Made by a program: the position numbers and the translations under genes. Shown one piece after another: positions 1 to 64,000 of a DNA stretch of 64,000 bases. The notes below the pieces were generated by a model, which saw nothing but the letters and a program-made list of their open reading frames with translations, made no database searches and was not told the origin of the DNA. The DNA is from Granulicella sp. (lineage in GTDB: Bacteria > Acidobacteriota > Terriglobia > Terriglobales > Acidobacteriaceae): the NCBI GenBank assembly GCA_027452215.1, contig DAIDGQ010000022.1, forward strand, positions 1 through 64,000, read 5' to 3'. Within the stretch, counting starts at the first letter, position 1, and each line of letters begins with the position of its first letter.

Positions 1-2391
1 GACCTCCTCGCCAGCGTCTTCCCCCACGCCTCCGCCTGCCCCGAGACCATGACCGGCGACATCGAAATCCCCGACCACCCCCTCGTCCGCGAGGTCATGA
101 AGGACACCCTCACCGAGGCCATGGACCTCGAAGGCCTCCTCAAAGTCCTGAGCGGAATAGCAGCGGGCACCATCCGCTGCCTCGCCGTCGACACGCCCGT
201 CCCCTCCGTCTTCGCGCACGAGCTCATCAACGCCATGCCCTACGCCTTCCTCGATCCCGAGGACGCCGCCGCCCGCCGCACCCGCGCCGTCAACACCCGC
301 GGCAACCTCCCCTCCAGCCTCCCCGAAGCCCCCGGCCGCCTCGATCCCGCCGCCATCGCCACCGTCCGCCAACAGCTTTGGCCCGACCTCCGCGACGAGC
401 ACGAACTCCACGACCTTCTCCTCCAACTCGTCGCCCTCCCCGCCGCGTTCCTCCAAGCTCCGGGTGCCCCATTCATGACGATGGCCTCATCATCGTCATG
501 GGTGGGATCGCAAAACCCCTCAACTGCCAACACCCAACACTGGCCCCTCTTCTTCACGCGCCTCGCAGAGCAGGGAAGAGCCCACCACCTCGACATCAAC
601 GGCCAACCCTTCTGGATCGCCACCGAGCGCCTCCCCGAAGCCGCCGCCCTCTGGCCCGCGATCGCGTTACCCATACCCTGTCATCCTGAGCGCAGCGCGC
701 AGCGCGCAGCCGAAGGGCCTGCCCCGCAGCTCACTCCCGCGACACAGCCCGCACCATCCGCCCCTCTCCGCGATACCGCGATCCTCACCCTCACCCAGGG
801 CTACCTCCAACTCCTCGGCCCCACCACGGCCGCTAACCTCGCCGCCCTCACCGACCAACCCGCTTCCAGGATCCACCAATCCCTCCTCACCATGGAGTTG
901 CAGGGCCTCGCCCTCCGCGGCATCTTCGAACACCCACCAACCACCGCCCCCCACGAAATCGAGTGGTGCGAGCGTCGCATCCTGCAACGCATCCACCGCC
1001 TCACCCTCGGCACGCTGCGCAAGCAGGTCGAGCCCGTCACTCCCGCCATCTTCATGCGCTGGCTCCTCGACTGGCACCATCTCGCACCCCAAACGCAAAG
1101 CACGGGCGAAGAAGCCGTCCTCGCCGCCATCGAGCAGCTCGAAGGCTTTGAGGCCCCTGCCATCGAGTGGGAGCGAACCCTCCTCCCCGCCCGCGTCGCC
1201 CACTACAACCCCCAGTGGCTGGACAACCTCTGCCTCGCCGGAGTCCTTGCCTGGGGTCGCATCTCCCCCCACCCCGCCTGGTCCGCCTCAACCCTGGGCG
1301 CCCCATCTTCGGCGACTGTTTCATCCTCGCCTAAGACGGGTTCATCAGGTCCAAGACGCGTCATCCCCACCACCGCCGCGCCTATCACCTTCTACCTCCG
1401 CGAATCCTCCGACTGGCTCCACCACGCCCTGGCGGCAAAATCCGTAGACGAAACCATCCTCACCCAATCCCTCTCTCCCGAAGCCCAGACCCTCCGCGCG
1501 CTCCTCTTGACGCAAGGCGCCGCCTTCACCGCCGACCTCCAGCGTCTCAGCGGCCTCACAAAACTCCAGACCACCACCGCCCTTTGGGAGCTCGCGACCG
1601 CCGGCCTCGCCTCCGCCGACGGCTTCGACCAGCTACGCGCCATGATGGATCCCCGCCGCAAATCCGCCACCATCTCGCCAATCCCCGCCACCAGCCTTCG
1701 CAAACGCGCCGCCGCCCGCACCACCGCCGGCCGCTGGTCTCTCCTCTCAGTCGCGCAGCAGTCAAACGCGCAGCCGCTCCCCCAGTACGCAGCCCCACCC
1801 CCGCCGTCCGCGCAGGACCCGGGTGCCCCATTCATGACTGCTCCATCCTCATGGGTGGGGTCGCAACAGGCCATCGCCCTCGCCAAACAAACCGACGCCG
1901 CACTCGACGCCCACGCCCGCATCCTCCTCTGCCGTTACGGCGTCCTCTTCCGCGAGCTCCTCACCCGCGAATCCAACGCCCCCAAATGGCGCGACCTCCT
2001 CCCCATCCTCCGCCGCCTCGAAGCCCGCGGCGAGATCCGCGGCGGCCGCTTCGTCTCCGGCCCGTTCGGCGAGCAGTACGCCCTCCCCGAAGCCGTCGAC
2101 TCCCTCCGCAAGGCCCGCACCCAGCACGCCTCGCGAGCCACCGAACCTCCCATTTCGGTAGCCGCAGCCGATCCCTTGAACCTCGCCGGAATCCTCGTCC
2201 CCGGCGACCGCGTCCCCTCCATCCCCGGCCGCGAAGTCATCTTCCTCAATGGCTCCGTCCTCCAGGAGAACGAGCCTGTCCCCGCGACGCCCAAACCAAG
2301 ACGCACCCGCAGCGTCGCCGACCTCCTCCGCGCCGAAGCTCTCCCTCCCCGCTCCGCGCAACCCACCGCATCTCCGGGCCTCTTCCGATGA
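1..2391 (+). CDS. lhr: Lhr-family ATP-dependent helicase, C-terminal 796 residues (5' end outside window)
   Basis: The frame is open from base 1, so the gene begins upstream and the helicase motor domains are not in the window. What remains is the long C-terminal part of Lhr-type DNA/RNA repair helicases. Near its start it has the DEAD/H-associated segment, including 'NAMPYAFLDPEDAAARR', a signature of this family. It ends with a winged-helix-rich region finishing in 'GGRFVSGPFGEQYALPEA', typical of Lhr C-termini. Lhr helicases unwind DNA and RNA:DNA hybrids and act in DNA repair. At least four short palindromic repeats lie inside the frame (listed separately) and encode low-complexity insertions without breaking it. 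The stop overlaps the start of the next gene (ATGA). The family call is firm; any effect of the insertions on activity is unknown. Confidence 0.88.
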   Translation, partial: DLLASVFPHASACPETMTGDIEIPDHPLVREVMKDTLTEAMDLEGLLKVLSGIAAGTIRCLAVDTPVPSVFAHELINAMPYAFLDPEDAAARRTRAVNTRGNLPSSLPEAPGRLDPAAIATVRQQLWPDLRDEHELHDLLLQLVALPAAFLQAPGAPFMTMASSSSWVGSQNPSTANTQHWPLFFTRLAEQGRAHHLDINGQPFWIATERLPEAAALWPAIALPIPCHPERSAQRAAEGPAPQLTPATQPAPSAPLRDTAILTLTQGYLQLLGPTTAANLAALTDQPASRIHQSLLTMELQGLALRGIFEHPPTTAPHEIEWCERRILQRIHRLTLGTLRKQVEPVTPAIFMRWLLDWHHLAPQTQSTGEEAVLAAIEQLEGFEAPAIEWERTLLPARVAHYNPQWLDNLCLAGVLAWGRISPHPAWSASTLGAPSSATVSSSPKTGSSGPRRVIPTTAAPITFYLRESSDWLHHALAAKSVDETILTQSLSPEAQTLRALLLTQGAAFTADLQRLSGLTKLQTTTALWELATAGLASADGFDQLRAMMDPRRKSATISPIPATSLRKRAAARTTAGRWSLLSVAQQSNAQPLPQYAAPPPPSAQDPGAPFMTAPSSWVGSQQAIALAKQTDAALDAHARILLCRYGVLFRELLTRESNAPKWRDLLPILRRLEARGEIRGGRFVSGPFGEQYALPEAVDSLRKARTQHASRATEPPISVAAADPLNLAGILVPGDRVPSIPGREVIFLNGSVLQENEPVPATPKPRRTRSVADLLRAEALPPRSAQPTASPGLFR
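460..516 (+). repeat. Palindromic repeat element, family A, copy 1 (in-frame inside lhr)
   Basis: The arms CCCATTCATGACGATG (468-483) and CATCGTCATGGGTGGG (491-506) pair along their whole length if two G-U wobbles are allowed, with a 7-base loop. The flanks 'gggtgccc' and 'tcgcaa' recur in the copy at 1820-1866. The element translates without a stop, so it lengthens the helicase rather than breaking it. Confidence 0.75.
677..721 (+). repeat. Dispersed repeat of the 'tcatcctgagcg' type (in-frame inside lhr)
   Basis: This segment begins 'cctgtcatcctgagcgcagc' and ends 'cgaagggcctgc', with a duplicated 'gcagcgcgca' in the middle. In the lhr frame it gives the peptide CHPERSAQRAAEGPA. That peptide resembles the 'CHPERSEGS' translations that recur in acidobacterial gene predictions, so I read it as a dispersed repeat that landed in frame. 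Recognition is from memory of the family, not a search. Confidence 0.6.
1299..1342 (+). repeat. Palindromic repeat element, family B (in-frame inside lhr)
   Basis: The arms CCCATCTTCGGCGA (1302-1315) and TCGCCTAAGACGGG (1327-1340) form a 14-bp stem with two mismatches around an 11-base loop. The leading 'gggcgcccca' resembles the 'gggtgcccca' that precedes family A copies, suggesting a related subfamily. It is read through in the helicase frame. Confidence 0.6.
1820..1866 (+). repeat. Palindromic repeat element, family A, copy 2 (in-frame inside lhr)
   Basis: The arms CCCCATTCATGA (1826-1837) and TCATGGGTGGGG (1849-1860) pair fully with the same two G-U wobble positions as copy 1. The flanks 'cgggtgcccc' and 'tcgcaa' match copy 1 while the loop differs. 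A conserved stem with a variable loop suggests that structure is conserved. Confidence 0.75.
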
Positions 2392-2564
2392 GCGAAGAGA
2401 CGAGTCTTCCCACGCCCAAACCCGGCGAAGCTCCCTTCGACGATGGCCCTCTCCGCCCCGAAGACTTCTACATGGAAGGCCCCTACCTCGTCTTCACCGC
2501 CGCCTATCATCTGCGCCGCGGCTATTGCTGCAACTCCGACTGCCGCCACTGCCCCTACAAATAA
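2388..2564 (+). CDS. DUF5522 small Cys-rich protein (58 aa)
   Basis: A 58-residue protein whose C-terminal half carries 'YHLRRGYCCNSDCRHCPYK', the hallmark of DUF5522. The four cysteines and one histidine suggest a small metal-binding module, but no reaction is known for the family. The ATG overlaps the TGA of the Lhr helicase gene (ATGA), so the two are probably translated from one mRNA by coupling. It is followed by a minus-strand gene, so it ends this plus-strand unit. Confidence 0.8.
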   Translation: MSEETSLPTPKPGEAPFDDGPLRPEDFYMEGPYLVFTAAYHLRRGYCCNSDCRHCPYK

Positions 2565-2586
2565 ACAGCAAGCACCAGCATCAACC

Positions 2587-3633
2587 TCAAGGCTGCGAGT
2601 AGTACCCCGCGCGCGTTCGAGCCTCGACGTCTCTCTGCGCCACCTTCACTTCAATTCGGTGATACGTGTTCGGCTTCTCGTCAGGCGGCGCGTTCAGCAC
2701 AATCCGGTAGTACCGGTTCGCGTCATCCACACACTGCTTCATCATGCCAATCAAATCGTTCGAGCTCAGCACCAGCCCACCGCTCTGTGCAGCCAGCACC
2801 TGTAGCGCCAGGTTGCCCCACTCGGCATCCCCCGGCCCTTTCAGTCCATCCAGAAAACTCTCGTAGAAAAACTCCCGGTTCATATTCTCCGTCGCTCCCC
2901 AGCTATTCACGCTGTACAGCGTAATATCCGCCTTGCGCAGCTCTCTCGAAAACGTAATCGCATTTCGATAAACATCTTGCTCCTGGCTCCCGTCAAGATC
3001 CACCTCCGGCCCAGACAGCAGCGGCCAGCCCGGCGATACCCATAGCACGAGCTTGCGTCCCGGCCTTTTCTCCTCCGCCTGCGTCAAACTCCGCAGTCCA
3101 TTCAACGACACGGTCATCCGGTCAGCCGCCCCCCAGAATCCCTGGCTTCGCGTGATAACCCGCAGCCCGATATTTGTATGCTCCAGCGTGTTCGCCAAAG
3201 CATTTCCATCCTTGGTTGCCCCGTTTTTCAGCTCGAAGCCCTTGTCAGTCAACACCGCGAACGTCGTGGGATACGGCAGCGCGCCACCATTGCTGCGCAG
3301 ATACTTCGCAACCTGGTCACGCTGATATCCCAGATACGTATACGGTGTATTCACCGAATCGAGGACGATCAGCACTTCAACCTTGGCATCTTTACCCTTG
3401 ACCGCGGCAAACGATGCAATCGGGTGCGGCTTCTTGTTATCCAGCACCGTAAAATCCTGCTCGGTCAGGGCTCCAACCGGGGCCCCCTTGGACGTTGTTA
3501 CCGCCACATCCAGCTGAATCTTCCCCGACGCCCCGCTCTGCGCCGGCATCTGTTGAGCACAAGCGCTCCCCGCAGCAATGATCAAAAGGCTGGCAAAACT
3601 CACCGCGACAGCGCTATACCACTTCATGGACAT
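2587..3633 (-). CDS. Secreted VWFA-related domain protein (348 aa)
   Basis: An N-terminal signal peptide (MSMKWYSAVAV... ending near 'AGSACAQQ') is followed by a domain of the acidobacterial VWFA-related type. The pre-strand region reads 'GALTEQDFTVLDNKKPHPI', the usual 'gL..dDF.v.dd.kpq' pattern. The metal-site segment 'LIVLDSVNTPY' keeps the first Asp but not a full DxSxS, so metal binding may be altered. I start it at the ATG at 3633 because the signal peptide begins there; an upstream ATG at 3678 would add a charged 15-residue leader. Such proteins are exported and of unknown function. It lies downstream of, and in the same direction as, a larger VWFA protein. Confidence 0.8.
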   Translation of the reverse strand: MSMKWYSAVAVSFASLLIIAAGSACAQQMPAQSGASGKIQLDVAVTTSKGAPVGALTEQDFTVLDNKKPHPIASFAAVKGKDAKVEVLIVLDSVNTPYTYLGYQRDQVAKYLRSNGGALPYPTTFAVLTDKGFELKNGATKDGNALANTLEHTNIGLRVITRSQGFWGAADRMTVSLNGLRSLTQAEEKRPGRKLVLWVSPGWPLLSGPEVDLDGSQEQDVYRNAITFSRELRKADITLYSVNSWGATENMNREFFYESFLDGLKGPGDAEWGNLALQVLAAQSGGLVLSSNDLIGMMKQCVDDANRYYRIVLNAPPDEKPNTYHRIEVKVAQRDVEARTRAGYYSQP

Positions 3634-3844
3634 CCGATAATCTCCCGCCCTCTGGACATAATCCCGTCGTCTCTTCAAGCGGCGATTGACGCGAAGCTAT
3701 TGACCAATTCAGGGCCTACACCTACTAAGACGCGGACTTGGCTCCCAACGAGTCACATCCCTGTGACATGTTGTTCATTTATGCGAGAAAGAAGTCGTTG
3801 CGATGGCCGCAATACCTTATCTGCAGCGAGTTCCACTCGTGCGA

Positions 3845-6025
3845 TCAACGCGCCCCACCCTCCGCGGCCGCCGCCGCCCTCGTCGCCGCAGCCGCCGTCA
3901 CCTTCAACGCCATCCTTGGAAACATAAAACTTCCACCCGCATCGTCAATCACATTCACCTGGCAGATATACGTCCCCGGCTTCAACTGCGTCAGCGGCAC
4001 ATCAAACTGAAACGCCACCCCATTATGTTGCGGATCATTGATCTCATCCGCCGTCACCAGGGGAGTCTCATATACCTTCGTCCCATTGCTCAGAAATTCA
4101 ATACTCGTCAGCACCTTTACCGGCCCACCCACTCGCCGCGCCAGTCCCGGAGCCGCCGCGGGCTCCGCCCCACCCTTCTCCTTCGCCGGCTCATACACCT
4201 CATACAAGAAATACAAATGCTGGTCCTGCCGAAACACATGGGCAACATTCGGCACCCACTCCAGCCCATCCCTCACCAACGGACTCGTCGAATGTTTATT
4301 CGCGCCTGCCACGCGCTGGCTGGCCAGCACCACCGAGCTCAACTTCAGCGGAGCCTTCTTCAAATCAGGCACCTGGATGTCCGTCTCAAAACTTCCCATG
4401 TTGCCCGTCTGATTCTCCCGAACAACAAACCTCAGGTGATACCGTCCCGGCGCCAACGTAAACCCAGTCGAGTACTGAATCTTCTTCCGCTTCACCTCCT
4501 GCGACGCATCCACTGCCAGCTTCACCGTCTCACGCACATTCCCCACCACGATGCCCTGTGCATTCTTCACCTGCCCCATAATGTCGAGCGTCGCCTTATC
4601 CCGATCCCCGCCCGCCACAAACGGAATCTGCGACCCCGGAACAATCAAACTCACCGGAATAAAATACGCCGTCTCGCTCTCCCTAAAGTACAGCGCCTGC
4701 AGATACACCGCCACATCCGTCGCCGGCGAATCACTCCGCATCTGCTCCGTCAGCGCCAGCTCCCGGTCCTCCGTCTTCTGATGAACGAAGTCCGCCGGAG
4801 CATAATAGCCAGGCCTGTATTCGATCCTCACATCATTGCGATTCACCTTGATCGTCAAGTGCCGAAACGATCCATCGCGCTTTTGATTCGTCGATCGAAA
4901 TCCAAGAATGTAATACGCCTCCGTGTCATGCTGCACCTGCTGAAACGCCGGAGCAAAATCATTCGAGTCGAAAAACGCCTTGCCCCCCGTATCCGTGCTC
5001 AACGTGCTCAGCGTCTCCTGCGATTCAAAGTTCGCGCTGAACTGCGCCGTCGTCGCCGCTGCGCTATAAGCCGAATTCCCGCGCAAGCTCCCCTTGCTCG
5101 CATCTCCCACCGGAGGCAGCGCCTGCAGCCCGCGCGCGTCCACGCTATAGATCGCAAGATTTGCCTTCGCCGCTTCATTCGTCGCGGCGCGCAAACTAGC
5201 CTGGTTCTCAATCCCGTTCCTCGTAATGCCGCCCGAAAAATACAGCATCGACTTGCGTTGATCCACTCTCTCCAGGCTCTTCGATATCGCACGAATCGCC
5301 AGCAGCTCACGATCCGTATTCAAGCTGTTGTACTCCGTATCATCCGCCGCAAACGCCGCCGTATCATCGCTCGTTCCATCGGTCGAGCCCGTCGTCCCAT
5401 TCGCGAAGCCTGTCTCATCCGTGCCGTTATACTTCGCCAGCCCGCGCAGCAGAGCACCCTTGTCCGAAGTAAAATCCTGGTCCATCGACAGCCCCGTCGA
5501 CATGCTCACCAGCGCCACCAGATCCGCCGGCTGCATCTGTTTGTTCACATACTCATCTGCTGCATCTACTGCACGATCGATATCCTCATCCTGCATCGAA
5601 CTCAGATCAAAAAAGATCACAATCAGTCGATGGTCTTTCAACTGAGCCGAGTTCGCCCCAAAATTCCCATTCAGCAAATCCGCCACCGAAGCTTTGCCCC
5701 CGGCCGTTGTCTTCTCCGCCAGCGCCGCGGCCTCATCCACATTCTGATAATCAAAACTGATCACGCGCTGCGGCTTTCTGTCCTCGGTGATCGTAAAGTC
5801 GCTCTCCTTCAAACCCTTCACCACCGCGCCGGTCTTCTTATCTCGCACAATCACGTTCGTCAGCACGATATTTGCATTCACACTCAGCCTGAACGTCCCA
5901 TCCCCCGTCTGCTGTGCCTGCGGCTGCAGCCTCTCACTCTGAGGAGTCGCCATCTGAGCCGCAGCCGCCATCGGCCCGCCCACTCCGAACACTCCGGCCA
6001 TCACCGCCGCTACAACTCGCCGCAT
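3845..6025 (-). CDS. Secreted VWFA-related domain protein (726 aa)
   Basis: A signal peptide (MRRVVAAVMAGVFGVGGPMAAAAQ) precedes the VWFA-related domain. That domain opens with 'VLTNVIVRDKKTGAVV' and 'GLKESDFTITEDRKPQRVIS' and contains the MIDAS-like 'IVIFFDLSSMQDEDI'. After the VWA fold (about residues 60-360) comes a beta-rich C-terminal half of unknown type. An Ala-rich tail ends the protein. It starts 30 bases after the end of the Oar-like gene on the same strand, so the two are likely co-transcribed. In Acidobacteria these proteins are numerous and presumed periplasmic or surface-located; the ligand is unknown. Confidence 0.85.
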   Translation of the reverse strand: MRRVVAAVMAGVFGVGGPMAAAAQMATPQSERLQPQAQQTGDGTFRLSVNANIVLTNVIVRDKKTGAVVKGLKESDFTITEDRKPQRVISFDYQNVDEAAALAEKTTAGGKASVADLLNGNFGANSAQLKDHRLIVIFFDLSSMQDEDIDRAVDAADEYVNKQMQPADLVALVSMSTGLSMDQDFTSDKGALLRGLAKYNGTDETGFANGTTGSTDGTSDDTAAFAADDTEYNSLNTDRELLAIRAISKSLERVDQRKSMLYFSGGITRNGIENQASLRAATNEAAKANLAIYSVDARGLQALPPVGDASKGSLRGNSAYSAAATTAQFSANFESQETLSTLSTDTGGKAFFDSNDFAPAFQQVQHDTEAYYILGFRSTNQKRDGSFRHLTIKVNRNDVRIEYRPGYYAPADFVHQKTEDRELALTEQMRSDSPATDVAVYLQALYFRESETAYFIPVSLIVPGSQIPFVAGGDRDKATLDIMGQVKNAQGIVVGNVRETVKLAVDASQEVKRKKIQYSTGFTLAPGRYHLRFVVRENQTGNMGSFETDIQVPDLKKAPLKLSSVVLASQRVAGANKHSTSPLVRDGLEWVPNVAHVFRQDQHLYFLYEVYEPAKEKGGAEPAAAPGLARRVGGPVKVLTSIEFLSNGTKVYETPLVTADEINDPQHNGVAFQFDVPLTQLKPGTYICQVNVIDDAGGSFMFPRMALKVTAAAATRAAAAAEGGAR

Positions 6026-6055
6026 CCCGCAACTCCTGATCCCAAATCCCTGCTC

Positions 6056-9000
6056 TTAAAACCTGTACCGCGCCTGCACCAGCAACGTCCGCATCTCCGC
6101 AGCGCTAGTGACCTCACCAAAGTTCGGCGATGTCGCGTCCGTACTAATCCCGCTGTACTGCACCGTGTTGAAGACATTGTTCGCCGTGACGCGCGCCTCG
6201 AACGACCGCGTCTCTCCCAGTTGCACTGTTCGCGAAAGCGACGCACTCACGAACACTGTGCCCGGCCCCTCAATCGAGCCTGGCGATGCCGTCCCGTACT
6301 GCCCTGCAGCCGGAGCCGTGAACGCCGCCTTATTGAAAAACTCCCTCACCGTTCCCGGCCCCTTCAGTGGCTGCGAGAAGTCCCTGTTCGGCCGCTGCTG
6401 ATACACATTGCCCGACGACGCCACGGCCTGGTTTCCCGAATACTGCGGCGTAAAGTAATTTCCACTCGCAATCGTGAATGTCCCACTCAGCAAAAATCCA
6501 TCCAGCATTTTCGACGTCACGCCCCCTTTGTTGAAGAATGCGCGATTCGGTCCAAACGGCAGTTCGAACAACCAGTTGCCTGTAAGATTATGCCGCTGAT
6601 CGAAACTTGAATTTCCTTCCTCTGCTCTCAGATCGAACAGATTCTGCACCGGCGTCCCCACCGCCCCGCCCACACCCGACGCATTATCGATCGAGTGCGA
6701 ATATGTATATGTCGCCCCCAGCGCAATGCCTTTCTGTTGTCGCTTCTGCGCGCTGATCACTAACTGATTCGACCGCGACGACGCACCCGGCTCCTCGTAA
6801 TCGAACGGCGCCACCCCCGGTGTTGTCGTTCCACTCGGCGTCCCATTCGGAGACCCGACCACGTCCAGGTTCCTTCCCATTGACCCGCTATACCCAATGT
6901 TGAACACGATCTGCAGCGGCAGCGTCCGCTGAATATTCAGGTTGTAGATCTGCACCATCCCCAGGCGATAACTCTTATCCACCGCATAATTGTTTTGCAG
7001 CATCTGCGTCGTCGAGCACCCAAATCCATTCGCCAGCGTCATATTCGTCACGGTCGTTGTTGAATTCGTAACGCATCCCGTTGGAGCCGGGTTCGGATTC
7101 GCCGTCGTCGGCGTCGCCACAGCATTCGTCTGCGTTACCGAGAACGGCTCCTGGTGCGACAGCGACCTCGCAAAGATCGCGTACTGCCCGGTGTTGTAGT
7201 TGATGCCGTACCCGCCCCGCACCACTGTGTCTTTCATCAGCTTCGCGTCAAACTTTGGCTTGTAAGCAAATCCCACCCGCGGCGCATACATCGCACGGTC
7301 TGGATTCACCAGCGACGCGCTCTCGCCGGCTGCGCAAGTCACCGTGCCTGCAGCCGTTGTATAGCTCACCCCATTCGGTGTAACGCAGTTCACACCCGTC
7401 GTCACCGGCGTTATACCGTTGAAGCCCGTAAGATTAACCAGCCGTCCATTCTTCTCGCTGTACGGACCAAAGTACTCATAGCGCAATCCATAGTTAACCG
7501 TTAGGTTAGATAGCGCGCGAAAATCATCCGTCAAATACCAGTCGTACACATTCTCCCGCAGATACGTCTTATAGAGTCCCGCCTGAATACTCGTGCTCTG
7601 CGGCAGCCCCAGCAGAAAATCAGCGAACCCATCGCCGCTCGTCAGTCCGCCCGTTCCGTTCGCCTGTGCCGTCGGGCTCGCCGTTGCGTATCCCGTAAAC
7701 GTAAAACTTCCCAGTGGATTATTTCCGCCAATCGAGTCCGCATGCACTCGCCGCACATCCAGTCCAAACCGCGCGTTGTGCTTCTTCCGACGCCACGCCA
7801 CAAAATCCGAAAAGCTGATCGTCTGGTTGATCGTGTTACTGGGGGCAGTATTTGACAGCCCTGTGAAATTCGAAATATTCATCGTCGCCAATCCGTTATA
7901 AAACTCCGGATTCGCAAACCCTCCCGCATTGTTGGGCACCGTAAGTCCAGCCGCAGCCGACGGGTTATTTAACGTATTGGTAAAGTAATTCCGCGTCTCT
8001 GCATTCAACCGGTTCCACGTCACGCTCGCATTATTTGAAAGCCGTCCATATCCAACCGTATATCCCACATTCAAGGCTGTACCATCGCTTGATATTGCTC
8101 CACCCAGCGGCAGAAAAATGTTGCGCTGATCACTCGCCGAGTGCGAGTAGTTGTAACTCAAATTGATATTCTGTCGTAGGCTCGGTGGCAGATTCGAATT
8201 TGCTCCTCGCCCACCAAAGCTCCCGAATGGCGTTGCCGAACTTCCTCCCAGCGTCCTCACATACCGGGCATTGATCGCCACCGCATTGCTGCCCGCGTTC
8301 GACACCGTCTGATAGTTATATCCCTGCACATTCGTCGAAATATTCGGTAGCGGATAGTAGCCCAGCAGCGCCATCGCCTGGGGCTGTATGCACGTCTCCG
8401 CCGCACTACATCCGGACGCCGTGGGCACCGTGTTGTTCAGCAGCGGCGTTCCCGTCTTCGGGTCGTAGATCGTTACTGGAACTGCACTTGCGCCCGTCCC
8501 CAATGCTGATTCAGAAAAATTGCCCTCACGTTCCAGCGCCGTCGGCACTCGACCCGTAGCCAGAAATGCGTTCAGGTTTTTCTGTCCGGCCAAGTTCAAA
8601 AACACAAACTGCTTCGTGTTCGGTTTCGTCAGCCCCGGAATATACGGCGACCCTGCAATCGTCACACCATAGTTATTCGAGTACCCAGAAGGATTCGCGA
8701 CCGGAGTCAGCGCCGGAGACCACGGCGCCGAGTTCAACGCCAAATTGCCGCCCCGATAAAAGATGCTCCCGTGCGGCTGCGCGGGATTGAAGTTCCGAAA
8801 TCCCCCAAATCCACCTCCGCGACCGCCCCCACCCGGCCCACCGAACCCACCACCCCCTCGCATCATGCCGCCCAGCATCCCGACGATCGCGTTCGTCGGA
8901 TCGCCGCCCTGCGGAATCATTCCGCTCGCCCGCCCCTGCGCCACCGCATCTTCCACGCGCTGCCGAATCTCATCTTCGCTAAATCTCGCCAGCCCATTCG

Positions 9001-9697
9001 TCTGCCCGGTCTGCCCGCTCACCGCAACCGAGTCCGCCGAACCGTCCTCAATCCCCGCCATCGTCGGCAGCGCCGCGCCCGCATTTCCCGAGCCCTTGCT
9101 CGCATCCGCCGCGTCCGCACCCGCACTCAGGCTCAGCCCCTGAAGTCCCTGCAGCGCATTCGTCCCACCGCCTGCTGCTTGTTTTGCCTCGTTCGCAGCA
9201 ACTCTGCTGGCCAACTCCAATCCAAAATCCGTAGCCTTCGGAACAATCGTGATCGACTGCTTCGCCGCCTCCGCCTCCACGCCGCGCAGCACCACCTCCT
9301 GCGTCACCGCGGCGAACCCCGCAAGTTCCGCGCGCACCACATAGCGCCCGTTCCGAGGTATCGACATCGCATACACTCCATCGATATCCGTCGACGTCGC
9401 ATACTTCTTTCCTGTCAGAGTATTCGTCGCCGTAATAGCAACTCCCGGCAGCGGGACTCCTCCCGCCTTACCCACGGTCCCTGCAATCACGCGTCCCTCG
9501 ATTGTTCCTCCCTGCGGGGCAGAGGCCGCAGCACTCTGTCCCGCCGCCGTCCCCGCAGTCTGCGCCCAACACGCCACGCTCCACAGCAGAGCAACCGCCA
9601 CCACTCCCGCAGCGCATCGTCGCACCCGCCTCCACTCTCGATGCACCACGTACACCTCTCCCTCCGGCGATCTCATCTCACCTCTTCGCGTCTTCAT
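6056..9697 (-). CDS. Oar-like TonB-dependent outer-membrane protein (1213 aa)
   Basis: An export signal follows a short basic leader. Then comes a carboxypeptidase-regulatory-like beta-sandwich at about residues 60-155 ('GTIEGRVIAG...PLPGVAITATNTLTGK'). A plug-like region, a Gly-rich stretch ('GGFGGPGGGGRGGGFGGF', about residue 280) and a long beta-barrel half follow. The last residues 'LLVQARYRF' end in Phe, as expected for BAM-dependent outer-membrane proteins. This architecture matches the Oar/TonB-dependent transporters expanded in Acidobacteria; the substrate cannot be told. The start overlaps the stop of the upstream DUF5666 gene as TAATG, which indicates translational coupling. Confidence 0.85.
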   Translation of the reverse strand: MKTRRGEMRSPEGEVYVVHREWRRVRRCAAGVVAVALLWSVACWAQTAGTAAGQSAAASAPQGGTIEGRVIAGTVGKAGGVPLPGVAITATNTLTGKKYATSTDIDGVYAMSIPRNGRYVVRAELAGFAAVTQEVVLRGVEAEAAKQSITIVPKATDFGLELASRVAANEAKQAAGGGTNALQGLQGLSLSAGADAADASKGSGNAGAALPTMAGIEDGSADSVAVSGQTGQTNGLARFSEDEIRQRVEDAVAQGRASGMIPQGGDPTNAIVGMLGGMMRGGGGFGGPGGGGRGGGFGGFRNFNPAQPHGSIFYRGGNLALNSAPWSPALTPVANPSGYSNNYGVTIAGSPYIPGLTKPNTKQFVFLNLAGQKNLNAFLATGRVPTALEREGNFSESALGTGASAVPVTIYDPKTGTPLLNNTVPTASGCSAAETCIQPQAMALLGYYPLPNISTNVQGYNYQTVSNAGSNAVAINARYVRTLGGSSATPFGSFGGRGANSNLPPSLRQNINLSYNYSHSASDQRNIFLPLGGAISSDGTALNVGYTVGYGRLSNNASVTWNRLNAETRNYFTNTLNNPSAAAGLTVPNNAGGFANPEFYNGLATMNISNFTGLSNTAPSNTINQTISFSDFVAWRRKKHNARFGLDVRRVHADSIGGNNPLGSFTFTGYATASPTAQANGTGGLTSGDGFADFLLGLPQSTSIQAGLYKTYLRENVYDWYLTDDFRALSNLTVNYGLRYEYFGPYSEKNGRLVNLTGFNGITPVTTGVNCVTPNGVSYTTAAGTVTCAAGESASLVNPDRAMYAPRVGFAYKPKFDAKLMKDTVVRGGYGINYNTGQYAIFARSLSHQEPFSVTQTNAVATPTTANPNPAPTGCVTNSTTTVTNMTLANGFGCSTTQMLQNNYAVDKSYRLGMVQIYNLNIQRTLPLQIVFNIGYSGSMGRNLDVVGSPNGTPSGTTTPGVAPFDYEEPGASSRSNQLVISAQKRQQKGIALGATYTYSHSIDNASGVGGAVGTPVQNLFDLRAEEGNSSFDQRHNLTGNWLFELPFGPNRAFFNKGGVTSKMLDGFLLSGTFTIASGNYFTPQYSGNQAVASSGNVYQQRPNRDFSQPLKGPGTVREFFNKAAFTAPAAGQYGTASPGSIEGPGTVFVSASLSRTVQLGETRSFEARVTANNVFNTVQYSGISTDATSPNFGEVTSAAEMRTLLVQARYRF

Positions 9698-10461
9698 TAC
9701 TGCGGTCCAGCAGGAGCACTCCCACCCGCTGCAGCTCCACCGCGTCGCCTTCCACCTTGCCCCGGGGTTCCAACCACCAACTGCGTCGGAACAAATACCC
9801 CACCCTTCAACGACCCCGTTCCGCGCACCATATCGCCCACCTTCACGTCCGCCAGCGTGATACTCTCTCCACCTTCTGCAGCTGTCCCTGGGCCCTGTGA
9901 ACCAGCCGCGCCCAATCGTCCCCCGCTCACGCGACCACCTCTCTGAAACGATGTCGTCTCATCGAACCCAATCGTCTGTGCCACATGGTCCGGCCGCTCC
10001 ACCGTCATCTTCGCATTGTCCATGTCGATCGCCGTCACCCTCCCCACGATGTACGTCTTCCCGAGATTCTCCTTCATCTCCTTCACCTGCGCCGCATCCG
10101 TCGCAAACACGATCGCCGCGTGCAGCGTCTTCTTCGCGGCATCCAGATTTCCCGCAGCCATCACACCGTCGCCCACCTTCAATTCCGCAATCTTCACCGT
10201 CACGCCCCGGCCCTTCATCACGCGAGTATTGTCGGTCGTCACAATCTGCATCGTCGTTCCATCCTCGGTCTTCACAGTCAAAGTCGCACCTGCGACTGCC
10301 GTCACCTCGCCCCCAACCCTCTGCATCCCCGCAAACGCAGCGCGTCCGTCTTCCGGCCCAGAGTCCTGCCCCTGCCCTCCAGGCACCTGCGCCGGCAGCA
10401 TCGCACTCATCCCCACCATCATCCCGAGCACCACGCCCGCCATTATCGTTCTGCGTCGCAT
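9697..10461 (-). CDS. Exported DUF5666-domain protein (254 aa)
   Basis: Two copies of an OB-like DUF5666 module are visible: 'GGEVTAVAGATLTVKTEDG' early and 'YIVGRVTAIDMDNAKMTVE' later, each followed by a 'DVKVGDMV'-type turn. The N-terminus is a signal peptide. I prefer the ATG at 10461 because AGGGAG lies seven bases upstream; in-frame ATGs further up would add a non-conserved leader. It is the first gene of a minus-strand set leading into the Oar-like protein and VWFA proteins. A role in binding or assembly at the envelope is inference only. Confidence 0.8.
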   Translation of the reverse strand: MRRRTIMAGVVLGMMVGMSAMLPAQVPGGQGQDSGPEDGRAAFAGMQRVGGEVTAVAGATLTVKTEDGTTMQIVTTDNTRVMKGRGVTVKIAELKVGDGVMAAGNLDAAKKTLHAAIVFATDAAQVKEMKENLGKTYIVGRVTAIDMDNAKMTVERPDHVAQTIGFDETTSFQRGGRVSGGRLGAAGSQGPGTAAEGGESITLADVKVGDMVRGTGSLKGGVFVPTQLVVGTPGQGGRRRGGAAAGGSAPAGPQ

Positions 10462-10603
10462 AGCCCGCTCCCTTGCACTTTCCATCCTGGCCCGTTCCAC
10501 CACTACACACAGAGACGTCATCGCAGCGAGGAAGACGCGTCAACCCCCAATAAATTTCACCCACCCTTCGCACTCCGGCCTAACAACGCTCTACACTTTC
10601 ACT

Positions 10604-11338
10604 ATGCCTGTAAAAACTTCGACCGCTTCACACGGGACCGCACATGATCACCACGAAGTCCACTTCACCTCGTCCGAAGCCGTCCGCGATATCGTGATCG
10701 GCCTCGCTGACGGCCTCACCGTGCCCTTCGCCCTCGCCGCCGGTCTCGCCGGGGCCATCTCCGCGGCGCATCTCGTCGTCACCGCCGGCCTCGCTGAAAT
10801 CGCCGCCGGCTCCATCGCGATGGGCCTCGGCGGCTATCTCGCCTCACGCGGCGACACCGAGCACTTCGCCTCCGAGCGCCGCCGCGAGGAGCTCGAGGTC
10901 GTCACCCGACCCGCCGACGAAGCCGCAGAAATCTACGAAATCTTCGAGCAGTATGGCGTCGATCACGAGTCTGCCACGCCCGTCCTCCGCTCCCTCCAGG
11001 CCAACCCCAAAGCCTATGTTGACTTCATGATGCGCTTCGAGCTCGGCCTCGAGGAGCCCGCCGCCGGCCGCGCCGTTCGTTCCGCCCTCACCATCGCCGT
11101 CTCCTACATCGCCGGAGGAGCGATCCCTCTCGCCCCCTACATGATCTTCCCCAACATCACCACCGCCCTCCGCGTCTCGGTCATCATTACCCTCATCGCC
11201 CTCGCCCTCTTTGGAGGAGCCAAGGGCCGGGCGCTCGGCTCCCACGTCATCAAAAGCGGAATCCAGACCGTCGCCATCGGAGGCCTAGCCGCCGCCGCTG
11301 CCTTCGAACTAGCCCGCCTCCTCAACGGCCATATCTAA
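10604..11338 (+). CDS. VIT1/CCC1-family Fe2+/Mn2+ transporter (244 aa)
   Basis: A membrane protein with the VIT/CCC1 layout. An N-terminal helix with 'VRDIVIGLADGLTVPFALAAGL' features is followed by 'SIAMGLGGYLASR'. A soluble Glu-rich middle segment ('FASERRREELEVV...') probably forms the cytosolic metal-binding domain. Three further hydrophobic segments end the protein. Family members export iron or manganese from the cytosol. It is divergent from the DUF5666 gene, with 142 bases between the two starts that must hold both promoters. The ATG at 10604 is the first start that agrees with family length. Confidence 0.88.
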   Translation: MPVKTSTASHGTAHDHHEVHFTSSEAVRDIVIGLADGLTVPFALAAGLAGAISAAHLVVTAGLAEIAAGSIAMGLGGYLASRGDTEHFASERRREELEVVTRPADEAAEIYEIFEQYGVDHESATPVLRSLQANPKAYVDFMMRFELGLEEPAAGRAVRSALTIAVSYIAGGAIPLAPYMIFPNITTALRVSVIITLIALALFGGAKGRALGSHVIKSGIQTVAIGGLAAAAAFELARLLNGHI

Positions 11339-11529
11339 ATCGAATCCGTACTTGTTCCGCCTCCTCTCAGTGGCCCCGAGCGTATCCTGTGTTGACCACA
11401 CGCGTTGTCTGGCGAGCGGTTGAGCGGCACCGTCAATAGGCCCCTCTTTGGCGTCAAATTCGAGCAACAACTTGCTCTTCGTGAAGCATCCAAGCCCCAG
11501 AACGCATCGAATCCCAACTGGAGCGCATT

Positions 11530-12933
11530 ATGCCGACGCAGTCCGCCTCACTCGTCCCCAAAATCACTCGTGCCGCCGCGCTCCTCGACCGCTTTCGCAG
11601 CGTCCGGGCCGCCACCATGACCTTCTGCAACCCACTCACCCCCGAGGACATGATGGTGCAGTCCTGCGCCGAGGCCTCTCCCGTCAAGTGGCACCTCGCC
11701 CACACCTCCTGGTTCTTTGAAACCTTTGTCCTCTCCGAGTACGTCGCCGGCTACCAGCCCTTCGATCCCGACTTTAAGTGGCTCTTCAACAGCTACTACC
11801 GCGCTCTCGGCGAGATGCCCGAGAAGAAGCTCCGCGCCTCTTTCTCCCGCCCTCCGCTTGACCAGATCCTCGCCTACCGCGCCCACGTGGACGCCTCCAT
11901 CACCCGTCTCCTCGAGCACTTCGGCCCCCATGAGTCCGAAGCCGAAGCCCTCCGCACCATCGCCCTCGGCCTCGAGCATGAGCAGCAGCACCTTGAGCTC
12001 GCCGCCACCGACATCAAACACGCCTTCTTCACCAACCCCCTCCACCCCTCCTACAGCAGCTCCGCCGAGATCAATCGCGCCGACGTCGTCGCCCCTCCCC
12101 TCGAGTGGATCAGCTTCACCCCCGGCACTCCCGGACAACCCGGCGTAGTCGAAGTCGGATCCTCTCCCAGCGCCGGCAGCTCCGCGCCCGGCCTCGAGGC
12201 CTTCGCCTTCGACAACGAGACCCCTCGCCACCCCGTCTATATCGCCCCCTTCCGTCTCGCCTCTCGCCCCGTCACCTGTGCCGAGTACCTTGCCTTCATC
12301 GAAGCCGGCGGCTACTCCCATCCCGAGCTCTGGCTCTCCGAAGGCTGGGACACCATCCAATCCCTCGGCTGGCAAGCTCCCCTTTACTGGCGCCGCGACC
12401 CCTCCACGCCCTCCGGCTGGGACATCTTCACCCTCCACGGCTGGCACTCCCTCGGAGACCTCTCCGAAACCCCCGTCTGCCACCTCAGCTTCTTCGAAGC
12501 CGACGCCTTCGCCCGCTGGTCCGGCCACCGGCTTCCCACCGAGTTCGAGTGGGAGTTCGTAGCCTCCCAGGTCCCGGCAGATTCGTCATCCTCAGCTGCA
12601 GCAGGAGGATCCGCCGCTCCCGTGCCCGGCAATTTCCTCGAATCCGGCCACCTCCACCCCCAAACCGGAAGCGCCACCGCCCCCACTCCCCAGCAGCTCT
12701 TCGGCGACGTCTGGGAGTGGACCCAATCTCCCTACACCGGCTACCCCGGCTACAAGCCCCTCCCCGGCGCTCTCGGAGAGTACAACGGCAAATTCATGAG
12801 CTCCCAGATCGTCCTCCGCGGAGGTTCCTGCGTCACCCCCGCCACTCACATCCGATCCACCTACCGCAACTTCTTCTCCCCCGCCACCCGCTGGCAATTC
12901 AGCGGCCTCCGCCTGGCCCGCGACGGAGCCTAA
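11530..12933 (+). CDS. egtB: Ergothioneine sulfoxide synthase EgtB
   Basis: EgtB is the iron-dependent enzyme joining hercynine to a thiol (gamma-glutamylcysteine or cysteine) to give a sulfoxide. The N-terminal DinB-like domain supplies the probable iron ligands: H58 in 'KWHLAHTSWFFE' and H150/H154 in 'GLEHEQQHLE'. The C-terminal formylglycine-generating-enzyme-like domain has 'HRLPTEFEWEFVA', 'GDVWEWTQSPYTGY' and 'LRGGSCVTP'. The length (467 aa) is slightly long, partly because of a Ser/Ala/Gly-rich insertion at about residues 352-366 (see the repeat at 12590). egtD follows; no egtA or egtC is nearby, which is usual outside actinobacteria. Confidence 0.93.
   Translation: MPTQSASLVPKITRAAALLDRFRSVRAATMTFCNPLTPEDMMVQSCAEASPVKWHLAHTSWFFETFVLSEYVAGYQPFDPDFKWLFNSYYRALGEMPEKKLRASFSRPPLDQILAYRAHVDASITRLLEHFGPHESEAEALRTIALGLEHEQQHLELAATDIKHAFFTNPLHPSYSSSAEINRADVVAPPLEWISFTPGTPGQPGVVEVGSSPSAGSSAPGLEAFAFDNETPRHPVYIAPFRLASRPVTCAEYLAFIEAGGYSHPELWLSEGWDTIQSLGWQAPLYWRRDPSTPSGWDIFTLHGWHSLGDLSETPVCHLSFFEADAFARWSGHRLPTEFEWEFVASQVPADSSSSAAAGGSAAPVPGNFLESGHLHPQTGSATAPTPQQLFGDVWEWTQSPYTGYPGYKPLPGALGEYNGKFMSSQIVLRGGSCVTPATHIRSTYRNFFSPATRWQFSGLRLARDGA
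12590..12622 (+). repeat. Degenerate dispersed-repeat fragment in egtB
   Basis: The sequence 'ttcgtcatcctcagctgcag' followed by 'caggaggatccgc' resembles the 'tcatcctgagcg...aaggatcc' repeat seen in lhr. It makes an imperfect hairpin (TCATCCT against AGGAGGA). In the egtB frame it encodes DSSSSAAAGGSAAP, a low-complexity insert between the conserved 'EWEFVA' and 'PGNFLESG' blocks. Confidence 0.45.
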
Positions 12934-13009
12934 CCTATCCCCTGTCCATTCCCTCGGCAATGACCACCATCATTTCCCCGAACCCCATTACCTGCCCCAT
13001 CATCGCTCT

Positions 13010-13058
13010 AGCTAAAAGCTAAAAGCTAGAAGCTAGAAGCTAGAAGCTAGCAACTAGC
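13010..13058 (+). repeat. Tandem 7-bp repeat, about seven units
   Basis: Seven consecutive heptamers: agctaaa twice, agctaga three times, agctagc, then aactagc. The array sits in the egtB-egtD spacer, roughly 85 bases before the egtD start. Its length could vary by slippage. Confidence 0.9.
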
Positions 13059-13143
13059 AGCCTGGAAGCCAGCAGCACGCAGCGAGCAGCACGAACCAAG
13101 CCATCCGCCCGCACCCAATCCGCCACCACTCCCGAGGCCTCCT

Positions 13144-14127
13144 TTGACCACCGCGACCCCCGTCTCTCCCACCGAGGCCGTCCTTCACGAGGCCCTCACC
13201 GGCCTCACCTCCGCCCCCCAAAAGACCCTCCCTCCCTGGCTCTTCTATGACCAGTTCGGCTCTCAGCTCTTCGAGCAGATCACCGCTCTTCCCGAGTACT
13301 ACCTCACCCGCACCGAGCGAGCCCTCCTCACCGCTCACGCCGACAACATCCTCCTCGAATTCGTCTCCCCGCTCACAATCGCCGAGCTCGGAGCCGGCAC
13401 CGCCGCCAAAACCGGAATCCTCCTCCACGCCGCCACCCGCTTCCAGACCGAGGTCCTCTACCAGCCCATCGACGTCAGTCCCTCCGCACTCGACGAAGCC
13501 GCCGCCAACCTCACCGCCGCCATTCCCGGTGTCCTCGTCCTCCCCCAGGTCGCCAACTACGTCACCGACCCCTACACCCTCGAGCGCCCCGAAGGCCAGC
13601 GCATCCTCGCCCTCTACATCGGCTCCAGCATCGGCAACTTCTCGCCCGCGGAGGCCACATCCATCCTCCTCCGCCTCCGCTCCCACCTCGGCCCCGGCGA
13701 TGCCCTCCTCCTCGGCACCGACCTCGCTCCTGGCCCCCAAAAATCCGTAGCCACCCTCCTCTCCGCCTACAACGACGCCGCCGGCATCACTGCCGCCTTC
13801 AACAAAAACATCCTCGCCCGCCTCAACCGCGACCTCGGTGCCGACTTCAACCTCGACGCCTTCGCCCACCGAGCTCGCTGGAACGCCGACCACAGCCGCA
13901 TCGAGATGCACCTCGAAAGCCTCATCCCCCAAACCGTTCACATTCCCACCGACCATCAGCTCCAGCGCATCCAATTCGCCCAGGGCGAAACCATCCACAC
14001 CGAGAACAGCTACAAGTTCACCGAACACGCCCTTGACGCCCTCCTCGCCAGCGCCAACTTCACCCCCATCCGCACCTTCCACGACCCCGACCGCAGCTTC
14101 GCCGTAACCCTGGCCCGCACCCTCTAA
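13144..14127 (+). CDS. egtD: L-histidine N-alpha-methyltransferase EgtD
   Basis: EgtD trimethylates histidine to hercynine, the first step of ergothioneine synthesis, using SAM. The 327-residue length is normal. Family blocks seen are 'PWLFYDQFGSQLFEQI', 'PEYYLTRTE', the SAM site 'IAELGAGTAAKT', 'YIGSSIGNF' and 'NLDAFAHRARWNADHSRIEMHL'. No suitable ATG exists, and the reading frame opens with TTG at 13144, which agrees with the family N-terminus. It follows egtB in the same direction with 210 bases between, a space that includes the heptamer array, so separate expression is possible. Confidence 0.93.
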   Translation: MTTATPVSPTEAVLHEALTGLTSAPQKTLPPWLFYDQFGSQLFEQITALPEYYLTRTERALLTAHADNILLEFVSPLTIAELGAGTAAKTGILLHAATRFQTEVLYQPIDVSPSALDEAAANLTAAIPGVLVLPQVANYVTDPYTLERPEGQRILALYIGSSIGNFSPAEATSILLRLRSHLGPGDALLLGTDLAPGPQKSVATLLSAYNDAAGITAAFNKNILARLNRDLGADFNLDAFAHRARWNADHSRIEMHLESLIPQTVHIPTDHQLQRIQFAQGETIHTENSYKFTEHALDALLASANFTPIRTFHDPDRSFAVTLARTL

Positions 14128-14828
14128 CCAAGCCCCATCGCCCACTCAAACACCGCAGCCCTGAGCGCGATCGCCCTCCGCACATCATCGCAGCCCAAGG
14201 GCGAGCCTCCCCACCCGCAAACCAACTTATTCTTGAGTGCCATCAGCCAGCCCCCACCGAAAAATCTGAGCGCCAACAGCCCGCACCACCCGAGGCTCAA
14301 GGCCCAGCAGCCCGCACCACCCGAGGCTCACAAGGCCCTTGAGCCAGCGCCACCGCAGGCTCAAGGGCCAGCGGCCCGCCCCATACCAGCGTAGGCCGAA
14401 GGCCTACGAAAACAACCAGGGTCGAAGACCCTTTCCGCTCTGCCGAAGGCCCGAGTGCAGGCGCAGCCGAAACGACTGAATTGCACCCCTCAATGCCGGC
14501 ACCGTCGCCCGCCAAACACCCTGTCAAGCCCCCCACCCACCCCAAGCCCTCCAAACCCCCTATCCCTATTGCCAATAAATCTTTCCAAAACCTGGCATAC
14601 TCACCCCACCCCACTTGATAAACTTGAATTAGAGCCAAAATGCCAACGCTGCCTCGGCGACCACCGGCGCAGCGTTCACATTTAGGCCCCTAACTCCAAC
14701 AGAATGAATATTATGCGAGTAACCCATTTAGAATCATTCGTTTGAAAGCAGCCTTCACCACCGAACCTGAACATTCCAAAGCACTTCACTAAGAAAAAGT
14801 GAAAGCAGGGGGGGGGTACCTACCCCTC
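14128..14828. other. Non-coding spacer between egtD and moaC, repeat-rich
   Basis: No convincing gene is present in these 700 bases; short frames lack family features and start signals. The left half holds direct and inverted repeats (see 14277-14432). The right half is more A+T-rich and ends with a run of nine G (14808-14816) just before the moaC stop. The two flanking genes converge here, so terminators are expected. Confidence 0.7.
14277..14432. repeat. Cluster of direct repeats and perfect hairpins
   Basis: 'cagcccgcaccacccgaggc' occurs at 14277 and again at about 14307. GGCCCTTGAGCC (14334-14345) pairs perfectly with GGCTCAAGGGCC (14358-14369). Two further hairpins share a GAA loop: TAGGCC/GGCCTA (14392-14406) and AGGGTC/GACCCT (14418-14432). 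Together they lie between convergent genes and could terminate transcription from both sides or be REP-like elements. Confidence 0.8.
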
Positions 14829-15296
14829 TCAAGGCCGAATATAGTCCCCACTCTTTCCGCCAGTCTTCGAAAGCAGCACCACCTCGCGAATCCGTATCCC
14901 CTTATCCAGCGCCTTGGTCATGTCGTATACGGTAAGCGCCGCCACCGCTGCCGCGGTCATGGCCTCCATCTCGACCCCGGTCCCCGCCACTGTAGCCGCG
15001 GTCGCGCGAATCTCGAGCCCGCCGGCCACCACCGTAGCCTGCACGTCCACAAAGCTCAACGCGAGCGGATGACACATCGGAATCAGCTCACTGGTCCGCT
15101 TCGCCGCCTGGATGCCAGCAAACCTAGCCACCTCCAGCGGATTCCCCTTAGGATTCTGCGGCAACGCCGCCAGCACCGCCTCATTCAGCTCAACGAACGC
15201 CCCAGCCACGGCCTCCCGCCGGGTCGGAGCCTTCGCCCCAACGTCCACCATCCGCGCCTGCCCAGCCTCATCGAAGTGCGAAAGCTTCTCACTCAT
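14829..15296 (-). CDS. moaC: Cyclic pyranopterin monophosphate synthase MoaC
   Basis: MoaC completes conversion of GTP to cyclic pyranopterin monophosphate with MoaA in molybdenum-cofactor synthesis. The 155-residue protein has 'LSHFDEAGQARMVDVGAK' at the start, 'KRTSELIPMCHPLALS' with the active-site His, and 'GVEMEAMTAAAVAALTVYDM' near the end. The start at 15296 fits the family N-terminus; an upstream in-frame ATG would run into moeA. It begins ten bases after the moeA stop, so the two are one transcription unit. Confidence 0.96.
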   Translation of the reverse strand: MSEKLSHFDEAGQARMVDVGAKAPTRREAVAGAFVELNEAVLAALPQNPKGNPLEVARFAGIQAAKRTSELIPMCHPLALSFVDVQATVVAGGLEIRATAATVAGTGVEMEAMTAAAVAALTVYDMTKALDKGIRIREVVLLSKTGGKSGDYIRP

Positions 15297-15306
15297 AGCC
15301 GCAATC

Positions 15307-16533
15307 CTACCGCAGCAGCACGCGCACCGTCTCACCCTCGGCGAACGCCTCAACGCCAGCAGGAAGCACTACATAGCAGTTCCCGCGAGCATTGGCGGCC
15401 ACATCGCCTGAGCCTTGCCAGCCAACCACGCTCACTGCAACCCCATCCCACCCACCGGCCAGCTCCGCCGGAAGGAACCGCGTCACCCTTGCTCCACCCT
15501 TCACCGCTTCCGTCAACCGAGCCTCAACAAACCACGGAGCCATCTCAGTCCGTCCGCAAAGCGCTCGCAGCATCGGAGCAACAAACAGATGAAAGCAAAC
15601 CTGCGTTGAAACCGGATTTCCAGGAAGCCCAAAGAAATAAGTCCAGCCCTTTTGCGAAGGAATTCTCCCAAACACCACCGGTTTTCCAGGCTGAATCAGC
15701 GCTCCGGTAAAGAAGAACTCTGCACGAAACTCCCGAAGAACCTGTTCCACAAGGTCATATTTGCCCATCGAAACACCACCTGAAAGCAGCAGTAAATCCG
15801 CCTCTCGACCCTCAGCGACTTGTGCCCGCAACTCTCCCAGCGTGTCCCGCGCAATCGCCAGCCGCTCGCCGATTCCTCCCTCAGCGCTCACCATCGCAGC
15901 CAGCGCATAGCTATTGGAGTTCCGAATCTGCCAGGCCTCCATCGGCTCATCCAGCTCGACCAGTTCATCACCAGTAGCAATGATTGCCACCCTTGGCCGA
16001 GCAAACACCTCGACCGAACCAAGACCACAGCTCGCCGCAACCGCAATCTCTGCCGCTCCCAGAACGCGTCCAGCAGGCAACACCACGCTTCCAGCGCGAG
16101 CCTCAGCACCGCGAGGAACCACATTCTCTCCAACCCGCAGCGATCGCCCAGCTTCCACCCGCAGCAGACCTCCCTCAACCTCAGCATGCTCCACCATCAC
16201 CACCGCATCGGCTCCAACAGGCAGCGGAGCTCCGGTCATGATCTCGATCGCCTCACCTTCGGCCAGCTCGGCTCCAAGCCAACTCTCTCCAGCACGCAGC
16301 GATCCCACAACCCGAAGCGCTCGTACAACGTCGCCAGCTCGCACCGCGAACCCATCACGAGTCGACCGATCGAACGCAGGCTGATCGCGATCCGCAACCA
16401 CCGCCGTCCCGAGCACTCGTCCCGCTCCAGCCACCAACTCCACCGTCTCAACGCAGCGCACGCCCTCTACGGAATGCGCCTGAGACAGCACTTCGCTCAG
16501 CGCCTCGTCGAACCTCAGAACTCTCTCGGTCAT
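15307..16533 (-). CDS. moeA: Molybdopterin molybdenumtransferase MoeA
   Basis: MoeA inserts molybdate into adenylated molybdopterin. Of 408 residues, the N-terminal domain has 'DRDQPAFDRSTRDGFAVRAGD' style sequence and 'EIMTGAPLPVGADAVVMVE'. The MogA-like domain has 'IATGDELVE' and 'LLLSGGVSMGKYD', and the C-terminal domain has 'FGLPGNPVS'. All are standard for the family. It is upstream of moaC and downstream of a TPR-protein gene (77-base gap). moaA, moaD and moaE are not in the window. Confidence 0.95.
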   Translation of the reverse strand: MTERVLRFDEALSEVLSQAHSVEGVRCVETVELVAGAGRVLGTAVVADRDQPAFDRSTRDGFAVRAGDVVRALRVVGSLRAGESWLGAELAEGEAIEIMTGAPLPVGADAVVMVEHAEVEGGLLRVEAGRSLRVGENVVPRGAEARAGSVVLPAGRVLGAAEIAVAASCGLGSVEVFARPRVAIIATGDELVELDEPMEAWQIRNSNSYALAAMVSAEGGIGERLAIARDTLGELRAQVAEGREADLLLLSGGVSMGKYDLVEQVLREFRAEFFFTGALIQPGKPVVFGRIPSQKGWTYFFGLPGNPVSTQVCFHLFVAPMLRALCGRTEMAPWFVEARLTEAVKGGARVTRFLPAELAGGWDGVAVSVVGWQGSGDVAANARGNCYVVLPAGVEAFAEGETVRVLLR

Positions 16534-16610
16534 CGCCGAACCTCAACCAGCAGAGACGACAAAGCCCCAGCCAGATCCCTCTGGCCGGGGCTCGTCGCGC
16601 TGCATCTCTC

Positions 16611-17819
16611 TTACTTCTTGCCTGCCTTGTACTTCGTATCGACCTTTGCTCCAAGGCTCGCCAGTACTTCATTGACCTGCGGAACCTTAGGATCATTTGG
16701 AGCCAATGAGAGGAACTTCTGGTAGGCCTCGACGCATCCCGCAGGTGCTACCAGCTTCCCGCTAGCATCTGGAGCCGTCTTCGTCACCAATGCCTGCCCC
16801 TTGATGAAGTAAGCATCGGCAGCGTTAGGATCAGCCGTTATCGCCTTCTCCGCAGCCGCCAGCGCTGCATCCATTTGGCCTGCGTTGTACAGCACTGCCG
16901 CCTCGTTCTTGTAGTAGATGCCCGCTTTCGCAGGCTCGGCCTTCGCAGCGCTGTCAAACGCGGCTGTGGCTTCGTCAGGCTTGCCAAGCTGGGTCAACGT
17001 GTTTCCCAGCTGGTTGTAGTCTGCTGCTTCGCCGACAACGTTGGGCTTATCTCCCGCCGAATCCAGCGCAACCGCCTTCTTGTATGCGTCCTCAGCATCT
17101 GTATAGAACTTGGTGACATCATCATCCGTAGCCGGGGACTTGCCAGCTTTCTTGTCGGCATCCGCAAGATGTCTACCTTGAGCCAGCAGCGTGTCGCCGT
17201 AGGTCATCCAGAGCAAGCCCACATCCGGCTTTGCTCCAACAGCTTCCTTCATGCTAGCGACGTCTTTGCTGACATCATCCTTGTTCGGCGTCGCCGCAGC
17301 CAGGTCTGCTCGCACTGTCTTCAGCGTCGCATTCAACTTCGCAATCACCTGGTTTGCGGATACCACCGCAGCATTCTTCTTTTTGTATTCCTCAAGAGCT
17401 TTCTTCTCTTCCGGAGTCATGTTCTTTACGAACTCCTCGCGAGTCATATCGAAGTCCAGAGTCTTGTCCGTGTCCTCTGACTTTACCGTCAACTCCAACC
17501 GGTCGATCGTCTTATCAGCTTGCACAACATATACGAAGTAGTCGCCAGGCTTGACCCCAGTTGTCTTGTAGTTGCCGTCCTTGTCGATAGGCGCAACATT
17601 CACGAACTTTTCGTCCTTGTAGGGTATAGTTTTGTCCTGCGTGAACTTCACATCGCCATTCGTGAATGGCTGACCCGCAGGGTTTGTCACGTGACCATGC
17701 ACGGTTGCACCTGTCCCTTGAGCGAACGCTGGAGCAACCAGAAAAATCGCCAATCCGGCGAGACTTGTAATTCTTGTCAACAAAGAACTCTTCCATGCCA
17801 TCATCGTTTTCACCATCAT
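16611..17819 (-). CDS. Exported carboxypeptidase-regulatory-like plus TPR protein
   Basis: The protein has a signal peptide ('MAWKSSLLTRITSLAGLAIF...APAFAQ'), then a carboxypeptidase-regulatory-like beta domain ('GATVHGHVTNPAGQPFTNGDVKF'). A charged helical stretch follows, then tetratricopeptide-like helices over the C-terminal 200 residues ('DAEDAYKKAVALDSAGDKPNVVGEAADYNQLGNTL', 'AALAAAEKAITADPNAADAYFIKGQAL' in part). This layout is common in Acidobacteria and function is unknown. Adjacent ATGs at 17819 and 17816 follow an AAGAAGG box, so the exact start is uncertain by a few codons. It is 47 bases after queC on the same strand. Confidence 0.8.
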   Translation of the reverse strand: MMVKTMMAWKSSLLTRITSLAGLAIFLVAPAFAQGTGATVHGHVTNPAGQPFTNGDVKFTQDKTIPYKDEKFVNVAPIDKDGNYKTTGVKPGDYFVYVVQADKTIDRLELTVKSEDTDKTLDFDMTREEFVKNMTPEEKKALEEYKKKNAAVVSANQVIAKLNATLKTVRADLAAATPNKDDVSKDVASMKEAVGAKPDVGLLWMTYGDTLLAQGRHLADADKKAGKSPATDDDVTKFYTDAEDAYKKAVALDSAGDKPNVVGEAADYNQLGNTLTQLGKPDEATAAFDSAAKAEPAKAGIYYKNEAAVLYNAGQMDAALAAAEKAITADPNAADAYFIKGQALVTKTAPDASGKLVAPAGCVEAYQKFLSLAPNDPKVPQVNEVLASLGAKVDTKYKAGKK

Positions 17820-17866
17820 CCTTCTTTCGACTCGGCCCGTTGCCGTGAAATGGTCAGCGGGCATTC

Positions 17867-18577
17867 CTATGATCTCTTGCCTTGATTCGCGTAGGGAATT
17901 GGATCTCTGACACCGGCTGCAGCAAACGCCCGCAGCCGCAGGTCGCAGCTTTCGCACACTCCGCAGGCCTCGTCTTCGCCCGAGTAACACGACCAACTTA
18001 CATGCAATGGAGCACCCAATTCAACTCCGAGCCTCACGATCTCATGCTTCCGTAGAGTGATCAGTGGCGTAACGACGTCAATCTCACCTTCCTTTGTGCC
18101 TCTGCGAATAAGTTCATTGAAGGCATCATAGTAGGCGGGTCGGCAATCCGGGTAGCCAGAACTGTCCTGCTCCACTGCTCCGATAAACACAGTCTTAGCT
18201 CCCAGAACCTCGGCCCAACTGACCGCTGCGCTCAGGAAGTGCGCGTTGCGAAACGGAACGTAGGTCACAGGCACATGGTGACCCTGCCTCTCCGAGGCAT
18301 CACCGCCGTCCATGGCCCCAACTTCTGGCACCGCGATTCCCTTGTCCGTCAGAGCTGACCCTCCGATCCGCCGGAAAAGGTCTGTCTCCAACTCCATCAA
18401 CTCTCTCAGACCCAAAGCCTTGGAGACCTCGCGCGCAGCCTGAAGCTCGCGGCTCTGCGTCCGCTGCCCATAACTGAAGTGCAGTCCGTAACTGTCAAAA
18501 TCCCGTGTTGCCAGCGTCGCGCAGACAGTAGAATCCATCCCGCCTGACAGGCAAACCACGGCTTTCTGTCGACTCAC
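17867..18577 (-). CDS. queC: 7-cyano-7-deazaguanine synthase QueC
   Basis: QueC converts 7-carboxy-7-deazaguanine to preQ0 using ATP and ammonia, in queuosine and deazapurine synthesis. The PP-loop SGGMDS is at residues 11-16. The zinc-binding cysteines lie in 'CYSGEDEACGVCESCDLR' near the C-terminus, and 'VPFRNAHFLSAAVSWAE' is also typical. The length of 236 aa is normal. The start overlaps the stop of the DUF2007 gene by four bases. queD and queE lie 13 kb away on the other strand. Confidence 0.96.
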   Translation of the reverse strand: MSRQKAVVCLSGGMDSTVCATLATRDFDSYGLHFSYGQRTQSRELQAAREVSKALGLRELMELETDLFRRIGGSALTDKGIAVPEVGAMDGGDASERQGHHVPVTYVPFRNAHFLSAAVSWAEVLGAKTVFIGAVEQDSSGYPDCRPAYYDAFNELIRRGTKEGEIDVVTPLITLRKHEIVRLGVELGAPLHVSWSCYSGEDEACGVCESCDLRLRAFAAAGVRDPIPYANQGKRS

Positions 18578-18876
18578 TTCGTCCCGCCCTCAGCGGCAAT
18601 CTCGGCTTCTGTAACGGACTCCAGCGATTCAGGGCTGTTATGCATCGCGTCCAGCAGGTTACGGGCCGCGACTTCGTCCCCGGAACGGACCTGCAATTGC
18701 GACATAAACGCCACTGGAATCATGCTATTCGCAGTCTCGCCCACGACGAACACGTCGATTCCCGCGGCTTCCAGTGCAGATCGCGCCATGTTCGCTTCCA
18801 TTGGCTCAGGAAAGGTGGCGATGGTCACCAACTCACCTTGGCCGTCTAGGATTGTCTCTTCGCTCATCGTCTTCAT
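18574..18876 (-). CDS. DUF2007-like small protein (100 aa)
   Basis: A 100-residue protein containing 'ELVTIATFPEPMEANMARSALEAAGIDVFVVGE', the ferredoxin-like pattern of DUF2007 proteins (small PII-like 'signal-transducing' modules of unproven role). I start at the ATG at 18876, behind a GGGGA box; a second ATG lies three codons on. The stop overlaps the queC start (ATGA), so translation of the two is probably coupled. Function is unknown. Confidence 0.75.
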   Translation of the reverse strand: MKTMSEETILDGQGELVTIATFPEPMEANMARSALEAAGIDVFVVGETANSMIPVAFMSQLQVRSGDEVAARNLLDAMHNSPESLESVTEAEIAAEGGTK

Positions 18877-18922
18877 CTCGCTGTCCCCGCTCTCGCGGCT
18901 GTCTCTCTTCGCTTCAGATACT

Positions 18923-19786
18923 TTATTTGAAATCAACCGACTGCAGATGAAACGTAATCGTGCCCCAGAATAGCCGCGCCTGCATCTGCACCGGCAAATG
19001 TCGCGGATCATCGGTGTACCAGATCCAGATGCTACCCCGGTTCTTCACGACACCCTCATCAGCAGTCGCCTGAACTTTGATGGTCTGAAATGTCCCTGCG
19101 GGTGTCTTGATCTCTTCCCGATCCTCGACTTTCATCCCAACGGTTACCGTCCGCATGGAATCCGCAAGAGGGAAATACAGAATCTGTCCCGGCGTCAATG
19201 TCTGTGACTGCGTATAAAACAGCGCCGAAAGCGAATCTGTTACACAAGCCGGAATGTTCGTTTCCTTGTGAGTTGCCGTACCTTTCACAAGATTCCGCTC
19301 ATTCTGTGTCTGTTTCCCGTGGGCGTAATCGAAGGTCAACTCGCTGGCAATCTTTCGCCGGCCCTCCTGGATCTGCTTGTTGAACCCCGTCGAGCAGCCA
19401 CTTTTGAGGTCGAAGCCGGACTGGAAGCGGTCCACAACCGGAAAGAGCATATTCACTGCGCCGATCGAGTCCGCTGTGGCTGAAATCTTGAGGGCGCTAC
19501 CACTCTGTTCCAGATGAAACACAGCCGTGCCAGCAGTAAATACCCGCCAATCCACCGTGAACGTCAGCGTTTCATGTTGGGGATAGTCAAAGGTTGGCGG
19601 CGGAGGCTGAAGTACTGGAATAGGCCGTGAGGCTATAGGTGCCGAGGGCTTGGTGAACAACTGCCCCTTCGCCTCGTTGGGCTGCAATAGGCCCATGATC
19701 ACGGCAAACGCAGCAGCTGTGAGCCCCTTTGCCACTGTCGATGAGCCTATCCAAACCCGCAAAGGGGCCATCCAAACGGCCTTCAA
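18923..19786 (-). CDS. Exported DUF3108 protein (287 aa)
   Basis: A signal-anchor N-terminus is followed by a beta-rich DUF3108 domain with 'HETLTFTVDWRVFTAGTAVFHLEQSG', split over several strands, and 'WYTDDPRHLPVQMQARLFWGTI' near the end. Family members are periplasmic or outer-membrane-linked and of unknown function. The reading begins with TTG at 19786, preceded by AGGAG at an ideal distance; the next ATG (19771) has no ribosome site. It sits between the isoprenylcysteine-methyltransferase-like gene (38-base gap) and the DUF2007 gene (46 bases). Confidence 0.8.
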   Translation of the reverse strand: MKAVWMAPLRVWIGSSTVAKGLTAAAFAVIMGLLQPNEAKGQLFTKPSAPIASRPIPVLQPPPPTFDYPQHETLTFTVDWRVFTAGTAVFHLEQSGSALKISATADSIGAVNMLFPVVDRFQSGFDLKSGCSTGFNKQIQEGRRKIASELTFDYAHGKQTQNERNLVKGTATHKETNIPACVTDSLSALFYTQSQTLTPGQILYFPLADSMRTVTVGMKVEDREEIKTPAGTFQTIKVQATADEGVVKNRGSIWIWYTDDPRHLPVQMQARLFWGTITFHLQSVDFK

Positions 19787-19824
19787 ATCAGATCTCCTGT
19801 GGGTTTAGACGCACCTGCGAAGCG

Positions 19825-20415
19825 TCAGTGTCTCAGCAGCATTCGCAGCATCAACGCCGCATAGATCGCGGCTGCGCCCATAAGTGCATTGTACTCGCGA
19901 TGATGCAGGTACCGCTCTCTCGAAAACCGACCGCCTCCCGCATTGGCGTCTGCGAAGCGAGCCGCCGTCAGCCTCGGCAGCAGGCGCGGAACGCGCTTCG
20001 CATACTCCTCAAATGCTGGAAACGCCCCTCGCAAAAAGATCTCCTCGGAAAGAATCGTCGGCACATAAATAGCGAGAAACATAACGACCAGCAGTAGTCC
20101 CAGCCATAACTGTCCTGCCGCAACCGCAAAGCCGAATGCAATGCCCATCGACCCCAGATACAGTGGGTTGCGCGTGTATGCATACGGCCCTGTCCGCGTC
20201 AGCTCCGCATTTTTCTTCACATATCCGGCAGCATAGCCGCGCAGCCACAGCCCGGGCAGCACTAGCAGCAGACTCCACGCCAACGTATGCCAGCTCGTCC
20301 TCGCAAACACGAGAAAAACCGCCGCCACGACGAACCCCAGTGGCACTCGCACCCTGCGCGCGATCTTTTGCCATCCTGTCTTGCCTTGTGATTTCGTCAT
20401 ACTTGCCGAGCCCAT
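19825..20415 (-). CDS. Isoprenylcysteine carboxyl methyltransferase-like membrane protein
   Basis: A 196-residue membrane protein of the ICMT/PEMT fold, with hydrophobic helices and the cofactor-binding region 'GPYAYTRNPLYLGSMGIAFG'. It ends with a probable SAM-contacting 'EEIFLRGAFPAFEEYAKRV'. Bacterial members are SAM-dependent methyltransferases of mostly unknown substrate, lipids being likely. It follows the GT9 gene by 12 bases within the lipid A/core block, so a lipid or LPS substrate is a reasonable guess. ATGs at 20415 and 20400 are both possible. Confidence 0.8.
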   Translation of the reverse strand: MGSASMTKSQGKTGWQKIARRVRVPLGFVVAAVFLVFARTSWHTLAWSLLLVLPGLWLRGYAAGYVKKNAELTRTGPYAYTRNPLYLGSMGIAFGFAVAAGQLWLGLLLVVMFLAIYVPTILSEEIFLRGAFPAFEEYAKRVPRLLPRLTAARFADANAGGGRFSRERYLHHREYNALMGAAAIYAALMLRMLLRH

Positions 20416-20427
20416 CCCTTCATTCTC

Positions 20428-21435
20428 TCAAATCAGTCTGCTGAGGGCTTCGACCACTGCTTTTACTGAGATGTTCGCTAATCCAGGGTCCACAGTATCG
20501 GTCCGTTTGTAGCTGGTTCCGGAGGCAGGGTCGCGCAGGATCGTCTTCGCCCCAGGCCCCCAGGGCCCGTTGCGCTCCGGGTCAGTGGGGCCAAACAGCG
20601 CGACAAGCGGAACTGCTTGTGCTGCTGCAAGATGCATCGGTCCAGAGTCGCCCCCGACGAACAAATCGGTGCGTCGCATGAGCGCCACAAGCTGCGCGAT
20701 GTCGCAGACCATTGTTCTCGCTGCTCCATCGCTCGCGCTCACCACGCGGGCGGCTAAAACATCGTCGGCTGAGCGGGCATTCACGACACAATCCGACTGC
20801 TTGAGCGAGGCTTCGCGCGCCACGTCCCCGAACCGTTCCGCCGGCCATTGCTTCGCCCCCCACCCCGCTCCCGGGGCGAGCATCAGGAGCGGTCGCGACC
20901 GGACAGCCGCCTCAGCCCAGGCCTCAGCGGTCGGGTCACGGGGCAGGACGACGTCGGCAGGCGAGAGTTCGATGCCCGTAGCCTGGCTCAACAGCGCCGC
21001 ACCCTGCTCGACCACATGCGTTCCCTTGCGCGTGAGTCTCCGCGAATAGAACCAAGCAGCCAGCGACTCGCGCGGGTCGCTGTAGCCAACAAATTGTGGC
21101 GCGCCCGCCATCCAGCCGATCACGCCTGAGCGTAGCGTGCCTTGCATGTCGACGACCAGATCATAATGCTCCTTCCGCAACGCTCCGCGAAGCTCGAGGA
21201 TCGAGCGCAGCGTGGCCGACGACGCTGGCGACTTTGACCAAACCCTCGTCTCGGCCAGGTGAACGCGGTTGACGATCGGGCCTGTGCCCTGAGCGTCCAC
21301 CAGCAACGGAGCCCAGCGCGGATCGGCCACCCAATCGATTTTTAAATCCGGGCGCGCCTTGCGGAGCGCAGCGACTCCGGGCAACGCATGCAGCACGTCG
21401 CCCATGGCACCGACTCGAACGATGAGGATCTTCAT
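20428..21435 (-). CDS. waaC: Glycosyltransferase family 9 (heptosyltransferase I-like)
   Basis: GT9 enzymes add heptose to Kdo in the LPS inner core. The protein opens with 'MKILIVRVGAMGDVLHALPGV' in shortened form (MKILIVRVGAMGDVLHALP). It has 'LVVDMQGTLRSGVIGWMAGA' and the nucleotide-sugar site 'FVGGDSGPMHLAAA' with 'ALFGPTDPERNGPWG'. These favour WaaC over WaaF, but the acceptor is not proven. The start overlaps the lpxK stop by four bases. Confidence 0.85.
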   Translation of the reverse strand: MKILIVRVGAMGDVLHALPGVAALRKARPDLKIDWVADPRWAPLLVDAQGTGPIVNRVHLAETRVWSKSPASSATLRSILELRGALRKEHYDLVVDMQGTLRSGVIGWMAGAPQFVGYSDPRESLAAWFYSRRLTRKGTHVVEQGAALLSQATGIELSPADVVLPRDPTAEAWAEAAVRSRPLLMLAPGAGWGAKQWPAERFGDVAREASLKQSDCVVNARSADDVLAARVVSASDGAARTMVCDIAQLVALMRRTDLFVGGDSGPMHLAAAQAVPLVALFGPTDPERNGPWGPGAKTILRDPASGTSYKRTDTVDPGLANISVKAVVEALSRLI

Positions 21436-22463
21436 CGGGCCTGTTCCTCCGCCGCCAGCAGTTTCGCTTCAATTGCTCGCTTTACCACCTGCGCGTCGGC
21501 GAACTCCGCCTGCAACGCGACGACCATCAGTGGCCCGACTTTTTCCAGCCGCTCGCGCATCGCCGGCGTCAGCTTTACGGCATCCTTCTCTGTGGTCACA
21601 AAGCCCGACCCATTCAGGCCCTTTGCCACTTCAACCACACGCTCGATATCGGCCATGGAATAACGATGGTGATCGCCAAAGGCGACTGTTTCCACGATCC
21701 CGCAGCCAGCATCCTGCAACATCGCCGCAAAGCCCTCCGGCCGGGCAATCGCGCAGAAGGCAACAGGCCGCAGCCCCGCTCCGAAGACGAACAACGGAGC
21801 AGGGAAGAGCAGCGTGCGGCGCACGGTCCACATCTGCGCGCCCTCGCGAACCAGTCTCCAGGCTCGCTTCCCGACGACTCCAAACTCGTCCTCTCGCACC
21901 ACGAGCACATCCGCACGCTGGAGCGCGGAAACCCCCTCGCGAAGATTCCCGGCGGGCAGTAACGCGTCGTCAAGGTCCTCCGTAGTGACGAGCACGATGT
22001 CCATTGTCCGTGCAAGCCGACGGTGCTGAAAGCCATCGTCCAGCAAATGGATCCCGTACGGTGCATCGCCGGCCGCAGCCTCCGCGCTCTCGCCGACTAC
22101 GAATCGATCCGCGCCAACCCAGACAGGAGTACTGGCCTGCTGCGCGATTAAAACCGGCTCATCGCCAAATCGCTGGGCAGCACGATCCATTTTGGGCTGT
22201 ACCTGCTCAACCCCATGTCCCTCGCGACCGTAGCCCCGCGTCAGTACATCGACGTGAGGCCCCATCTCGCGCAACAGCTTCGCCAGCGCAATCACGACGG
22301 GCGTCTTTCCCGCCCCGCCAGCAGACAAACTCCCAACGCTGATGACTGGCCATCTGAGCCTTCGCGTGCGCAGAAATCCCGCACGCCGCAGCGCGTCTTT
22401 CATCGCGAGCGCAGCAGCGTATACCGGGACCAGCGGCCTCGCCCAAGGCCTCCGCGCACTCAT
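21432..22463 (-). CDS. lpxK: Tetraacyldisaccharide 4'-kinase LpxK
   Basis: LpxK phosphorylates the lipid A disaccharide at the 4' position on the inner membrane. The P-loop 'SVGSLSAGGAGKTPVVIAL' and 'VLTRGYGR', 'DEPVLIAQ' and 'HLLDDGFQHRRLARTMDIVL' are all diagnostic. The length (343 aa) is normal. It overlaps its neighbours by four bases on both sides (waaA and the GT9 gene), so the three are translated as an operon. Confidence 0.95.
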   Translation of the reverse strand: MSARRPWARPLVPVYAAALAMKDALRRAGFLRTRRLRWPVISVGSLSAGGAGKTPVVIALAKLLREMGPHVDVLTRGYGREGHGVEQVQPKMDRAAQRFGDEPVLIAQQASTPVWVGADRFVVGESAEAAAGDAPYGIHLLDDGFQHRRLARTMDIVLVTTEDLDDALLPAGNLREGVSALQRADVLVVREDEFGVVGKRAWRLVREGAQMWTVRRTLLFPAPLFVFGAGLRPVAFCAIARPEGFAAMLQDAGCGIVETVAFGDHHRYSMADIERVVEVAKGLNGSGFVTTEKDAVKLTPAMRERLEKVGPLMVVALQAEFADAQVVKRAIEAKLLAAEEQAR

Positions 22464-23791
22464 CGCTTCGCTCCCTGAATCATCACAACCAATGCCTCGA
22501 CGGCTCGCTTCGTCGCACCCTGCTGTTCCTCAAAGACGCGCCGCCCCCGCTCGCCCATCGCCTTCGCCAGTTCGCGATTTGTCAGTAGCTCGATGAGTGC
22601 AATCGCCAGCTCATCCTTGTCTTGCACAATACGAATCGCGCCAGCTTCCTGCATCTTTGAAACGATATCGCGGAAGTTCTCGAACGAAGGCCCCATCACA
22701 ATGGGAACACCAAACTGTGCGGGTTCAAGAGGGTTATGCCCGCCCCGCTTGATGAGGCTTCCACCTACGAAGGCTACGTCGGCAATACCGTAGACTGCTG
22801 CAAGATCGCCGATGGTGTCGAGCACAATGATCTCAACCAGCTTCGTTTGATTTTCTCGAAAGCGGCAAGAGTACCCCTGTGAAGCATCCTTACCCGCCAA
22901 CAGTTCCGTAGCCAGCAGTGTGGGAAACTCAATCGCCATCGAGTAGATGATGCCAAAGTTTTCTGGATGACGTGGAGCAAGCACAAGCAGCGGTCGTTTG
23001 TCCGGGAGAATTGATCGCTGTGCCCAAATGAGCGGTGAATCCTCCGGCGGGTCACCTTCAATTGTGCTGCCGCCAACGAGTATCTTCCGCCCTGCCGCAG
23101 CCTCGAGAATCAACTCCGCAATCCGACTCTGTTTCGGTGCGCGAATGTCGTATTTCATGTTCCCTGTGATCTGCACAGACTCGGAGCGAGCACCGACGAT
23201 CACGAGCCGTAGCGCATCCTCCTCGCTCTGGGCGAGCCACAGCGTAGGTTTGCGCATCACGCGCCCCCACACCGACTGCACCCGCATCGCGCGCGCGAAC
23301 GACTGATCGCTCATGCGAGCATTCACCACCGCGACGGGCACGCTTCTGCGCGCGCACTCGTGCAGCATGCGAGGCCATAACTCGCTTTCCATGAGGATCA
23401 ACGCAGCAGGCTTCAGAGCATCCAAATACGGTCGCACCGCAAACGCGAAATCAAGGGGCATATAGAACACTCGCTCCGCGCCAAACCGCTTCTGCGCGAG
23501 TGCCTGCCCCGTGCGCGTCGTGGTCGAAATCACCAAGCGGAAACCAGCACCCAGCGCGGGTTCCAGTTCATCCACCAACCTTGACGCAGCGAGCACTTCG
23601 CCCACGCTGACGGCGTGGAGCCACACGACGCGCTTGCCCTGAATCGCCGCCAGAAGTTGCGCGGGAACGCCGCCGAGACGCTGCCGCATGCCCTCGCGAT
23701 AGCGCAGCGTCGTCGCCATGCGGAGCATCCACCACGGCGAGCTGAGAACGAGCGCCAGCGCCAACAATGAACTGTATATCAGCATTGTCAT
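22460..23791 (-). CDS. waaA: Kdo transferase WaaA (KdtA)
   Basis: WaaA transfers Kdo from CMP-Kdo to lipid IVA. The N-terminal membrane anchor 'MLIYSSLLALALVLSSPWWM' is followed by 'VVWLHAVSVGEVLAASRLV' and 'YMPLDFAFAVRPYLDALKP'. Further blocks are 'ILMESELWPRMLHECARR', 'ITGNMKYDI' and 'GGHNPLEPAQFGVPIVMGP'. I use the ATG at 23791 (another lies at 23785); further upstream codons would overlap the divergent gene. It heads the minus-strand block running to moaC. Confidence 0.95.
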   Translation of the reverse strand: MTMLIYSSLLALALVLSSPWWMLRMATTLRYREGMRQRLGGVPAQLLAAIQGKRVVWLHAVSVGEVLAASRLVDELEPALGAGFRLVISTTTRTGQALAQKRFGAERVFYMPLDFAFAVRPYLDALKPAALILMESELWPRMLHECARRSVPVAVVNARMSDQSFARAMRVQSVWGRVMRKPTLWLAQSEEDALRLVIVGARSESVQITGNMKYDIRAPKQSRIAELILEAAAGRKILVGGSTIEGDPPEDSPLIWAQRSILPDKRPLLVLAPRHPENFGIIYSMAIEFPTLLATELLAGKDASQGYSCRFRENQTKLVEIIVLDTIGDLAAVYGIADVAFVGGSLIKRGGHNPLEPAQFGVPIVMGPSFENFRDIVSKMQEAGAIRIVQDKDELAIALIELLTNRELAKAMGERGRRVFEEQQGATKRAVEALVVMIQGAKR

Positions 23792-23843
23792 AGGGGCTTG
23801 CTCGCATTGTTTTGCACGGGCAGCATCCTCCAGAGGATAATCG

Positions 23844-24542
23844 ATGCGTATGCTGCGCACTCGTCTTTCCGTCGCCTGCCCGGGTTTCTTGCTTGTTATC
23901 TCTGCCGTGCTGGGCATTCTGCTCGCCAGCCCGCTGTTTGCCGAAAAGCCCCGGAAACCGACGCCACCGCTCTCCGCACAAGACTATCCGATGCACGATG
24001 CGCATGAGTCGGAGAGGGTTACTATTGCTGCCGAGCCCGGCGATACGAAGGAGACGCGGCCCAACACGCGGCTCAACTACTTCGATCACGACATGATGCC
24101 AATCCGGATTATTGTGACGAACGACTCTGACTTTGCGCTCACCCTGGACGATGCCCGCATTCATTTCATTGCGGGCGATCAAACGGTCGTTCCTGCGGCC
24201 ACCGATGATGATTTACAGCGGCGGATGATTACTCTCGGATCGGCGAAGGGTACAAAGATTCCGTTGCCTATGCCGCTGCCGCCAATCACTGTGCATCACG
24301 ATACGGACAAGAAGATACTGGACGACGAGAATGATTTTGGGTTCCAGACGACCACCGTCAAGCCGCACACCACAGTTGCTGGATACCTCTTCTACGATAT
24401 GCAGGGACTTGATCCTCCGGTGCTTGCGAAGGCTACACTCGAAGTGCGCAAGGTTCGCTTCGCTGTTAGTAATAAAGCGCTCGACAGCTTCGAGATTCCG
24501 CTATCTCCAGCAACGAAAGATGCACCCGCAGCAAAGCGCTAG
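23844..24542 (+). CDS. Exported protein of unknown function (232 aa)
   Basis: I do not recognise a family. There is a clear signal peptide (MRMLRTRLSVACPGFLLVIS..., cleavage probably after 'ASPLFA'). A soluble domain follows with 'NYFDHDMMPIRIIVTNDSDFALTLDDARI', in shorter runs of alternating beta pattern. A second half has 'TTVKPHTTVAGYLFYDMQG', a motif seen in immunoglobulin-like exported proteins that modulate contacts. AGAGGA precedes the ATG. It is divergent from waaA (52 bases between starts) and 12 bases before a GNAT gene. Confidence 0.75.
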   Translation: MRMLRTRLSVACPGFLLVISAVLGILLASPLFAEKPRKPTPPLSAQDYPMHDAHESERVTIAAEPGDTKETRPNTRLNYFDHDMMPIRIIVTNDSDFALTLDDARIHFIAGDQTVVPAATDDDLQRRMITLGSAKGTKIPLPMPLPPITVHHDTDKKILDDENDFGFQTTTVKPHTTVAGYLFYDMQGLDPPVLAKATLEVRKVRFAVSNKALDSFEIPLSPATKDAPAAKR

Positions 24543-24554
24543 CTGAGTATTCCT

Positions 24555-25079
24555 ATGGCCGAATCCAGATTGCATATTCGCCTCGCAACGCCCAATGATG
24601 TCGCGACCATTCTCGGCTTCATCCGCGAACTTGCGACCTATGAACGCGAACCCGACGCGGTCGTCGCGACCGAGGCCGACCTGCTGCGGGATGGCTGGGG
24701 AAAGCCCGCGCGATTTACCGCATTGATCGCCGAGTTTGACGGCGTGGCTGCAGGCTTTGCGCTTTATTTCACGAGCTACTCGACGTGGCGCGGCCACCAT
24801 GGTGTTCGGCTGGAAGACATCTACGTGACGCCGGCGCAGCGGGGCCAGGGCATCGGAAAGGGCTTGCTGGCGCGGCTTGCGCGTATCGCGGTGGATGAGG
24901 GATGCCCGCGCCTTGAGTGGGATGTCCTCAACTGGAACGAGCCTGCGATCGCCGTGTATGAGCGCGTTGGGGCGAAACGGCTGAGGGAGTGGAGCATCAT
25001 GCGGCTGGCAGATGAGCCGCTGCGGGCGCTCGCTGCGCAGGATGGGCCAACTCCTCCTCTCGATAAGAACGTATCCTAA
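24555..25079 (+). CDS. GNAT-family N-acetyltransferase (174 aa)
   Basis: A single GNAT domain with the acetyl-CoA site 'VTPAQRGQGIGKGLLARLA' and the following 'RLEWDVLNWNEPAIAVYERVG'. The 'LEDIYV' strand and 'WSTWRG'-like region resemble diamine or thialysine acetyltransferases of the SAT type, so a small amine substrate is plausible. This is not proven. It lies six bases upstream of trmFO and probably shares its transcript. Confidence 0.9.
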   Translation: MAESRLHIRLATPNDVATILGFIRELATYEREPDAVVATEADLLRDGWGKPARFTALIAEFDGVAAGFALYFTSYSTWRGHHGVRLEDIYVTPAQRGQGIGKGLLARLARIAVDEGCPRLEWDVLNWNEPAIAVYERVGAKRLREWSIMRLADEPLRALAAQDGPTPPLDKNVS

Positions 25080-25084
25080 GAGTG

Positions 25085-26455
25085 ATGAAGAAGATTCACG
25101 TAATTGGCGGTGGGCTTGCCGGCCCAGAGGCGGCGCTCCAGGCGGCGAGATTTGGTTGCGATGTGGTGCTGTCGGAGATGCGGCCTGTGCGTTCGACCGA
25201 AGCGCATCAGACCTCGGATTTCGCCGAACTAGTCTGCTCCAACTCTCTGAAGAGCGAGAGTGAAAATACTGCGCCGTGGTTGCTGAAGCAGGAGATGCGG
25301 CGCGCTGGATCGTTCCTTCTGCAGGCCGCAGATGCGAGCGCCGTGCCTGCCGGGCATGCGCTTGCCGTGGACCGCGTGGAGTTCTCGCGACGAGTTGCGG
25401 AACTGATCGAAGCGCATCCGAAGATTGAGGTGCGGCGCGAAGAGGTGACGCACCTCGACGAGAGTGATCCCAATACAATCACTATCCTCGCCAGCGGGCC
25501 GTTGACCAGTTCGTCGCTGGCGGCTGAGTTGCAGCGGCTTACGGGGGAAGAGCAGTTGGCGTTCTACGACAGCATCTCCCCGATCGTCGACGCGAGCACT
25601 ATCGATATGGAGAAGGTGTACTTCGCAGCGCGCTGGGATAAGGGCACCGCCGACTACATCAACTGTCCCTTTACTAAAGAAGAGTACGAGACGTTTCTCG
25701 ATGCGCTGACGGCGGCGGAGACGGTCGAGGCGAAGGCCTGGGAGGCGTTGCCGACAGACGGTTCCGTGACCACCGCACCCGTGGCGATGAACTACTTTGA
25801 AGGCTGTTTGCCGATCGAAGAGACAGCGCGGCGAGGTCGCGACACGCTGCGGTTTGGGCCAATGAAACCCGCTGGCCTGACCAACCCGAAGACCGGTCGC
25901 TGGCCCTATGCGGCTGTGCAGTTGCGTCAGGAAAACCTTCGCGCGGACAGCTATAACCTTGTCGGCTTCCAGAACCACCTGAAGTTCGGCGAGCAGGCGC
26001 GCGTGCTTCGTCTGATCCCAGGGCTCGAGCGTGCGACATTTCTACGCTACGGTCAGATTCACCGTAACACCTATATCCACGCGCCGTCGCTGTTGAGCGA
26101 AACGCTACAGTTGCGAGCCCATCCGAGCATCCTGATTGCGGGGCAGTTGTCGGGCGTCGAGGGCTACACGGAGTCGATCGCGAGTGGGTTGCTGGCGGGC
26201 CGCTATGCAGCGGCTCTTGCTCGGGGAGAGAGTCCAACGCCCGCACCGCGCATCACCGGCAACGGCTCGCTGATCCACTACATCACGCACGCGGAACATA
26301 AAAAATTCCAACCCGCGAACATCACGTTTGATCTGCTGGTGCCGCTCGAAGAAGAGCTGCGCAAGAAGATTCGCGACAAGAAGGAGCGCCACCGCATCCA
26401 GTGCGAGCGTGCACTGGATGCCTGGGACGCGTGGCTTGCAGCGAGCAGTTCGTAA
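25085..26455 (+). CDS. trmFO: Folate/FAD-dependent tRNA (uracil-54-C5) methyltransferase TrmFO
   Basis: TrmFO makes ribothymidine at tRNA position 54 from methylenetetrahydrofolate and FADH2. The FAD-binding 'HVIGGGLAGPEAALQAARFG' opens the protein. 'ELVCSNSLKSES' and 'YFEGCLPIEE' hold the two functional cysteines. 'KPAGLTNPKTGRWPYAAVQL' and 'QLSGVEGYTESIASGLLAG' are family blocks. Length 456 aa. The start is the ATG at 25085; a GTG one codon earlier is also in frame. Confidence 0.96.
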   Translation: MKKIHVIGGGLAGPEAALQAARFGCDVVLSEMRPVRSTEAHQTSDFAELVCSNSLKSESENTAPWLLKQEMRRAGSFLLQAADASAVPAGHALAVDRVEFSRRVAELIEAHPKIEVRREEVTHLDESDPNTITILASGPLTSSSLAAELQRLTGEEQLAFYDSISPIVDASTIDMEKVYFAARWDKGTADYINCPFTKEEYETFLDALTAAETVEAKAWEALPTDGSVTTAPVAMNYFEGCLPIEETARRGRDTLRFGPMKPAGLTNPKTGRWPYAAVQLRQENLRADSYNLVGFQNHLKFGEQARVLRLIPGLERATFLRYGQIHRNTYIHAPSLLSETLQLRAHPSILIAGQLSGVEGYTESIASGLLAGRYAAALARGESPTPAPRITGNGSLIHYITHAEHKKFQPANITFDLLVPLEEELRKKIRDKKERHRIQCERALDAWDAWLAASSS

Positions 26456-26463
26456 TCTCCGAG

Positions 26464-28368
26464 CTACTCCGCCTTCTTTTTATTTCTCGCTTTCACCTTG
26501 AACCAGATCGGGCTGCCGATGAACTTGAAGGCGTCGCGGATCTCGTTGGCGAGAAAGCGTTCGTAGCTGAAGTGCAGCCTTACGTCGCGGTCGGTGAAGA
26601 GCACGAACGTCGGTGGTGCGACGGCAGCCTGCGTCATGTAGTAGATCTTCACGCGCCGGTTCATCGGCACGCTGGCACGCTGGAAGTCGATCTTGTCGAG
26701 GAAGCGGTTCATCTCGCCCGTCGACACGCGCTTGCGACGCTCCCGTGACACGAGCTCCACCTTCTTGAAGACCTCTTCAATGCCCTTCGACTCCGATGCT
26801 GAGACAAACAGTAGCGGCGCATAGTCGAGGTACTTCAGCGAGTCGCGCACCTGCTGTTCGTAGATCTTCTTGTCCGCAGGTGGTTTGCCGTCGAAGAGTC
26901 GCATGCCGTCAGGCCCAACCTTGGTCATCAAATCCCACTTGTTGATGATGATGATGACGCTGCGGCCGCTTTCATGCGCGTAGCCGCCGATATTCGCATC
27001 GGCTGCAGCCACGCCCTCCGCTGCATCGATCACGAGCAGCGCTACATCGGCGGCTTCGAGATGTTTGCGGCTCATAATCACCGACAGCTTTTCGGCCATC
27101 AGCTTGGTTTTTCCCTTGCGACGAATGCCTGCGGTGTCGATAAAACGGAAGCTGTGCCCATCACGCTCAACAACCTCGTCGACCGCGTCACGAGTCGTCC
27201 CAGCTATAGGCGAGACGATAGCGCGATCGCTTCCAGTTAGAGCGTTGAGGAGCGTGCTCTTGCCGACGTTGGGGCGCCCGATAATGGCGATCTTCGTCTC
27301 GCGCGCAACATGCTCGCCGTGCGAGCGAAGTCGACGGCCAGTGGGGACTTCGTCGGGCGGAGCCTGCGGGCCGGGCAGAGGATCGCCGCCACCGTCCATA
27401 TCCTCTTCAAATTCCTCCTCGAGGCCCTCAAAGCGCTCTTCCGGCTCTTCGGCGACGAACTCCGGGGGCAGCGCAGCCCATACCTCATCCAGCAGGTCAC
27501 CAATGCCCGAGCCGTGTTCCGCAGAGATAGGGCAGACATTCCGGAAGCCCAGTTGACGGAAGTTTTCGGCTGCGGCGAACATCTCGGAGGTATCCATCTT
27601 GTTGACCGCAAGAAAGATTGGCTTGCCGCCCCGAAGGAGAAGCCGCGCGAGTTCTACATCTGGTGCGGCCAGTTCGGTGCGTCCGTCGACGACCATAATG
27701 ATCGCGTCGGCCTCTTCCAGTCCGACCTTGGCCTGGCGAAAGATCTCGGACGGGATCAGCGCCTCATCATCGGGCACAACGCCACCTGTATCGACCAGGC
27801 GCACATCGCGGCCTCCCCATTCTACGTCGCCGTAGATGCGATCGCGCGTGATGCCGGGTTCATCGCCAACGATCGAACGTCGCGTCTGCGTTAGTCGATT
27901 AAACAGCGTGGATTTGCCAACGTTGGGGCGTCCACAGATGGCGACCAGCGGTAGGCGCGCCGGTTCGCGATGTCCACTCTCGGTGGCCAGCGTGATCTGG
28001 GCGGCGATGGATTCAGCTTCGCTCCATGCGCGCTCTTCGTGCCGGCTTCCCGCACCGCCTGCAACGGAGTCCTTGCGTTTCTTTCGCTCTTCGCGGGCGG
28101 GAATCTCTTGCTCGCTCGCGTAGCCGCGCGTTCCGGCTTCATCGCGATTTCGAATGACAACCTTGCGCTCACGCTCCGGGCTCTTGGTGGGTGTTTTCGA
28201 GGCCTTCACCGCGGCCGCCTTCTTCGCGGCAAGCTCCTTGCGCTTCTTTGGCGATACCGCTCCCGTGGTCGCGGTGCCGCGCGGCGCGGTCTTGCCCAGC
28301 TTTGGTCGTGTGCTTGCCTGCCGATGCTTTTTGCCTAGCCGTTTCTTCTCCGTACGCTTTGGTGCCAT
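26464..28368 (-). CDS. der: Ribosome-assembly GTPase Der (EngA) with long N-terminal extension
   Basis: Der has two tandem GTPase domains and a KH-like C-terminus and acts in 50S assembly. G1 of the first domain, CGRPNVGKSTLFN, begins near residue 145; the second, 'IGRPNVGKSTLLNAL', follows an acidic Glu/Gly/Pro-rich linker. The KH-like part includes 'RVKIYYMTQAAVAPPTFVLF'. Ordinary Der is about 440-490 residues; this one is 634. The surplus is a Lys/Arg-rich, low-complexity N-terminus of about 140 residues, plus the linker. The start at 28368 has an AGAGG box. An internal start nearer the G domain cannot be excluded. Confidence 0.93.
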   Translation of the reverse strand: MAPKRTEKKRLGKKHRQASTRPKLGKTAPRGTATTGAVSPKKRKELAAKKAAAVKASKTPTKSPERERKVVIRNRDEAGTRGYASEQEIPAREERKKRKDSVAGGAGSRHEERAWSEAESIAAQITLATESGHREPARLPLVAICGRPNVGKSTLFNRLTQTRRSIVGDEPGITRDRIYGDVEWGGRDVRLVDTGGVVPDDEALIPSEIFRQAKVGLEEADAIIMVVDGRTELAAPDVELARLLLRGGKPIFLAVNKMDTSEMFAAAENFRQLGFRNVCPISAEHGSGIGDLLDEVWAALPPEFVAEEPEERFEGLEEEFEEDMDGGGDPLPGPQAPPDEVPTGRRLRSHGEHVARETKIAIIGRPNVGKSTLLNALTGSDRAIVSPIAGTTRDAVDEVVERDGHSFRFIDTAGIRRKGKTKLMAEKLSVIMSRKHLEAADVALLVIDAAEGVAAADANIGGYAHESGRSVIIIINKWDLMTKVGPDGMRLFDGKPPADKKIYEQQVRDSLKYLDYAPLLFVSASESKGIEEVFKKVELVSRERRKRVSTGEMNRFLDKIDFQRASVPMNRRVKIYYMTQAAVAPPTFVLFTDRDVRLHFSYERFLANEIRDAFKFIGSPIWFKVKARNKKKAE

Positions 28369-28452
28369 CTTTCGAAACCTCTGTCTCTTTTATGGTCGCA
28401 CGCATGAGCGCCCGCACGGCGAACAAACGGCGGATATCATCAACGTAGCCCG

Positions 28453-30540
28453 ATGCCGCTTTCGACCCCACTGACCATGCTCAACGACGCCCTGCCCGAC
28501 CAGAAGCTACCGACGCTCTATGACTTCTTCCATCCTGGCGGAATTCTTGCGAAATCATCGCTCGCATTCGAGCACCGGCCGGGCCAGTACGCGATGGCTA
28601 AGGAGATCGAGCAGAGCTTCGCCGATCGCCGTAATTTGATCGTCGAGGCAGGTACCGGGACTGGAAAAACCCTTGCCTACCTGCTGCCAGCGTTGCGCCG
28701 CGCCCAAGAGCAGAAGCAGCGCATTATTATCTCGACTGGGACGAAAAACCTCCAGGAGCAGCTCTATTTCAAGGATATTCCGTTCCTCGAGACGCTGCTG
28801 GGACCCCTCAAAGTCTGCTATATGAAGGGCCGCGCGAACTATGTTTGCAAGCAAAAGCTCTACGCCCTGCGTGACAGCCCTCTGCTGTCTGGGCTCGAGG
28901 AGATTTCGCAGTTCCACTCCATCTTGCAGTGGGAGCGCACCACCGAAACTGGCGACCGCGCGGAGGTCGACGACCTGCCCGAGAACTCTTCGCTATGGCA
29001 CAAGCTTGACGCCCGCAGCGAGGTCTGCCTTGGCCAGACGTGCCCAAACTGGGAGCAGTGCTTCATCACCTCAATGCGGCGCAAAGCGCTTGAGTCGGAC
29101 ATCGTCATCGTCAACCACCATCTATTTTTTGCCGATCTCTCCATCAAGCAGCAGGCCGCGGGAGCACCAGATGCTGGAATTCTCCCAGAAGCGGCGGCGG
29201 TCATCTTCGATGAGGCGCATGAGCTTGAAGACATTGCAAGTCAGTACTTTGGGGTCGCGCTGTCGAACGCGCGATTCGAGGAGCTCGCCCGCGATACGGA
29301 CTTGATGCTACGGGCCAAGGGCGTCAGTACCAGTTCGATCGAAAGCGCAACCCAAACTGTCCGAGACCGCTCCAAGCTTTTCTTCGCGTCGCTACCAGTG
29401 GGTCCTTCGGACCTGGGTCGGCTTGAGTTCACTGACCGCGCCGATTTTCTCGAGGCCCGCGGCGATGCCTACCTCGGCGCGTCAAACGCTCTCCAGCGAC
29501 TAGAAGGTGAGCTCGAACGAGTGCGCGAGGTGGAGGAGGCCGCAGGCCTCCGCAAGCGAGCTGCCGACATTCGTAACCACCTCAAATTCCTGCTCGAATC
29601 GGAAGACCCCAACACCGTCTTCTGGATCGAGCGCCGAGCTACTGGCGGCGTGCGCAACGCTGCCCGCGCTTCGCGCGATCTCGGAGCGCCGCAGGCCTTC
29701 AGCACGCATCTTCTGGCTACCCCGATCGACGTGTCCACGCTTCTCGCTGACACGCTCTTCACTCATTATCCGAGCGTCATTCTCACCTCGGCAACACTCA
29801 CAGTTGCCGGGCAGGATGGCAATCCGAGCTTCGATCACCTCAAGAAGCGCCTTGGAATTCCTTTCCCCAAAGAGCTCGTCGTGCCAAGTCACTTCGACTA
29901 TGCTAACCAGGCGCTGCTCTACCTCCCTCTATCGATGCCACCGCCGCGCGACCCCAACTTTATCGCACAAGCCGCGGAGAAGATCCGCCGCGTGCTCGAG
30001 ATCACACGAGGACGAGCCTTCTGCCTCTTCACTAGCTATGCCCAGATGCGAGAGCTCCATGATCGTCTGCTAACGCAATTACCGTACCCATTGCTGATAC
30101 AAGGCTCTGCGCCGCGCCACATTCTGTTGCAACAGTTCCGCGAAACTCCTAACGCCGTGCTATTCGGTACCAGTTCGTTCTGGCAAGGCATCGACGTGCA
30201 GGGTGAGCAACTCAGCTGCGTCATCATTGACAAGCTGCCCTTTGCTGTTCCAACCGACCCCATCATGAAGGCTCGCACCGACGCCATCACGGCTGCGGGA
30301 GGCAACGCATTTAACGACCTTCAGGTACCCCAGGCCGTAATCGCCCTCAAGCAGGGCTTCGGACGCTTGATCCGCTCGCTCTCGGATCGCGGCGTCCTCA
30401 TGCTGCTCGATCCACGCATCCGTACCACTCGCTATGGAGCGACCTTCCTCGACTCGCTTCCTCCCTACCGCCGCACCGACGACATCACCGAAGTCGAGCG
30501 CTTCTTCGACCTCGCCAACACGATCGAGCTGCGACGCTAG
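28453..30540 (+). CDS. dinG: DinG/YoaA-type ATP-dependent helicase
   Basis: An XPD-like superfamily 2 helicase (695 aa). The Walker A 'EAGTGTGKTLAYLLPAL' is near residues 64-80 and the DEAH box 'IFDEAHELED' at 253-256. Four cysteines for the iron-sulfur cluster lie between them: C132 in 'RANYVCKQK' and three in 'EVCLGQTCPNWEQCFI'. Motif VI is 'QGFGRLIRSLSDRG' and motif V 'GTSSFWQGIDVQGEQL'. Such enzymes unwind DNA structures and R-loops in repair. It is divergent from der. Confidence 0.92.
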   Translation: MPLSTPLTMLNDALPDQKLPTLYDFFHPGGILAKSSLAFEHRPGQYAMAKEIEQSFADRRNLIVEAGTGTGKTLAYLLPALRRAQEQKQRIIISTGTKNLQEQLYFKDIPFLETLLGPLKVCYMKGRANYVCKQKLYALRDSPLLSGLEEISQFHSILQWERTTETGDRAEVDDLPENSSLWHKLDARSEVCLGQTCPNWEQCFITSMRRKALESDIVIVNHHLFFADLSIKQQAAGAPDAGILPEAAAVIFDEAHELEDIASQYFGVALSNARFEELARDTDLMLRAKGVSTSSIESATQTVRDRSKLFFASLPVGPSDLGRLEFTDRADFLEARGDAYLGASNALQRLEGELERVREVEEAAGLRKRAADIRNHLKFLLESEDPNTVFWIERRATGGVRNAARASRDLGAPQAFSTHLLATPIDVSTLLADTLFTHYPSVILTSATLTVAGQDGNPSFDHLKKRLGIPFPKELVVPSHFDYANQALLYLPLSMPPPRDPNFIAQAAEKIRRVLEITRGRAFCLFTSYAQMRELHDRLLTQLPYPLLIQGSAPRHILLQQFRETPNAVLFGTSSFWQGIDVQGEQLSCVIIDKLPFAVPTDPIMKARTDAITAAGGNAFNDLQVPQAVIALKQGFGRLIRSLSDRGVLMLLDPRIRTTRYGATFLDSLPPYRRTDDITEVERFFDLANTIELRR

Positions 30541-30558
30541 TATTCTAAGACCAGCCGT

Positions 30559-30813
30559 ATGGGACGCAACCTCTACATCCTCGCTGCCACACTCGGCATG
30601 CTTTCGCTGGTCTCGATTGTGCTGTCGTTCACCAATATCGCCCAGCAGCCTGGTTCGCCGGGCGATGCCTCCCTCTGGCGGATGACGAGCATCGCATTGC
30701 TTTGCGTCGCGCTGATCGTGACACTGCTTGGTGTGTTCAGTTCGCTCTTCGAGCAGGCCGAGCGTCGGCACTCGGCTGAGCGCCAACAGAAGCGCCGTCG
30801 CCGCTCCGAGTAG
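30559..30813 (+). CDS. Small membrane protein of unknown function (84 aa)
   Basis: Two predicted membrane helices (about residues 4-27 and 41-64) are joined by a short polar loop. A strongly basic tail ending 'ERQQKRRRRSE' implies a cytosolic C-terminus. No family is recognised. It begins 18 bases after the helicase stop and ends 79 bases before queD, all on the same strand, so it could be co-transcribed with either. Confidence 0.65.
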   Translation: MGRNLYILAATLGMLSLVSIVLSFTNIAQQPGSPGDASLWRMTSIALLCVALIVTLLGVFSSLFEQAERRHSAERQQKRRRRSE

Positions 30814-30892
30814 ACTTTTGCCCAGACCCTTAGAGTTCCCCGGTAGAATGGGAGATGGCGCGAACGCATCGCCGATTGGAGTCTCACCCACC

Positions 30893-31285
30893 ATGTTTGA
30901 AGTCACGGTACAGGCTGGATTTTCCTCAGGCCACTACCTCCGCAATTACCAGGGCAAGTGCGAAAACCCGCATGGCCACAACTATCGCGTGCTAGTTACG
31001 CTTATTGGCGAGGAGTTGGACCACGCCGGGCTTCTGCTGGACTTCAAGCTGCTCAAGCAGGTCCTCCGCCCGACAGTCGACTATCTGGATCACCAGATGA
31101 TCAACGACTTGGAGCCATTCACGGCACTGAATCCGTCCGCAGAAAACCTCGCGCGATATTTCTACGAAAAGACCGCAACTCAATTGAATGAAATGACATC
31201 GGGTCGGGTTCGAGTTAAGGACTGCACGCTCTACGAGACCGACACCAGCTTCGCACGATACTATGAGGCAGAAGCAGGGGCATAG
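30893..31285 (+). CDS. queD: 6-carboxy-5,6,7,8-tetrahydropterin synthase QueD
   Basis: QueD converts dihydroneopterin triphosphate to carboxytetrahydropterin, the first dedicated step of 7-deazaguanine synthesis. The zinc ligands H14, H27 and H29 and the catalytic C23 are visible in 'GHYLRNYQGKCENPHGHNY'. 'LLLDFKLLKQVLRPTVDYLDHQ' and 'NPSAENLARYFYEK' are family blocks. With the ATG at 30893 it is 130 aa, the usual size. An in-frame ATG 15 codons upstream would add an unconserved leader. queE follows one base after its stop. Confidence 0.95.
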   Translation: MFEVTVQAGFSSGHYLRNYQGKCENPHGHNYRVLVTLIGEELDHAGLLLDFKLLKQVLRPTVDYLDHQMINDLEPFTALNPSAENLARYFYEKTATQLNEMTSGRVRVKDCTLYETDTSFARYYEAEAGA

Positions 31286-31286
31286 C

Positions 31287-31970
31287 ATGCACCTCATTGA
31301 GCTGTACAAATCGGTGCAGGGAGAGAGTTCGTTTGCGGGCGTGCCGTGCATCTTCGTGCGCCTCGCGGGCTGCAACCTGCGGTGCTCCTGGTGCGATTCC
31401 GAGTACACCTTCAGCGGAGGAAAATCCTTCAGCGAAGAGGAAATCATCGCGCAGATAGAGGCGTTGGAGCCATGCCGGCTGATCGAATTCACCGGCGGTG
31501 AGCCCATGCTTCAGGCAAAGGAACTTCTGCCGCTCATGGACCATCTCCTTGCAAAAAATTACACGTTGATGATTGAAACGAGCGGGGAACGTCCTCTCGC
31601 GGATGTTCCTCGCGCGGTGCACAAGATCGTCGATGTGAAGTGCCCGGGTGCGGGCGCCGCGGCCAATAGCTTCAACATGGAAAACCTCGACGCGCTCACA
31701 CCCAACGACGAGGTAAAGTTCGTCCTCAGCGATCGGGCCGATTACGAGTTTGCCCGCGACTTCATCCAGACTAACGGCCTTGCCGTTCGCTGTGGCGATA
31801 TCCTGCTCTCGCCCGCATTTCAAAAGGCGCCGAGCGAGCAACGATCTACCGAAAATTGTGTTCTCGATCCGCGCTTTGTCGTGGAGTGGATGCTTGCCGA
31901 CGGACTTCCTGCGCGCCTCAGTCTGCAAATTCACAAGTACATCTGGGAGCCACGCAAGAAGGGCGTCTAG
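31287..31970 (+). CDS. queE: 7-carboxy-7-deazaguanine synthase QueE
   Basis: A radical-SAM enzyme that contracts carboxytetrahydropterin to 7-carboxy-7-deazaguanine. The cluster cysteines C29, C33 and C36 are in 'LAGCNLRCSWCDSEY', and 'EFTGGEPMLQ' binds SAM. Length 227 aa. The start at 31287 has AGGGG upstream and lies one base past the queD stop; an earlier ATG inside queD is unlikely. Its TAG stop overlaps the TAG of the converging glycosyltransferase gene on a shared CTAG. Confidence 0.94.
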   Translation: MHLIELYKSVQGESSFAGVPCIFVRLAGCNLRCSWCDSEYTFSGGKSFSEEEIIAQIEALEPCRLIEFTGGEPMLQAKELLPLMDHLLAKNYTLMIETSGERPLADVPRAVHKIVDVKCPGAGAAANSFNMENLDALTPNDEVKFVLSDRADYEFARDFIQTNGLAVRCGDILLSPAFQKAPSEQRSTENCVLDPRFVVEWMLADGLPARLSLQIHKYIWEPRKKGV

Positions 31971-33181
31971 ACGCGGGGGTTCTTCTGCGCTTCGCTGATT
32001 TCTTCGCCCGTCCCGCTGGCGTATGCACGAGCCCGCCACGCGACCGGTCGGCCACAGATCTGTCTTGCGAGGGCGAACCACTGCACCACCAACAGCAAGA
32101 TTATCCCTAGGGGATGCAACAGCGCCGACAGCAGCGGCTGCTCGAATCGCCGCACTGCGAGCAACCTCGGAAGATAACTCCCGACGACCGCAAGAGCAAG
32201 CAACACACTGACCGTCGCCGCCATTCGAGGATCATCAAGGGTTGCACCCACAATCATATTGCTCGCAAGGAACGCCAACCACAGCGCCATCGCGATCACC
32301 GGTAACACTTGACCTAGCAATAGAAGAATCGTCAGCGGCAGAATACGTGTCGGCGCTCCAAGGCCCTCGGTCGCATTCTTGGCCAGGCCCATCCACACAG
32401 CACTTGCTGAGTCATACATTCTCACTGTGGCGAAGGCGGTCAGGTCCACAATATCGGTGTGAAACCCATGCTCGCGAAACAGCTGGGGCAGCCGCAACCC
32501 ATCGTGGCGCGTCTCGCGGATCGCCGCATGACCGCCGCACGCAAAATAGGCCTCGCGGTCCGCAAGGAAAAACTGCCCGCACCCGGCGGCATACGCGGGC
32601 TTGGTTGATGCACGCATACGCCCCATCGGGAGAAATCCCAACAGCACAAAGTGGATTAGCGGCAGCAGCATCCGCTCCATCCACCCGACGGTTATCTGAC
32701 GAGGAAACCCCGATAGCAGGGAGACGCGAGCAATCTGTATCTCCGTGCTGCAACGAGCGAGTGCGTCCGGCATGATCCTGACATCGGCGTCGAGAAACAG
32801 CAGCAGCGGTGCCGTGGTCTCCTGCGCGAGCAGCCAGCATGCGCGCTGCTTTCCATTCCATCCAGCAGGCAGACTTTGGGCGGCGACAAGTCGGACGCGC
32901 ACATCCGAGGCAGCGATCTCTCGCACGATCGCTGCCGTCCGATCAGTCGATGCGTCGTCGAGCACCAGCACCTCGATGTCGACACTGCGGCTTGAAAGGA
33001 CACTCTCCAGACACGCTTGAATGTTGTGCTCCTCATTGCGCGCCGGGATGAGCACAGCAACGCGCATTGCAGTTCCTCGACTGCTCCTTGGCGCAACGTA
33101 CTGTCTGAGGTTTGCGACAAACATGCCCGATGGAACTGCAGCGCATAAGAACATCATGCCCGCAATGACGAAGAGGATCAT
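31967..33181 (-). CDS. Family 2 glycosyltransferase, CrtQ-like, of the carotenoid cluster
   Basis: A membrane-bound GT2 enzyme with an N-terminal helix and a catalytic domain with 'VAVLIPARNEEHNIQACLES', 'VLVLDDASTDRT' and the DxD 'LLFLDADVRIMPDAL'. Three or four C-terminal helices follow. By family and position it is the candidate for glucosylating a carotenoid acid, as CrtQ does in Staphylococcus; HpnB-type enzymes are similar and cannot be ruled out. I start at the ATG at 33181, which has a GGGAG box; a GTG at 33199 is an alternative. It is last in the minus-strand carotenoid set. Confidence 0.78.
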   Translation of the reverse strand: MILFVIAGMMFLCAAVPSGMFVANLRQYVAPRSSRGTAMRVAVLIPARNEEHNIQACLESVLSSRSVDIEVLVLDDASTDRTAAIVREIAASDVRVRLVAAQSLPAGWNGKQRACWLLAQETTAPLLLFLDADVRIMPDALARCSTEIQIARVSLLSGFPRQITVGWMERMLLPLIHFVLLGFLPMGRMRASTKPAYAAGCGQFFLADREAYFACGGHAAIRETRHDGLRLPQLFREHGFHTDIVDLTAFATVRMYDSASAVWMGLAKNATEGLGAPTRILPLTILLLLGQVLPVIAMALWLAFLASNMIVGATLDDPRMAATVSVLLALAVVGSYLPRLLAVRRFEQPLLSALLHPLGIILLLVVQWFALARQICGRPVAWRARAYASGTGEEISEAQKNPRV

Positions 33182-33209
33182 CACTAGCAGCTCTCCCACA
33201 ATCTTCGGT

Positions 33210-34052
33210 TCAAGGTTTGTCCTTCAGATGCGCAAGCTCCGGCCTCTCCGTGTGATCAAGAGGTAGCGGCTTCCTTGTGATCAATGCTCGCGCCCGACGA
33301 CCCAAGCCATAGAAGCCTCCAGTGCCACGTCCACCGCTGAGAAGAACGGAAAATGCATTTGTGTCGCGTAGCATCGATGCTACTTTCAACTCTTCCATCG
33401 AATGTGCGAGCGCATCCTCTAATTGCTTCGTCGCTGCGTCGGTGTCGATACCCGGTTCAATTCGTACAGGAGCGCCACATCGTAGTAGCGCCTCCGGCAA
33501 ACGCTCGTCCCAAAAGCTGTACTCAATTGCGAGGGGCAAAAGTGTCACATCGACCGTGCGGGCAGCCAGTGCACCAAGTCCTGGCTTAAAGGCGAGAGGA
33601 GTCTCTCGCGGATCAGCAAATCGCCCCTGCGGAGTAATCCAAACTACCCCGCCGCTTGCAAGGATCGCCTTTGAGACTCGCAGAAATTGCGCCGCTCCGC
33701 GAGGAGACGCCATCTCCACTGGAAAGATTCCAAGTTTACGTAGAATCGGATAGCGCTTCAGCGCCAATGCATCCATTGGCGCGTAATGCCTCCGCTCCGG
33801 CAACAACATCTGTGCCAAAAGGATCGACACCATCGGGTCCCACCAAGATGAGTGATTTGCGTAGACAATCAATGGACCCTCGATGGCTGCCAATCGCTCT
33901 GGATGCTGAACCATCACGGCACGAAAGTGCCGCCGAAAATAGGCTCGAACGATGTGCCGAAAGAAGCGCAGCGTGAACATCGAGATCGGTGGAACCTCGC
34001 GAGCGTTTGGATCAGCAGGCATAGCCCATTGTGGCACTTCCATGATGTTCAT
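33210..34052 (-). CDS. PlsC-type acyltransferase of the carotenoid cluster
   Basis: The acyltransferase motif H67-x4-D72 is in 'VYANHSSWWDP', and the second block is 'VVWITPQGRFADPRE', where PlsC proteins usually have 'PEGTRS'. The protein (280 aa from the ATG at 34052) therefore transfers a fatty acyl chain to a hydroxyl. In this cluster the likely acceptor is the sugar of a glycosylated carotenoid acid. It is not homologous by eye to staphylococcal CrtO, so it would be an analogous enzyme. ATGs at 34043 and 34022 are other possible starts. It follows the desaturase gene by 11 bases. Confidence 0.8.
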   Translation of the reverse strand: MNIMEVPQWAMPADPNAREVPPISMFTLRFFRHIVRAYFRRHFRAVMVQHPERLAAIEGPLIVYANHSSWWDPMVSILLAQMLLPERRHYAPMDALALKRYPILRKLGIFPVEMASPRGAAQFLRVSKAILASGGVVWITPQGRFADPRETPLAFKPGLGALAARTVDVTLLPLAIEYSFWDERLPEALLRCGAPVRIEPGIDTDAATKQLEDALAHSMEELKVASMLRDTNAFSVLLSGGRGTGGFYGLGRRARALITRKPLPLDHTERPELAHLKDKP

Positions 34053-34063
34053 GCTCAATAAGG

Positions 34064-35617
34064 CTACGCTGCATGCACCGGAACCTGTCTGCGCGACAAT
34101 CGGGAGTCCGCATTCTTGGCATCTGCATCCAGCGAGTCCGCTGCGATCCATCCGGACATCATGACCATAGGCATACCGGGGCCGGGATGCGCAGCACCTC
34201 CTGCTAGATACAAGCCATCAACATCGCTGCTCCGATTCGCGGGCTTGAACGCTCCCATGAATCGTCCATGCGAGGAGATTCCATAAATGGCACCGTTGAG
34301 GACACGATAGCGATCATGTATATCCTGCGGCGTCAGCGCACGTTCAACCACGATCCGCTCTTCGATGTCTTCACACCCCGCAGTACGCTTCAGCTTGTCG
34401 AGAATCACCTGCCGGTAGGCTGGGAACATCTTCGACCAGTCATGATGTGGCCGCAAATACGGCGTATGCACCAGCACGTACATCGCCTCGCCGCCCTCAG
34501 GCGCGCTGGCGGGATCGCTCGACGCCGTGCATGCAAGATAGCAGGTAGGGTCCGGTGCGGGCTCACCAAGATCGTAGATGTGATGGAACTCTTCCTCCGG
34601 ATCGCGCGAGAAGACAAAGTCGTGATGTGCAAGATGTTCGTAACGCTTCTTCAGTCCCAGATAAAGCACGACACCGGAACAAGCCGGCTCATACGTACGC
34701 CTGTGCTCGAATTCCCTTGCAGCGTTCGTCTTCGCGAGCAATTCCCGATGGGTGCGAACCGCGTCCTCATTGCTAACGATGGCGTCGAAAGCATGCGTCG
34801 CCCCGTCCGTCGTCGCCAGACCCGTTACCGCTTGATGCTTGTCGGTGGTCGTCAGAATTGTTGCGACATCTGTGCTAGCGTGGAAACGCACACCAAGCTC
34901 CGTTGCGAGTCTCACCAGCGCCTCTGGTACGGAACGCGTTCCGCCCATCGGATACCAGATCCCCTCCTGCATCTGCATGTGTCCGATCGCGGTGAGAATT
35001 GCTGGTGATGCATCGGGCGAGGACCCGACGTATTGAACCATGTGGTCCAACATCTGTGCCGTATTGGGCTCGGGAATAAACTCACGAATTGTACCGGCGA
35101 CGGTCTTTCCCATGCGCATCTTCAGCACATCGCGCAACACCTTGATATCGAATGCACCGCCGACATCAAACGTATCCTTGATCGAGCCAACCGACTTCCA
35201 GAAAAAGAACTTGTCACTGATTGTATGCAACTCTTCCGAAAGCTCCATGAGTTGCTTATACTTCACGCCCATACCAGGGAAGCGCGTCTCAAGACTTGCG
35301 GACATCTTTGTCATATCATCCAGTAGGTCGATGGTCGCGCCATCCTCGAAGAAACATCGCCATTGTGGATCAAGCCGGACCATGTCGATGTAGTCGTCGA
35401 GATTCTTGCCAGCCTCTGCGAAGATCTTCCGCAGAACTGACGGCTGAATCAGAATGGTTGGCCCCATGTCAAAGCGAAAGCCTTTCTCCTGCAGTTGTGC
35501 TGCCTTGCCGCCGAGCCAAGAATTCTTTTCGAAGACCTCTACTTCATGCCCTCTCGCAGCCAGCGTACATGCAGCCGACAGTCCAGCCAGTCCCGATCCA
35601 ATCACACCAACACGCAT
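34064..35617 (-). CDS. Phytoene/diapophytoene desaturase-family FAD enzyme (CrtN-like)
   Basis: A CrtI/CrtN/CrtP-family flavoprotein of 517 residues. The Rossmann motif 'VGVIGSGLAGLSAACTLAARG' is split across the N-terminus, and 'KGFRFDMGPTILIQPSVL' follows. The C-terminus has 'YLAGGAAHPGPGMPMVMMSG'. These oxidoreductases desaturate or oxidise C30 or C40 carotenoid backbones. I start at the ATG at 35617, preceded by AGGAG. A second, diverged member is 1.5 kb upstream in the same cluster, so one probably desaturates and one oxidises the end group. Confidence 0.85.
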   Translation of the reverse strand: MRVGVIGSGLAGLSAACTLAARGHEVEVFEKNSWLGGKAAQLQEKGFRFDMGPTILIQPSVLRKIFAEAGKNLDDYIDMVRLDPQWRCFFEDGATIDLLDDMTKMSASLETRFPGMGVKYKQLMELSEELHTISDKFFFWKSVGSIKDTFDVGGAFDIKVLRDVLKMRMGKTVAGTIREFIPEPNTAQMLDHMVQYVGSSPDASPAILTAIGHMQMQEGIWYPMGGTRSVPEALVRLATELGVRFHASTDVATILTTTDKHQAVTGLATTDGATHAFDAIVSNEDAVRTHRELLAKTNAAREFEHRRTYEPACSGVVLYLGLKKRYEHLAHHDFVFSRDPEEEFHHIYDLGEPAPDPTCYLACTASSDPASAPEGGEAMYVLVHTPYLRPHHDWSKMFPAYRQVILDKLKRTAGCEDIEERIVVERALTPQDIHDRYRVLNGAIYGISSHGRFMGAFKPANRSSDVDGLYLAGGAAHPGPGMPMVMMSGWIAADSLDADAKNADSRLSRRQVPVHAA

Positions 35618-35660
35618 ACGTTCTCCTGCCACCGTTCAAATTGCTTCTTCAATCTAAAAC

Positions 35661-37145
35661 CTAATGCCTCGCCAGCTTTACCAACTGCCATAACGCGGTC
35701 CAACGAACCGCAAGGCTCTTACCGTGAATCGACCTAATCAGCGCCGAGAAGATTGGAGTGTCTTCCTCGCTGGTGGCATTAAGATGACGCGTCGCCCCGC
35801 TGCGCCGCACTAGCAACGTCTTCACCGCAGTCATCTCTAGTAGGCCCTCAGCACCGCGCGTAACACCGTAGCCGCTGGCACCGCGGCCACCAAAAGGCAC
35901 GCGCGGATCGGCCGTCGGCGCGATCACATCATTCATCAGAACGGTGCCAGCCTTCAACATCTTCGCGAGTAATCGCGCCTTTTTTTCATCTTTCTTGCTG
36001 CAGAAAATCGACACTGTAAGCGCATAGGGACAGCGAGCATACAAATCTGGAACATGCAGCATCGACTCGACGGCAAGCATCGAAAGCACTGGCGCGAAGA
36101 TATCGCTCATCGTGATTGACATAGCCGCCGTCGCATGATCAACGAGCAGAGGCTTCTGCGCCTGAGGATCTAACACTCCGATGATCTCTGCGCCTTGGAG
36201 GATCGCCTCGTCCAACATTTTTCTCAGTCGCTCCGCAGTCGTCCCCTCGAGCCTAACCGCTGGGATTTTTGAGAGTTCAGCGTCGAGCAGCGGCCGCAGC
36301 TCTGCCAGAGTGCTGGGCGTAGCGAACAGCCGTCGAGGTGACATGCACACCGCACCACCATTCAAACGCAAGCCGAAAGCTATGGCCTTCGCCGCCTGCG
36401 ATAGGTTGGCAGAAGGTGTGACCACAATGGCATCGGCTCCGGAAAGCTCCAATATGGCGGGCGTAACGGTATGAGCCAAATCGGCAAGAACACTCTGGCC
36501 GCTTTTAGATGAACCGGTAAAGACAACCTTGTCCGGTACCGCCGCTAACGCACACCGTGCTGCCTCCGCACTCTCATCCGTGATTGTAAGGACACCTATT
36601 GGCAGACCAGCATGCAGCAGAATATCTGCAACGAGCTTTGCGACTGCGCCTCCTCCGGCACCTGGTTTCCACGTCACGGTATTCCCTGCGACTAGTGCTT
36701 GGATTGTCTGCACACCAGGGAGGAATAGGGGATAATTGGACGGCCCAATTACCAAAACCTGGCCAAGCGGTTCCCGATGAATCTCTGCAACCACGCCGCT
36801 GAGCCAGAGCGGTCGTCCCTTGTGACCTAATCTGCGTGGCGCCAAGAGTCGGGGCGCATTCCGCTCCAGAAACTTGCATGCATCCAGCAGCGGCAGAAGT
36901 TCCGTCACGAGCGTATCCGCTTTGGTGCGGGCCAGGTCTGAAGAGATTGCAGCGGCAAAGTCCTCGGTCCGCAAAGCCATCTGCTGTCGGGCAGATCGCA
37001 CCACCCGGACGCGCTCTTCGATGGACGCAGATACCCAATTCACATGAGCGGCGACCGAATCTGGCTTGCTGCAATCGCCCGATATTCCTGAACAGGTTCC
37101 AGTCTTCGCCGACACGGTCTCAAGTGGCGCCGAGATCGATCTCAC
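35661..37145 (-). CDS. Aldehyde dehydrogenase of the carotenoid cluster
   Basis: An NAD(P)-dependent aldehyde dehydrogenase (494 aa). Catalytic C267 lies in 'LRLNGGAVCMSPRRL', the general-base Glu at about 233 in 'PAILELSGADAIVV', and the Lys of 'VTWKPGAGG' at about 160. Set between two CrtN/CrtP-like enzymes, it fits the oxidation of a carotenoid aldehyde to the acid (as AldH does for diaponeurosporenal). A GTG at 37145 overlaps the upstream stop as GTGA and has an AGG box; an ATG at 37199 would overlap the upstream gene by 58 bases. Confidence 0.83.
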   Translation of the reverse strand: MRSISAPLETVSAKTGTCSGISGDCSKPDSVAAHVNWVSASIEERVRVVRSARQQMALRTEDFAAAISSDLARTKADTLVTELLPLLDACKFLERNAPRLLAPRRLGHKGRPLWLSGVVAEIHREPLGQVLVIGPSNYPLFLPGVQTIQALVAGNTVTWKPGAGGGAVAKLVADILLHAGLPIGVLTITDESAEAARCALAAVPDKVVFTGSSKSGQSVLADLAHTVTPAILELSGADAIVVTPSANLSQAAKAIAFGLRLNGGAVCMSPRRLFATPSTLAELRPLLDAELSKIPAVRLEGTTAERLRKMLDEAILQGAEIIGVLDPQAQKPLLVDHATAAMSITMSDIFAPVLSMLAVESMLHVPDLYARCPYALTVSIFCSKKDEKKARLLAKMLKAGTVLMNDVIAPTADPRVPFGGRGASGYGVTRGAEGLLEMTAVKTLLVRRSGATRHLNATSEEDTPIFSALIRSIHGKSLAVRWTALWQLVKLARH

Positions 37146-38734
37146 GATGCAACCTGCATTATGTTGTTGTCCATCATCAACTCGGATGACGTAGACCACT
37201 GCGGCTCAACGCCTAGATCTTGCATGAGTAGTCTCGAACTGATGCGCGCCGATTGGAAGATGACCGGCAAGCCTGATCCAGGATGTGTTCCACCTCCTGT
37301 CAGGTACATGCTATCCACGTCTTCAAATCGGTTGTGCGGCCGCAAGTGCAGCATCTGATCAAGCGAGTGCTTCATCGAGAATGTCGCTCCCTTGAACAAG
37401 CCAAACTCGTCGCTCCAGCCGCGAGGCGTGATGATCTTCTCGGTGCGAATCCGACGTTCCACATCCTTGATGCCGATTCGCTCCATCTGTTGGATTGCCA
37501 TCTGGCGGAATCGGGCTGTCTCTCGCGACCAGTTCACATGCTCGCTCTCGTGCGTCACCGGTAGTAAAACATACAACGTTGAATGCCCTTCGGGCGCGAG
37601 CGTCGAATCAGTCACGGAGGCGTTCTGTACATAAAACGATGGATTCTCTGACAGACGATGCGTATCCTCGATATCGCGAAGGTTTTGTCGGTAGTTCTCC
37701 GCGAGATAGATCGTATGGTGAGCCACATCGTCATAGCTCCCATCGATCCCGAGATACATCATGAAGGTGGAACACGAGTAAGTCTTGCTCGCTATGTTTT
37801 TGTCGCTCCACTTGCGGCGATATTTGGAGGGAACCAGCTTGCGCATCGCGTCGGCGAAGTCGGCGTTGACCACCACGGCATCTGCTTGCAGGCGGCGCTT
37901 CGATGTGCGGACACCAACCGCCTTGCCGCGGCCAGCGTTGCCGGTTCCGTTGTCGATCAAAACTTCTTCGACCGGCTCCTCGGTGAGGATCTCAACGCCC
38001 ATCTCCTTTGCGATGCGCGCCATTGCCGCCGTCACAGCTCCGCATCCGCCAATGGGGTGAAATACACCGTGCTCATACTCCAGGAAAGAGAGGATCGAGA
38101 ACAGGGAAGGGCAGCGGAACGGGCTCATGCCGAGGTACTTTGACTGGAAGCTAAAGCCCAGCCGGATACGCTCATCTTTGAAGTGTGTGCGCAAGTCGCC
38201 GTCCAAGGAAAGCCATGGCTTCATCAGAGGGAGCAGCTTTAGCATCTCTGGCTTCAGCAGGTCGCTCCATTTTTCGAACGGAGTTTCGAGGACAGGCAGA
38301 AAACTCGCCAGTTTCTTACGATTGTGCTCAAGGAAGTTCTTGAACTCGACTGCATCGTGTGGGGAAATTGCGCCGATTTGCTTCTCCATCCGTTCGATGT
38401 CCGAGGTAGCGTCGATCTGTCCCCCATCTCCGAATATGAGGCGGTACTGCGGATCGAGCCGTTTCATCGGAACTTCGCGGCTCAGGTCATACCCGGCATC
38501 CGCAAAAATCTCCTTCAGCACGCGAGGATAAAGGAAAAAGGTCGGCCCGATGTCGAATTTGTAGCCATCCTGATCAAGGGTTGAGGTGCGTCCGCCAACC
38601 CGCGCTTGCTTTTCAATGATTGTTACGTGGACACCCGAACGTGCCAGCAACATCGCGGATGCCAAGCCACCAGGCCCGGCTCCGACAATGATCACTCGTT
38701 TCGGCTGTTTCTCTCTGCTGGAAGTGCGGAGCAT
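37142..38734 (-). CDS. Second phytoene desaturase/oxidase-family enzyme (CrtP/CrtN-like)
   Basis: A 530-residue CrtI-family flavoprotein. The N-terminal dinucleotide motif is 'VIIVGAGPGGLASAMLLARS', followed by 'VGGRTSTLDQDGYKFDIGPT'. The end has 'YLTGGGTHPGSGLPVIFQSA'. It differs clearly from the downstream paralogue, which suggests a separate step, such as terminal methyl oxidation (CrtP-like) versus desaturation. The direction cannot be settled by eye. The start chosen (38734) is the ATG just before the FAD motif; an ATG at 38809 would add 25 residues. It is the first gene of the cluster. Confidence 0.83.
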   Translation of the reverse strand: MLRTSSREKQPKRVIIVGAGPGGLASAMLLARSGVHVTIIEKQARVGGRTSTLDQDGYKFDIGPTFFLYPRVLKEIFADAGYDLSREVPMKRLDPQYRLIFGDGGQIDATSDIERMEKQIGAISPHDAVEFKNFLEHNRKKLASFLPVLETPFEKWSDLLKPEMLKLLPLMKPWLSLDGDLRTHFKDERIRLGFSFQSKYLGMSPFRCPSLFSILSFLEYEHGVFHPIGGCGAVTAAMARIAKEMGVEILTEEPVEEVLIDNGTGNAGRGKAVGVRTSKRRLQADAVVVNADFADAMRKLVPSKYRRKWSDKNIASKTYSCSTFMMYLGIDGSYDDVAHHTIYLAENYRQNLRDIEDTHRLSENPSFYVQNASVTDSTLAPEGHSTLYVLLPVTHESEHVNWSRETARFRQMAIQQMERIGIKDVERRIRTEKIITPRGWSDEFGLFKGATFSMKHSLDQMLHLRPHNRFEDVDSMYLTGGGTHPGSGLPVIFQSARISSRLLMQDLGVEPQWSTSSELMMDNNIMQVAS

Positions 38735-38888
38735 GTTCACCCAGTCCCATCCTTCAGCGCTGGAAAATGCGCGTAAGGATAAGTCTAGCCCTACGGCATC
38801 CTCGAGCACAGCCGAAAAGCCCCACCCCTGTCATCCCATGAACGATTGCCCTTTTTCTCTTCGCATCACCGAAACTGACCCAACATGG

Positions 38889-39359
38889 CTACCCAAGCAA
38901 CCCTCGTACAAGGCTTCGCACGCGTTCCGCCACCATCCCATAAAGCAGGTGTGATGCGGCCTCACTGGTCTGTTCGCGGGGAGATTGATCTTCAACGGAG
39001 GCAGCCAGTCCCATCGCTGGAAGCGCCGTCTCATGAGTCAGCGTCATCAATGCGAGACCAAACGTCGCTCCCTCCTTGTCGGTTGCCGCGGGATAGTACT
39101 CCGCGAGCGCGCCATAGGCGGCACCGACTGCGGCTCCGAATCCCCAATGAATGGCCCCGCCGGCTGCGGAACTTGCGACCTCGTTCAGCGGATGTCCGGC
39201 GATCTGTTCTGCAAGGATCTGGGGCGGCTCGCGCTCTCCGTCCACATGCGGAGGATAAAGTCTTTCCGCAATGGACTTCGCTGCGGTGGCTACCAGCCCC
39301 GCGATCAATCCCGCCAGCAATCCTTTTGCCAGTGACCGTTGTGTCTTAATCTCACTCAC
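38889..39359 (-). CDS. DUF1440/YagU-like membrane protein (156 aa)
   Basis: A small integral membrane protein resembling YagU (DUF1440): 'GLLAGLIAGLVATAAKSIAERLYPP' near the start, then 'HWGFGAAVGAAYGALAEYYP' and 'LTHETALPAMGLAAS'. YagU has been linked to acid resistance in E. coli, but its mechanism is unknown. The reading opens with GTG at 39359 behind GGGGAG; a TTG six codons earlier is also in frame. It is upstream of, and codirectional with, the carotenoid genes (154 bases away). Confidence 0.75.
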   Translation of the reverse strand: MSEIKTQRSLAKGLLAGLIAGLVATAAKSIAERLYPPHVDGEREPPQILAEQIAGHPLNEVASSAAGGAIHWGFGAAVGAAYGALAEYYPAATDKEGATFGLALMTLTHETALPAMGLAASVEDQSPREQTSEAASHLLYGMVAERVRSLVRGLLG

Positions 39360-39394
39360 GCTTTTGTAGCTCCCCAATTCACAGTTCTTCTAGT

Positions 39395-39931
39395 CTAAAC
39401 GCTTGCAGCGCATTCAGCAGCCATCGTCGCCAGGGCTCTCATTCGGAGTGCCGAGTCAATCGCGCGATCGGTCTCTGGCAAGTCGGCACTGTCGGTCCAA
39501 TTCTTTCCGCTCTCAATCACGTACTCATCCTCTAGCAGACTTTTGTCGCCTTCATCGTCATCCTCTTCTAACCCCGACTCTTCGGATTTGCTGCCATTCA
39601 CGACTGGACCGCGCAAACTAGTTGAACCGGCAGTCTGTAACATGGCGACTCCAAGCTCTTCGTCCTCATCAACGTCTTCCTCGTCCGGATCGAAGTCATC
39701 CTCATCATCGAGGTCATCGTCGTCATCCTCTTCTTCCTCAAATTCCTCCTCGCTATCCTCAGTGTCGTCGGTGTCGCGCTGCACGACGTCAGATCTCGTG
39801 GATGCGATCCGGGCTGGGGTCAGAACGTTGAGAGTCAGATTGCTCTCATATGTCGCGCAAGGACCTTCGCCAATCAAGTTGTATAACTCTACGGCGATGT
39901 CTGGTGAAAGGGGGGTATTGATCGCGGCCAT
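39395..39931 (-). CDS. Highly acidic protein of unknown function (178 aa)
   Basis: The first 50 residues (MAAINTPLSPDIAVELYNLI...) look folded. The middle is an uninterrupted Asp/Glu tract of about 50 residues (for example 'EEEFEEEEDDDDDLDDEDD'), then a mixed C-terminus. No family is recognised. A strong AAGGAG box precedes the ATG at 39931, which argues that it is a real gene despite the low complexity. It ends 35 bases before the DUF1440 gene. Cation binding or a nucleic-acid mimic role would be guesses. Confidence 0.65.
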   Translation of the reverse strand: MAAINTPLSPDIAVELYNLIGEGPCATYESNLTLNVLTPARIASTRSDVVQRDTDDTEDSEEEFEEEEDDDDDLDDEDDFDPDEEDVDEDEELGVAMLQTAGSTSLRGPVVNGSKSEESGLEEDDDEGDKSLLEDEYVIESGKNWTDSADLPETDRAIDSALRMRALATMAAECAASV

Positions 39932-40104
39932 GGCTTTTCTCCTTGTGGCGGGCCCCAAATCCGTCGGTGCCTTTCGCCTGCGCCGTTAGATGCGGAAAGC
40001 TTTGATCTGGAGCCTCCTTCGTTGGAAATTCATCTCTCGCCACCACCCCGATTCGCTCAAGTAAACTAAAGCCCACCATGAGCTTGCTGCAAGGAGTACC
40101 CCGC

Positions 40105-42000
40105 ATGTCGCAGTTTCGCCTTCTCCCGATGGTCGCACTCTGTGCTGCCGCACTTTCCGCCACCGCACAGACTGCGCCCATCACGCTTTCCGTCGATCTA
40201 ACTGACGCTCCGCGCAAAATCCTCCACGCCACTGAGACGATCCCTGTTCAGTCAACCCCGCAGCCCGTCAACATGACCCTCGTCTACCCCGAGTGGATCC
40301 CAGGAGAGCACGGCCCCACCGGCCCTCTCATCAACCAGGCTGGCTTCGTCGTCACCACCGCTAGCGGAGTTCCTGTGAAGTGGGAGCGCGATCTCCTCGA
40401 CATGTACAGCTACCACATCACGGTTCCCGCGGGAACCACGCAACTGAATGTCAAGATGGACTTCCTCGCCACCTCTGGCGCGCAATTCACCGCGGGCGGT
40501 TCGACCAGCGCGAATCTCGCGCTCCTCAGTTGGAACACGGTCCTCGTCTACCCGTTGAACGGGGACATTGAGCACACCAAAGCAGCCGATGTTATGGTGA
40601 CGCCTTCGATCAAAATACCTGATGGCTGGAAGTTCGGCACCGCGCTGGACTCATCCGCCACTCCTACTTCATTCAAGACCGTCTCGCTCGAGCAGCTAAT
40701 CGACTCGCCCGTCCTTGCGGGCCGCTGGTTCCGCGAGATCGACCTCGCGCCCGACGTCACGCCCAAGCACTACCTTGACCTTGCCGGCGATGGCCCCGAA
40801 GACATCGCGCTCTCGCAGGAGCACATCGACCAGTTCTCCAAGCTCGTTCGCGAAACCGGCGCGCTTTATAAGTCACGCCACTATAACTCCTACCACTTCC
40901 TCGTCACGCTCAGCGATCAGGTAGCCCACTTCGGCCTTGAGCATCACCAGTCCTCTGACGACCGCGTTCCCGAAAAGACCTTCACCGATGAGGGCTCTTT
41001 CACCGAAGAAGGCGACCTGCTCCCGCACGAATTCACGCATTCGTGGAACGGCAAATACCGCCGTCCCGCTGGTCTCGCCACAGCCAACTATCAGCAGCCG
41101 ATGAAGGGCGACCTGCTCTGGGTCTACGAGGGCCTCACCAACTACCTCGGCGATGTCCTCGCCGCCCGGGCCGGCATCTGGAGCGCCTCCGTTTTCCGTG
41201 ACCGCCTCGCCACCATTGAAGCCGACTTCAACGACGCTCGCCCCGGCCGTACCTGGCGCGATCTGCAGGACACTGCCTCCGCCGCGCAGATCCTTTATGC
41301 CGCCGGAGGTCCCTATGACAACTGGCGGCGTGACGTCGACTACTACAGCGAAGGCGATCTCCTCTGGCTCGAAGTGGACTCCACGATCCGCCAGAAATCA
41401 AACGGGAAAAAGAACCTCAACGACTTCATTGCTGCCTTCCACGGGCTCGGCGGCAACACTCAGCCAAAGATCGTGCCTTACACCTTCGAGGACGTGGTCG
41501 CTGGACTCAACGCTGTCGTACCCAATGATTGGGCTACGTTCCTGAGAACTCGTCTGGACTCTAACGAACTCCATGCGCCGGAAATCGCCGGCCTCAACGC
41601 CCTGTCCGGCTATAAGCTCACCTTCACAGACAAGCCCAATTACTGGTCGACCCTCGAGGAGTCCGACGGCCTCAACGCCCGCTATTCTCTTGGCCTCACC
41701 GTCGGTGCTACCGGCACCATCGGCGACGTGATCATGGGTGGCTTCGCTTACAAAGCTGGTCTGGCCCCGGGCTTCGAGATCATCGCTGTCAACGGCCGCG
41801 CCTTCACGCCGGCGCTACTCCGCGCCGCGATCCAGGGGGCAAAAGGGAGCGGCCCCTCCATTGACCTCATCGTTGAGAACACTGGCTACTACAAGCTCAT
41901 CACCCTCAACTACCATGATGGAGAGCGCTATCCGCAACTCGAGCGGGTCGATGCCGTACCCGACCGCCTCGACACCATCCTCGAACCACTGGCAAAGTAG
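40105..42000 (+). CDS. Exported M61 family metallopeptidase with PDZ domain
   Basis: An M61 (glycyl aminopeptidase-like) zinc protease of 631 residues with a signal peptide ('MSQFRLLPMVALCAAALSATAQ'). An N-terminal beta domain precedes the catalytic H308-EFT-H312 in 'LPHEFTHSWNGKYRRP'. The third-ligand region is 'LLWVYEGLTNYLGD'. A PDZ-like domain ends it ('GDVIMGGFAYKAGLAPGFEIIAVNGRAF' in part). It probably acts in the periplasm on peptides. I place the start at 40105 because AAGGAG lies eight bases upstream; the ATG at 40078 has no such site. A long perfect palindrome follows the stop. Confidence 0.92.
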   Translation: MSQFRLLPMVALCAAALSATAQTAPITLSVDLTDAPRKILHATETIPVQSTPQPVNMTLVYPEWIPGEHGPTGPLINQAGFVVTTASGVPVKWERDLLDMYSYHITVPAGTTQLNVKMDFLATSGAQFTAGGSTSANLALLSWNTVLVYPLNGDIEHTKAADVMVTPSIKIPDGWKFGTALDSSATPTSFKTVSLEQLIDSPVLAGRWFREIDLAPDVTPKHYLDLAGDGPEDIALSQEHIDQFSKLVRETGALYKSRHYNSYHFLVTLSDQVAHFGLEHHQSSDDRVPEKTFTDEGSFTEEGDLLPHEFTHSWNGKYRRPAGLATANYQQPMKGDLLWVYEGLTNYLGDVLAARAGIWSASVFRDRLATIEADFNDARPGRTWRDLQDTASAAQILYAAGGPYDNWRRDVDYYSEGDLLWLEVDSTIRQKSNGKKNLNDFIAAFHGLGGNTQPKIVPYTFEDVVAGLNAVVPNDWATFLRTRLDSNELHAPEIAGLNALSGYKLTFTDKPNYWSTLEESDGLNARYSLGLTVGATGTIGDVIMGGFAYKAGLAPGFEIIAVNGRAFTPALLRAAIQGAKGSGPSIDLIVENTGYYKLITLNYHDGERYPQLERVDAVPDRLDTILEPLAK

Positions 42001-42020
42001 GCTAGATCCTCTTGCATTCG

Positions 42021-42059
42021 CCTCATCGTTGCGACCTGAATGCGGTCGCAACGATGAGG
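42021..42059. terminator. Perfect 16-bp stem-loop after the M61 gene
   Basis: CCTCATCGTTGCGACC (42021-42036) is the exact reverse complement of GGTCGCAACGATGAGG (42044-42059), with a 7-base loop. It lies 20 bases past the M61 stop and at the end of the minus-strand DUF58 remnant, between convergent units. There is no T-run on the M61 side. A bidirectional terminator or an inserted palindromic repeat are both possible. Confidence 0.7.
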
Positions 42060-42379
42060 TAATCGGTTTGAGGCCATGTTTCCGCCCTTACCCCCACCTC
42101 CGCCGCAGTCGTCTCCATGATCAGCACCCTTTGCCGCTCCAACTGCGCAATGGTCTCCCGGCGCCGCTCCCGCATCTCCTGCGCCCCCGTCGCATGAAAC
42201 ATCTCCTCCTTCGTCTTCGGCTCCCGAGCCGCCAGCTTCTCCAGCTCCGGATGCTTCAGGAGTACCAACACGACGAGATGACTTCGCACGAGCTCACTCG
42301 CCGCAACCACCGACTCCGGCTTACCCACGCTATCCACCAACTCCGTAATCCAGGCAATCAGCCCCTGCCCCCGCTGTGC
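42023..42379 (-). pseudogene. C-terminal remnant of a DUF58 protein
   Basis: About 100 residues match the end of DUF58 proteins (partners of MoxR ATPases). They run from 'GLIAWITELVDS' through 'RSHLVVLVLLKHPELEKLAA' and 'MRERRRETIAQLERQRVLIM' to 'EVGVRA'. The usual start, the VWA-like core and the last helix are missing. It lies directly against a DUF4350 fragment in another frame, so I infer that a deletion removed everything between. The identification is from family memory; the exact junction (about 42370-42410) is uncertain. Confidence 0.65.
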
Positions 42380-42932
42380 CGTCTCCACCCCTGCTCCACG
42401 CGATACGCCGGCCCCTTGCTTGCCTACTGCCACCCTCCACCATCTCCACGCTGCCCATGCGAGCCAGCGGCCCGGGACACTCCCGCGTCGTCTCGCACAG
42501 GCGACTCTTCAATATTTCCGGGGCCTTCACCGCTCAGCCCGGCAACAGCAGTGCACCTGAAGGACCTGCGGCCAGTACAAGCCCACCCCGCTCCAGGAAT
42601 TGCTTGATCTCCTCTACCAGCTCCTTCCTGTCCGTCGCGTCATATATTGGAGCTGCCAAGATCAATGTAGTGTGGGCAGCCTGCGCACCACTCAACCCAT
42701 CATTCAGCTCAGAGGTAGGTCGGTTCCACTCAGAGGTCTTTCGACCCAAGGCGATGAGCATCAGGTAAGCCGCCTTCGCCCCCATTTGTCCGCCATTCGT
42801 AGTCCTGGGTCGCGGATCGTTTTCGGCAATCTTCGGCGCAAAGATACTCACCCCCACGATCAGCAACAACAGCGCGCCGCATAGCATCAGCATCAGCTTG
42901 CGATCGCTTGCAATCGTGGTCATACTCGTCAC
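42380..42932 (-). pseudogene. Truncated DUF4350 gene with in-frame stop
   Basis: The first 132 codons read as a DUF4350 protein: a membrane helix ('KLMLMLCGALLLLIVGVSIF'), 'AAYLMLIALGRKTSEWNRP', and 'FLERGGLVLAAGPSGALLLPG'. A TGA then follows at 42534-42536. The same frame resumes with 'AVKAPEILKSRLCETT' and 'GPLARMGSVEMVEGG', which still looks like DUF4350, before running into the DUF58 remnant. The GTG start overlaps the upstream TGA (GTGA), preserving the old operon joint. A nonsense mutation plus a 3' deletion is the simplest reading. Confidence 0.7.
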
Positions 42933-43398
42933 GCATCTCTCACCGAAAAGAGCAACTCGCTGCGGTTCTCGTCGGGCACGGTTGCATTCGCCGCAAGCTG
43001 CTCATATATCGAGTGTGCTTCCGCATACTCCTCGGCGTTGACCTCACGCGACCCATACCAGACGCGCTCAAAGATCTGTGTCAACCGTCGCAGTCCTTGC
43101 TCCTACGCCGACCCCGGCTTCAGCAGTCCAACAGACTCGCGCGGCGTGCATGCCGGATTGCGTCGCGATGCAGGCGCGTTCTAAGCGACACAATCAGCGC
43201 CAATAGAGGCAATGCACCGCCACTCGCCAGCAGCCGCATGCCGCTCCGCCCGTTCTGCCCAACCGTCCGCCTTGCGAACCCACGACGCTCCAAGCGGCCC
43301 TGAATCTCCCAATGAAACTCGCAATCTCTGACGCATTGCTTTCTGCAGCAGAAAGACAGGAGCCCCACAGGTACTCCCACAAAGAAGAGCCATTCCAT
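42929..43398 (-). pseudogene. Decayed DUF4129 gene
   Basis: The last 57 codons (42929-43102) read 'EQGLRRLTQIFERVWYG' and 'EVNAEEYAEAHSIYEQLAA', the C-terminal domain of DUF4129 proteins. Just upstream in the same frame is a TAG (43103-43105), then 'RRNPACTPRESVGLLKPGSA'. The membrane helix 'GGALPLLALIVSLRTRL' before that is in a different frame. So at least one stop and one frameshift separate the parts. An ATG at 43398 overlaps a TGA (TGATG), a relic of coupling to an upstream membrane gene. Confidence 0.65.
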
Positions 43399-44042
43399 CA
43401 GACTGCCCCGCTAGGTGCAGCTATCACTACTGCCGCAACGCCGATAAAGAATCGACCCAGCCAGCCTATCGCACAGGCTTTCAGTCGCAAGGCGATGTAA
43501 AGAAGTCTGATTCCCCGATTTGCAGTCAGCCGGTAACGGGTCTTTCCGCCGAGTTACGCGCTTCGGGCCCTTTGCGCCGAGCATCTGCTCAGGGAGGATC
43601 TTAGCTGACCTGAAGCTTGAGACGATCTGCCGCTTCCGCCATTCGCTTCCTCGTTTTTGCATTGTTTATGAGGCATTTCTTGTGCGTCCGCGGTTCGTCC
43701 CCCTCGCCTCCGCCCTAATCTAATCGCGTCTCCCGGTACCACTTCCACATTCGCCGGAAAGCGCCTAAACCGGCACTATAGTACCTCCAGAACCCCTTCG
43801 GGTAACCTTCATGTTTATTCGATAGTTACCAGTCTGGTGATGCTATTATTGGCGCGTCACTTCAAGTTTTTTAACAATAAGCCTCACCTTCAGAGCATGA
43901 TGCTTAGAGCCGCTTAACCTGCTTTAGATGGAAGACTATGCGCTGTTTGGCATCAGCTAAAGACCTGTGTCCAAATGGCATTACGAATCTATCGATCTAA
44001 GGAACACGTTTGTTCTACGCATTGTCGGCCCTTGTTGGAGGA
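43399..44042. other. Region of decayed sequence and promoter space before the Ig-repeat gene
   Basis: On the minus strand, about 43399-43552 encodes a fragment ending 'YIALRLKACAIGWLGRFFIG' and then 'VAAVVIAAPSGAV' before the TGA at 43398. It looks like the C-terminal helix of a membrane protein, perhaps another gene of the decayed locus, but is too short to name. From about 43740 to 44042 the sequence is A+T-richer and holds no gene. It must contain the promoter of the large plus-strand gene, but I cannot fix the boxes. Confidence 0.5.
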
Positions 44043-47000
44043 ATGATGACCGTTTCGCTGCGCGCAGCTTCCCCGAGCCAGCTACGCAACTCGCTCGCCG
44101 CGATGCGGTTCTGGCTTCTGCTGATGCTGTTCGTCTGCTTCGCAGGATCGGCCTCAGCTCAAAGTCTCTCTCCGGGCGGCCCGGTCGAATTCGGCCTCGT
44201 TCAAATTGGCAACACCTCCGGCACCAGCACTCTTAGTTTCTTCGCTCCATCGGCCGGGATCACCATCCAGAGCGTCACCGCTGTCACGGGAGGAGCGCTC
44301 AATAAGGACTTTTCCGTAGTTTCAAACACCTGCAGCGGGTACCTCCATTCTCCCTCCACGTGCACGATCGAACTGTCTTTCAGTCCCAAGCAGTTGGGTA
44401 TTCGCCTCGGCGCTCTCAATATTAGAGATAGCAACGGCAATATCACCAACACGGTCTATCTATCGGGCGTTGGCGTAGGTCCTCAGTTCGTCTTCGCACC
44501 AACCGCTGCGGTCATCACGGCTTCCTCATCGGCTTTAAGCCCTGCAGACTTTAGGGCGGGAGCTTCGGTTGCAGATGGGGACGGCAATCTGTACTTCACG
44601 GATGTGACCAATGGCCGGATCCTCGAGCGTTCGGCTCTGGGCGCCTACTCGCAAGTTGCGACCCTGCCCGTCACCGGCACCTCAGGCATTGCAATGGACG
44701 GCACCGGGACGCTCTACGTCTCTTCGGGCAGCTCGGTTTACTACTTCATGCCCGGCAGCACCCCGCAAATTCTTCCTCTCCCTGCGAGCATTACTTTGGG
44801 GGCTCCCTCGGGTCTCGCCGTCGATCTTGCCCAGGACCTCTACATCGCGGATAACAGCAAGAACGTGATCTATCAGGTTCCGCTCGGCTCCAACAGCGGC
44901 GCGACCTTGGCGATCACGGGCCCGGGCGTCCCCCTCTCCGGACCTGCCGGTCTCGCCGTGGACGCCAGCAATAATCTGTACGTCGCCGACTCAGGTCACG
45001 ACAGAATTGTCGAGATACCGCTCGGCTCCCTGGTATCCTCGGTCGTCAGCTTCACCAGCCTTACTCTCAGCAATCCCACGGGAGTCTCCGTCGACGCCGC
45101 TGGCACCGTCTATATTGCCAACACTGGCGGAAGTGACATCATAGAGTCCACTGTCACCGGCACCCAGTTCATCCTCACCGAGACGCCCAACCCGTTCACT
45201 CTCATCACGCCTACTGGCGTCCTGATCCAGCCCAACGGGGACCTCGTCATCAGCGACACCTCACAGGGCCTTGTCGACGTCGCACGCTCCGCTCCAGCCG
45301 TAAATTTCCCGACCCCCACCGAGGTCGGTACCCTCGACGCGACTGATGACTCGGAGCACCTCACCGTTCAGAGTTCCGGTAATATCACTGCCGACCTTGC
45401 GTTCTCGCCGACGACCACGAACCCGAGTATCAGCACCAATGCCTTCCTCCTCGCCACCACCGGAAGTTGCCCCACCCTCGCTGCGGGTGCGCCCGTTGCT
45501 CCGGCCGACGCCTTCGTCCCCGGCCAGGTCTGCACCTACGACATCAACTTCAAGCCCACAGTGGTCGGCCCGAATACCGCGAACCTGATCCTTGCAACCA
45601 CGGCTGCCTCTGGTGCTCTCACCGCCTCCACCACCGTCCCGCTTACTGGGATCGGCCTTTCCACGATCAAGTCCTTCAGCCTCGTTGCCATTCCCTCCAC
45701 TATCAATAAGGGTGGAACGGTCTCCCTCATTCTCACCGCACTCAACGCTGATGGCACGACCGTTGCCACCGACTACGTTGGTACCGTGACTTTCACGACT
45801 ACTGACTCCACGGGCCTGTATCTTGGCGGCTCCAGTCCAAATACCCGTACCACCACCTATACCTTCACCGCTGCAGATAATGGCGTGCTCACCATTCCCG
45901 CCTCGACGGGTTTGCAGCTCAATCAGTATGGTGTCTTCACCGCCAGCGCCACTGATGGTACTTACTCTGCTACCAGCAACAATATCTATGTCATAGAGCC
46001 CACGACTCTTACGTTGACGAGTTCGATCAACCCGTCGCTGGTCAATCAATCCACTACCTTTACGCTGACTGTCGGCACCACCGGAGGCCTTACTCCCGTC
46101 GGCACCGTTACCTTCTATAGCAACGGCGTACAGATCGGCAGCGCGGTAGCCCTCACGGCGGGCGCCACGGCCAGCATCAACGATAGCTTTGCAGCAGCTG
46201 GGAGCTACACGATCACGGCGACCTATACCCCTGATCCCACAAACAGCACGCAGCCCGGTACTGCGTCCCTTACTCAAGTCGTCGGTCTTCCCACCTCCAT
46301 CACGCTTGCCAGCTCGGTCAATCCGTCGCTGGTCAATCAGTCCACGACGCTCACTGCGACGGTCTCGGCAATCGCATCGCCTACCGGCAGTGTGACCTTC
46401 TACAACGGAGCCACCGCTCTCGGCACGGTCGCGGTCACCGTCAACGGAACAACGGGGACGGCCGTGCTTCCCGTTAGCTTTCCGACCGCCGGAACTTATC
46501 CTCTTACGGCGATTTACACCACCAGCAGCAGCAACCCCGATGTCACCAATGCCACCTCCTCAATCCTCAGCCAGGTAGTTCAGAACACCTCCAGCCTCGT
46601 ATTCACCAGCTCGGTCAACCCTTCGCAGCTCAACCAGTCCACGACCCTCACTGCAAATTTGACAGCGCTCGGTTCGCCTACGGGCACAGTGAAGTTCTAC
46701 GACGGAACGACGCTGCTCGGCACGGTTCCGCTCACCGGCGCATCGGCCAGCCTCGTGGTTAGCTTCTCTGTCACGGGCAACCACAGCCTCAAGGCGGTCT
46801 ACTCCGGCGACACTCTGACCTCTCCTGCGACGGCGACCCTCACGCAAGTCGTTCTCAGCGCTTCCGGTCTCATCCTCAGCAGCTCGATCAATCCCTCGCT
46901 GGTCGGGCAGAACACCGTCCTTACCGCCACTCTTAGCACCTCTACTGCTGCCACCGGGACCATCAAGTTCTACGATGGTGCCACGCTACTTGGCACCCAG

Positions 47001-49586
47001 AGCGTAACCGGGGCTAACACGGTCCTCTCGGTCAGCTTCTCAGTCGTTGGTACTCATCCTCTGACCGCCGTCTACTCTGGTGACGCTTCCAACGCACCCG
47101 CCAGCTCCGCCATTCTCAATCAGATCGTAGAGAACACCTCCAGCCTCACCCTTACCAGCTCCGTCAATCCGTCGCAGCTCAATCAGTCCACAACCCTCAC
47201 CGCCGGCCTTACTACGCTCGGCTCGCCCACTGGCACCGTCAAGTTCTATGACGGCGCGACGCTGCTTGGTACTCAGAGTCTCGCCGGCACGACCGCCAGT
47301 CTCACGGTAAGCTTCTCCACTTCGGGCACCCATAACCTCAAGGCGGTGTACTCCGGCGACGCGCAAACCGCGCCAGCAACGGCAACACTTGCGCAAGTCG
47401 TCCTCAGTGCGTCCGGCCTCACTCTCATCAGCTCGGTCAACCCCTCGCTGGTCGGTCAGACCACCAACCTTACGGCGATCCTGAGTACCCCCACCACTCC
47501 CACCGGCACCATGAAGTTCTATGATGGCGCCACGCTGCTTGGCACCCAGACCGTAACCGGGGCCAACACGATCTTCTCCGTCAGCTTCTCCACTGTGGGG
47601 ACGCATCCGCTCACCGCTGTCTACTCCGGTGACGCGTCCAACGCGCCTGCCACCTCTGCCGTCCTCTCCCAGATCGTTCAGAACACCTCCAGCCTGATCT
47701 TCACCAGCTCCATCAACCCCTCGCAGCCAAATCAGTCGACCACCCTCAGCGTCAATCTGAGCGCCCTTGGCTCACCTACAGGCACCGTCAAGTTCTATGA
47801 CGGCGCTACCCTTATCGGCACCGCGAACCTCACCGGTGGAACCGCCAGCATCTCGGTCGCGTTCGCTGCACCTGGTAGCCACGCGCTCAAGGCGGTCTAC
47901 TCCGGCGACGCGCTCACCGCCCCCTCAACTGCAACGCTTGCTCAGGTTGTCCTCAACTTCTCGACGGTCACTCTCACCAGTTCGGTCAATCCGTCGCTGG
48001 TCGGGCAGGCCACCACGTTTACGGCCAGCCTCAACGCCACCGGCGCGCCGACCGGGACCGTCAAGTTCTATGATGGCGCCACGCTGCTTGGCACTCAGAG
48101 CCTCGCTGGCCTCTCCGCCAGCCTCAGTGTCAGCTTTGCCGCCGCTGGTACGCATCCGATCACGGCCGTCTACTCTGGCGACGTGAACACTACGCCCGGA
48201 ACCTCGGGTGTCCTCTCGCAGGTAGTTCTGAACGTCACAAGCATCACTCTGACCAGCTCGGTCAATCCCTCGCAACTCAATCAGGCCACCACCCTCACGG
48301 CGAATCTGAGCGCCCTCGGAACGCCCACCGGAGCTGTCAAGTTCTATGACGGCGCGACGCTCCTCGGGAGCCAGAATCTCACAGGTAGCAGCGCCAGCAT
48401 CTCGGTCTCCTTCTCGACCTCCGGCAGCCACAGCCTCAAGGCGGTTTACTCCGGCGACGCAAACACCGCGCCTGGCACTGCTACCCTAACTCAGATCGTA
48501 CTCAACCTCACGACCGTCACGTTGTCGACCTCGGTCAATCCGGTTTCCGTCAACGCCAATACGACGCTCACCTCGACCGTATCTTCCGCCGGCACACCTA
48601 CCGGCACAGTGGCCTTCTACGCTGGCGCCAACAAGCTGGGTACGGCGACGATCGCCGGAGGAGTTGCCAGCCTTGTCGTCAGCTTCCCCACTGCGGGCAT
48701 CTACTCACTTACCGCCGTGTACAGCGGCGACGCGAACAACCAGACGGCGACCTCCGCACCCATCTCTCAAACTGTTCTAAACGTAGCCACAGTCGCACTC
48801 ACCAGCTCAGCTAACCCCGTTCTGCTCGATAACCCAACCATTCTCTCCGCGATCCTCACCTCCACGGGTCCCGCGCCCACGGGGACGGTCAGCTTCTATG
48901 ACGGGACGACGCCGCTAGGCGTTGCTATGCTCATCAATGGCACTGCGAGCGTTAGTGCCAGCTTCGTCTACGCCGGAACCCACACCATCACCGCCCTCTA
49001 CTCCGGAGACGCCGTCACCGCATCAGCGAGTGCTCCGGCACTCTCGCAAGTCGTCGCTGACTTCTCCTTCGTGGTCGCCTCCGGCACCTCGAGCTCCGCA
49101 TCGACGATCGCCGGTGGAACGGCCTCCTACTCCCTGTCGCTGACGCCGCTGATCACCACCACGCTGCCGTCGGCGGTCTCCTTCACGGTGACCGGCCTGC
49201 CCACAACGGCCACCTTCGTCCTTACCCCGGCCAGTGTCGCCGCCGGCGCAGGAGCCACTCCCGTAGCCTTCAACGTCACCGCCGCACAGATCGTTGCAGC
49301 CATCCAGGCTCATCGGCCCCCAGTGCATCGTTCCCCAGCACGGTACGCTCCGGTGGCGTTCGCCTTCCTGGCGCTTCCACTGGCCTGGTTCCGCCGCCGC
49401 AAGCGCTTTGCTTCGCTCTTTGCCTCTCTCTGTCTCCTTCTCGCGATCACCGGGGGCCTCACCGGTTGTATCTCCGATCCAGCCTCTGGCTACTATGGCC
49501 AGACCCCTCAGACTTACAACGTTACGGTGACCGCGACCTCCGGCAGTCTCGCTCGGTCCACCTACCTCACTCTCACTATCCAGTAA
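44043..49586 (+). CDS. Giant exported protein: beta-propeller plus eleven Ig-like repeats (1847 aa)
   Basis: A signal peptide ('MRFWLLLMLFVCFAGSASAQ' inside the leader) is followed by an ASPM/Hydin-like beta domain. An NHL-type propeller spans about residues 160-420 ('LYVADSGHDRIVEIPLGS', 'NNLYVADSGH'). Then come eleven bacterial Ig-like (Big_3 type) domains from about residue 650 to 1665, each starting 'LTSSVNPS' and containing 'GTVKFYDGATLLGT'. The C-terminus has a hydrophobic segment, an Arg/Lys cluster (RRRK), a second hydrophobic stretch ending 'GGLTGC', and a final beta tail. This resembles acidobacterial cell-surface proteins of unknown adhesive or structural role. I prefer ATG 44043, behind GGAGG; an ATG at 44046 and a TTG at 44010 are alternatives. 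Confidence 0.88.
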   Translation: MMTVSLRAASPSQLRNSLAAMRFWLLLMLFVCFAGSASAQSLSPGGPVEFGLVQIGNTSGTSTLSFFAPSAGITIQSVTAVTGGALNKDFSVVSNTCSGYLHSPSTCTIELSFSPKQLGIRLGALNIRDSNGNITNTVYLSGVGVGPQFVFAPTAAVITASSSALSPADFRAGASVADGDGNLYFTDVTNGRILERSALGAYSQVATLPVTGTSGIAMDGTGTLYVSSGSSVYYFMPGSTPQILPLPASITLGAPSGLAVDLAQDLYIADNSKNVIYQVPLGSNSGATLAITGPGVPLSGPAGLAVDASNNLYVADSGHDRIVEIPLGSLVSSVVSFTSLTLSNPTGVSVDAAGTVYIANTGGSDIIESTVTGTQFILTETPNPFTLITPTGVLIQPNGDLVISDTSQGLVDVARSAPAVNFPTPTEVGTLDATDDSEHLTVQSSGNITADLAFSPTTTNPSISTNAFLLATTGSCPTLAAGAPVAPADAFVPGQVCTYDINFKPTVVGPNTANLILATTAASGALTASTTVPLTGIGLSTIKSFSLVAIPSTINKGGTVSLILTALNADGTTVATDYVGTVTFTTTDSTGLYLGGSSPNTRTTTYTFTAADNGVLTIPASTGLQLNQYGVFTASATDGTYSATSNNIYVIEPTTLTLTSSINPSLVNQSTTFTLTVGTTGGLTPVGTVTFYSNGVQIGSAVALTAGATASINDSFAAAGSYTITATYTPDPTNSTQPGTASLTQVVGLPTSITLASSVNPSLVNQSTTLTATVSAIASPTGSVTFYNGATALGTVAVTVNGTTGTAVLPVSFPTAGTYPLTAIYTTSSSNPDVTNATSSILSQVVQNTSSLVFTSSVNPSQLNQSTTLTANLTALGSPTGTVKFYDGTTLLGTVPLTGASASLVVSFSVTGNHSLKAVYSGDTLTSPATATLTQVVLSASGLILSSSINPSLVGQNTVLTATLSTSTAATGTIKFYDGATLLGTQSVTGANTVLSVSFSVVGTHPLTAVYSGDASNAPASSAILNQIVENTSSLTLTSSVNPSQLNQSTTLTAGLTTLGSPTGTVKFYDGATLLGTQSLAGTTASLTVSFSTSGTHNLKAVYSGDAQTAPATATLAQVVLSASGLTLISSVNPSLVGQTTNLTAILSTPTTPTGTMKFYDGATLLGTQTVTGANTIFSVSFSTVGTHPLTAVYSGDASNAPATSAVLSQIVQNTSSLIFTSSINPSQPNQSTTLSVNLSALGSPTGTVKFYDGATLIGTANLTGGTASISVAFAAPGSHALKAVYSGDALTAPSTATLAQVVLNFSTVTLTSSVNPSLVGQATTFTASLNATGAPTGTVKFYDGATLLGTQSLAGLSASLSVSFAAAGTHPITAVYSGDVNTTPGTSGVLSQVVLNVTSITLTSSVNPSQLNQATTLTANLSALGTPTGAVKFYDGATLLGSQNLTGSSASISVSFSTSGSHSLKAVYSGDANTAPGTATLTQIVLNLTTVTLSTSVNPVSVNANTTLTSTVSSAGTPTGTVAFYAGANKLGTATIAGGVASLVVSFPTAGIYSLTAVYSGDANNQTATSAPISQTVLNVATVALTSSANPVLLDNPTILSAILTSTGPAPTGTVSFYDGTTPLGVAMLINGTASVSASFVYAGTHTITALYSGDAVTASASAPALSQVVADFSFVVASGTSSSASTIAGGTASYSLSLTPLITTTLPSAVSFTVTGLPTTATFVLTPASVAAGAGATPVAFNVTAAQIVAAIQAHRPPVHRSPARYAPVAFAFLALPLAWFRRRKRFASLFASLCLLLAITGGLTGCISDPASGYYGQTPQTYNVTVTATSGSLARSTYLTLTIQ
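46000..49040 (+). repeat. Coding tandem repeats of about 280 bp (Ig-like domains)
   Basis: Eleven tandem units encode the Ig-like domains. They are similar at the DNA level, for example 'ttctatgacggcgc' and 'tactccggcgacgc' recur. Several units alternate between a 'QLNQ' type and a 'LVGQ' type, so a double unit of about 560 bp repeats in the middle of the array (about 46600-48240). Confidence 0.85.
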
Positions 49587-49605
49587 TCTAGGAGTGACTC
49601 CCGGC

Positions 49606-50304
49606 ATGCGTAAGACCGCTTCCTCAACTCGGACCGCAACGTACCGCCTAACCTTGCGGCCTGTCTCGCTCGTCTTCGGTCGGGCGAGCGCGGCGCTGCT
49701 CCGAGTCCGAGTGATCGCGGTAGTTCTCCTGGCGCTGCCTCTCACCACGCTGACTCCTCAGGCCCAGGCCCAGTTCCACCAACCCTCCGACCTCGGCATG
49801 ACATTCACTCAGCAGCGTTCCAAGTTCGTCGGAAGCGCCTCCACCGACTATTTCTATCTCCGCGGAGCCACCGTCGACTACGGCACCAACCTCTGGCACG
49901 GCATCGGGCCCGCTGTCGCCTTCAACGGCATGGCCGTCACTAACCTCCGCCAGCAGATTGACATCCACCAAGTCAGCTTTCTCGGCGGAGTCCGCTACGC
50001 CTACAGCAAAGGCCATATCACGCCAACCATATGGAATCGCAGGGGAAGCATCTTCGTCGAGGGCCTCTACGGCCTTACCCTTGCGACCGCCGGCTACTAT
50101 CCAGACCCAGCCTCCAGTACCCTCAAAAGCAACGCGTCCGGCTTTACTTACGCCCTTGGTGGAGGAATCAACTACAACCTCTACCACGCCTTTGAGCTCC
50201 GCCTCATGTCCCACTACTTCGTCACCGACCTCCCCAACGGAGGCAGTAATCAGCAGAAAAACATCCAGGTCAGCGCTGGCGTCAACTGGCATTTTGGCTA
50301 CTAA
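49606..50304 (+). CDS. Outer-membrane beta-barrel protein (232 aa)
   Basis: After a signal peptide ('VIAVVLLALPLTTLTPQAQAQ'), the chain alternates short amphipathic strands and turns and ends in 'NIQVSAGVNWHFGY'. That final aromatic is typical of small outer-membrane barrels of the OmpA/OmpX size. No ligand can be read. The ATG at 49606 is 19 bases past the giant gene's stop and has AGGAG upstream; a GTG four codons earlier is possible. The spacing implies co-transcription with the Ig-repeat protein. Confidence 0.78.
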   Translation: MRKTASSTRTATYRLTLRPVSLVFGRASAALLRVRVIAVVLLALPLTTLTPQAQAQFHQPSDLGMTFTQQRSKFVGSASTDYFYLRGATVDYGTNLWHGIGPAVAFNGMAVTNLRQQIDIHQVSFLGGVRYAYSKGHITPTIWNRRGSIFVEGLYGLTLATAGYYPDPASSTLKSNASGFTYALGGGINYNLYHAFELRLMSHYFVTDLPNGGSNQQKNIQVSAGVNWHFGY

Positions 50305-50416
50305 ACTCTTGCAAATCCCTCGTCTTTACGGCATTACTCAATCCTGCAGACGATTATTTCGACGGTACCAAGCGGATAGCTCTCCGTGGGTACACTCATT
50401 TGCATCCTAACAAGCG

Positions 50417-52159
50417 ATGATGGAAGTTACTCCCTATAACAATGTTCCCGTCTCTGTTGAGTCACAGAACGAGGAACACCTCCGCCTCCTGATCGAGACA
50501 GGCCTCCTGCTTGCCTCGGAGCGGTCGCTTGACGACATCATCCAAGCGGCTCTCGATGCGGGCCTCCATCTTTGTGGCGCCAAATTTGGTGCCTTCTTCT
50601 ACAACAATGTTGACGATAACGGAGAACCCTACCGTCTTTATAAGGTCGTCGGTCTAGAAGCGTCCGCCTTCGCTAATTTTCCTATGCCGCGCCCCACGGA
50701 ACTCTTCAACGTCACGTTTCTCGGGCAAGGAATCGTCCGCTCTGGTGATATCACACTCGATTCTCGCTATGGGCACAATTTTCCGCATAAGGGGATGCCG
50801 AAAAATCATCCCCCGGTGCGAAGCTACCTGGCTGTCCCGGTCCGCAGCCGCAACGGAGGTGTTCTAGGGGGCCTGCTCTATGGCCATCCGGACGCCAACG
50901 TCTTTCAGGCCGCAAGCGAAGGCCTCGTTGCCACCGTCGCCTCCCAGGCCGCAGTCGCCATCGATAATGTTCGTCTCGCAGAGAGCCTAACCCACGAAAT
51001 TTCGCTCGTGGACGCCGCACGAGCCCTCCAGCGCGAGACAGCCGACCGTCTCCGGCTCGCGCTCGATGCCGAACAGCTCGGCACCTGGACCTGGGACCGT
51101 GCCACCGATCTTCTAGACCTCGATGAACGCGCCGCCTATCTCCTTCAGGCTCAGCCCCATGTTCCCATTACCCGCACTGCGCTGCGGGAGCGAATTGTTA
51201 CCGCTGAAGACCTGGCCTCCACTGCGCAAAGCCTGCAAGACTCCCTCGCTACCGGCGGCCACTACTCGGCTGAGTATCGACTCGACGCTCCCAATAATAC
51301 CCACACCTGGGTCTCCGCCAGCGGCATGGCTACTTACGCTCCCGGCTCCTCCACCATCACCGGAATGGTTGGAACCGTGCAAGACATTTCTGGCCGCAAG
51401 ATCCAGGAGGCCGCCCTCCGCCAGAGCGAGAAGCTGGCCGCAACCGGCCGCCTTGCCGCCACCATCGCCCACGAGATTAACAACCCGCTCGAGGCCGTCA
51501 CCAATCTCATCTATCTCTCGCGCACCGATCCCGACGTTCCCCCCGCAGTTCAGCAGCTTCTCGAGACCGCCGACACCGAGCTTGCGAGAGTTGCCCAGAT
51601 CGCGCAGCAAACCCTAGGTTTCTACCGCGATACTACACTGCCTGCTGAGATTGATCTCAACGACCTCCTCCAAAGTGTTGTGGATCTGTTCGCCCGCAAA
51701 ATGACGTCCCATAAGATCGCCTGCACGCTCGATCTCGAGCCCGGGCTGTGCATCCATGGCCTCCGGGGCGAGATGCGTCAGGTATTCTCGAACCTTATCG
51801 TCAATGCCATCGAGGCCTTCACCTCCGTCCCTAAGGCTGGCCGACTCCATATCCGCGGTCGTCATGTCCGCGGCCGCCGCAACGGTGTATCAATCCTCAT
51901 TTGTGACGGGGGAACCGGTATTCCTGCCCACGCCCGCCAGCGAGTCTTCTCCCCATTTTTCACGACCAAGCAATCGGTCGGCACGGGCCTTGGCCTATGG
52001 GTCACGCGGGGGTTTGTTGAGAAGCAAGGCGGCAGCATCCGGTTTCGCACCTCGACGGGTAATCCCGCCGGGACGATTTTTCGTGTCTTTCTGCCTGTAA
52101 ATCTGCCTCCGATGGCGCATCCGATGCACCAGACGTCCCCAGGTTTCCCTGTCGAGTAA
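50417..52159 (+). CDS. Soluble hybrid sensor: GAF-PAS histidine kinase (580 aa)
   Basis: Domains in order: GAF (about residues 20-175, 'ERSLDDIIQAALDAGLHLCG'), PAS (about 200-325, ending 'VGTVQDISGRKIQEAALRQS'), HisKA with the phospho-acceptor H352 in 'ATIAHEINNPLEAVTN', and HATPase_c with 'VFSNLIVNAIEAF', 'DGGTGIP' and 'GTGLGLWVTRGFVE'. There is no membrane helix, so it senses a cytosolic signal, perhaps through the GAF domain. The next gene, 125 bases on, is a receiver and its probable partner. Confidence 0.92.
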   Translation: MMEVTPYNNVPVSVESQNEEHLRLLIETGLLLASERSLDDIIQAALDAGLHLCGAKFGAFFYNNVDDNGEPYRLYKVVGLEASAFANFPMPRPTELFNVTFLGQGIVRSGDITLDSRYGHNFPHKGMPKNHPPVRSYLAVPVRSRNGGVLGGLLYGHPDANVFQAASEGLVATVASQAAVAIDNVRLAESLTHEISLVDAARALQRETADRLRLALDAEQLGTWTWDRATDLLDLDERAAYLLQAQPHVPITRTALRERIVTAEDLASTAQSLQDSLATGGHYSAEYRLDAPNNTHTWVSASGMATYAPGSSTITGMVGTVQDISGRKIQEAALRQSEKLAATGRLAATIAHEINNPLEAVTNLIYLSRTDPDVPPAVQQLLETADTELARVAQIAQQTLGFYRDTTLPAEIDLNDLLQSVVDLFARKMTSHKIACTLDLEPGLCIHGLRGEMRQVFSNLIVNAIEAFTSVPKAGRLHIRGRHVRGRRNGVSILICDGGTGIPAHARQRVFSPFFTTKQSVGTGLGLWVTRGFVEKQGGSIRFRTSTGNPAGTIFRVFLPVNLPPMAHPMHQTSPGFPVE

Positions 52160-52284
52160 CTGCTCCTCCTACGGTTACGCTTACGGCCATAACTCTCTGC
52201 GGCGACAATTATCTGTCCTGCGGCGCGCACAGGTCCCGGCAGTTCGCTAAACTCTAGCTAACGCTAACGATTAGCCAGGGCCCC

Positions 52285-52731
52285 ATGCATAACTTCCTCC
52301 TTTCAGGTAATTCGCTTAAGAACGCCCAGAATCCTGCGCTTGACGCAGAAGATGAGGCTTTGATCGATATCCCTTTGCCGCGTATCCTCGTCGTCGACGA
52401 CGAAGCTCTCATCGCCAACACCATTGTTCAAATTCTGAATCGTAGCGGCTTCATCGCTGAGGCTGCCTATGGCGGTCAGGAAGCCATTGAAGCTGCCCGC
52501 CGCATCTCCCCCGAGATCATCCTCTCTGACGTCCTGATGCCTCACCTTGACGGCGTAGAAGCGGCGATTGCCATCCAGAAGTTTCTCCCCGAAACTCGCA
52601 TTGTGCTCTTCAGCGGCCAGGCCGCTACGGTAGAAATTCTCGCCCGCGCCCGGGCCCGCGGCTATCACTTCGAGCTCCTTGCCAAGCCTCTCCATCCCAC
52701 CCAGCTCATCAAGCACCTCCGCAACGTCTAA
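52285..52731 (+). CDS. Stand-alone response-regulator receiver (148 aa)
   Basis: A CheY-like receiver with an N-terminal tail of about 30 residues. The acidic pair is in 'ILVVDDEALIANT', the phospho-acceptor is D82 in 'ILSDVLMPHLDGVEA', and the conserved Lys is in 'ELLAKPLHP'. There is no DNA-binding or enzymatic output domain, so it must act by protein contact or phosphorelay. Its place after the GAF-PAS kinase makes that kinase its likely phospho-donor. Confidence 0.92.
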   Translation: MHNFLLSGNSLKNAQNPALDAEDEALIDIPLPRILVVDDEALIANTIVQILNRSGFIAEAAYGGQEAIEAARRISPEIILSDVLMPHLDGVEAAIAIQKFLPETRIVLFSGQAATVEILARARARGYHFELLAKPLHPTQLIKHLRNV

Positions 52732-52779
52732 CGGTCCCAGTAGGTTTTCTGTCGCGGGCGACGGTGTTACTCTTCCGAG

Positions 52780-53934
52780 ATGCGCCCCCTCCTGCCCGTG
52801 TTTGCCCTCTGCCTGATAGCCCTCGCGTCCGCGCCTGCCCGAGCCCAGCAGGCTGACCCAACCATCTCCCTGCTCCAACGTCTGTCTGACGCACCCGGTA
52901 CCGCCGGTGCCGAAGACCCCGTTCGCGCCATCATGGTCTCCGAGCTCAAACCCCTCTCCACCGCTCCCATCCGCTACGACGGTATGGGCTCGGCAATCTT
53001 CGAGTTGGGCACGACAGGCCCCCGGATCATGATCGATGCCCACATGGACGAGCTCGGAGGCATGGTCCGGCGCATCGGCCCCAACGGCCAGCTTACGATG
53101 CAGATGCTCGGAGGGTGGCTCGACCAGGCACTCACCGACCAGCGGTGGATCATCCTCGGTAGCAAGGGCCCCGTCGAAGCCGTCACCGGAATCCGCGACA
53201 TCCACGTCATCACCCCGGCTGAGCGCAATGAAGTCATCCCCCGCAACAACATCTTCCTCGACATCGGTGCCAGCAACGCCGCCGAAGCCGCTGCCATGGG
53301 CATCGAGCCCGGCGACCCTATCGTCCCGGACTCTAAATTTCAGGTCATGAACGGCACCGGCAACTACCTCGGCAAGGCCTGGGACGACCGCATCGGTTGC
53401 GCCGTCCTCGTCCAGGCCATGCAGCGTCTCGCCAAACTGTCTCACCCCAATCACCTATTCTTCGTTGCTACGACTCAGGAAGAGATTGGCCTTCGCGGGG
53501 CTCGCACCGCCGCCAATATGGTTCATCCCGACCTCGGTTTCGCCATCGAAGGTGGCATCGCCAACGATCAGGGAGGCCACGCTGAAGAGACGCAAGCCCA
53601 CCTTGGAGCCGGCCCCGGCATCTTCCTCTACGACAGCAGCGCGATCCCCAACCGCAAGCTCGTCAGCTTCGTACGCGCTACGGCCAAGGACAACAACATC
53701 CCCCTCCAGCTTGACCTCGTTCAGGGCTACGGCGACGACTCCGCCGAGATCCAGGAGTCCGGTACCGGGGCGCCTACGCTCAACGTCGTCGTGCCGGTCC
53801 GCTACACCCACGCACACAACGGCATCGTCAACCGCCAGGACTTCGACCGCACCGTAGACCTGATGGTCGACCTGCTACAACACCTCGATGCCAATGCTGT
53901 AGCTCAAATCCGCGACTTTACCCCCATACCGTAA
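52780..53934 (+). CDS. Exported M42-family aminopeptidase (384 aa)
   Basis: A signal peptide ('LLPVFALCLIALASAPARAQ') precedes an M42/M20-like dizinc peptidase. Metal ligands are seen at H88 and D90 in 'MIDAHMDELGGMV', in 'GKAWDDRIGCAVLV', 'TQEEIGLRGA' (catalytic Glu and ligand) and 'FAIEGGIAND', and at the last His in 'RYTHAHNGI'. Cytosolic M42 enzymes form large shells that trim peptides; an exported form suggests periplasmic peptide use. It follows the receiver gene by 48 bases, but a functional link is not obvious. Confidence 0.88.
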   Translation: MRPLLPVFALCLIALASAPARAQQADPTISLLQRLSDAPGTAGAEDPVRAIMVSELKPLSTAPIRYDGMGSAIFELGTTGPRIMIDAHMDELGGMVRRIGPNGQLTMQMLGGWLDQALTDQRWIILGSKGPVEAVTGIRDIHVITPAERNEVIPRNNIFLDIGASNAAEAAAMGIEPGDPIVPDSKFQVMNGTGNYLGKAWDDRIGCAVLVQAMQRLAKLSHPNHLFFVATTQEEIGLRGARTAANMVHPDLGFAIEGGIANDQGGHAEETQAHLGAGPGIFLYDSSAIPNRKLVSFVRATAKDNNIPLQLDLVQGYGDDSAEIQESGTGAPTLNVVVPVRYTHAHNGIVNRQDFDRTVDLMVDLLQHLDANAVAQIRDFTPIP

Positions 53935-53950
53935 CTCCTGCCAAGAATAT

Positions 53951-53997
53951 GGGTGCCCTATCCGTACACGCACTTGCGGGCGGGTGGGGTGCGAATT
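53951..53997 (+). repeat. Palindromic repeat element, family A, intergenic copy
   Basis: It begins 'gggtgccc' as in the lhr copies. The arms CCCTATCCGT (53956-53965) and GCGGGTGGGG (53980-53989) pair at all ten positions if three T-G pairs are allowed, and 'gcgaattcg' follows. It lies between the M42 peptidase stop and the ATP-grasp start. Confidence 0.6.
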
Positions 53998-54080
53998 CGC
54001 GCGGGAAGCCCCCAAGCATCTTCCGCCTTATCAAAATTCGCATCTCCGCTCCGCCAGCGAGTGTCATATCCTGTAATTCC

Positions 54081-55085
54081 ATGTCGACCACTCAGACAAA
54101 CCCACTCCCGATCGCTATCTATTATGAGCAGCCCCACTGGTTCAAGCCGCTCTTTGCCGAGCTCGACCGCCGCGGAACGCCCTACGTCAAGCTCTACGCC
54201 CCGGACCACTTCTACTCCCCGGAAGACCATCCCGAGGAGAAGTATTCGCTTGTTTTCAACAGGATGAGCCCCTCTGCCTGGAACCGTGACCACGGCGACC
54301 AGATCTTCTACACGCTCGGGTTCCTCGAGCACCTCGAATCCCGCGGCGTAAAGGTCATTAACGGATTCAAAGCCTTCAGCTCCGAGCTGTCGAAGGCCGG
54401 CCAGCTGGTCCTTATGGACAAGCTGAACATCCCGTATCCGAAGGCCCGTGTGATCCACAGGGCTGCCCAGGCCGAGGAAGCGGTCGTGGGGTTGCGCTGG
54501 CCGATTGTCGTGAAGCCCAACATCGGGGGGAGTGGCGCGGGGGTCAAGCGATTCGATGGCCTCTCGCAGCTTCAGGCCGCGATTGCGCAAGATCCTGGGT
54601 CTCCTGACGGGCTGCAATTTGGTTTGGATTCAACGGCTTTGGTGCAGGAGTTCATCCCCGCGCTGGACTCCCACATCGTTCGCGTCGAAGTCCTTAACGG
54701 CAAATTTCTCTATGCCATCAAGGTCCACATCACGGGCGAAACCTTCGATCTCTGCCCAGCCGACATCTGCAGAACCACGACAGGAACTGACCTCAACAGG
54801 GGCGCCTGCGCCATCGACGCACCCAAATCCGGCATCACGGTCGAGGCCTATACGCCGCCTGCGGACGCCATTCGCGACGTAGAGACCATCATGCACTATA
54901 GCGGGATTGATATCGGCGGCGTTGAGTACATCACCGACAGCCGCGACGGCCAGCGCTACTACTATGACACCAATGCGCTCAGCAACTTCGTGGCCGACGG
55001 GCCCAATGTCGTGGGCTTCGATCCCTTCGCCAAACTCGCCGATTGGCTGGAGTCCGAAGCGAACATTGGCGCAACGGTAGCCTGA
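54081..55085 (+). CDS. RimK-like ATP-grasp ligase (334 aa)
   Basis: An ATP-grasp enzyme that would join a carboxylate to an amine or thiol through an acyl phosphate. Visible features are 'QLVLMDKLNIPYPKARVIH', the nucleotide loop 'IVVKPNIGGSGAGVKRF', 'LVQEFIPALDSHIVRVEVL' and the C-terminal 'YYYDTNALSNFVAD' with the metal-binding Asn. The substrate is unknown. I start at ATG 54081; the frame stays open further upstream through the palindromic repeat. A luciferase-like monooxygenase gene follows after 42 bases, and the two probably act in one pathway. Confidence 0.85.
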   Translation: MSTTQTNPLPIAIYYEQPHWFKPLFAELDRRGTPYVKLYAPDHFYSPEDHPEEKYSLVFNRMSPSAWNRDHGDQIFYTLGFLEHLESRGVKVINGFKAFSSELSKAGQLVLMDKLNIPYPKARVIHRAAQAEEAVVGLRWPIVVKPNIGGSGAGVKRFDGLSQLQAAIAQDPGSPDGLQFGLDSTALVQEFIPALDSHIVRVEVLNGKFLYAIKVHITGETFDLCPADICRTTTGTDLNRGACAIDAPKSGITVEAYTPPADAIRDVETIMHYSGIDIGGVEYITDSRDGQRYYYDTNALSNFVADGPNVVGFDPFAKLADWLESEANIGATVA

Positions 55086-55127
55086 TTATCGTCAACCCTG
55101 AGCCTTAACCCCCTGGTCTCTGCCCTT

Positions 55128-56189
55128 ATGCGCTATGGTTTTTGGCTACCCGTCTTTGGCGGCTGGCTTCGCAATATTGACGACGAACAAATGCCCGCTA
55201 CGTGGGAGTACACGCGCGCGCTGTGCGAGCAGGCGGAGGATCTGGGGTACGATCTGACGCTTATTGCGGAGCTTAACCTCAACGATATCAAGGGCCCAGA
55301 GGCGGACTCGCTGGATGCCTGGAGCACCGCAGCGGCGCTTGCTGCTGTGACGCGCAAATTGGAGCTGATGGTGGCTGTGCGGCCTACGTTCCATTCGCCT
55401 GCGTTGCTGGCGAAAGAGGCCGCAAATATTGATCGGATCTCGGGTGGCCGGCTGACGCTGAATGTGGTTTCGAGCTGGTGGGCGGATGAGGCTCGCAAGT
55501 ATGGGATTCCCTTTGATGAGCATGATGACCGGTATGCCCGGACCTCGGAGTGGCTCGACGTTCTGGACAGCTGCTGGAGCTCGCAACACACCTCGCACCG
55601 AGGGCGCTATTACAACATCGACGACAATCTGCTCAGCCCCAAACCGTTCCCGCGACGGACGTATTCGGGTGCTCCGGAGCCTGCTGCGCGACCTACGATT
55701 TACGCTGGCGGAGAGTCGGAAACGGCCAAGAATCTGATCGCTGCGAAGTGTGATGCGTACCTGATGCATGGCGACGACCCTACTACAATTGCCAATAAAA
55801 TCAGCGACATGCGCGCTCGACGGGCGCTTCATCCGGGGCTCCCCGCGATGATCTTTGGCGTGACCGGCTACTGCATTGTGCGGGACTCCGAGGCCGAGGC
55901 GGAGAGGGAAGTGGAGCGCATTACTAGTGCTCCTGACGCGGCCAAATCTCCGGCCGGATTCGCCAACTTTCAGCAGTGGATCACGGGCTCGCAGCTGGAG
56001 AAGAAGATCTCGCTGCGCGACTACTCGGTGTCCAACCGGGGCCTGCAATCGGGGTTGATCGGGACACCGGAGACGGTGGCGCAACGGCTGGCGGATTTCG
56101 AAGGGGCGGGGTGCTCGCTGGTGTTGCTGCAGTCCTCGCCGCAGCATACGGAGATGGCTCGTTTTGCTGCCCAGGTGATGCGCCGCTAG
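55128..56189 (+). CDS. LLM-class flavin-dependent monooxygenase (353 aa)
   Basis: A luciferase-like TIM-barrel oxidoreductase of the SsuD/SfnG kind: 'MRYGFWLPVFGGWLRNIDDE' at the start, 'LELMVAVRPTFHSPALLAKE', 'GGRLTLNVVSSWWADEARKYG', and 'GLIGTPETVAQRLADFEGAG' near the end. Such enzymes use FMNH2 and O2 on sulfonates, sulfones or long chain substrates. The third base of its codons is often G, unlike the C-rich usage of the first genes in the window. It is paired with the ATP-grasp gene upstream. Confidence 0.9.
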   Translation: MRYGFWLPVFGGWLRNIDDEQMPATWEYTRALCEQAEDLGYDLTLIAELNLNDIKGPEADSLDAWSTAAALAAVTRKLELMVAVRPTFHSPALLAKEAANIDRISGGRLTLNVVSSWWADEARKYGIPFDEHDDRYARTSEWLDVLDSCWSSQHTSHRGRYYNIDDNLLSPKPFPRRTYSGAPEPAARPTIYAGGESETAKNLIAAKCDAYLMHGDDPTTIANKISDMRARRALHPGLPAMIFGVTGYCIVRDSEAEAEREVERITSAPDAAKSPAGFANFQQWITGSQLEKKISLRDYSVSNRGLQSGLIGTPETVAQRLADFEGAGCSLVLLQSSPQHTEMARFAAQVMRR

Positions 56190-56302
56190 TGTTTTTCGTG
56201 CACATTCAGCGCGGTTTTGGGCTGCAAGCCCCGTGACTGAAGGACCCTTCGGGTTGCAGTGCGTCCTTGCCAACTCCACGGCAACGCTCGTAGGCTTCCC
56301 AC

Positions 56303-57832
56303 ATGAAGTCTCTCGATCGTCGCCGCTTCCTGGCCCTCACGGCTGCCACTGCCACCAGCTTTAAACTCTTCGGCCAGACCGCCGCTCCGACTACGGCTGT
56401 GAGTCTCAAGCTTCACCCCGAGCAAACTGGAGCGCGGGTTCCTGAGAACTTTGTCGGCCTCTCGTACGAGACCAACCAGCTGACTGACCCGACGTTTTTC
56501 AGCCCGGAGAATGCGGGGCTGATTGCGCAGTTCAAGGCGCTGGCTCCGCATGGGGTGCTTCGCATCGGGGGCAACACGTCTGACATTGGCTGGTGGAAGG
56601 CGACGCCCGAGAGTCAAGCTCCGGTCATCCACGTTGGGGGCACTGGTGTGGGCGAGCCTACCTCGGCGCTTGCCTACCCGATCACGCCGGAGGCGATTCG
56701 GAATCTCCGGGCGTTTCTTGATCGTACGGGGTGGACCTGCATCTACGGCATCAACCTGGGGACTAACACTCCGGAGCGCGCTGCTGAAGAGGCGGCGGTG
56801 GTCGCAGCGACGCTGGGGGCCAAGCTCGAATACTTCCAGTTGGGGAATGAGCCTGACCTCTTCAAAAATCATCTGCGCGACCCCAAGACGTGGTCCGTCG
56901 ATCTGTATCTTGATGAGTGGCTGGCGGAAGCGAATGCGATTCGCGCGCGCGTGCCCCATGCACGGTTCGGCCTGCCTGACGTCGCTAACAATGCGGAGTG
57001 GTTTTCGACGATTGCGACGCGGCTGCCTGCTACGCCGAATCATCCGGAGATCGCCGCGGTGTCGCACCACTACTACATTGGCGGGCCTCCCTCGAATCCG
57101 AATATGACGATCCAGCGCATCCTGACGCCGGACCCACGGGTCGCCGCGGTGGCTGCGCTGGTGCATGATGCCGGAGCGAAACTCGACGCGCCGTATCGGA
57201 TGACGGAGGGCAACACGTGCTATCGCGGAGGCAAGCCTGGGGTGTCGGATGTTTTTGCTGCGTCGCTGTGGGCTGCCGACTACCTGCTGCATCTCGCGGC
57301 GCTTGGGTATGCGGGAGTGAACCTGCATGGCGGCGATGGCAAGGCGGTGGGCAACTCGCTGGGTGGACATCTTCCCGGCGACGATATTGTCGTGGCGGAG
57401 CATGGCGACCCGTCGAAGCATCCGCACCCGTACTACACGCCGATTGCTCACATCGGGGACGAGTATCTGCTGGAGCCGGTGGCGTATGGGATGCTGTTTG
57501 CCGGGCACTTTGCCGGCGCTACGATGATGCCGGTTGAGTTTGATCCGGGCTCGGTGAACGCGACGGCGTATGCGGCCAAACGCCGCGACGGCAAAGTCAT
57601 CCTCGCCATCATCAATAAGGACGCGTTGGCTTCCGTGGAGACGCGCATTCCTAGTCATCACAGCGTGATCGTTCTCGCGTTGACCGCGCCTGCACTGACG
57701 TCTACGGTTGTCGCTTTTGATCACGGGGGCGCAGGCGGAAGCGAGAAGGTCATCCCGGTCACTGACGGGAGCGTACGGATTGTACTGGCGCCTGCTACGG
57801 CTGCTCTCTACGAACTCGACGTACAGGCCTGA
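56303..57832 (+). CDS. Exported GH79-like glycosidase (509 aa)
   Basis: A Tat-type signal (MKSLDRRRFLALTAATATSF) leads a TIM-barrel glycosidase resembling GH79 beta-glucuronidases/heparanases. The acid/base is probably E183 in 'YFQLGNEPDLFKN', and the nucleophile is a candidate E302 in 'RMTEGNTCYRGG'. 'VLRIGGNTSDIGWW' is a family-like block. A beta-sandwich domain ends the chain. The substrate is likely a plant or microbial uronic-acid glycan, which I infer from family only. It stands 113 bases after the LLM gene. Confidence 0.82.
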   Translation: MKSLDRRRFLALTAATATSFKLFGQTAAPTTAVSLKLHPEQTGARVPENFVGLSYETNQLTDPTFFSPENAGLIAQFKALAPHGVLRIGGNTSDIGWWKATPESQAPVIHVGGTGVGEPTSALAYPITPEAIRNLRAFLDRTGWTCIYGINLGTNTPERAAEEAAVVAATLGAKLEYFQLGNEPDLFKNHLRDPKTWSVDLYLDEWLAEANAIRARVPHARFGLPDVANNAEWFSTIATRLPATPNHPEIAAVSHHYYIGGPPSNPNMTIQRILTPDPRVAAVAALVHDAGAKLDAPYRMTEGNTCYRGGKPGVSDVFAASLWAADYLLHLAALGYAGVNLHGGDGKAVGNSLGGHLPGDDIVVAEHGDPSKHPHPYYTPIAHIGDEYLLEPVAYGMLFAGHFAGATMMPVEFDPGSVNATAYAAKRRDGKVILAIINKDALASVETRIPSHHSVIVLALTAPALTSTVVAFDHGGAGGSEKVIPVTDGSVRIVLAPATAALYELDVQA

Positions 57833-57970
57833 GCCCTGGACGACGGCTAGTGTTCAACGCTCGCCTTCCGCGCGGGGCCACTGATTTCCTGGTGGTGCGG
57901 CTAACGAATCGGATGCGCATAGCGACGACGATAAACCTTCGGCCTCCGCGCAGGAGCTACACTCTTTGTT

Positions 57971-59929
57971 ATGTGTGGAATCGTTGGTTACATTGGTCCA
58001 AAGCCCTGCGTCCCTGTCATTATGGAGGGGCTCGCGCGCCTCGAATACCGCGGTTATGACTCTGCCGGCATTGCGGTAGCGGGTGGAGGCCATCCGCTGC
58101 AGCTTCGCCGCGCTCCGGGCAAGCTGCGCAACCTCGCGGAGATTCTGGCCAAAGACCCGGTCCATGGAACGTATGGCATCGGGCATACGCGGTGGGCGAC
58201 GCATGGCCGGCCGACGGAGGAGAACGCGCACCCACATCGCGACGGGACGGGAACGCTGGTCGTGGTGCATAACGGCATCGTCGAAAACTATCTTCAGCTG
58301 AAGACCGCGCTGATCGCGAAGGGGCACAAGTTTTCGAGCGAGACCGATACGGAGATCATCGCGCACGTCATTCAGGACGAGTTTGAGCTGGCGGGAGCTG
58401 CGGTCGCCGCTACGGGTACACGCACGCTGGAAGCGAATGAGTCTGAAGCTGTCCTGACGGAGGCGAGGGCAGTGAGCGCGGGACCGTCGCTGTCGCTGGA
58501 AGAGGCGGTGCGGAGAGCGGTTGCTCGGCTGACGGGGGCCTTCGCTATCGGCGTGCTGTCTGCGCATGAGCCGGACAAGCTGGTCGCGGCGCGCATGGGG
58601 CCTCCTGCGGTGTTGGGCATTGGCGAGGGAGAGTTCTTTCTGGCCTCCGATGTTCCCGGCATCCTGCACCACACGCGCAACATTTATTTTTTGCAGGACG
58701 GCGAGATTGCGACGCTGACTACGGGTGGGATCGTGCTGACCGACTTTGCGGCGAAGGTGCTGGAGCTGAAGCCGCAGCGCATTACGTGGGACCCGATCCA
58801 GGCAGAGAAGGCAGGGTACAAGCACTTCATGCTGAAGGAGATTAATGAGCAGCCGCGAGCGGTTCGCGATACGACGCTGGGGCGCGTGTCGCTTGATTCG
58901 GGCCGCGTGTTCCTGCCGGACATGAAGATTACGCCGGAGGAGTTCAAGGCAGCGACGGGCGTAACGATCGCGGCGTGCGGGACGAGCTGGCATGCGGGGC
59001 TGGCGGGAAAATTTATGATCGAGCGGCTGGCGCGGCTGCCGGTGGATGTCGATTATGCGAGCGAGTATCGGTATCGCGATCCGATACCGAATCCGCTGGA
59101 GCTGGGATTGTTGATCACGCAGAGTGGAGAGACGGCGGACACGATTGCGGCGCAGCATGAGCTGATTGCGAAGGGGTCGAAGACGCTGGCGATCTGCAAT
59201 GTGGTGGGGTCGGCGGTGACGCGGCTGGCGGCTGGGGTGATTACGACCAACGCGGGGCCGGAGATTGGCGTTGCCAGCACCAAGGCGTTTACTGCACAGC
59301 TTACCGCGCTGTTCACGCTGGCGCTGTACCTGGCGCAGGTGCGCGGCACGGTGACCTTTGAGCACTCGCTGTATCTGGTGGGAGAGCTGTCGAAGATTCC
59401 GGCGAAGCTGGAAGAGGTTTTGCGGACGGTGGATGACCAGTGCCATGAGCTGGCGAAGTCGTTCAGTACGGCGCGCGACTTTTTGTTCCTGGGGCGCGGG
59501 ATTCACTACCCCATTGCGCTGGAAGGGGCGCTGAAGCTGAAGGAGATTTCGTATATCCACGCCGAGGGCTATCCGGCGGGAGAGATGAAGCATGGGCCGA
59601 ACGCGCTGATCGACGAGACGCTGCCGGTGGTGTGCATTGCGACGCAGGACCCGAATGATCCGAGCTCGGTGCTGAAGTACGAGAAGACGCTGAGCAATAT
59701 TCAGGAGGTCACGGCGCGGAGCGGGAGGGTGATTGCGATTGCGATCGAAGGGGACACCCACATCGGGCAGCTGGTGGAGCACGTCATCCACATCCCCCAG
59801 ACGCACGAGCTGCTGCTGCCGATCCTGGAGGTGGTGCCGCTGCAGCTGCTTGCTTACCATATCGCGGTGAGACGCGGGTGCGATGTGGATCAGCCGAGGA
59901 ATTTAGCGAAGTCGGTTACGGTGGAGTAA
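57971..59929 (+). CDS. glmS: Glucosamine-6-phosphate synthase GlmS
   Basis: GlmS makes glucosamine-6-phosphate from fructose-6-phosphate and glutamine, feeding peptidoglycan and LPS. The N-terminal glutaminase begins [17 protein letters not shown] (nucleophile Cys2) with '[11 protein letters not shown]' and 'HNGIVENY'. The two SIS domains have 'ACGTSWHAG', '[13 protein letters not shown]' and '[15 protein letters not shown]'. The 652-residue length exceeds the usual ~610 because of an extra segment at about residues 139-175 (starting '[20 protein letters not shown]'). No glmS ribozyme-like leader is evident. Confidence 0.96.
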
Positions 59930-59971
59930 GCAGAGCGATTTCGTGTTATCCACAGGTCATGTACTGTGTCA

Positions 59972-59989
59972 TGTCGTAATATTACGACA
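59972..59989. promoter_or_regulatory. Perfect 18-bp palindrome, probable operator
   Basis: TGTCGTAATATTACGACA is its own reverse complement and ends 12 bases before the start of the DUF5343 gene. Position and symmetry fit a dimeric repressor site overlapping the promoter or leader, as in autoregulated toxin-antitoxin and defence operons. The cognate regulator is not known; the DUF5343 protein itself is one candidate. Confidence 0.65.
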
Positions 59990-60001
59990 GAGGCTTGATT
60001 C

Positions 60002-60760
60002 ATGGAATCCAGAGAATCAAAATCGATCGCTGTTTATCTGTCCTTCGCTACCCTGCGATCCGCCGTAGGGCTCTTACGGAACCATGGTCTCCCAAAGAAT
60101 ATTGACAGGACGGCTTGGGGGTCGCGCTCAGGAGCAGAGCAAACGCAACTCCTGAGTGCCTTCAAATTCCTTGGTTTCATCGATGAAGCTCAAAATACCC
60201 AGCAAGTGCTCGTCGACCTAGTGGCGCTCGAGCCCGATAGCGAGGCTGAGAGAGAGCTTTTTAATAAGATCCTTCGCGTGAGTTATGCGAGCGTTTTCGA
60301 ACTGGACTTGAAGACTGCGACTCCCGGGCAACTTAATGAAGCCATAGGCAGATATGGCGTATCGGGCACAACACGGGATCGAGCTGTTCGTTTCTTCATC
60401 AAGGCGGCTGAGTTTTGCAAAATCCCTCTTTCATCGCGGTTCGCAAGTGGATCCCCCAATGTATCGGGCGCCAGCGGGACCGAGCGTGTTGCAACCATTA
60501 CACGAGCCCGCCGTCGTCGTCGCGTCATTGCGGATATCCCGGAACGGCAGTCGAGCCCTATGTCAGAGAATTCTGGCGGTTCTGCTATGAAAACGATTCA
60601 GCTCCAGTCAGTTGGAGGATCGCTGACAATTAGTGGAACGTTTAATCCGTTCGGCTTGGTGGGCAAAGAGCGCGAACTGGTCTATTCAATCATCGACAAA
60701 ATGAATGAATACGAAATGAGCAAAGAAGTGCCTAGAGCGAAGGCGGGTCATGGAGAATGA
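60002..60760 (+). CDS. DUF5343 protein (252 aa)
   Basis: The first ~150 residues match DUF5343: 'VYLSFATLRSAVGLLRNHGL', 'DRTAWGSRSGAEQTQLLSAF' and later 'SGTTRDRAVRFFIKAAEF'. This looks like an all-helical, winged-helix-like module. An Arg-rich linker and a small C-terminal domain ('VGGSLTISGTFNPFGLVGKE') follow. Function is unknown; family members are often found among mobile or defence genes. The base composition is visibly more A+T-rich than in glmS. Its TGA overlaps the next ATG (ATGA), so both are one translational unit behind the palindrome at 59972. Confidence 0.75.
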   Translation: MESRESKSIAVYLSFATLRSAVGLLRNHGLPKNIDRTAWGSRSGAEQTQLLSAFKFLGFIDEAQNTQQVLVDLVALEPDSEAERELFNKILRVSYASVFELDLKTATPGQLNEAIGRYGVSGTTRDRAVRFFIKAAEFCKIPLSSRFASGSPNVSGASGTERVATITRARRRRRVIADIPERQSSPMSENSGGSAMKTIQLQSVGGSLTISGTFNPFGLVGKERELVYSIIDKMNEYEMSKEVPRAKAGHGE

Positions 60761-61347
60761 CTAAAGTAGTTCCAATCCGCAGACGGGCGGCGCGCATAGG
60801 CGCCCCACGCCCAGACTATGTACAGGAAGCGAGTATTGCTGATTTATTTCGGAAATACGAACAGGAATTGGTAGGTACGTTCGCGGAGGATCCACTTGGT
60901 ACGCGCGTTTGGTTTCGGGACTATAACTTCCCGAAGCTCATTCAACTATCATTCCGCGGAACGAAGGCAAAAGCGTCTATCGCGATCAATCATCTGAGAA
61001 GGAATGGCTCCGAGTCTGACTATGCATTCGACGAGTATCGGGCTAAGACGCTCTTTTGGATACCCGATGTCATCAAAAATGCCGATTCAATTTACGTAAA
61101 CGGGCATAAACGAATCGCCGGAGATCAGGTCTATGTGAAGCGATATGCAAAAGCGGGAGCCACATTGAAGGTTGTGTTTACCCAGATCGACGACGAGATG
61201 AATCAGCGCATTGTCACCACGTCATTCCAAACTGATGACGAAGGACTTAGACGCTTTGTGAACTCGAAACCGATGTGGTCCGCAAAAGCGGAAATCTCGA
61301 GCGAAACCATAGTGGTCGGAATCGCCGCTGCAAAGGATGAGACTTAA
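60757..61347 (+). CDS. Unknown protein, possible BECR-fold nuclease (196 aa)
   Basis: I cannot name a firm family. The C-terminal half has the order 'AKTLFWIPDVIKNADSIYVN', 'DQVYVKRYAKAG', 'LKVVFTQIDDE', 'QRIVTTSFQTDDE'. This is like phage-associated Barnase/EndoU/ColicinE5/RelE-type (PBECR) nucleases, where a 'W-I...L.nPd.IY' helix is followed by three strands ending in a TSF-like motif. The N-terminus is basic (MTKVVPIRRRAARIG). It is coupled by a 4-base overlap to the DUF5343 gene, which fits a toxin with its partner. The nuclease idea is inference from pattern only. Confidence 0.5.
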   Translation: MTKVVPIRRRAARIGAPRPDYVQEASIADLFRKYEQELVGTFAEDPLGTRVWFRDYNFPKLIQLSFRGTKAKASIAINHLRRNGSESDYAFDEYRAKTLFWIPDVIKNADSIYVNGHKRIAGDQVYVKRYAKAGATLKVVFTQIDDEMNQRIVTTSFQTDDEGLRRFVNSKPMWSAKAEISSETIVVGIAAAKDET

Positions 61348-61834
61348 ACGAAGAAAACCGCTTGCGCGGCTTTCTCCTGCACATTGCCCCGTGTCCAGGG
61401 ATGACGCTCAGAATTGCACTGAGCAAGTAGTAATATGATGCGGTATCCGCATTAAAGATGCAAGCATCAAATACGGAGCGGAACCGAGTATTAGCCTGTC
61501 GATCGACTCAAACCTGTTATCGTCAGCGGCGGGTGGGCCACCCAGCGTTCTGAGTAGCAGATTTATATGCGCTTTTGAGGATGGGTGGGGTTGGGGGCAT
61601 TGCAGCTACTAATGGTGACATGCTGAGCCGCCCGAAAAGTGATTAAGCTGAGGGACGCCGCCACTTTTTTCCTTCTGTTGCTTTCGCTTTCTCTCTTACG
61701 TGTGTTACGCGCTCCTGCTCCGGAAAATTTACACCTAGGCCTCAGCTGAGGAGGGTTAGTGAGCACGTTGGTGGGGCGTGGGGTGTAGGGGGCGGGTGGC
61801 TGGTTGGGGGCGCACCCGCCTGTGGTTGTGGGGA
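61348..61834. other. Spacer between convergent genes, no gene seen
   Basis: These 487 bases hold the hairpin at 61353, small palindromes (ATGCGG-TAT-CCGCAT at 61438-61452; GGGTGG-G-CCACCC at 61531-61543) and no credible reading frame. The left part keeps the A+T-richer composition of the DUF5343 islet, and the right part becomes G-rich. I could not find a tRNA or integrase remnant to explain how the islet arrived. Confidence 0.55.
61353..61374 (+). terminator. Weak hairpin after the DUF5343 pair
   Basis: GAAAACCGC (61353-61361) pairs with GCGGCTTTC (61366-61374) with one mismatch around TTGC, six bases past the stop. The short T-run in the 3' arm makes it only a modest terminator candidate. 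Confidence 0.4.
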
Positions 61835-62995
61835 TTACTGGTCGTTTCCTTGGGGGTTTTGGGTTGCGGTTAGCATGCCCAGGACGCCGGCGTTTTCGCC
61901 CGCTCCTCCTGCTGAGTAGAAGATTGAGGTGGCGCTGCCGGCGGCGCTGGCGTTGCCGTTGCCGGGAGCGAGCGCCCAGATGCCTGGGATCCAGACGAGC
62001 GCTCCTGAGGTATCGCGGAGGTAGTCCTGGAAGCGTCCGGTGATGGGATCGAAGGCGGCGATCCATCCGTTGCCGAAGTTGCCGACCAGGATGCTGTGGC
62101 TGTAGGGGCCAAAGTCGCTGGGCGCGACGGCGAGTCCCCAGGGAGCGTTGAACCACGAACCGTTTTCGAGCTTCATGAGGAGACGTCCCTCAGGGCTGTA
62201 GACTCGGACGCGACCGAGGCCGGGACCGGTCTGCTCGTTGTTGCCGCTGCCGAGTTTGGCGTAGGCGACGTAGATGTTTCCTCCGAGGTTCTGGACGTTG
62301 AAGGGAGAGAAAGCTCCCGGGGAGTCGTCGTCTTCGTTGTCGCGAAACGCATCCTCAATCATGCCGACGTGGTGGAAGGATGAATCGAAGACTTCGATCC
62401 TGCCGAGGGTGAAGTCGGCCACATACATGAGGGTCTCAGCGCCGTGGCCCGGGAGGTTCGCGGTGGCCATGGTGGCCCCCTTGAACGACGCACCCTGCTT
62501 GGACTCATTGACCGTAATGATGGCGTTGTTCGGGTTCACCTTGAAGCTCCATCCGGAGATGGTTCCGTCCTCGGTGACGAAGAGGAAGCTGGCCGGGAAG
62601 CCGGAGCCGATGGTGAATCCCGTGGTGCCGTTGAAGACGATGCCGGTGGGCGATCCCATGGTGCCGGAGCCGGGCATCGCTGCCGGAACCTTGACCACCA
62701 GAGGAACGACGGAACCGGTGCCGGTGTAGAGGGTGGAGAGTCCGGTGCCGTTGTCGGAGACCCACCAGGGACTGCCGGAGCTGCGGGCGAGACCCCAGGG
62801 GTTGATGAGATTGGAGTCGCTGAAGGCACCACCGGAGGCGTTGGTGGTCAGCGGGGTGTTGAGATAGCGATTCGTCGCCAGCGGAGCCATCGGCTGGTTA
62901 GGGTTTCCGTCATCGTCGGAGGCCCTGGCCACCATTGGAAGCGTTAATACTGCGCAGGACAGAATTACACATAACGACCTGATCGTATAAGTCAC
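61835..62995 (-). CDS. Exported TIGR03118-family protein (386 aa)
   Basis: A signal peptide ('IRSLCVILSCAVLTLPMVARA') is followed by a propeller-like TIGR03118 domain: 'NPWGLARSSGSPWWVSDNGT', 'SPTGIVFNGTTGF', 'ATANLPGHGAETLMYVADF', 'GNIYVAYAKLG' and 'NAPWGLAVAPSDFGPYSHSI'. Members are exported and of unknown function. Translation starts with GTG at 62995, which has a GAGGTG box at the right distance. The neighbours on either side face other ways or are separated by more than 300 bases, so it is probably monocistronic. Confidence 0.88.
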   Translation of the reverse strand: MTYTIRSLCVILSCAVLTLPMVARASDDDGNPNQPMAPLATNRYLNTPLTTNASGGAFSDSNLINPWGLARSSGSPWWVSDNGTGLSTLYTGTGSVVPLVVKVPAAMPGSGTMGSPTGIVFNGTTGFTIGSGFPASFLFVTEDGTISGWSFKVNPNNAIITVNESKQGASFKGATMATANLPGHGAETLMYVADFTLGRIEVFDSSFHHVGMIEDAFRDNEDDDSPGAFSPFNVQNLGGNIYVAYAKLGSGNNEQTGPGLGRVRVYSPEGRLLMKLENGSWFNAPWGLAVAPSDFGPYSHSILVGNFGNGWIAAFDPITGRFQDYLRDTSGALVWIPGIWALAPGNGNASAAGSATSIFYSAGGAGENAGVLGMLTATQNPQGNDQ

Positions 62996-63323
62996 GACTT
63001 CACCTCAATTGGGAGTGGGTGTTGCTCAACCTGGCCTAATTGTGGGCCGGTCAATATTCGACTGACCACACTTGCTCGTAAATTTGGGCATGAGCTTTCT
63101 GCGTGATTGATAGAAGGGAATCAAACGATTGCTCGGATCAAAAATCCCCACGCGGCGGCTCTCGGTGACCGCGGAGGTGCGGGGCCGAGAGGGGCGATTG
63201 CTGGTTCGCGCCAGGGATGGCGTCGAGCGGAGCGGGGGTGGCCGCAGCGAGGATTCGCGCGGAATCTGGCCCGGCAGTTGGGAGATGGAGAGGACGCCGT
63301 CGGGTGCGGGCGTGGGAGCGTGG
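62996..63323. other. Spacer between yggX and the TIGR03118 gene
   Basis: The minus-strand promoter of the TIGR03118 gene must lie in the A+T-richer first 120 bases. The rest is G+C-rich with long random open frames on both strands, none with a start site or family features. I see no gene here. Confidence 0.5.

Positions 63324-64000
<677 letters not shown>

Follow-up and report, generated by a model that had tools for sequence, protein, structure and literature searches.

Type II toxin-antitoxin operons are characterized by a regulator gene in first position, a gene overlap, a palindrome and a protein of an RNase-type fold family. Two candidate defence families listed in PADLOC, PDC-M34 and PDC-M04, involve proteins closer to those considered here, and the labels M04A and M04B suggest that PDC-M04 pairs a DUF3800-like with a PBECR-like protein. 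Two other PADLOC candidates showed no defence activity, according to the accessible part of the source (PMC12409345). For PBECR domains, the accessible sections of PMC5512222 describe a first-helix His together with a C-terminal Thr or Ser in most families, with Arg in place of the His in one family, and propose RNA binding for an inactive domain. DUF3800 proteins have a predicted RNase H-type fold and are linked to putative non-coding RNAs (accessible portion of PMC10910872). A literature search, with most subscription papers outside it, returned no paper on DUF5343, PF17278, PDC-M04 or PDC-M34.

The locus described here lies in a 64,000-nucleotide stretch of Granulicella sp. DNA (the window). 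It consists of a perfect 18-bp palindrome (TGTCGTAATATTACGACA, 59972..59989), which is a candidate operator; gene A (60002..60760, plus strand, 252 aa), whose ATG at 60002 follows the palindrome after 12 bases and which is DUF5343-type by its relatives; and gene B (60757..61347, plus strand, 196 aa), which is PBECR-like and PDC-M04B-like and shares an ATGA with gene A at 60757-60760. This is the arrangement given in the original prediction, where it was read as a candidate undescribed two-gene system. All of its parts are present, and the reading as a two-gene operon is supported. The interpretation as a whole is partly supported, and the word “undescribed” is only partly right, because PADLOC already includes both families among its candidates, each with its own label.

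The layout resembles that of a type II toxin-antitoxin system, with a regulator-type gene first, an overlapping operon, an upstream palindrome and a member of an RNase-type fold family. It differs from such systems in the large size of A and in the frequency with which relatives of A stand alone. The comparison with PDC-M04 is likewise mixed: B matches five M04B models and a DUF3800 partner of DUF5343 at another locus (L073) matches M04A, whereas the partner of B here is DUF5343-type, and the relatives of B at loci G121 and L017 have no M04B match at E up to 1. Measured against the PBECR domains in the accessible part of PMC5512222, B shows a sequence relation and the retained C-terminal Ser, but has Lys for His and, instead of forming part of a phage polyvalent protein, stands alone on the chromosome with a partner in its operon.

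Sequence context and distribution of the islet

The palindrome is the only match to itself in the window at up to 3 mismatches, against none in 100 shuffles of the window. The window's own assembly (2.5 Mb, 59% complete) holds one exact copy and one additional site at 3 mismatches. When the 100 bases preceding A were resampled 400 times to first order, no resampling reached its perfect 9-bp arm. At L020, a locus recorded as Granulicella sp. UBA5172, two bases of the palindrome are changed without compensation and CGTA....TACG remains. Just upstream of the palindrome lies a second, weaker inverted repeat, CACAG...CTGTG (59951-59968), which is retained in L020 and is there one pair longer.

The islet had been described as A+T-rich and horizontally acquired. 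In 500-base windows its GC content is 0.49-0.53 versus 0.58-0.66 around it, with mixed values in the edge windows. In the phylum, 14 of 396 genomes carry a relative of A and 2 a relative of B, with the own genome counted in both cases. Four of the 28 genomes of the genus Granulicella have an A relative, and this particular A occurs only in the own genome and in G407, which is probably the same assembly as L020 because the coordinates coincide. A scan of genome contigs returned one locus, L020, with the end of glmS upstream. In 30 loci around glmS-type hits of the genus, with 1.5-kb flanks (some cut short or more distant paralogues; the L020 glmS is cut by the contig end), A and B were present only in the own locus. 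Given this patchy occurrence, the islet looks like a rare acquisition, and its presence at one site in 2 of the 28 genus genomes, together with the low GC content, supports the claim of horizontal transfer. Of 61 relatives searched for a 256-base stretch 3′ of B, three gave a match (the own genome, G407 and G440), the 29-base match in G440 being taken as chance.

Wider searches returned few relatives. There were no B-type relatives in viral contigs, plasmids or phages, and no relatives of A or of the L073 DUF3800 protein in plasmids. Among 297 genomes, 3 matched PF18812 (E up to 0.01), the own genome included, with one match above the cut-off. PF18810 was matched in 5 of 297, and no DUF5343-like neighbour was seen by eye in the four 3-kb loci other than G023. 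The profile PDLC04363 matched none of the 396 genomes, including the own genome, and is therefore uninformative. No terminal inverted repeats of the kind that would mark a transposon passenger are apparent around the islet in the window or L020. Transposase-like genes, named by eye, lie near B or DUF5343 genes at L004, L007 and L018.

Between the window and L020, identity is 84-85% for B and 91% for A across the 188 codons compared. The dN/dS ratios are low (0.13 for A and 0.03 for B), which indicates that both genes are kept as proteins. At silent sites (window 60002-61344), dS is 2.8 for B, near saturation, versus 0.35 for A. Gene A and its upstream region are thus far less diverged at silent sites than B, as if A had been exchanged between lineages or B replaced.

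The two proteins and their partners elsewhere

The original prediction assigned B a BECR-nuclease-like pattern. In Pfam, B matches PBECR3 (PF18812) with an E value of 6.1e-5 and 23.3 bits, under the family's curated cut-off of 30 bits. It also matches five PDC-M04B models in PADLOC (8e-5 to 5.5e-3; the tool states no curated cut-off), as a B-type member of that pair would by profile. The B relative at G121 (52% identical) has no Pfam or PADLOC match at E up to 1. The relative at L017 exceeds the PBECR2 cut-off (2.9e-9), and a three-sequence B profile aligns to this PBECR2-type protein over 152 columns (E 5.6e-5, probability 66%). In these alignments Ser156 of B is retained, and Lys60, identical in the window, L020 and G121, sits at the His column of L017 and L034. 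The predicted pattern finds support in the PBECR3 match and the L017 profile alignment, but the match is below the cut-off and Lys60 replaces the catalytic His. A Lys can fill this role in RNases of the BECR fold, RelE and colicin E5 among them. B could be an RNase whose active site differs, or a protein that binds RNA. The structure model of B has a pLDDT of 41, too low to judge a BECR fold. The best E values in sequence searches of the PDB were 0.42 and 0.52, and NCBIfam and PHROGs gave nothing for A and B and nothing near cut-off for nine relatives and neighbours.

Gene A has no match to DUF5343 (PF17278) in Pfam at E up to 10. It also has no PADLOC match at E up to 10, so by profile it does not qualify as the A-type partner of PDC-M04. 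Its assignment comes from an alignment, A1, of window A with 12 relatives, leaving out L019 (spurious) and L010 (near-identical to L009). Ten of the 13 members match PF17278 (best 2e-9), and 10 of the 13 match PDC-M34A, unlike window A itself. The earlier designation as a DUF5343 gene thus holds through the relatives and not through a match of its own. The structure model of A places helices within residues 15-138 with a mean pLDDT of 53, too weak for use, so that binding of A to the palindrome DNA is something we infer. A dyad motif, CGTAWT(0-6)AWTACG, which was chosen after three of the sites had been seen, was scored in 16 regions upstream of A-type genes. It reaches 12/12 in the window, L017 and L039 and 11/12 in L020 and L018 (p ~0.11 for L018), and is no better than chance in the other 11 regions (scores 8-10, p at least 0.27). 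The best inverted repeat upstream of the A gene of L073 has arms of only 5. GTCSGAC-like boxes recur upstream of the DUF5343 genes at L008, L009, L010, L012, L013, L014, L015, L018 and L039, often paired ~29-30 bases apart, and in several cases TTGATATA-like sequence then follows.

A same-strand pair of DUF5343 and B is found in the window and at L020. At L017, a DUF5343 gene is followed by the PBECR2-type gene after 116 bases. At L073, a DUF5343 gene overlaps a DUF3800 gene by ATGA, as in the window, and this DUF3800 protein matches PDC-M04A (6.3e-4), which connects the two PDC-M04 protein types and DUF5343 in pairs. At G121 (= L004/L026, another genus), B starts 4 bases after a gene with weak winged-helix matches. 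L039 has a 153-codon open stretch (2273-2734) 3′ of its DUF5343 gene, with no Pfam or NCBIfam match near cut-off and no PADLOC match, which is possibly a further effector type. A frame lies 144-259 bases downstream at L007, L011 and L014, in no case with a Pfam match above cut-off, and at L016/L029 the contig ends. No partner was recognized by eye at eight DUF5343 relatives (L006, L008, L009, L010, L012, L013, L015 and L018), and these would count against a simple antitoxin role for A. The survey of DUF5343 neighbours proposed with the original prediction thus found DUF5343 beside nuclease-type genes at L017 and L073, and eight relatives with no recognized partner. In line with the defence link drawn there, A relatives, B and the L073 DUF3800 protein match candidate PADLOC defence families. 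The pair exists as described and has ties to candidate conflict genes, and the relatives suggest an exchangeable module. The idea of a partner-specific C-terminal tail of A was dropped: judged by eye, the type of tail did not follow the type of partner, and a single tail match in a protein without a DUF5343 match was weak (E 0.0024).

A conserved element 3′ of gene B

The conserved element 3′ of B is absent from the original prediction; it is new, and more novel than the pair itself. After B, the window and L020 are 82-89% identical in 45-base windows to ~61490. This covers a 46-base core (61384..61429, strand uncertain), which is a candidate RNA, and a further conserved stretch (61430..61490, 0.82-0.89 in 45-base windows); identity falls after ~61491, to 34-49%. 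Between the window and G121 the core is identical at 40 of 46 positions, although agreement at the third codon positions of B is 31.7%. The best value in 60 shuffles was 25, a comparison made after the fact because the core was picked from the three-way alignment. Within codon-aligned B, the best 46-base stretch reaches 36/46.

A covariance model of the three loci finds one copy in the own assembly (59% complete). Across 28 sources, E is below 0.8 only at the window, L020 and G121 loci (L004 = L026), with no copy at L017/L027, L039 or L073. None of the element's 9 pairs varies, so there is no covariation, and all seven variable core columns are unpaired in the model used. For a folded stretch of 149 bases, z is -2.0 in the window and -5.2 in L020. 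A terminator-like hairpin between B and the core (61350..61377), not listed by a consensus scan, has 12/12 pairs on the minus strand in the window and L020 and 10/12 on the plus strand of the window. The minus-strand pairing favours a minus-strand RNA; in conflict with this, L020 has a distal hairpin with better pairing on the plus strand. A minus-strand frame runs open across the core in all three loci, and five of the seven variable core columns fall on its third positions. By eye, none of the starts ATG, GTG and TTG precedes the core in the window's version of this frame (35 codons).

The element resembles the RNAs of DUF3800 genes (RF02968 and others) in its conservation, its non-coding nature and its position immediately 3′ of a nuclease-type gene, and the L073 example is coupled to DUF5343. 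There, a known DUF3800-IX RNA (61.4 bits) lies on the opposite strand and abuts the stop codon of the DUF3800 gene, which is the geometry that a minus-strand RNA 3′ of B would have. Unlike those RNAs, the window element has a different sequence, with none of their families among its Rfam matches up to E 10 and no Rfam match near a gathering score. The best window match, isrK (E 0.68), was rejected as chance level, as was a match of the L020 element to the OrzO-P antitoxin RNA (E 0.07, 23.5 bits versus 60, hairpin only). Rfam searches of 20 further loci returned only one tRNA, and the element was found in no viral contigs, plasmids (best E 9) or phages. We infer that the element acts as an RNA.

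Candidate functions of the locus

The explanation we tentatively prefer, as falling a little short of probable, is that the islet is an acquired conflict module, either toxin-antitoxin or anti-phage, autoregulated by A. Following horizontal acquisition of the islet, A would bind the palindrome and repress its own operon, and the ATGA overlap would allow A and B to be translated together. B, with a BECR fold and independent of metal, would act as an RNase-like effector that A restrains until stress or phage infection releases it. At its 3′ end, B would be followed by a short structured RNA that is part of the module and binds B or tunes its expression. The layout, the palindrome, the relation of B to PBECR, the coupling of DUF5343 to nuclease-type genes elsewhere and the nucleotide conservation of the element argue for this explanation, as do the patchy presence and low GC, the full dyads at the window, L017 and L039, the low dN/dS of both genes, the different gene in front of B at G121 and the DUF3800-IX RNA of L073. 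Counted against it are the sub-cut-off PBECR3 match, the unmatched B of G121, Lys60, the partnerless DUF5343 genes, the dyad scores at chance in 11 of 16 regions, the short inverted-repeat arms upstream of A at L073, the degraded palindrome of L020, the lack of covariation and the weak structure models. A more specific proposal, which is possible but doubtful, is a module of three parts: a DNA-binding regulator that can be exchanged, whether DUF5343 or some other winged-helix protein; a protein of the BECR fold whose active site is Lys-based or lost; and a dedicated, convergently encoded small structured RNA at the 3′ end of the latter. The arrangement would parallel that of DUF3800 proteins and their RNAs, and the RNA would serve the nuclease-like protein as ligand, inhibitor or guide.

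An unlikely alternative is an anti-phage system with no antitoxin, where A would be a sensor or regulator common to many loci that recruits or switches on exchangeable effectors such as B or DUF3800. The varied or unrecognized neighbours of A-type genes and the listing of both families in PADLOC are consistent with such a system; the inactivity of the two other PADLOC candidates in the accessible part of the published test (PMC12409345) speaks against it. It is quite improbable that B is instead a catalytically inactive, RNA-binding PBECR relative forming, with A, a small regulator of its own transcript and the 3′ element. Replacement of the L017/L034 His by Lys60 in all three loci would fit an inactive protein, as would the RNA binding proposed for an inactive PBECR domain (PMC5512222), but Ser156 is retained, and one PBECR family has Arg for His (PMC5512222). 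The use of Lys by RelE and colicin E5 also tells against inactivity.

We give a similarly low probability to the possibility that the 3′ element is a short minus-strand coding region or a DNA site, for example the end of a mobile element with A and B as passengers. The third-position bias in the open minus-strand frame points in this direction, as do the transposase-like genes near L004, L007 and L018; on the other side are the missing start codon, the plasmid search, the lack of apparent terminal inverted repeats and the unpaired state of all 7 variable columns in the model used. Far less credible is a chance association of an unrelated regulator gene with an unrelated gene through a fortuitous overlap. 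Within what was searched, the exact pair occurs in two species only, which would be compatible with chance, but both genes have low dN/dS and DUF5343 has a PBECR2-type neighbour at L017 and overlaps DUF3800 at L073.

Shared gene order links three poorly understood families: DUF5343, PBECR-like proteins, and DUF3800 with its RNAs. Were a different nuclease fold to have a parallel element next to it, DUF3800 and its RNAs would look like one case of a general design. The locus is small and clonable, and the role of the adjacent conserved element is directly testable. Two further observations concern the surroundings of DUF5343 relatives. At L009, two small frames that look HicB/HicA toxin-antitoxin-like by eye lie ~0.4-0.9 kb downstream of the DUF5343 gene. 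At L029, genes that by eye are methylase-like and helicase-like (2369-6003) lie near the DUF5343 relative and form a possible defence locus.
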